Made by a program: the position numbers and the translations under genes. Shown in pieces: positions 1-21,063 of a stretch of 21,063 bases of DNA. The notes beneath the pieces are model-generated. The model was not told the origin of the DNA. It worked only from the letters and a program-made list of their open reading frames with translations, and did not search any database. The DNA comes from a virus, in the IMG/VR virus record IMGVR_UViG_3300049483_000227, positions 1 to 21,063 of that record. One strand, given 5' to 3'. How positions within the stretch are numbered: the stretch's first letter is position 1; each line of letters opens with the position of its first letter.

Positions 1-1383
1 GAAACCTCCGGCCCCTACATCGTCCGCGGCCAATCCCGCACGCGCTGGGTCAGCCTGCGTGATGCCGAAAACGCCGTCCCCGAACTGCATGCCATGCTGG
101 ATGCCGCCCAGGCCCGCCAGTTCGACGTGTTGGTCTGCAAGGACTACGACCGCTTCCGAGATATCCTGGACCAGGTCTACCGCACCATCAACGATTACCG
201 CGTCCAGCTCTACAGCCTGGTGCAGCCCATCGAACCCGCGCCCCCTGAAACCTTCGATCCCGAAACCAGCGACAGTCAGGAGCTGCTGATCAGCTTCAGC
301 CAGCTGCGCAGCCGCACCGAGATCCGCACCACCCGCCGGCGTTTCAGGACCGGGATGCCCGAACGCGTTACCCGCCACGGCCTGCCCGCCTCCATTCCCT
401 GGGGCTATCGCAAGCCGCCCGGGCGTGAAAGCGATCGCAAAGCCATCCCCGAACAGGACCCCGAACTCATTCCCCACCTGATCGCCATCAAAGATCAGTT
501 TTTATCCGGCCAATCCACCCGCCAGATCGCCGAATACCTCAATTCCAACCACATCCCCAGCCCTCAGGGCCGCCCGTGGAACGCCGTCACGGTCCGCGAA
601 AAGTTGCTCAACCCATTCTACGCCGGCACCGTGCGCTGGGGCATCACCCGCAGCCATCTCGACCGGCGCACCGGCGCCAGCACCCGCGAAACCATCGACC
701 CCGCCCAGGTCATCAGCGCGCCCGGTAAACATATCCCGCTCTGGGATGATGACACCCACCAACAGATCCTGCGCGAATTCCAGCGCCGCTCCCAGCGTTA
801 CTCCGGCAAACGCTCCAATACCCTCAGTGGGTTACTGCTCTGTGGCGTTTGCAACCATCCCATGTGGCTCAGCTACAGCCACAAAGGCCAGATCATCCAC
901 GACCCCTCCACCATCACCTGGCGCTGTGGATCACTCCAGCCCGGGCATCCCACAATCAAAAACCCTGTGGCCATCGAAAAGATTACCCAGGAAATCAAAC
1001 ACGCCATCACCCACGGCCTGCCGGCAGTCCCCGCGGCCCAGTCCGAAGACTCAAGCGCCGAAATCCTGAAACTGGTCCAACGCCGCGCCCGGATCCGCAA
1101 TGCCTACGATGCCGGCGACTACGACCTGGCCGAAATGCGCACCCGCATCGCCCCCATCGACGCCGAACTCACCGACCTGCAGGACCGCGCGCGCAATACC
1201 GCCCTCACCGAACAGGAAACCGCCGCCCGCGCCGCCCTGCTGGCCACCCTGGCCGACAACCTGGACAACATCGACGCCATCCTGAATCTCGATCGTTTAC
1301 AGGATGTTAACCATGCGTTAAAAACAATTCTCTCCTCAGTGATTATCATGGGTGATGAAACAATAAAGGTTACATTCAAGTAA
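1..1383 (+). CDS. Large serine recombinase (phage integrase), 5' end outside window
   Basis: Site-specific recombinase that would integrate and excise the phage. The reading frame is open from base 1, so 460 C-terminal residues are visible and the catalytic serine lies upstream of the window; this is a cut by the window edge, not a pseudogene. Visible in order: the end of the resolvase domain (DVLVCKDYDRFRD, matching the family's D-R-L-S-R region, then YSLVQPIEP), an Arg-rich linker helix around residues 103-116, the Recombinase domain (SIPWGYRKPPG near residue 130, then GQSTRQIAEYLNSNHIPSPQ and NPFYAGTVRWG), and a zinc-ribbon region (CGVC at about residue 281, later WRCG, with a His as possible fourth ligand). 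An Arg/Glu-rich coiled coil follows, then a short beta tail ending IKVTFK. It is the only plus-strand gene and converges on the late operon. The last ~30 codons are more AT-rich than the rest, but the ending fits the family. Confidence 0.93.
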   Translation, partial: ETSGPYIVRGQSRTRWVSLRDAENAVPELHAMLDAAQARQFDVLVCKDYDRFRDILDQVYRTINDYRVQLYSLVQPIEPAPPETFDPETSDSQELLISFSQLRSRTEIRTTRRRFRTGMPERVTRHGLPASIPWGYRKPPGRESDRKAIPEQDPELIPHLIAIKDQFLSGQSTRQIAEYLNSNHIPSPQGRPWNAVTVREKLLNPFYAGTVRWGITRSHLDRRTGASTRETIDPAQVISAPGKHIPLWDDDTHQQILREFQRRSQRYSGKRSNTLSGLLLCGVCNHPMWLSYSHKGQIIHDPSTITWRCGSLQPGHPTIKNPVAIEKITQEIKHAITHGLPAVPAAQSEDSSAEILKLVQRRARIRNAYDAGDYDLAEMRTRIAPIDAELTDLQDRARNTALTEQETAARAALLATLADNLDNIDAILNLDRLQDVNHALKTILSSVIIMGDETIKVTFK

Positions 1384-1440
1384 AGAATGTGCCGCTTGTT
1401 TCTGCAAGTTCGCTTTCCAACTACCTTACAGATACAATCA

Positions 1441-1466
1441 TAAAGCCCCTCAGCTGAGGGGCTTTA
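1441..1466. terminator. Perfect palindromic terminator between convergent integrase and fibre genes
   Basis: A perfect 13+13 palindrome (TAAAGCCCCTCAG and its reverse complement) lies 57 nt after the integrase stop and 4 nt after the stop of the leftward fibre gene. On the plus strand the stem is followed by TTTG and on the minus strand by TGATTG, so it suits integrase transcripts best but can plausibly stop both. The U-rich end is partly within the stem (GCTTTA). Confidence 0.85.
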
Positions 1467-1470
1467 TTTG

Positions 1471-2883
1471 TCACACTCGTGAAAAGACCTGGGACGCAAT
1501 TTTTACCTTACCTGCGTCGTTGGGATGCAGCCCATCATCCGTGTCTGTCGCTGGATTAATCCAATTGGTTGTATCCCAATACGTCACACTAACATTGGCA
1601 CAGGCTGTTTGTATAAGTGGATTTTTTGTTGCCTGACCTCTGTCACCCGTGCTTGCGAGTATACCCAATGCGTATATCGTCGCGGTTGGATTGCTGGTCT
1701 TGAGTGCGCTCAAGTTCGTCTGGTACATCGCCCGAAAAGTATCGTCCTGAACAGAGTCATTTGTCCCCAGGAGAATAAAGATTACTTGCGCCGCATCCGA
1801 GGCGGCCTGCCCGGTCTGTTTCGTCATGTTCTCAGCATAATCAGACATGACGTGCGCACCGCTTACAGCCCAGTTGTGGTAGGGCCCTATGCCATGATTA
1901 TAATTTGACAAAAACACCGTCGCCCAGGTCGAAACCGGGACACTGATCGAGTCGCCAAGAAAAGTAAAGTTCTTCGGGTTGTTGTCATAACACAGAAAAG
2001 GGCTTGTAAACAGGTTACCTCCATACGTGCTGAACTGCATGTGTATCGTGTTGTTGTTGATCGTCGGCTCGTTGATCGTCTGGGTCGTGCCGAGCTGAGC
2101 GCCCGCCCTGTAAACGCTGTAACTCGTTCCAGACTTGACAAACTGCATCTCATTGTCATCAGGCCACGACGCGCCGGTGCTCAGGACCGACGACCAAACA
2201 CCCGCTTTCAGCAGCTCAATGCGCACATTGGATCCATCGGCATACACAAACACACCATTTTGCGGATTGGATGCGCTATCAAGATTCACACCAAAGCCGA
2301 TCTGTGTCCCTTTGATCACCCGTAATTTTTGCCGAATAATAAAATCACCGCCGGTGGTATATCTGATGGTTTTCAGGCAGGAAGGAAAATTGATCAGTTG
2401 GAATGTCGCGTCATCGGCATAGAGCAACGTACTTGCCACGCTCCTTTTCATGACTATGGAATCATTCGTGCCCACTGAACGCAAACAGGTAGTAATGGGT
2501 TGGTACGATGTTGTCATCGCGGCGGTGGTGATGCTATAAGTTCCGGAAGTCGCAACAAATGATCGTGCAGTTGGGCTTGATTTTCCTTGAAAGCTCAGTT
2601 GCGCCCAAATACCCGCATTCCAACCAGTGATGGCTTGCGATATTGCCACGTTGCTGTTTGAGCCGTCAACATCAAGCCGCACAGCATAATTTCCAGAAAC
2701 TTTATCGGTTCCTTCCCGGTTGACACTTGACGATCCGGCAATGGCTTCAACCCAATTTGTAAGGTTGGTTGCGCTTACCCAGGTTTCAAAACCACCATCC
2801 GTCAATAAATTAGCCCCTAAAATAGGTATAATTGCTTTGGCATACCTTGCTTTTCTGGCCTTCACATAAACCGTTGCGAACAT
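1471..2883 (-). CDS. Tail fibre / receptor-binding protein with C-terminal SGNH (GDSL) esterase
   Basis: 470 residues. The start ATG lies directly after the stop of the previous gene, with Shine-Dalgarno GGAGG. Three parts are visible. Residues ~24-165 resemble a CBM4/9-type carbohydrate-binding beta sandwich (LLTDGGFETW, NYAVRLDVDG). Residues ~175-300 look like a second lectin or jelly-roll segment. Residues ~305-470 are an SGNH hydrolase with all blocks: GDS (310-312, nucleophile Ser312), block II Gly342, GTND (373-376, oxyanion Asn375) and DGLHP (Asp450, His453). Known SGNH enzymes de-acylate lipids or acetylated sugars; in a virion fibre the likely substrate is an O-acetylated cell-surface glycan, which is inference. 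It is the last gene of the late operon, a usual place for host-specificity proteins, and is more AT-rich than the head genes. Confidence 0.85.
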   Translation of the reverse strand: MFATVYVKARKARYAKAIIPILGANLLTDGGFETWVSATNLTNWVEAIAGSSSVNREGTDKVSGNYAVRLDVDGSNSNVAISQAITGWNAGIWAQLSFQGKSSPTARSFVATSGTYSITTAAMTTSYQPITTCLRSVGTNDSIVMKRSVASTLLYADDATFQLINFPSCLKTIRYTTGGDFIIRQKLRVIKGTQIGFGVNLDSASNPQNGVFVYADGSNVRIELLKAGVWSSVLSTGASWPDDNEMQFVKSGTSYSVYRAGAQLGTTQTINEPTINNNTIHMQFSTYGGNLFTSPFLCYDNNPKNFTFLGDSISVPVSTWATVFLSNYNHGIGPYHNWAVSGAHVMSDYAENMTKQTGQAASDAAQVIFILLGTNDSVQDDTFRAMYQTNLSALKTSNPTATIYALGILASTGDRGQATKNPLIQTACANVSVTYWDTTNWINPATDTDDGLHPNDAGKVKIASQVFSRV

Positions 2884-3204
2884 TCACGCCTCCACTGAAC
2901 CCAAATACATTGATACAACGCAGTGAACATCATCATCCGGGATCCGTTTGCCGACCCCATCCACCACGTGCCCGACGATCGGCACGCCGTCCCAGGGAGT
3001 GAGCCTGCTTTTTGGCAGCATGATCGCCCCTGGATATGCCCCGAACGGTAAAGGCCAGCCATCCGGGCGGAAGTTTACCAGGTCGCCCGATGCCTCTCCG
3101 ATTAAATTACCCGTCACGCCATCGCGCAGATCGTAATACAACTGGCCGCACACGTGCGCAACGTGGAAACCGTTCAAGGTCGGTTTGTGCCGAAATCGTT
3201 GCAT
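2884..3204 (-). CDS. Small tail-tip/fibre-region protein, unknown function
   Basis: 106 residues, not recognised. The start is preceded by GGTGG at a usable spacing. The protein has a Tyr/Gly/Pro-rich middle (RPDGWPLPFGAYPG) and no predicted membrane segment or signal peptide. It abuts the SGNH fibre gene: its TGA is followed immediately by the ATG of that gene, which suggests coupled translation. Position alone suggests a fibre accessory or tip protein. Confidence 0.7.
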   Translation of the reverse strand: MQRFRHKPTLNGFHVAHVCGQLYYDLRDGVTGNLIGEASGDLVNFRPDGWPLPFGAYPGAIMLPKSRLTPWDGVPIVGHVVDGVGKRIPDDDVHCVVSMYLGSVEA

Positions 3205-3235
3205 GATTATTTACCACCGGTCATGGATAATGCTC

Positions 3236-4252
3236 CTATGCCAATCTGTAAAACCCATTGGCTTTGATCTGGTCGGATGTCGTCCAGGTGAATGGGATCG
3301 TCGATGACAGCGCCACCTCACTGGAGTATGTCGCGTCAACTTTCTGCGCACGCAAGTTGCACACGCCCGCGGCAGTGTTGATGAACGAACCAATATAGTT
3401 CAAACCGGTTGCGTCAAACAATCTGCAGCCTCCTGAACCTGTGGCAGTTGCTGCATCAATAGGTAGTGCAAAACTTACATCGCCGCTGATGCTTGTGTCT
3501 GCCGCAAATACGATATTCAGCACAAAGAACAATATTTTGCCGACCACCGTATATTTGCTCGCCTGGGATGCCGCGCCAACCGTCAGGTTGGTCCAGGTCG
3601 GCGTAAATGCGAACCAGCCCGGGAAGCCAAGCGGATCGGATAGGTACGAATAGGCTGGCTCCGTGATGGCTGCATTGGCGATGACGTAATCCGTATTGAC
3701 GGCGATAGTTACGGTCGTGTTGGGTGCGCCATAGGATGAAGATACAACTATCCCATATTTTCTCGTTGTTTGTACCCAGCTTACCCGCATGCCGACTTTG
3801 TAAATCGCAGTCCAGTCGCCCGGCACTGTGAAAGTGCTGGCGCTGGCATACGTCCAGGTTTCCGACTGATTAATCCAACCAGTCTGCACAACCTTTTCGC
3901 TCAACACATACCACGCGGAACCTGTGCTGGCCAGACTGGCAGCGCTTGAAGCAGGCACGATACAGATAACGGTCCCGCCCGCGTTCTTTACCGTCAATAA
4001 ATAAGTGCTGCTCGTGTTGACAATGTAAAACGGATGATTGGCGGCTGCCACTGCTGGCAACTCCACATCCCTGGCTGCCGTGGGAGCATATACCTGCAAG
4101 GCAAAATCCGCATCGATGAGCGTTTTGTTTGCGGTCAATGTTTCCGAATTCGACAGCTCTCCGCGCAGGGTCGCATCGATGACCCGGTTGTATTGGGCCG
4201 CCAGCACCTGGGTTACGAGATCGGTTACCTGAAAATCAGTTAAGTTGGGCAT
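3236..4252 (-). CDS. Putative tail fibre / minor tail protein
   Basis: 338 residues from MPNLTDFQVT, chosen because AGGAG lies 5-6 nt upstream; an in-frame ATG 33 nt earlier has no such site and would overlap the 28-residue peptide gene. A short helical N-terminus (DLVTQVLAAQYNRVIDATL) is followed by Ser/Thr/Ala/Val-rich beta sequence to the end, including FTPTWTNLTVG near residue 220, a phrase common in phage fibre and tip proteins. No enzyme motif is seen. It sits among the fibre genes and is probably structural. Confidence 0.72.
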   Translation of the reverse strand: MPNLTDFQVTDLVTQVLAAQYNRVIDATLRGELSNSETLTANKTLIDADFALQVYAPTAARDVELPAVAAANHPFYIVNTSSTYLLTVKNAGGTVICIVPASSAASLASTGSAWYVLSEKVVQTGWINQSETWTYASASTFTVPGDWTAIYKVGMRVSWVQTTRKYGIVVSSSYGAPNTTVTIAVNTDYVIANAAITEPAYSYLSDPLGFPGWFAFTPTWTNLTVGAASQASKYTVVGKILFFVLNIVFAADTSISGDVSFALPIDAATATGSGGCRLFDATGLNYIGSFINTAAGVCNLRAQKVDATYSSEVALSSTIPFTWTTSDQIKANGFYRLA

Positions 4253-4260
4253 TGTTTCTC

Positions 4261-4347
4261 CTAGTAGACGCCCACGGCCAGGCAATAAATAATCAGACCG
4301 GCGCAGAAAAGCACAACCAACACGATCGCTATTACCTTTTCCAGCAT
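4261..4347 (-). CDS. 28-residue single-span membrane peptide
   Basis: A short ORF that fills the gap between two fibre genes. Its ATG has GGAG six nt upstream, and its stop TAG overlaps the Shine-Dalgarno of the next gene. The product starts MLEKVIAIVLVVLFCAGL and is almost wholly one hydrophobic helix with an N-terminal Glu-Lys. The good ribosome site, the exact fit to the gap (3 nt after the previous stop) and the membrane character support a real gene. Role unknown; a lysis or membrane-insertion role is possible but only inferred. Confidence 0.65.
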   Translation of the reverse strand: MLEKVIAIVLVVLFCAGLIIYCLAVGVY

Positions 4348-4350
4348 GTT

Positions 4351-5016
4351 TTACTCCGCAATTGCCAGAACAATGTACTGCTTTGCGTTCACCGTATATC
4401 CAGCTGCGCTGCTGTTTTCGCGGATCTTGATCGTTCGGGATCCGGCCGGCACGCCCGTTTTTATGGCGAAGATGGGGATCATCTCCACGGCATTTTGCCC
4501 ATACGTTCGGGCGGCGTTGAAACCGACAACATCCGCGGCATTGATGTTAAAACAGGCTTCGAAAAATCCGTAAGTGCCCGTTCCGAATTCCTGGATACTG
4601 CCGAGACAGATCAGCGTGGCAACCCAGGGCAGCGTGATCGCCAGGCTGGTATTGGGCATATCGCGCCAGGTATTGGTGCCATAGCTGTGCGCCGTTTCAT
4701 CGTGAAAGCTGAAAACGGCAATGGAAGCTGCGCCCAGCTCGAAAGCTGTTCCACCGGCATTTACTCTGACCACCTTTAAGGCATTCGCCACCGCGGCATT
4801 CAACCAGGCCACCGTTCCGGCAGAATTATTGGTCAGTATCCCGGTGTTGGCAGGTTTTGCCAATCGGGACAGGCTGGTGGCATTGGCCGCATACGCCAGG
4901 TCTCCAGCCGCGGTAAAAGGCCAGAGAGCGGCAATATTGTCCTTGATATAGGTATTGTAGGAGCTGGCCGGATAGGTTTGCCCTGTGACCACGCTTGGAA
5001 CGACTGTGTAGCTCAT
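4351..5016 (-). CDS. Putative tail fibre / tip protein
   Basis: 221 residues. The start overlaps the preceding stop in an ATGA, with GGAGAT upstream. Residues ~36-75 carry the AAGDLAYAANATSLSRLA type phrase found in many phage fibres and tip proteins. The C-terminal half is a compact beta-rich region resembling a fibre head. No catalytic motif is seen. Its N-terminus (SYTVVPSVVTGQTYPASSYN) also fits minor tail proteins that attach to the tip. Confidence 0.75.
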   Translation of the reverse strand: MSYTVVPSVVTGQTYPASSYNTYIKDNIAALWPFTAAGDLAYAANATSLSRLAKPANTGILTNNSAGTVAWLNAAVANALKVVRVNAGGTAFELGAASIAVFSFHDETAHSYGTNTWRDMPNTSLAITLPWVATLICLGSIQEFGTGTYGFFEACFNINAADVVGFNAARTYGQNAVEMIPIFAIKTGVPAGSRTIKIRENSSAAGYTVNAKQYIVLAIAE

Positions 5017-5567
5017 GCTTTATCTCCGGTTTTCTGACTCGCCTGCCAGGCATGGATTGCCTTATTTTGCTGCACCAGGTCATGCACCGATTCACCCGGC
5101 GCCCAGCTCCTGGAGAGCGGCAAATTTACCGGACTGCCATGCGCATCCGCCATCTGGGCAAACACCAGTGGGCGAGCCTGATATGCCCGGTCCAGGTCAT
5201 CCAGGCCGCGCACATCATTCACCGGCCGTTCCAGCACCAGGCGTTCGATTTCCGCGCGCTCCGCAGGGAAGATCACCGGCCGCAGGTAACCCGCGTTATC
5301 CCTGTTCCCGCAGCCAAAGCACATAAATATTGGTTCGCCGGGATCCACGAATTCGCACCCGCCGCAAGCGCAGCGCCCGATCCACTGCCCGAAATCGATC
5401 TCCGCGAAAACCGCGAAGCCCCGCGGCTCTTCGTCCAGATGCAAAAAGACCACCGAGCTGCGCTGCCTGATGGCATGGGCCAGTTTCTTGATCCGCTCAC
5501 GCACGGTGCGCACGCCATCGCGCGTTGCGTAATCTTTTGCCGTGATAATGCGATTTACCGAATCCAT
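5013..5567 (-). CDS. Zinc-ribbon protein in the tail-tip module, function unknown
   Basis: 184 residues from MDSVNRIITA. This start has GGGAG eight nt upstream and lies 13 nt after the hub stop; an in-frame ATG 42 nt earlier would overlap the hub gene and lacks a good site. The N-terminus (RVRERIKKLA-like) is helical. A zinc ribbon is built from C68-x2-C71 and C83-x2-C86, with an extra Cys66. The C-terminus is helical and charged. I do not recognise the family. It lies between the hub and fibre genes, where zinc ribbons are unusual; it could be a structural tip component or an assembly factor. Confidence 0.75.
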   Translation of the reverse strand: MDSVNRIITAKDYATRDGVRTVRERIKKLAHAIRQRSSVVFLHLDEEPRGFAVFAEIDFGQWIGRCACGGCEFVDPGEPIFMCFGCGNRDNAGYLRPVIFPAERAEIERLVLERPVNDVRGLDDLDRAYQARPLVFAQMADAHGSPVNLPLSRSWAPGESVHDLVQQNKAIHAWQASQKTGDKA

Positions 5568-5580
5568 TTTGTTCTCCCGA

Positions 5581-7110
5581 CTACCAGCCGAAGATGGTGT
5601 CCACGCCAAAATCCAGAATTGGCCACACCCAGAATGTTTCCACCGAGATGTATGGTTCCAGGTAGAATGTGGTTATAACCTGTTGGCAATTTTCACCCAC
5701 TGTCTGGTGACCGATTCCCGCTACCCTGAAGGCAACACCATCAATACCCAGCCTCGCGATCTGCGCCGTGGCCACACTGAAGATATCCGGCGTAAATTGT
5801 AAAGCCGGGCGGCTATCGACTTTTACATGCGGAAAAGGATGATCATCAGACAGGAACAGCCCGATCACCCGCGCAAAATCGATGGCGACATTGATATCCT
5901 GCTGCCAGGGCAGGTCAAGTAAGAACTCGCGCGGATCTTCGGTCGTGGATATATCATCCGGATAAGTCACGTCTGCCGCATTGATCTCGTATACGGCATC
6001 ACCACGTATTTTGGGCGAGATCAGGTAAACAGTTCCGCCACCGCTGTAGCTAAATATCAATTTAGCCGAATCGCCAAAATCAGAAAATGCCAGGCTGACC
6101 TGCGCGGTCTTGTTCGTGCCGCTGCCATCGCTGGCAGTGTTCGCCGTCCAGTCCGTGGTTGCCACCGGTGTAACCACGTTTTTCGCGGGCGCAGCGGCAT
6201 TGTTGTAGGTATAGTCTGCCCAGATCACCAGCGGGGTGCCGCTCATGATCGCCGGTGCGCTGCCGGTCCACTGCCACAGGGTGACCGATGCCGCTACTGA
6301 AAGCGGGTGCACTTTGATGCGTGTTATGTTCCGGCGATTTTCCCAGGGCTGCGCCAGGTAAACATCCTTCAACAATTCTTCCTGCGTTAAATCCTCCACC
6401 GATTCGGGCACATTCACCCGGGTTGTAAATCGGGCCACACCGCTGGCTGTAATGCTGAAATAACCCAGGAACGATTCAACGAGACGTCTCAATTCAGCTG
6501 CTGCATCCCGGCTTCCCGAACTCCAGAAATAGCGGATGTTATCGGATGCCGCGTCCAGACTGCGACCCCAGCGGATGGGCCATTTCGCGGCATCCAGCAC
6601 CAGCCCGATCGCCACATCCGGAGTGATGTTCTGGTTCATGGCCACGCGCGCTGTGGCTCTGCGCAGGTTTCGCCAGCCGTCTTCAACGCACAATACCACC
6701 GTTGGCTCTTCGCCATAGTTTGAGGCCTGTATATCTGTGACCACGCCGTAGAACAGGGGGTAGATCGTGCCGGTGCGTAAATCAACTACCCGGATGCGCA
6801 CCTCCCGGCCATCGCGCACGTTCGGGTAAAGCGGGCTGGCTGTGTTCCAGGCGTCATAGCGTCCATCAGAATTCTTGAGCGTGATCTGTGCGGATCCTGT
6901 TTGCATCGCCACAAAACCGCCCTCGCCCAGATCCAGGTAGGACTGGCGCCCGCGGAAACTGCTGAAGGCAACCAGGTTCACGGCCTCGTTTGAGCCATCA
7001 AACGTGTGATCATTATCCCAATCCACCTCCACGCCCCAGGTCAGCGACTCATTGGTCACCGCGCCATACAGCGTGCCATCTCCCCAGACAAAGTTTCCCC
7101 AGCTGCTCAT
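5581..7110 (-). CDS. Tail-tip / baseplate hub-like minor tail protein
   Basis: 509 residues. The start overlaps the tape-measure stop by 4 nt (ATGA). In siphovirus gene order, the gene after the tape measure encodes distal tail or hub proteins that close the tube and anchor fibres. Visible: an N-terminal Trp-rich beta stretch (WGNFVWGDGTLYG), a segment typical of tip proteins (SAQITLKNSDGRYD, PNVRDGREVRI, GVVTDIQ), a helical stretch (AAAELRRLVESFLGYF) as in hub proteins of the gp27 type, and a beta domain at ~290-380 that looks like an insertion. The C-terminus (ITTFYLEP) also resembles hub proteins. No lytic domain was found. Confidence 0.78.
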   Translation of the reverse strand: MSSWGNFVWGDGTLYGAVTNESLTWGVEVDWDNDHTFDGSNEAVNLVAFSSFRGRQSYLDLGEGGFVAMQTGSAQITLKNSDGRYDAWNTASPLYPNVRDGREVRIRVVDLRTGTIYPLFYGVVTDIQASNYGEEPTVVLCVEDGWRNLRRATARVAMNQNITPDVAIGLVLDAAKWPIRWGRSLDAASDNIRYFWSSGSRDAAAELRRLVESFLGYFSITASGVARFTTRVNVPESVEDLTQEELLKDVYLAQPWENRRNITRIKVHPLSVAASVTLWQWTGSAPAIMSGTPLVIWADYTYNNAAAPAKNVVTPVATTDWTANTASDGSGTNKTAQVSLAFSDFGDSAKLIFSYSGGGTVYLISPKIRGDAVYEINAADVTYPDDISTTEDPREFLLDLPWQQDINVAIDFARVIGLFLSDDHPFPHVKVDSRPALQFTPDIFSVATAQIARLGIDGVAFRVAGIGHQTVGENCQQVITTFYLEPYISVETFWVWPILDFGVDTIFGW

Positions 7111-8783
7111 CGAAGCGCTCCATCAGATTTCGCGCGCTGCACCATCGAGATGAACGCCGGATAGAGCGCGTTTATGATCTGGTTTTGATCAGCCGAATTA
7201 AGCACTGTGTACACATTGGCAGTCAGCGACATCCCGCCGCCCGGGCCTGCTCCGCCACCCGCTTCGCTCATCGAGGCCCCGGCCGGGATCACTGCAAACC
7301 GTTCTCCGGATGTCAGTGTGATCGGATAGGTGTCGTTTGGGTAACCGGGCGGGACCGTCTCCCAACCATCCGTGCCGGTTGCGTGACCCTGGCTGTTCGT
7401 AAAATTCTTGACCACAAAATCTCCGGCCGCATCGCCGGTGAAATGGACGTTGATGGAAATATCTTTGCTGGTTGGCGCGCCATCGATGGCGGCCGCCAGG
7501 TCTTTGACAGTTTGCTGCGCTCTCAGCGATTCATCGACCACGGCTTGCGAGTAAATACCCCAGGCCTTGCCCTGCTCGAGCAGCGCCGCGAATTCGCCCT
7601 GTGTCAGCCCATCCATAGATAATTGTTGCTCCAACATTCCCAGGATTATCTTGCGAGAAGCCATCTCATGCTCTGCAGCATTGTCCCTGGCTGCCTGGCT
7701 GTTCTTGGCCAGCGCGCCATCGAACTCGGCGATCTTGGCCACATTCCAGGAGCCGTACTGCGCAATGTAATCGGCCTTGTCTTTCTCGATCTGGATGCGC
7801 TCTTCCGCATTGGATTTGGCCTTCTCGGCATAGCTATCTTCCGCGCTCTGCATCGATGCAATTACAGATAATTGATTTTTGAACCCATCGGACAATTCCT
7901 TGGCCGCTGCGGTCACATCTTCTTCAGCCGCGGCCAGCCCCAACGCGCTTGTGCGAGCATCCCACATCCCCATTGTGGAAGCAGTGACCGAAGCTGTGTG
8001 CGCGTCCAGTGCTTGTTTTCCGCGGTAAATCTCAGTCGCCAGGGCCTCCAGGGCATACGAAGACAGTCCTGTGGTTTTCCTGGCTTCCGTCAGCGCTTCC
8101 TGCCAATCAAGTTGCGCTTTTATCGCGTCATTGAGAACCGGAATGACCGCGGTCCCTATAGTCATCTGGAAGGCCTTCCAGCTGTCTGTCAATCTGTCCT
8201 GCTCACGCTGTAATTGGCGCGCGGCTTCGACCTGCTTTTCCGTCAGCACCAGGCTGCCTTCGACGGCGTCATTCATCGAGCGCAGCGCATTGCCACCCTG
8301 CTCCATTGCTTCCGCCATACCCAGGCCGGATTTTCCGAAGTTTTTGACCAGGAAAGCAGTTTTCTCTGCGGCGCTGCCCAGGGATTTATATTCATCCGAT
8401 AATTTCCCCAGGGTATCGATGTTCATGCTCAGCCCCTCTTTGGAAAGGGTCTTGGTGGCCATTTTTAGAACATCCGTACCAACCTTCAGATCATCCATCA
8501 CCTGCAGCAGGCGGCTCGACTCTTCCGCGCTCTGCCCGGTCAATTGCATCATGCCGCGCACTTCGTCGGCATATTTTACGGTTTCTTTGGTCGCATCGAC
8601 CGTAACCGCAGTGATGGCACCCACCGCCGCGGCGACTGCTGCCAATGGGGTTACGTTGGCAAATGCCCCCAAACCAAGGTCATTTAACGACCCCTTCAGT
8701 TCCCTGGCAGCGATCGCGGCATCCCTGTCGCCGGTGCCTTCCTTGGTAACTTTCAGGATGATCTGTAAAATGCTTTGGCCCAT
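7107..8783 (-). CDS. Tail tape measure protein
   Basis: 558 residues. It sets tail length and is threaded through the tube during assembly. Evidence: position directly after the G/GT chaperone pair, largely Ala/Lys/Glu-rich helix with coiled-coil character, a hydrophobic segment at residues ~44-63, and a Gly-rich patch near the C-terminus (GGGAGPGGG). The N-terminus (ILQIILKVTKEGTGD) matches the usual opening of this family. At the established ~0.15 nm per residue this predicts a tail near 84 nm, short for a siphovirus. The start follows the preceding stop after 1 nt and has only a weak GGG upstream, so coupled translation is likely. Confidence 0.9.
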   Translation of the reverse strand: MGQSILQIILKVTKEGTGDRDAAIAARELKGSLNDLGLGAFANVTPLAAVAAAVGAITAVTVDATKETVKYADEVRGMMQLTGQSAEESSRLLQVMDDLKVGTDVLKMATKTLSKEGLSMNIDTLGKLSDEYKSLGSAAEKTAFLVKNFGKSGLGMAEAMEQGGNALRSMNDAVEGSLVLTEKQVEAARQLQREQDRLTDSWKAFQMTIGTAVIPVLNDAIKAQLDWQEALTEARKTTGLSSYALEALATEIYRGKQALDAHTASVTASTMGMWDARTSALGLAAAEEDVTAAAKELSDGFKNQLSVIASMQSAEDSYAEKAKSNAEERIQIEKDKADYIAQYGSWNVAKIAEFDGALAKNSQAARDNAAEHEMASRKIILGMLEQQLSMDGLTQGEFAALLEQGKAWGIYSQAVVDESLRAQQTVKDLAAAIDGAPTSKDISINVHFTGDAAGDFVVKNFTNSQGHATGTDGWETVPPGYPNDTYPITLTSGERFAVIPAGASMSEAGGGAGPGGGMSLTANVYTVLNSADQNQIINALYPAFISMVQRAKSDGALR

Positions 8784-8784
8784 G

Positions 8785-9482
8785 TTAGTTTTTCCCGTAG
8801 GTTGGGTGTTTATTGAGCCAGGCAGATTTCAGGCCCTGGACCCTTTGCATTGCGTTTTGAGATTGGACCAACGCTGTTGTTGTAAACCGGAACGCATCCA
8901 GCCAGATCTCGGTGAGCTGATCAACTTCCCAGGGCGCGATCACCGCCCCGCCGCTGGCCTGGTTGATGGTCCTGGCCAGCGCGATCTGCATCAGCAGCGG
9001 GTGCGTGGTGCTGCCATTGTCCAGGATCTGTGGCAGGGCATCATTCAGGCTTTTTTTTTCTGCAGGCGGTAATCGCTGATCATCTGCCAGACCATTTTCG
9101 AGATCCACGGCCAGAAGCCCGGGTCCAACTCTTCGCAGTCTGCCACGAATGCGGTCAGTTCTTCCGCGCTCATGCGCGTGTCTTCCGCACCCTGGCTCAG
9201 TATCTCGCTCATCCAGGCCAGCGAGTCTCTCCCGATCACACTGAGTTCTTCAACCACAGTCCGCGCGCGCGCAAGCGCCTGCTCTGCAGGTTTCTGCCCG
9301 GCACTGGTATGCAATTCATCCAGCTCGCTGCGCAGGGCCTGGCCGCGTTCCGCCTGGGCAATGCGCTCCTGCAGCACCTTGCGGGATGGGTTGACCCACA
9401 CCACCAGGTGCTTTTCGCCGTATTCTGGCGCATACTCGGCCAGGGGCAGGTTCTGCAGGACCTTCTCAATTTCAATACGCAT
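8785..9482 (-). CDS. Tail assembly chaperone GT, made by -1 ribosomal frameshift
   Basis: Predicted fusion of 232 residues: 144 from the G frame, then 88 from the overlapping frame after a -1 slip on the A9 run. The downstream part (SLNDALPQILDNG to NKHPTYGKN) has no good start of its own: the first ATG of that frame lies inside G without a ribosome site. In lambda and relatives GT bridges the tape measure and tube subunits during assembly and is absent from the virion. Gene order tube, G, GT, tape measure is exactly the classical one, so the call rests on both the slippery site and synteny. Confidence 0.85.
9045..9482 (-). CDS. Tail assembly chaperone G
   Basis: 145 residues in the zero frame, ending QKKKA just past the slippery run. 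The ATG lies inside the last codons of the tail tube gene (11-nt overlap) with no clear Shine-Dalgarno, so it probably depends on translational coupling. The protein is acidic and helical, with a central Gln/Glu/Ala-rich segment, as in this family, whose sequences diverge strongly. It acts in the cytoplasm as a chaperone that coats the tape measure. Identification rests on synteny and the frameshift more than on motif identity. Confidence 0.82.
   Translation of the reverse strand: MRIEIEKVLQNLPLAEYAPEYGEKHLVVWVNPSRKVLQERIAQAERGQALRSELDELHTSAGQKPAEQALARARTVVEELSVIGRDSLAWMSEILSQGAEDTRMSAEELTAFVADCEELDPGFWPWISKMVWQMISDYRLQKKKA
9051..9059 (-). other. Slippery A9 site for -1 programmed frameshift
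   Basis: On the minus strand the G frame reads CAG AAA AAA AAA GCC TGA. Slipping back one base gives AAA AAA AAA AGC CTG AAT and continues in the open downstream frame. A run of nine A contains the A-AAA-AAA heptamer known to promote -1 slippage. The zero-frame stop lies only one codon after the run. Confidence 0.85.
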
Positions 9483-10494
9483 TGGTCGTTGTGGTCACTT
9501 TCACGCCGACTTCCTTGGCGCTAATCGGATCATACAGCGAGCTGAATACTGCACTGTGCAGGTTGTTGCCGCGATCTTCCTCGGCCAGCGGGATGACCTC
9601 GTCCCAACTGCCCGCCACGTTGAGCAGCAGGCTGTGCGGGGTGCCGGTGCCGATGGTTGGACCGGTGAGCTTGATCTGCAGGAACCCGGTGCTCTGGGTA
9701 TCGGCATGCCAGGCATCAAAGATGGCATCCGCGGCGCTCGTGCCTTCGAAGGTCAGTGTCACCTGGGCGCCGATCACGCCCTCCAGGTACTTGGTGAAAA
9801 ACTTATCACCAGACCCAGCAAAAGCCGGGTGCACGCCGGTCAGGATATCGACCTCAAAACTGCGCAGAATGCCCGCCAGTTCTGTGCCTCCCAAACCCGC
9901 CCAGGTGGTATCCAGATAAAGCCTGGCCAGCTTGGCATTCATGGATGTCGCAACCGGCAGGCTCAGCGCACCAGTGAACGTGGTTGGCGTCCACTGCCTG
10001 CCAAAGTATTCCGCTTCAACGCTCACCGGAGCCGCGTCCGCGGCCTGGGCCACTTTGCCGCTGATACGGATGCGCTCAAACATGCAATACTCAGCCTCGA
10101 AGGCCTGCACGTCGTCGCCCTTTTCGATGGTCAGGCTGTCCGGCGTGTTGAACGTGTTGAAGGCCATCCCGGGCGTGAAGTCCCACAGATAATCTGTCTG
10201 GGCCGGGGTCACTTCCGCAGCGGTCACGCCACCCTTGAGCCCACAGCCAAACAGCGCTGGCAGGGCCTGGAAATAAGCATCCGGAATGCTCAACGACTCT
10301 TTCACCAGGTACTGGTCGACAACCTTGCGGCTGCCGTCGCTGCGCACACCGATATTTTCCATGACCTTGCGGTGCTTGCGGTCGGCCGAGAGCGGAGAGA
10401 CGATGCCGCCGATCAACATCTTGGTTGCGGCGACCGGGGTCCCGCGCGTTACTTCTTTGCCGTACTGGATTTTGGAGAAAAAGCGATCGCCCAT
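9472..10494 (-). CDS. Major tail tube protein
   Basis: 340 residues. Start chosen by GGAGG five nt upstream, next to the stop of the 69-residue gene. The opening MGDRFFSKIQYGKEVTRGTPVAA matches phage tube proteins that begin with a short strand and a G-T-P-V-A loop. The rest is beta-rich, with conserved-looking phrases (DSLTIEKGDD, CMFERIRISGKV, VTLTFEG). Subunits would polymerise into the hexameric tube around the tape measure. Its place directly upstream of the chaperones fits the standard siphovirus order. Confidence 0.88.
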   Translation of the reverse strand: MGDRFFSKIQYGKEVTRGTPVAATKMLIGGIVSPLSADRKHRKVMENIGVRSDGSRKVVDQYLVKESLSIPDAYFQALPALFGCGLKGGVTAAEVTPAQTDYLWDFTPGMAFNTFNTPDSLTIEKGDDVQAFEAEYCMFERIRISGKVAQAADAAPVSVEAEYFGRQWTPTTFTGALSLPVATSMNAKLARLYLDTTWAGLGGTELAGILRSFEVDILTGVHPAFAGSGDKFFTKYLEGVIGAQVTLTFEGTSAADAIFDAWHADTQSTGFLQIKLTGPTIGTGTPHSLLLNVAGSWDEVIPLAEEDRGNNLHSAVFSSLYDPISAKEVGVKVTTTTNAY

Positions 10495-10704
10495 TTAGGC
10501 CTCCGTGCTCGTAGTAACGGCATCAACCGTTATCTGCTGATAGACTCCCGCAGCGATCGCTGCGTCGAGTTGGTCCAATATGCCATCTTTCTCGGCCTGT
10601 TCCCGGGTAAGTTCGTGCGGAAGGCCTGGCACACCCAGGCCGTTTCCACGGAAACGGTAGGTTACTGCACCACCAGGCCGTTGATTGTTTCTTTTACGAT
10701 CCAT
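10495..10704 (-). CDS. Small 69-residue protein between tail completion and tube genes
   Basis: The ATG is preceded by GGAGG at a 4-nt spacing, which fixes the start although it overlaps the upstream gene by 43 nt. The sequence is Arg-rich at the N-terminus, then RFRGNGLGVPGLPHELT, a G-N-G/P-G-L-P phrase I associate with small uncharacterised proteins of phage structural operons, then an acidic helix. No membrane segment. Function unknown; a minor virion or assembly role is inferred from position only. Confidence 0.72.
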   Translation of the reverse strand: MDRKRNNQRPGGAVTYRFRGNGLGVPGLPHELTREQAEKDGILDQLDAAIAAGVYQQITVDAVTTSTEA

Positions 10705-11114
10705 TTGACCTCCAGCCCCACATGGGGCGCTTCGTTGCCATACTTCAGCTGCACGATGCTGATGCTGCCGGTGGATTCAAGCACAAAGTGATCGACCAGC
10801 CCGCCCAGGGTCAGGTTCCCGGCCGCGGCCACGATGATACGGTTGAAATAGCGCAGCACGGACGGCATGCGGCTGCGCGCCAGGTCCGGGGTGACGTGGA
10901 AATAACTGGATCCATGCCAGAAGGCCTTGCGCGGTCCGCCCACGCTGTATTCCAGATCCACATCATCCACAAAGGTTAGGCAGGTGGCCCGGTCCAACGG
11001 CACGTCTTCCGGAAATTCATCCCGCGTAAAAATGCGGTACGACTGGACCGTGCCGGTTTTGCCGTCCGACACTTCCCAGATCTTCACCAGGCTGTCGATC
11101 CAATTCTCGATCAT
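10662..11114 (-). CDS. Putative tail completion / terminator protein
   Basis: 150 residues from MIENWIDSLVKIW. This start overlaps the stop of the neck gene (ATGA), while the longer frame upstream would run 111 nt into that gene without a ribosome site. Alternating beta and helix (IVQLKYGNEAPHVGLEVKW), no enzyme motif. The slot between the gp10-like neck protein and the tail tube normally holds the tail terminator or completion protein that caps the tube at the head end. The call is by gene order; the sequence itself is not distinctive. Confidence 0.65.
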   Translation of the reverse strand: MIENWIDSLVKIWEVSDGKTGTVQSYRIFTRDEFPEDVPLDRATCLTFVDDVDLEYSVGGPRKAFWHGSSYFHVTPDLARSRMPSVLRYFNRIIVAAAGNLTLGGLVDHFVLESTGSISIVQLKYGNEAPHVGLEVKWIVKETINGLVVQ

Positions 11115-11581
11115 GCCTTCACCACCAGTTGCTTGACAATGCGCTCGTTGGCTTTCTGATATTCGGCTTCGATGATGGTTTTCTTTTCCTTTGCGCCAAA
11201 ATAGAGATAGAACTTGCCACTCCAATAATGAGTGGTGCCAGCGCCCGCGTTTCCGTAGAAACGGCCTACTTCCTGCGCAAAGGCTTTCAGCCCCAACTGG
11301 GTCCCGATCGCGCCGCGCACGCTCGTGCCTTTGAGCGTCGAGAGCCTCTTGCCGTAAATCGAAGCCTCCAGCGCTCCCGTGCTGACGCCCTTGATCTTTC
11401 CACGCAAATCAGCTTTGGCGCCCTGGGTGACGATCCCAACCGCGCTATCCATCGCATTGCCCATCTCCTGCAGATAGATGGCGTCAAATCTTTCCAGCTT
11501 GCGCAGCTGCTCATCGATGCCCTTGTAAGACAGGGCTCGCGTGATGGATGCATTGCCTTTGTAGGTTGGACCGCTGGCCAT
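11111..11581 (-). CDS. HK97 gp10-like neck / tail-completion protein
   Basis: 156 residues. Start preceded by GAGG seven nt upstream, 3 nt after the connector stop. The N-terminal helix (IDEQLRKLERFDAIYLQEMGNAMDSAVGIVTQGAKADL) followed by a basic KGVSTGALEASI turn and a beta region (VGRFYGNAGAGTTHYW) is the pattern of the HK97 gp10 family, which joins the head connector to the tail. Length fits the family. Confidence 0.8.
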   Translation of the reverse strand: MASGPTYKGNASITRALSYKGIDEQLRKLERFDAIYLQEMGNAMDSAVGIVTQGAKADLRGKIKGVSTGALEASIYGKRLSTLKGTSVRGAIGTQLGLKAFAQEVGRFYGNAGAGTTHYWSGKFYLYFGAKEKKTIIEAEYQKANERIVKQLVVKA

Positions 11582-11584
11582 GCG

Positions 11585-12607
11585 CTACCTCGCCGCCGGT
11601 ATGTAATAATTGGCCTTGATCCTGGCGATCGCGTCTTTCGGGAACTCCCAAATATAGAACGTTTCGCCCGACTCCGCGTTGCCTGCCCGGCCGGAATAGC
11701 CGGTCTGGCTCTTTTTAAGCATCAGCGCAGCGATCTGGCGCGCCAGGTAATTGATGTCATCCGGAACCACCAGCCGCGAGATCGCTGCGCTGTTCAAATG
11801 CGCAGCTGCTGTGGATCCATTTACCGCCCGCTCTACGTTGAAAGTACGGTATATGTTCACGGGAGCGTTGATCAAATGCGCGACTTTCTTGGTCTTGTTC
11901 CAACCGCGCGCCGCATACACGGTGCTAGACTGTATATCCAGCACTTTCATTTGTTCAAAATCGATCTTGATAATTTCTCCCAATTGCACAGGCCCTTCAC
12001 TCATCTGCATGTTAACTATCTCGCTTGAGGCATCAAGTGCACTTGCCAGGGTCATTCCTAATGTGCTGGCGCCATAATCCTTTACAAATTGCCATTCATC
12101 GTCAATTTGGAGCACCATCCCAGGGCTGATCTTTGCACCGTTATTCGCCGTTAGTGTCGTCACTGATGAGTTTTGCGCCAAACCCAGGATGGCGCCGGTC
12201 GTGACTACACGTTGATACAAGCCCCACATGCCGCTGATCACCACCGCGTCGATTTCCGGGATCCAGTAACCGATCAGGGCCCCATCCAACCCGCAGTTGA
12301 TGCGCACATACGGCCCATTCTGCCACATACGCTGCACAGGCTCGAGCTGGTAATCGTTCGCCGCCAGGGTGGTTTCGTCATTCGTCACTGCGCTGACACT
12401 CAGCACGGGATCAATAAACAGGATTTTCTTTCCATTCCCGGCAAAGGTGCGGGTTTCCGACGTAGGAAAAAACTGCCCGATTTCATTCAGCAGGTACTGC
12501 GTGGCTGGCAAAATGAAACGCTCCAATACGCTATCCTCGGCGCCTGTCAGTTCCAGGTCCGTGATCAGTTCGTTCAGCGTGCAGTATGCGTATCGAAAGG
12601 TTGTCAT
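11585..12607 (-). CDS. Head-tail connector (adaptor) protein with duplicated beta insert
   Basis: 340 residues, longer than the ~100-200 usual for adaptor proteins. Start preceded by AAAGGA. The first 50 residues (YCTLNELITDLELTGAEDSVLERFILPATQYL) form the helical opening typical of gp6/gp15-like adaptors, and the last 60 (DDINYLARQIAALMLKKSQTGYSG to AIARIKANYY) the typical closing helices. Between them lie two copies of a small beta module: ~147-200 (ISPGMVLQIDDEWQFV, degenerate) and ~205-255 (VQLGEIIKIDFEQMKVLDI, then YAARGWNKTKKVAHL). The second matches the I-D-x-E-x-M, then R-G-x-x-x-T-x-x-x-H pattern seen in many phage head-tail proteins. It follows the coat gene, as adaptors do. Confidence 0.8.
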   Translation of the reverse strand: MTTFRYAYCTLNELITDLELTGAEDSVLERFILPATQYLLNEIGQFFPTSETRTFAGNGKKILFIDPVLSVSAVTNDETTLAANDYQLEPVQRMWQNGPYVRINCGLDGALIGYWIPEIDAVVISGMWGLYQRVVTTGAILGLAQNSSVTTLTANNGAKISPGMVLQIDDEWQFVKDYGASTLGMTLASALDASSEIVNMQMSEGPVQLGEIIKIDFEQMKVLDIQSSTVYAARGWNKTKKVAHLINAPVNIYRTFNVERAVNGSTAAAHLNSAAISRLVVPDDINYLARQIAALMLKKSQTGYSGRAGNAESGETFYIWEFPKDAIARIKANYYIPAAR

Positions 12608-12617
12608 GATTTCCTTT

Positions 12618-12648
12618 GGGGCAGCGCCTGGAGGATAGGCGCTGCCCC
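12618..12648 (-). promoter_or_regulatory. Strong hairpin between coat and connector genes
   Basis: A perfect 11-bp stem (GGGGCAGCGCC) with a 9-nt loop lies between the coat stop and the connector ribosome site. No U tract follows on the minus strand (AAAGGAAATC then ATG), so it is not a classical terminator. It more likely acts as a processing or stability element that raises coat expression over downstream genes. A weaker 6-bp hairpin (12671-12689) lies between it and the coat stop. Confidence 0.6.
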
Positions 12649-12701
12649 GTTCGGGGGAAAGGGGTACCAGCTGGCGGGAGGAGCGCCAGGGATGGTTATG
12701 C

Positions 12702-13841
12702 TCAGGCGATCAGGATCGCGATATTCTCGCTCTTCGCGGCCTTGACGCCCCAGGCCAGACCTACTTCGTAGGAGACCTGGTGGTACTGGCGGTACTTGTT
12801 CACCTGGAACGAAATGCCGCTGATCGGATCGGTCGCGACGATGCTTTCTTCGGCACTGTCGCCGCCGTCGGGCATGGCTGGCAGGCGGGCGAGCAGATGG
12901 ATCGCGCCGCGATCGAATGCCATATTGCGGGTGGATGCAGCCACAACGGCTACGGCCTGCCCGTCCGCCAGAGCCACGCGCAGCCCGGGCTTGTTGATCA
13001 CGATCGAACCGGCCGCGGCGATGCCCGTTAACACTTCGTACTTGTTGGTCGTGTCGCCGTTGAAGTAGACGATATCCCCGGCCAGGATCGTGCCCGTGCC
13101 TGTTTTGAGGACCACGCTGGTCGCGCCCACCGCATTCGTGCCGTTGATCACGTAAGGCCCGGTGTTGTTGCCAACAGCTGCCACGGTCTTGACCTGGGCA
13201 GATTCGCGGATCTTGAACCCGTGAATGTCCAGCAGCACACCGCGTTCGCGCAGTGCAATGGTTCCGGCATCCGCGGCTGCGTTCATCACGGCCAGGGTGC
13301 GCAGGTTGGCACCTGCCGTGGTGTTGATCACCATCTGCAGGTCGGTCATCGGGCTGCCGTTGTCATTCAGGATCTTGCGCACCTGGGCCGGATCGCCCAG
13401 GGTGCTGGCGAATGGTGCGGTCGCTGCGGCACCATAACCGCGGCTGGCATATAAGTGCAGCGCAGCCAGATCCGCTTCCACTTCGTTGACAAGGGTGCGC
13501 ATGGCCTGGGCAAACTGATCGCGCAGGATCGTGGCGTGCAGGCTGCCGAGGCTCTTGATCTCTTCGCCCGTCCAGGGGAAGGTCACGCTGCGGGCCTTGC
13601 TGATGGACATTTGGCCATATCCGACTGTTTCTCCAGCCGGATCGGGGCCGGTGGCAGCCGCGGTAATGTCAGCCGCGGCGCGTGTGGCGACCACCGGGTA
13701 GGTGATGGTCTGGTTCAGCGCGACTTGTTCGGCACTGGCGTCAAGCATGACCGCCGGAATAAAGCCCACCATTTCGCGGGAAATGGTGTCCACGGCCTCG
13801 TACACGACCGGGATGAGATTGGTAAGGGTATTTGCGGACAT
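12702..13841 (-). CDS. Major capsid protein, P22 coat family
   Basis: 379 residues. Start preceded by GAGGAG, strong as expected for the most abundant virion protein. Recognisable P22-type coat sequence: MSANTLTNLIPVVYEAVD opening, FPWTGEE, RDQFAQAMRTLVNEVEADL, LGDPAQVRKILNDNGSPM, TTAGANLRTLAVMN, RGVLLDIHGFKIRES, FDRGAIHLLARLPAMPDGGD and YEVGLAWGVKA near the end. Residues ~228-302 form a beta-rich insertion (ILAGDIVYFNGD, VINKPGLRVALADG) comparable to the inserted domain of P22 coat. The subunits form the icosahedral shell on the scaffold encoded just upstream. Confidence 0.92.
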   Translation of the reverse strand: MSANTLTNLIPVVYEAVDTISREMVGFIPAVMLDASAEQVALNQTITYPVVATRAAADITAAATGPDPAGETVGYGQMSISKARSVTFPWTGEEIKSLGSLHATILRDQFAQAMRTLVNEVEADLAALHLYASRGYGAAATAPFASTLGDPAQVRKILNDNGSPMTDLQMVINTTAGANLRTLAVMNAAADAGTIALRERGVLLDIHGFKIRESAQVKTVAAVGNNTGPYVINGTNAVGATSVVLKTGTGTILAGDIVYFNGDTTNKYEVLTGIAAAGSIVINKPGLRVALADGQAVAVVAASTRNMAFDRGAIHLLARLPAMPDGGDSAEESIVATDPISGISFQVNKYRQYHQVSYEVGLAWGVKAAKSENIAILIA

Positions 13842-13854
13842 GGGTTATCTCCTC

Positions 13855-14196
13855 TTAGTCCTGGACGTTGCCACCGGATTTGACAAACGCCATGCGCTCG
13901 GTGGCGCTCAGGGCGTTGAATTCTGCCAGGGTCTTGATCTTGGCATTTTTGCTGCCTTCGGGCTTGATCGGATCGGGAGTCTGCGCCAGGCTGCTTTCGG
14001 CTTCCAGCAGACGCGCGCGCTCCGTATTGATCACGGTGATCTGCCTGCCCAGGTCCTCGGCCGCATCCATCAACTGGTTGAATTCCGCGCGTTCAGTTTC
14101 GCTGAAATCGCGGTTCTCCGTATCTGCCAGACTGGCCAACACCCGTGCAGCCGTGACTTTTTCGGCTCTCGCGGAAAGTAATTCTCTTACGTTCAT
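13855..14196 (-). CDS. Nested in-frame scaffold protein
   Basis: 113 residues translated from Met257 of the protease frame. The internal ATG has AGGAGA seven nt upstream, as strong as the sites of the flanking genes, which would be unlikely by chance inside a coding region. The product (MNVRELLSARAEKVTAARVL, then EFNQLMDAAEDLGRQI, ending in a charged tail) is helical and resembles the scaffolding delta domain of HK97-type coat proteins, which the coat gene here lacks. Lambda C/Nu3 is the known precedent for such nesting. Confidence 0.72.
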   Translation of the reverse strand: MNVRELLSARAEKVTAARVLASLADTENRDFSETERAEFNQLMDAAEDLGRQITVINTERARLLEAESSLAQTPDPIKPEGSKNAKIKTLAEFNALSATERMAFVKSGGNVQD

Positions 14197-14964
14197 AATT
14201 GTCTCTCCTGAATGGATAGATAGATTGCATTCAGCAAGCCTGAATGCGCGCTCAATTGCACCACTGCGCGCCTGCGCAGGATCTGAACGCTCATCACTCT
14301 CGGGCGCCTGCCTTTGAGCGAGCTCGCTCCGGTGTTCATCAACAGCCAGCATTTCAGCCTGGCTGATAACTTCTTGTTTGTAATCCAGGGCTGCCACAAT
14401 CCCGGTGTTCTCAACCGCGGGCACGTTCACCGCGCTGGTTTCGTTGCCGGTCGGCTTGATAAACAGCAGCTCGCATTTCCGTTCACCGCCCGCCGTCTGG
14501 TATTTCTGGCCGGGCCAGTGGTTGCAGGTGGCGCCGAAGAAACTGGAATTACAGATCGTGCAGATCGCGTCCTCATAATCCCAACCCACGGAGAAGCGGT
14601 CCATCTTGCCTTCCAGGTAATCGATCATGCCACGCCGGGTGGTCAGGCGGATATCCTGCACGATCACGCCATTCTCCAACTTGGAGGAAAGGATCGTGCC
14701 ATCCCGCGAATTGATATCGCGCGAATCATGGTTGCGCAGGTAGGGCTGCCCTTCGAAGGATGCCGCAAAACTCGGCATGTCCTCTGTTCGGAAGACATAC
14801 GGGTTCTTGATCGCGCCGGTCCCAAAGACATTCGCGCGAAATTCCAGGTACTCAAGCTCGCCGCTCTCAATTTGCGGAAGCAGCTCGGCCCGGCTGGGCA
14901 GTGCCAGTTTTTCTATGATCGGCTGCGAATACAGCGCCGGGAAAATCGTTTTTGTTTTATCCAT
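13855..14964 (-). CDS. Prohead protease with C-terminal scaffold domain
   Basis: 369 residues, start preceded by GGAGG, overlapping the portal stop by 8 nt. Residues ~35-185 are an HK97-type prohead serine protease: probable catalytic His79 (YLRNHD), Ser125 (RFSVGWDY), and an ETSAVNVPA phrase at ~175-183 where the family's third catalytic region lies. Between them is an unusual Cys/His cluster (C135, C138, C147, H149, C164) that could bind zinc. Residues 257-369 are a Glu/Arg-rich coiled coil beginning MNVRELLSARAEK, resembling the delta/scaffold segment. The protease would cleave scaffold after shell assembly. An internal start makes the scaffold separately. Confidence 0.87.
   Translation of the reverse strand: MDKTKTIFPALYSQPIIEKLALPSRAELLPQIESGELEYLEFRANVFGTGAIKNPYVFRTEDMPSFAASFEGQPYLRNHDSRDINSRDGTILSSKLENGVIVQDIRLTTRRGMIDYLEGKMDRFSVGWDYEDAICTICNSSFFGATCNHWPGQKYQTAGGERKCELLFIKPTGNETSAVNVPAVENTGIVAALDYKQEVISQAEMLAVDEHRSELAQRQAPESDERSDPAQARSGAIERAFRLAECNLSIHSGETIMNVRELLSARAEKVTAARVLASLADTENRDFSETERAEFNQLMDAAEDLGRQITVINTERARLLEAESSLAQTPDPIKPEGSKNAKIKTLAEFNALSATERMAFVKSGGNVQD
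14208..14247 (-). promoter_or_regulatory. Alternative hairpins upstream of the nested scaffold start
   Basis: On the minus strand CATTCAG occurs twice (14246-14240 and 14214-14208) with its complement CTGAATG between them (14234-14228). The middle arm can pair with the first copy (8-bp stem, 5-nt loop) or with the second, which overlaps the start of the scaffold Shine-Dalgarno (CAGGAGA). This could let translation of the protease control scaffold initiation. Seen in sequence; function is inferred. Confidence 0.4.
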
Positions 14965-16540
14965 TCAAACCTCCGCAAATGGCTGCTGTCATCTCGGCTG
15001 GTGTCTGTCTCAGCCAGGTTTCGATATCGGCTTCAAGCTCGGCCAGGTTGCCGCGCTGTTGCAACTCAACCTCACGCTGGCTCAGATAAACATCGATGTA
15101 ATCTTGAAAAGCATCCGTCATGTCCAAACCGAACAGGCGCTTTTGGGCATCCAGCAGCGGCTGCATCTGGCGCTGCGCAAATTCCGCGTGCTCCGTCCCG
15201 TAAAACTCATTTACCCAGGTATGAAACTCAGCATATTCATGCTTTGCCAGGTAGCGTTTCGCGGCGCCGCGCAGGTCATTCATTTCCCGGCGCACGATGC
15301 GCTGGCAGGTATCCAGGAACAATGGCTGCAGGGCATCGGCCTTGCCAGGTTTGACATCCTTGCTGTTGCCCATGTTCAGTGGGTGGTAGAACTCATCGCC
15401 GCCTTCATACGGGTTCATATTCTCACGGCTGCGCGCTTCGTTGGGACTCATAAAGCCGTTATTGATCGCTTTTACATAGGCCTCATAGCGGGTGGCCAGA
15501 TCGCCACGAACCAGGCCATCTGCCAGGTGCTCAAAATACAAGTTGTTGCGGTCCTTGGCCAGCAGGAGCTGTTGCGATAGACTCTGCTCAATGCGCACCA
15601 TCCACGGTCGCAGTGTATGCGACACATAACCCTGTTCCTGGCTGTCAATCCCGCTGCCCCAGCTGGTGGTGTTGGTAACATCACCAATCATGTGCGGAGG
15701 CACCCGGAAGATACGCGCGATTTCACTGACCTGGAACTGCCTGGTCTGCAGGAACTGGGCATCCTGCATCGGCATGCCGATCGTGGCCAGATCCATGCCC
15801 TCTTCCAGGATGGCGGGCTTCCAGGAATTGTCCGCGCCCTTGTGATCTTCGTTCCAGCTATCGCGCAAATGTTCATACGCCTTATCGCCGATTTTTTGCG
15901 GGTGCTTCAGGACAATACCCGGGCGGGCATCGTTGGCAAAGAACTTGCTGCCGAATTTCTCCGCGCTGATCGCCAGGCCAATCGCGTTCCTGGCCAGCGC
16001 GATCCGACTGTAACCGATCAGGCCATCAAAACCAAAGGCCGGGATATGCAGGATATCGTCACTGTTGAACTTGCGCGGTTTGCCCTCATTGGTCATGTAG
16101 GTGAAAACCCGCTGGCCTTTGACTCTCTCAACCGTCATCCGGTCCGGACGCAGCGGCCAGATCTCCGTCACGACTCCGGCATCATCCCAGATCATTTGCC
16201 CGTAGAAATTACCCCAGGCCAGCAAGTGCGAAACCATCAGCTCACGGAAAACCATGCTGGTATGTTCCGGGTTCGGCCGGTCGTGCATCAGCACATAATA
16301 AGGATCTCCGTAAGCACGTTCTTTCCCGCGCGTCTTGCGCCGGTACTCGATCAACGGAAGACTGCTGATATCCTCGGCAATGATCGTGAAGGCGGCCAGC
16401 ACCGCGCTGACGGACAGAGCGCCTTCTGGCGTGATGATCTCGCCCGTCTGGGACCGCTCACGTGAACCGCCACTGCGCCGCGCGTAGGTATTGGTTTCCA
16501 CAGGCGCCGTGCTGGGGCCTGTTCTCGGCTCAAATAACAT
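14957..16540 (-). CDS. Portal protein, HK97 family
   Basis: 527 residues from MLFEPRTG, chosen because GGAGG lies upstream; the in-frame ATG 33 nt earlier lies deeper in the preceding gene. It forms the dodecameric ring at the unique head vertex through which DNA is packaged. Family landmarks in order: VSAVLAAFTIIAEDISSLPL (~45-64), RPNPEHTSMVFRELMVSHLL (~88-107), WPLRPDRMTV, DDILHIPAFGFDGLIGYSRI (~161-180), IARIFRVPPHMIGD (274-287), SWGSGIDSQ and TLRPWMVRIEQSL (~309-321). The C-terminus is Glu/Arg-rich and helical. Upstream overlap 11 nt, downstream overlap with protease 8 nt. Confidence 0.94.
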   Translation of the reverse strand: MLFEPRTGPSTAPVETNTYARRSGGSRERSQTGEIITPEGALSVSAVLAAFTIIAEDISSLPLIEYRRKTRGKERAYGDPYYVLMHDRPNPEHTSMVFRELMVSHLLAWGNFYGQMIWDDAGVVTEIWPLRPDRMTVERVKGQRVFTYMTNEGKPRKFNSDDILHIPAFGFDGLIGYSRIALARNAIGLAISAEKFGSKFFANDARPGIVLKHPQKIGDKAYEHLRDSWNEDHKGADNSWKPAILEEGMDLATIGMPMQDAQFLQTRQFQVSEIARIFRVPPHMIGDVTNTTSWGSGIDSQEQGYVSHTLRPWMVRIEQSLSQQLLLAKDRNNLYFEHLADGLVRGDLATRYEAYVKAINNGFMSPNEARSRENMNPYEGGDEFYHPLNMGNSKDVKPGKADALQPLFLDTCQRIVRREMNDLRGAAKRYLAKHEYAEFHTWVNEFYGTEHAEFAQRQMQPLLDAQKRLFGLDMTDAFQDYIDVYLSQREVELQQRGNLAELEADIETWLRQTPAEMTAAICGGLNG

Positions 16541-16742
16541 TACGCGCCTCCGCCTTTGACATAAGCCAGCCATTCAGCATGCCGGTGCAAACCAGGATGC
16601 CACCATCTGCCACCAGCGCAGGCCCCAGGCCGAACCAAAGCCACAAACCCGTGAATACAGCGAACAACCCGATGAGATACATGATCTCGCTGGGGCCCAT
16701 CCGCAATCCTTTTTTCACGGTCTGCTTTTCCGGTTCTGCCAT
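16530..16742 (-). CDS. Small two-helix membrane protein, holin-like candidate
   Basis: 70 residues from MAEPEKQTVKKG. An in-frame ATG 33 nt upstream lies inside the terminator hairpin of the cassette, so the later start is preferred, although its ribosome site is weak (AGGGTG). A charged N-terminus is followed by two hydrophobic spans (IMYLIGLFAVFTGLWLWFGL and ALVADGGILVCTGML) and a short charged tail (SKAEARNVI). Size and topology fit a small holin, and a muramidase is encoded nearby in the same operon, but position next to the portal gene is not typical and sequence gives no family match. Confidence 0.72.
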   Translation of the reverse strand: MAEPEKQTVKKGLRMGPSEIMYLIGLFAVFTGLWLWFGLGPALVADGGILVCTGMLNGWLMSKAEARNVI

Positions 16743-16754
16743 GTGCACCCTAAA

Positions 16755-16839
16755 CAAAATCGCCCGGCAAACCATATTGAATGGTTTGCCGGGCGCTCAT
16801 CTCCGACGGTGACCGCACAAGAGCGGTCTGCTCAACTTC
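16755..16839 (-). ncRNA. Putative small RNA, cassette copy 1
   Basis: Predicted transcript of about 85 nt from the promoter at 16846-16874 to the terminator at 16761-16795. It holds a 6-bp hairpin (GACCGC/GCGGTC, loop TCTTGT, 16811-16828), then the block CGTCGGAGATGAGCGCC (16792-16808) that runs into the terminator stem. A near-copy lies on the other side of the 112-residue gene. I do not recognise the RNA. It may be a free regulatory RNA or an attenuator for the membrane-protein/portal block. Confidence 0.6.
16761..16795 (-). terminator. Intrinsic terminator, cassette copy 1
   Basis: A perfect 15-bp stem (CGCCCGGCAAACCAT) with a 5-nt loop, followed on the minus strand by ATTTTGTTTA. It stands between the 112-residue gene and the portal block, so late transcription must pass it, possibly by antitermination. 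Confidence 0.85.
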
Positions 16840-16845
16840 AAATTG

Positions 16846-16874
16846 AGTATACAACCGATTGCTACTTTTTACAA
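16846..16874 (-). promoter_or_regulatory. Sigma-70-like promoter, cassette copy 1
   Basis: Minus strand TTGTAA, 17-bp spacer, TATACT. The -35 box begins two bases after the stop codon of the 112-residue gene. The hexamers and spacing match those of copy 2 although the spacer sequence mostly differs. Confidence 0.7.
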
Positions 16875-16876
16875 CT

Positions 16877-17215
16877 TTATTGTGAGACCAAATACAGCAG
16901 ATCATCGCCCGCGTTCGTGCAGATGATCCAGACTTTATTCAGGTTGGGGATCGGCAGCGGAGGCGACCACTCACCGGCCACCAGCTGCACACCGCTCGTC
17001 ACATCCGTGGTACCTTCCGGCATCGTGGCGCCGCTCGATGTGCACAACGTCACAAGCCCGGCATTGCTGGGCGCCGCCTGCAGCCAGAACAGCTTGCCTT
17101 CTACATCCGGCAACTGCTTGGCTGTCACCGACCCGCTGACTTCGCCGCTCACCAGGGTATTCGCCACCTGGTTGATATTCTTGATCGCGTAATTCGATCC
17201 ACCATCACCTGGCAT
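16877..17215 (-). CDS. Small beta-rich protein flanked by the twin RNA cassettes, possible virion decoration
   Basis: 112 residues, start preceded by AAAGGAG at a good spacing. The sequence is beta-rich without charge clusters or membrane spans. The phrases VEGKLFWLQAAPSNAGLVTL, VQLVAGEW and PNLNKVWIICTNAGDDLLYL resemble small phage proteins with an N-A-G, then L-x-x-G-E, then L-N-K-V-W pattern that are thought to be virion decoration or adaptor parts; this is from memory and uncertain. It is the only gene of the operon with its own promoter-terminator unit on each side, so it may be expressed separately or be a later insertion. Confidence 0.72.
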   Translation of the reverse strand: MPGDGGSNYAIKNINQVANTLVSGEVSGSVTAKQLPDVEGKLFWLQAAPSNAGLVTLCTSSGATMPEGTTDVTSGVQLVAGEWSPPLPIPNLNKVWIICTNAGDDLLYLVSQ

Positions 17216-17232
17216 AATAACGCTCCTTTGAC

Positions 17233-17248
17233 CGTTTCTACGGAAACG
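17233..17248. repeat. Palindrome CGTTTC-N4-GAAACG (one of three)
   Basis: A 6-4-6 inverted repeat between the copy 2 terminator and the ribosome site of the 112-residue gene. The same arms recur at 11248-11263 and 10641-10656, both inside genes where they encode R-F-x-G-N. The noncoding copy could be an operator or just a small mRNA hairpin. Confidence 0.4.
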
Positions 17249-17330
17249 AAAACGCCCGACAGACTCCCAAAGGAATCTGCCAGGCGCTCATCTCTGACGA
17301 TGCCCGCACAAGAGCGAGCTGCTTGATTTC
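17247..17330 (-). ncRNA. Putative small RNA, cassette copy 2
   Basis: Predicted transcript of about 84 nt from the promoter at 17337-17365 to the terminator at 17253-17286. The hairpin at 17302-17319 keeps the loop TCTTGT while its stem is GCTCGC/GCGGGC, so paired positions changed together relative to copy 1. The block CGTCAGAGATGAGCGCC (17283-17299) differs from copy 1 at one base of 17. It starts right after terL and precedes the 112-residue gene. Confidence 0.6.
17253..17286 (-). terminator. Intrinsic terminator, cassette copy 2
   Basis: A 15-bp stem including three G-U pairs (CGCCTGGCAGATTCC with GGAGTCTGTCGGGCG), 4-nt loop, followed on the minus strand by TTTTCGTTT. The stem bases differ from copy 1 in the upper half while pairing is kept, so structure rather than sequence is conserved. 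Confidence 0.82.
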
Positions 17331-17336
17331 AATCTC

Positions 17337-17365
17337 AGTATACAACCGCTTTTCGTTTTCCACAA
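17337..17365 (-). promoter_or_regulatory. Sigma-70-like promoter, cassette copy 2
   Basis: Minus strand TTGTGG, 17-bp spacer, TATACT. The -35 box begins two bases after the terL stop, the same offset from a stop codon as in copy 1. Confidence 0.68.
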
Positions 17366-17367
17366 TA

Positions 17368-19077
17368 CTACAATCTGCGGATCCCGCGCTCATCATACAC
17401 ACTCGTGCCCGATTCGCGCAGGCTCTGGACCCTGACCACGGCATCCAGCACCGCGGCCAGCAGGTCCACGCGCCTGGAATCGTTGATCTGCTTTTTGCTG
17501 ATGCGAATATTTTCGTTGTTGTCCTGCATGGTGACCGCGTTACCGATGCACCAGCGCAGCAGCGGGCTGCCATCGTGGACCAGCTTGCCCGTGGCCACCA
17601 GATCGCGAAATAGTTTGGTCGGCTCGCTCAAAGTTTGCACACCTTGGCGGATTTCGACCGTGGTGTAGCCCTGATCAGCCATCTCGTTGGCAAAATGGGT
17701 CGCATTGTAGGGATCAAAGCACAGCTCATGCACGCGCCAGCCGTTCTGCAGCTCCATATCCTGGATGTGACTCTGGATAAATGCGTAATCCGTGACGCTC
17801 CCAGGCGTCAAGGTCAGCCATCCGGCCGCGGCCCACTCGGGATAAGTGGCGGTTTTGTCGCTTTTTTCATGGCTGGCCAGCCCTGCCTGGGGCATAAATC
17901 CATGCGCAGTGACCGCGATCCTGCCATCCGGCAGCGCAAAAACAAAGCCATCCGCGGTAAGATCGATCTTCTTGGACAGATCGATGCCCACATTGCAGGC
18001 CAGATCCTTGGTCAGTACCAGGAATTCCTCGCGGCTGATCGCCAGTTTGTCCCAATCTTCCAGGTAAGCGCCCATATAGCTGTCTTCAGCCCCATGCACC
18101 CAGCGGTTGAGGTTCTTAACCCGAAATGTGCGGATCTTCGCAGGGTTCCGGCTGCCGAAGGCCTCGTCATGCTGCTCCTGTAGTTTTTCCAGCCCTGCAG
18201 GAGTGGCTGCCCGCAGTGGGTTGGCCTTGATCCAATTGGCCGGGTCGTGCTCATCGTCATCCGCATCCAATTCGCGGATCATCACGAAGTAGCGCTCGTT
18301 CTCGACGACTCCGGTCAGGATCTCTTTGCAGTAGTCATATTCCTTGTGGCACGGGCTTTCAACATCCATGCCCGCGGTGGTAATGATCGTCATCAAGGCC
18401 TGCGCGCGCTGGCCCCAGGCGGACCAGAGCAGATCATAGATTTCCGATGTCGGATGTGCGTGGTATTCATCGATGATCGCCCCGGATGGATTGAGACCGT
18501 CCTTGTTTTTGGTGTCCTTCGAGAGCGCCACCATCTGTCCGCCGCGGGTGATGTGCGCAATCTCGTAGTCGCGGATCTTCAAGCGTTTGCGAATGTCCAG
18601 CGACTTGCGCGCCATCGCCATTGCGGACCGGTACAGGATGCGCGCCTGCTGCCGGTCAACCGCGGCGCAGTAGACAGACGGACTCTCTTCCAGATCTCCC
18701 ACCATCAGGTATAAGGCCACCCCTGAAAGGATGGTGGTCTTGGCATTCTTGCGCGCTTCCTGGATGTATGCTTTCTGGTAGCGCCGGTAACCGCTCTCCG
18801 GATCAACCCACCCGAACAGGTTACCCAGGTCAAACTGCTGGAATGGCAGCAGCTCTATCGTGGTGCCTGCCAGCGGGCCTTCCACGTGACGGCAGTGTTC
18901 GAACCAGCGCACGATCCGATCAGCCCGGGCCTCGTCGAAGACATACGGGAAGTCATCCGAGCCCACCCGCTGCAGGTCATCCAGGTGCCGCTGGCATGCG
19001 CGCAGCTCAGACTCTCCCACGACTCGCAGTCCATTGACCACATCCAGCGCGTACTGGGTTACCGGGTGCACAGCCAT
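17368..19077 (-). CDS. terL: Terminase large subunit, HK97-like
   Basis: 569 residues. ATPase motor and nuclease that cuts concatemers and pumps DNA through the portal. ATPase part: Walker A-like ARKNAKTT (108-115; Ala replaces the more usual Gly before Lys), Walker B GAIIDEYH (199-206, catalytic Glu204), coupling motif TTAG (233-236). Nuclease part of RNase H fold: Asp365 (NVGIDLS), Asp455 (LCFDPYN) and Asp538 (RRVDLLAA). Length and order are full for the family. The start ATG is 4 nt downstream of the lysozyme stop; the nearby AGCAGG is a weak, close ribosome site, so coupling is likely. Confidence 0.95.
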   Translation of the reverse strand: MAVHPVTQYALDVVNGLRVVGESELRACQRHLDDLQRVGSDDFPYVFDEARADRIVRWFEHCRHVEGPLAGTTIELLPFQQFDLGNLFGWVDPESGYRRYQKAYIQEARKNAKTTILSGVALYLMVGDLEESPSVYCAAVDRQQARILYRSAMAMARKSLDIRKRLKIRDYEIAHITRGGQMVALSKDTKNKDGLNPSGAIIDEYHAHPTSEIYDLLWSAWGQRAQALMTIITTAGMDVESPCHKEYDYCKEILTGVVENERYFVMIRELDADDDEHDPANWIKANPLRAATPAGLEKLQEQHDEAFGSRNPAKIRTFRVKNLNRWVHGAEDSYMGAYLEDWDKLAISREEFLVLTKDLACNVGIDLSKKIDLTADGFVFALPDGRIAVTAHGFMPQAGLASHEKSDKTATYPEWAAAGWLTLTPGSVTDYAFIQSHIQDMELQNGWRVHELCFDPYNATHFANEMADQGYTTVEIRQGVQTLSEPTKLFRDLVATGKLVHDGSPLLRWCIGNAVTMQDNNENIRISKKQINDSRRVDLLAAVLDAVVRVQSLRESGTSVYDERGIRRL

Positions 19078-19081
19078 CCTG

Positions 19082-20521
19082 CTAGATTTTCCAATCCGTC
19101 ATATTTGCATCGTTATATCTGAGCGCGATCCAGCCGCTGTCGATCTTGCCCCAGATCCCGCCTTTGGCAATGCGCACTTCATAAATCGTCACGTTGGCGC
19201 CCCACAGTTTGGACCCCACCTTGACCGATGACACATCCGGCAGCTCACGCACATTGATCCAGGGGAAAGCCGTGACTCTCACGGCTTTTGGCAGCATCGC
19301 ATCCACAGGCTCAAGCCATTCCATACGCACGTAGCGCGGACCATCGCCCATGATCGGCACACGCGCCGCGAATGCCAGGTCGAACCATGTCCATTTTGTG
19401 TTTGATCCGTAGACCGTGTGCACCAGGTGCGGAGTGTCCTTGTAGTTGATCTCTGGACCTGGCACAGCCACAGGTAATGACTCAAGCTGGCCCCATTTTT
19501 CACCGTCAATGCCAGTCATGGTTTTTAGGATCCAGACGAGGTTGCGCCCTGGGTAGATCAGGTTATTAATGATCAGTCCGTTTTTGTTGAAACCTTTGGA
19601 CGGTCCCCAGTCCGGAGCAACTATCTTCTCGTATGCCTTCGCGGAGTTGGTGAGTTTCAGATAGTCGATCAGGTCTTGCCGGATGACAACGTCTTTGTCT
19701 CCGCTTGTCTTGGTAACGTTATAGTTTGGGGTGACAAGCGGCCCGCCATTCGGGCGCGCCCAGTAAGCGGCCCGCGCAAACACATACAACCCGGATCCAG
19801 TCACAGGCTCACCCGTGACCGGTGGCTCCCCAACAACCACGGGTGATTCCTGCCCAAAGTAAGCAGCCAGATCATCCGTATTCCCGTAAAACAGGTTTAC
19901 ATCCATCTTGCGTGTGCTGCCTGGCAGGGTCAGGAAGTCGCCGCCGAACTGCCACATCTTCACATTGCCAGGACAACTTTCAATATTGAATGGACGCAAA
20001 AGAACCGGATGATCCAGGCGTAATTTGAGATCATCCCAGGTTGAGATACCACTGAAATATTTCACAGGATCTGGGTATTGCGCCCACCAGTAATCCACGC
20101 GCGGCCAGGACTTCAGGTTAGCCAGGAACCATTGCGCGGTATAGATGATCGTCTTCCAGCCCTTCATGTCGCACAGGTCAAGAAACTTGACTACCTCCCC
20201 GGCGTAGGTCGCGGGAGAGTAGCCAGACATGCGTACCTCGATGTCGATGGCCACGGCCATGCAGCCCGCTGGCATGTGAGCATTCAGCCAGTCATAGTTC
20301 GCACGGCCATCCACCCAGGGGTTGTAGACAAAATAGGGGAAGCGCACAAAGTTGGCAGCCTCCGCCCACTGTTTGGCGAAACCGGCATCCTCGTGGTGGC
20401 CGCCGTTCATGTCATTAATCCGGATGCCCATCCCCGCGACTCCGTTGGCTTTCAACACAGCCTCGTCAATCTCCAGCTGCCCTTCCCACGTATCGATCAC
20501 CAAACAAGTATTAGGTTTCAC
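19082..20521 (-). CDS. GH25 lysozyme (endolysin) with C-terminal SH3b domain
   Basis: 479 residues from a GTG start that has GAGGAG six nt upstream, 10 nt after the terS stop; an ATG 48 nt earlier would lie inside terS. GH25 muramidases cut the MurNAc-GlcNAc bond of peptidoglycan. Catalytic pattern is complete: Asp10 (LVIDTW), Asp93 and Glu95 (AIDIEV), and Asp207 (KMDVN) after MWQFGGD; spacing closely matches pneumococcal phage Cpl-1. A Pro/Val/Gly-rich linker (~226-243) leads to a region of unknown fold and then a bacterial SH3-type domain at ~414-470 (INVRELPDV, WGKIDSGWIALRY), probably wall-binding. No signal peptide is seen, so a holin would be needed. Its place between terS and terL is unusual. 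Confidence 0.88.
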   Translation of the reverse strand: MKPNTCLVIDTWEGQLEIDEAVLKANGVAGMGIRINDMNGGHHEDAGFAKQWAEAANFVRFPYFVYNPWVDGRANYDWLNAHMPAGCMAVAIDIEVRMSGYSPATYAGEVVKFLDLCDMKGWKTIIYTAQWFLANLKSWPRVDYWWAQYPDPVKYFSGISTWDDLKLRLDHPVLLRPFNIESCPGNVKMWQFGGDFLTLPGSTRKMDVNLFYGNTDDLAAYFGQESPVVVGEPPVTGEPVTGSGLYVFARAAYWARPNGGPLVTPNYNVTKTSGDKDVVIRQDLIDYLKLTNSAKAYEKIVAPDWGPSKGFNKNGLIINNLIYPGRNLVWILKTMTGIDGEKWGQLESLPVAVPGPEINYKDTPHLVHTVYGSNTKWTWFDLAFAARVPIMGDGPRYVRMEWLEPVDAMLPKAVRVTAFPWINVRELPDVSSVKVGSKLWGANVTIYEVRIAKGGIWGKIDSGWIALRYNDANMTDWKI

Positions 20522-20531
20522 TGCTGACTCC

Positions 20532-21002
20532 TCAATCGAACTCTTCACCAAAGCCGTCCAGCTTCTCATCGGCTTCCTTCTTGGCCAGCCTGGCGCGCCC
20601 GCTGGGTGTCAGACCCAACTTATCAGCGTACCCGGATAAGAGCCTGGCATAAGCCTGTAGACTCTTGATGCCTTCGCTGGTCAGCATCTCCGGTTTGCCG
20701 GTCTCGTCGATCTTCGGTATGCTGAGCTGCTTGTACTTGATCACCGTGTCGCAGTAGATGGCCAGCATGTTCTCGTCCAGGTTGTCCAGGAGCTGCAGGC
20801 CTTTGGTCTGCCTCTGGATGCGCTTCCAGATCAGCAGCGCTTCAGGGGTCAGCCAATCCGGCGCCTTCATGCGCACCTTGGTCTTGCGCGTGATGCCTTC
20901 CTCGGCTTCCTGGCGTGCCTGGACCTGGGCCGCGGTCCAGTGTTTCCCGCTGCCCTTTTTTCCAATTTCCATGTTCTTGGCTGAAACGTGTCTTGCTGGC
21001 AT
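20532..21002 (-). CDS. terS: Terminase small subunit, P27 family
   Basis: 156 residues. DNA-recognition subunit that brings phage DNA to TerL. A basic N-terminus (KNMEIGKKGSGKHW) is followed by helices with LTPEALLIWKRIQRQTKGLQLLDNLDENMLAIYCDTVIKY and the signature C-terminal phrase KLGLTPSGRARLAKK. Length fits. GAGAG lies about 6 nt upstream of the ATG; Met11 is an alternative start without a better site. Confidence 0.88.
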   Translation of the reverse strand: MPARHVSAKNMEIGKKGSGKHWTAAQVQARQEAEEGITRKTKVRMKAPDWLTPEALLIWKRIQRQTKGLQLLDNLDENMLAIYCDTVIKYKQLSIPKIDETGKPEMLTSEGIKSLQAYARLLSGYADKLGLTPSGRARLAKKEADEKLDGFGEEFD

Positions 21003-21063
21003 AGACTCTCACTCAATTTCGCGGCCGGATCTCAACCGGCCTGACGGCCCACCTGATATCGAG
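21003..21063. other. Right-edge stretch upstream of terS
   Basis: Sixty-one bases. One minus frame is open to the edge and ends at a TGA 11 nt before the terS ATG, another ends slightly later, so the 3' end of an upstream gene may be here, but too little is visible to say. An imperfect GC hairpin (GGCCGG, CCGGCC at about 21023-21041) is present. No promoter is evident. Confidence 0.4.

Follow-up and report, generated by a model that had tools for sequence, protein, structure and literature searches.

Paired leader units in a phage late operon resemble a previously undescribed on/off switch, with a small zinc-finger-like protein as its probable operator

RESULTS

Two Promoter-Hairpin-Terminator Units Lie in One Late Operon

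The late operon of an uncultured virus (IMG/VR record IMGVR_UViG_3300049483_000227) carries two closely similar repeats in successive gene gaps, each with the parts of a complete short transcription unit. The whole stretch of DNA analyzed, 21,063 nucleotides, is referred to as the window. The initial annotation, which gave no strand, had described twin repeats of about 115 nt with TTGTRR, a 17-nt spacer, TATACT, a hairpin, a near-identical block, and a terminator. All of these parts were found, and both copies are on the minus strand, where the order is terL, copy 2, a 112-aa ORF, copy 1, a 70-aa membrane protein ORF, and portal. The features are as follows.

17368 to 19077, minus strand: terL, directly upstream of copy 2
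17337 to 17365, minus strand: copy 2 promoter; -35 TTGTGG at 17365-17360, 17-nt spacer, -10 TATACT at 17342-17337
17302 to 17319, minus strand: copy 2 first hairpin (HP1), GCUCGC-UCUUGU-GCGGGC, from folding and covariation
17294 to 17298, minus strand: copy 2 antiterminator 5' strand GUCAG; partner CUGGC at 17283-17279
17249 to 17286, minus strand: copy 2 intrinsic terminator; 5' arm from 17286, U tract 17252-17249
16877 to 17215, minus strand: 112-aa ORF behind copy 2; no match in Pfam, PHROG, or NCBIfam
16846 to 16874, minus strand: copy 1 promoter; -35 TTGTAA at 16874-16869, 17-nt spacer, -10 TATACT at 16851-16846
16811 to 16828, minus strand: copy 1 HP1, GACCGC-UCUUGU-GCGGUC, from folding and covariation
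16803 to 16807, minus strand: copy 1 antiterminator 5' strand GUCGG; partner CCGGC at 16792-16788 in the terminator 5' arm
16754 to 16795, minus strand: copy 1 intrinsic terminator; 15-bp stem 16795-16761 and U tract
16530 to 16742, minus strand: 70-aa membrane protein ORF behind copy 1, then portal
14957 to 16573, minus strand: portal, after the 70-aa membrane protein ORF

Copy 2 begins 2 nt past the terL stop codon (17370-17368), and copy 1 begins 2 nt past the stop codon of the 112-aa ORF (16879-16877). Spacer length and -10 box are common to both copies, and the -35 hexamers differ. The terminator stem of copy 2 has 15-18 bp including G-U pairs. The copies are 82% identical over 74 nt, and the 17-nt block after HP1, which has a 6-bp stem in each copy, is the same at 16 of 17 positions; two matches to this block were obtained in none of 100 shuffles. 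When the whole window was scanned with the full covariance model and filters off, the copies scored 84.6 and 72.6 bits and everything else 19.8 bits or less; because both copies sit in the training set of that model, independent support comes from the relatives described below. A coding reading of the frame RLYTxxExxQxALVRxxSEMSA, which is open in both copies, was rejected: on inspection, the changes between the copies show no third-position bias and the hairpins are preserved. The shared open frame is a by-product of the repeat.

Other genes of the window were recorded in passing. A serine recombinase gene with Recombinase and zinc-ribbon domains (94-1383, plus strand) faces the late operon, so that the phage is probably temperate. 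The last gene of the late operon (1471-2883, minus strand) encodes a GDSL/SGNH hydrolase domain protein, perhaps a tail-associated enzyme, and a weak terminator-like match lies at 1437-1508. A GH25-type endolysin-like gene (19082-20569, minus strand) is located between terS and terL, an unusual spot for a lysis gene.

The Units Belong to an RNA Family of Uncultured Phages

Further copies were gathered by pattern scans and from terL relatives in IMG/VR. A covariance model (R1) built on 11 copies found matches in about 25 terL-related loci, and the refined models R2 and R3, together with a later scan using the neighbor protein described below, brought the family to 44 distinct members on about 30 metagenomic phage contigs. 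Every member consists of a sigma70-type promoter, HP1, a linker, an intrinsic terminator, and the ribosome binding site (RBS) of the next late gene. When scored with the model for the type to which they belong, most members, many of them training sequences, reach 60-95 bits, and the nearest noise reached 35-39 bits in 189 genomes from the phylum of one Myxococcales metagenome-assembled genome. Two weak matches in those genomes were judged to be chance terminators, and a pattern scan of genome contigs gave only Myxococcales and Bradyrhizobium matches, which were also taken as chance. In the terL tree, the phages that carry the element group together in a single clade (support 98/94).

No element was found in L016 and L017, two relatives with terL identities of 70% and 68%, or in terL-related phages from isolate genomes, and no record in a phage collection convincingly matched copy 1 or the two queried proteins. 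No Rfam family matched the element at its gathering threshold, and a relaxed scan gave sub-threshold matches only. The sole Rfam match above threshold was a tRNA gene (65.9 bits) at 2954-3027 of L118 (contig IMGVR_UViG_3300035660_000035), on the opposite strand and at most 1.5 kb from a unit in the terL-portal region. A literature search, with most subscription journals outside its scope, found no such element described. The initial annotation had expected a covariance search to return matches between structural genes with promoter and terminator conserved, and had pointed to a comparison with Rfam; the search bore out the expectation, and the duplicated, promoter-driven RNA that the annotation predicted, about 85 nt long, is kept by the relatives between late genes. 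Judged by these searches, the units are a real and widespread RNA family that is absent from Rfam.

The First Hairpin Appears to Be Recognized as RNA

A perfect TATAAT was present upstream in 47% of members, compared with 0.5% of random positions and 2.7% of shuffled upstream sequence (38 members). Across the family, the spacer is not conserved except for a G four bases before the -10 box and averages 0.14 bit per column, a family-wide test that still allows a different DNA site in each phage.

HP1 occurs in two types, called by inspection and with models whose training sets were these same sequences, and the two are plainly different in sequence: type 1 resembles GACCGC-UCUUGU-GCGGUC and has 6-8 bp, and type 2 resembles GUCCUGG..CCGGGAC with about 8 bp. 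Compensatory changes were found in both types, and the terminator covaries too. The apical loop UCUUGU is conserved in many type 1 hairpins and is not kept family-wide, and loop lengths vary. Type 2 hairpins often contain wobble pairs, and at one of their pairs a wobble is the commonest state (9 of 13). Paired HP1 changes distinguish the two sites within a phage, and the similarity of two units from the same genome was marginal once HP1 type was controlled (247/5000). Taken together, the lack of a conserved DNA motif in the spacer, the G-U wobbles, and the variable loop lengths point to recognition of HP1 as RNA and not as DNA.

The Linker Pairs with the 5' Arm of the Terminator

The linker carries a pentamer, GUCGG in most members, that is complementary to the start of the terminator 5' arm (CCGAC). 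The two elements change together (GUCAG/CUGAC, GCCAG/CUGGC, GUUGG/CCAAC, AUCGG/CCGAU, and UUCGG/CCGAA). All five pairs of this antiterminator helix can form in 35 of 44 members and four of five in the other 9. The pairing score was 584, against 506.5 ± 13.6 when the arms were permuted among members, and none of 2000 permutations scored as high. In a 22-row alignment the helix was 83.5% paired, compared with 17-50% in slid registers. Because 24 of 44 members combine pairing to the 5' arm with a linker that deviates from the terminator 3' arm, the constraint on it is the 5'-arm pairing and not a copying of the 3' arm.

Folding of truncated transcripts gave the antiterminator hairpin a median probability of 0.88, with values above 0.5 in 29 of 38 cases; once the 3' arm was present, the probability fell to about 0. 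The median energies were -5.3 kcal/mol for the antiterminator and -27.3 kcal/mol for the terminator. A hairpin this weak that forms only before the 3' arm emerges would be metastable and would need help to win. Copy 2 of the window is a weak case (probability 0.19), with a competing fold preferred before termination, and site I of L009 has only a 3-bp core. A transcription attenuator is recognized by a helix that is exclusive with the terminator and supported by covariation, and such a helix was found here. Two other candidate pairings, UUGAGC with the HP1 5' arm and CGCUC with GAGCG, were rejected because they are broken in L008 site I and elsewhere. In a subgroup (L094 2136-2232, L063 1835-1931, and L021 9094-9199), an extra small hairpin (AGUAGAUCGAAAGAUGAA-like) is nested inside the antiterminator loop.

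The Units Occupy Fixed Sites in the Late Operon

Every unit directly precedes the RBS of a late gene, and the units recur at two sites. At site I the order is a small ORF, the unit, a membrane protein gene, an HNH-type ORF, terS, and terL; the gene directly behind the unit had 2-4 predicted membrane segments in all eight cases checked. At this site, late genes are preceded by a promoter, a leader, and a terminator, and a candidate regulator gene lies immediately upstream of these. At site II the unit follows terL and stands ahead of a small membrane protein gene, sometimes another small ORF, and portal. Among single-phage contigs longer than 30 kb, seven of ten had two units and three had one (G022, G023, and G024), and a 67.7-kb contig with two phage regions had four. 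Both units of the window are of the site II kind, the extra one preceding the 112-aa ORF. The window contig stops just upstream of terS, so that site I and the expected zinc-ribbon gene fall outside it.

A Zinc-Ribbon-like Protein Is Linked to the Units and Matched to the Hairpin Type

The small ORF before site I has the pattern CxxC..CxxC in one protein family (family 1) and C..HxH..C..C in another (family 2). It matched no Pfam or NCBIfam family above cut-off and no PHROG significantly, and the Pfam scan gave no match at E ≤ 0.1 to the Q families PF06530, PF03589, and PF06323. The structure model was of fair quality (pLDDT 83, best of five). A PDB fold search with it returned nothing, and a viral structure library returned one unnamed match, A0A1P8DJL1 (E 4e-4). 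The two families are collinear in their C-terminal part and may be remote relatives, but hhalign gave no demonstrable homology (probability 6%).

The protein profiles matched all 13 terL-related element loci with at least 3.5 kb of upstream sequence and none of 34 loci without the element, a comparison that is not phylogenetically independent because element and protein both follow the terL clade. Both are absent from the close relatives L016 and L017. In L017 an unrelated 85-aa ORF (8036-8293), possibly a replacement late regulator, lies ahead of the membrane protein gene. Of 11 loci newly fetched with the protein, several of which belong to contigs already known from terL, eight had the element just downstream (L130, L131, L134, L136, L137, L138, L139, and L140); in a separate scan, the element lay at most about 100 nt downstream of the zinc-ribbon gene in most protein-retrieved loci. 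It was about 2 kb downstream in L135 and absent there in L132 and L133. In L135 the zinc-ribbon ORF and an intact unit I are separated by some 2 kb of additional DNA (6310-8360). Four loci keep the zinc-ribbon gene and lack the first unit (L020, L021, L132, and L133).

Where the protein is known, family 1 goes with HP1 type 1 in 9 of 9 phages and family 2 with type 2 in 13 of 13. HP1 type changed at least three times inside the element clade of the terL tree. In L038 both units are of type 2 and flank a terL whose nearest tree relative, L065, carries type 1. Such matching would be expected if protein and RNA form a recognition pair; alternatively, recombination may have exchanged whole modules.

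DISCUSSION

Proposed Mechanism

In our reading, the late genes appear to be turned on and off by a previously undescribed kind of switch, and the small zinc-finger-like protein whose gene adjoins the first switch probably operates it. The computation established the family, its promoter, HP1, alternative pairing, and placement, and the linkage and type matching of the protein. From these features we infer default termination in the cell, antitermination, and binding of HP1 by a protein. We consider it probable that each unit is an attenuated late promoter leader that is opened by a phage factor acting on HP1, and the zinc-ribbon-like protein would be the likeliest such factor. Host RNA polymerase would start at the sigma70-type promoter, and the leader would fold HP1 and then the small antiterminator hairpin from the linker and the terminator 5' arm. 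By default, the emerging 3' arm would let the much stronger terminator displace the antiterminator, and an RNA of about 85 nt would be released. In the lytic phase, the phage factor would bind HP1, perhaps together with the antiterminator hairpin, on the nascent RNA. It could then block formation of the terminator or render the polymerase terminator-resistant, with a local or a processive effect. The genes behind would be transcribed: the membrane or lysis-type protein and terminase, and portal, capsid, and tail. The likeliest factor is encoded just upstream of the first unit, in the position of the lambda gene Q.

Alternative Explanations

The same attenuator might answer to another signal, such as a host factor, the ribosome, a metabolite, or another phage protein, with the zinc-ribbon gene as a linked neighbor only. 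Binding of HP1 by the zinc-ribbon protein is our inference, and the gene is retained in phages without unit I, as this reading would allow. We regard it as unlikely, since the type matching also holds for unit II, on the far side of terL, where linkage by itself is weaker (L038 versus L065), and element and protein are absent together from L016 and L017.

The main reading of the initial annotation was a stand-alone small RNA gene. A trans-acting RNA of about 85 nt, carried as a moron between late genes, would account for the promoter and terminator predicted for each unit, for the short default product, and for the UCUUGU loop of many type 1 members. It would not need a linker that covaries with the terminator 5' arm, the HP1 loop varies across the family, and the units always stand directly before the RBS of a late gene, at fixed sites and with a matched protein. 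The covariation of the linker with its own terminator, the placement, and the fixed sites with their partner protein favor a cis-acting attenuator, and we hold the small RNA gene to be improbable as the main reading.

As alternatives, the annotation had named paired attenuators and a put-like element; the attenuator is the one favored here. In a put-like element, HP1 and the antiterminator hairpin would modify RNA polymerase without a phage protein, and two short stem-loops by the promoter in two copies per genome do recall HK022 putL and putR (PMC9378689). A constitutive antiterminator would make the attached terminator pointless, the 3' strand of stem II is shared with the terminator, and the matched protein families would be left over, so that this factor-independent mode is rather more doubtful still. 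Even less probable is that HP1 serves as a DNA operator, its inverted repeat being bound by a repressor or an activator, and that a constitutive terminator insulates the operon. Between about +10 and +30 of the promoter HP1 does form a dyad, but its common wobble pairs, its varying half-site spacing, and the paired changes between the two sites of one phage speak against this, and the antiterminator covariation would be left unexplained. That the RNA has a structural or packaging role at the terminase/portal motor, in the manner of phi29 pRNA, is hardly credible, because only site II adjoins terL and portal, site I lying at a distance from portal and preceding a gene for a membrane protein, and because of the antiterminator covariation and the promoter and terminator attached to each copy.

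Comparison with Known Systems

We see about an even chance that the units represent a new class of phage antitermination, in which a zinc-ribbon protein of no known family recognizes a leader hairpin on the nascent RNA and holds the antiterminator at two or three late promoters, with two specificity types. If true, the principle of lambda Q, in which a leader terminator follows a late promoter, would be joined to recognition of an RNA hairpin and to an antiterminator switch. The RNA family itself lies outside Rfam, shows strong covariation in each of two folds that exclude one another, is associated with the late genes of uncultured phages, and is accompanied by a candidate cognate protein; the two matched specificity types offer a ready-made test by swaps of hairpins and proteins.

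The closest parallel in circuit position is lambda pR', with the 6S leader and tR', and Q, also in phages 21 and 82 and with AlpA in Pseudomonas: there, too, a late promoter, a short leader, and an intrinsic terminator precede late or lysis genes. The lambda Q gene lies directly upstream of its promoter, as the zinc-ribbon-like ORF lies by site I. For Q to act, a DNA site in the spacer that separates the -35 and -10 boxes is needed, as is a pause element resembling a -10 box (PMC6606751, PMC7171158). In contrast, the phage units conserve RNA and not spacer DNA, they recur inside the operon, and the candidate protein matches no Q family. Judged by these sequence features, the units are not part of the Q system as it is defined by the Q families and a conserved DNA site.

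The put RNAs of HK022, likened here by description, are also promoter-proximal, about 70-85 nt long, built of short stem-loops, and present twice per genome. They act on early genes without a protein, and their description has no adjoining terminator that shares a strand (PMC9378689). In the LoaP/dfn system, the 5' leader contains a promoter, a small protein-bound hairpin, and a terminator (PMC12691694). The order of promoter, hairpin, and terminator is the same in the phage units, which differ in having an antiterminator helix that overlaps the terminator. LoaP, a paralogue of NusG, acts on antibiotic operons, whereas the candidate here is a zinc-ribbon-like phage protein.

In the RAT leaders of LicT, SacY, and BglG and in riboswitch-type attenuators, one strand is common to the antiterminator and the terminator, so that only one of the two can form. 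The phage units likewise share a strand between the two exclusive structures. They differ in that they have no Rfam match and precede phage late genes instead of metabolic genes, and in that their candidate protein does not belong to the PRD type. A hairpin is also used by N/boxB. The phage switch would thus resemble lambda pR'/Q in its position in the circuit, LoaP/dfn or N/boxB in its use of a hairpin, and LicT-type leaders in the switch itself.
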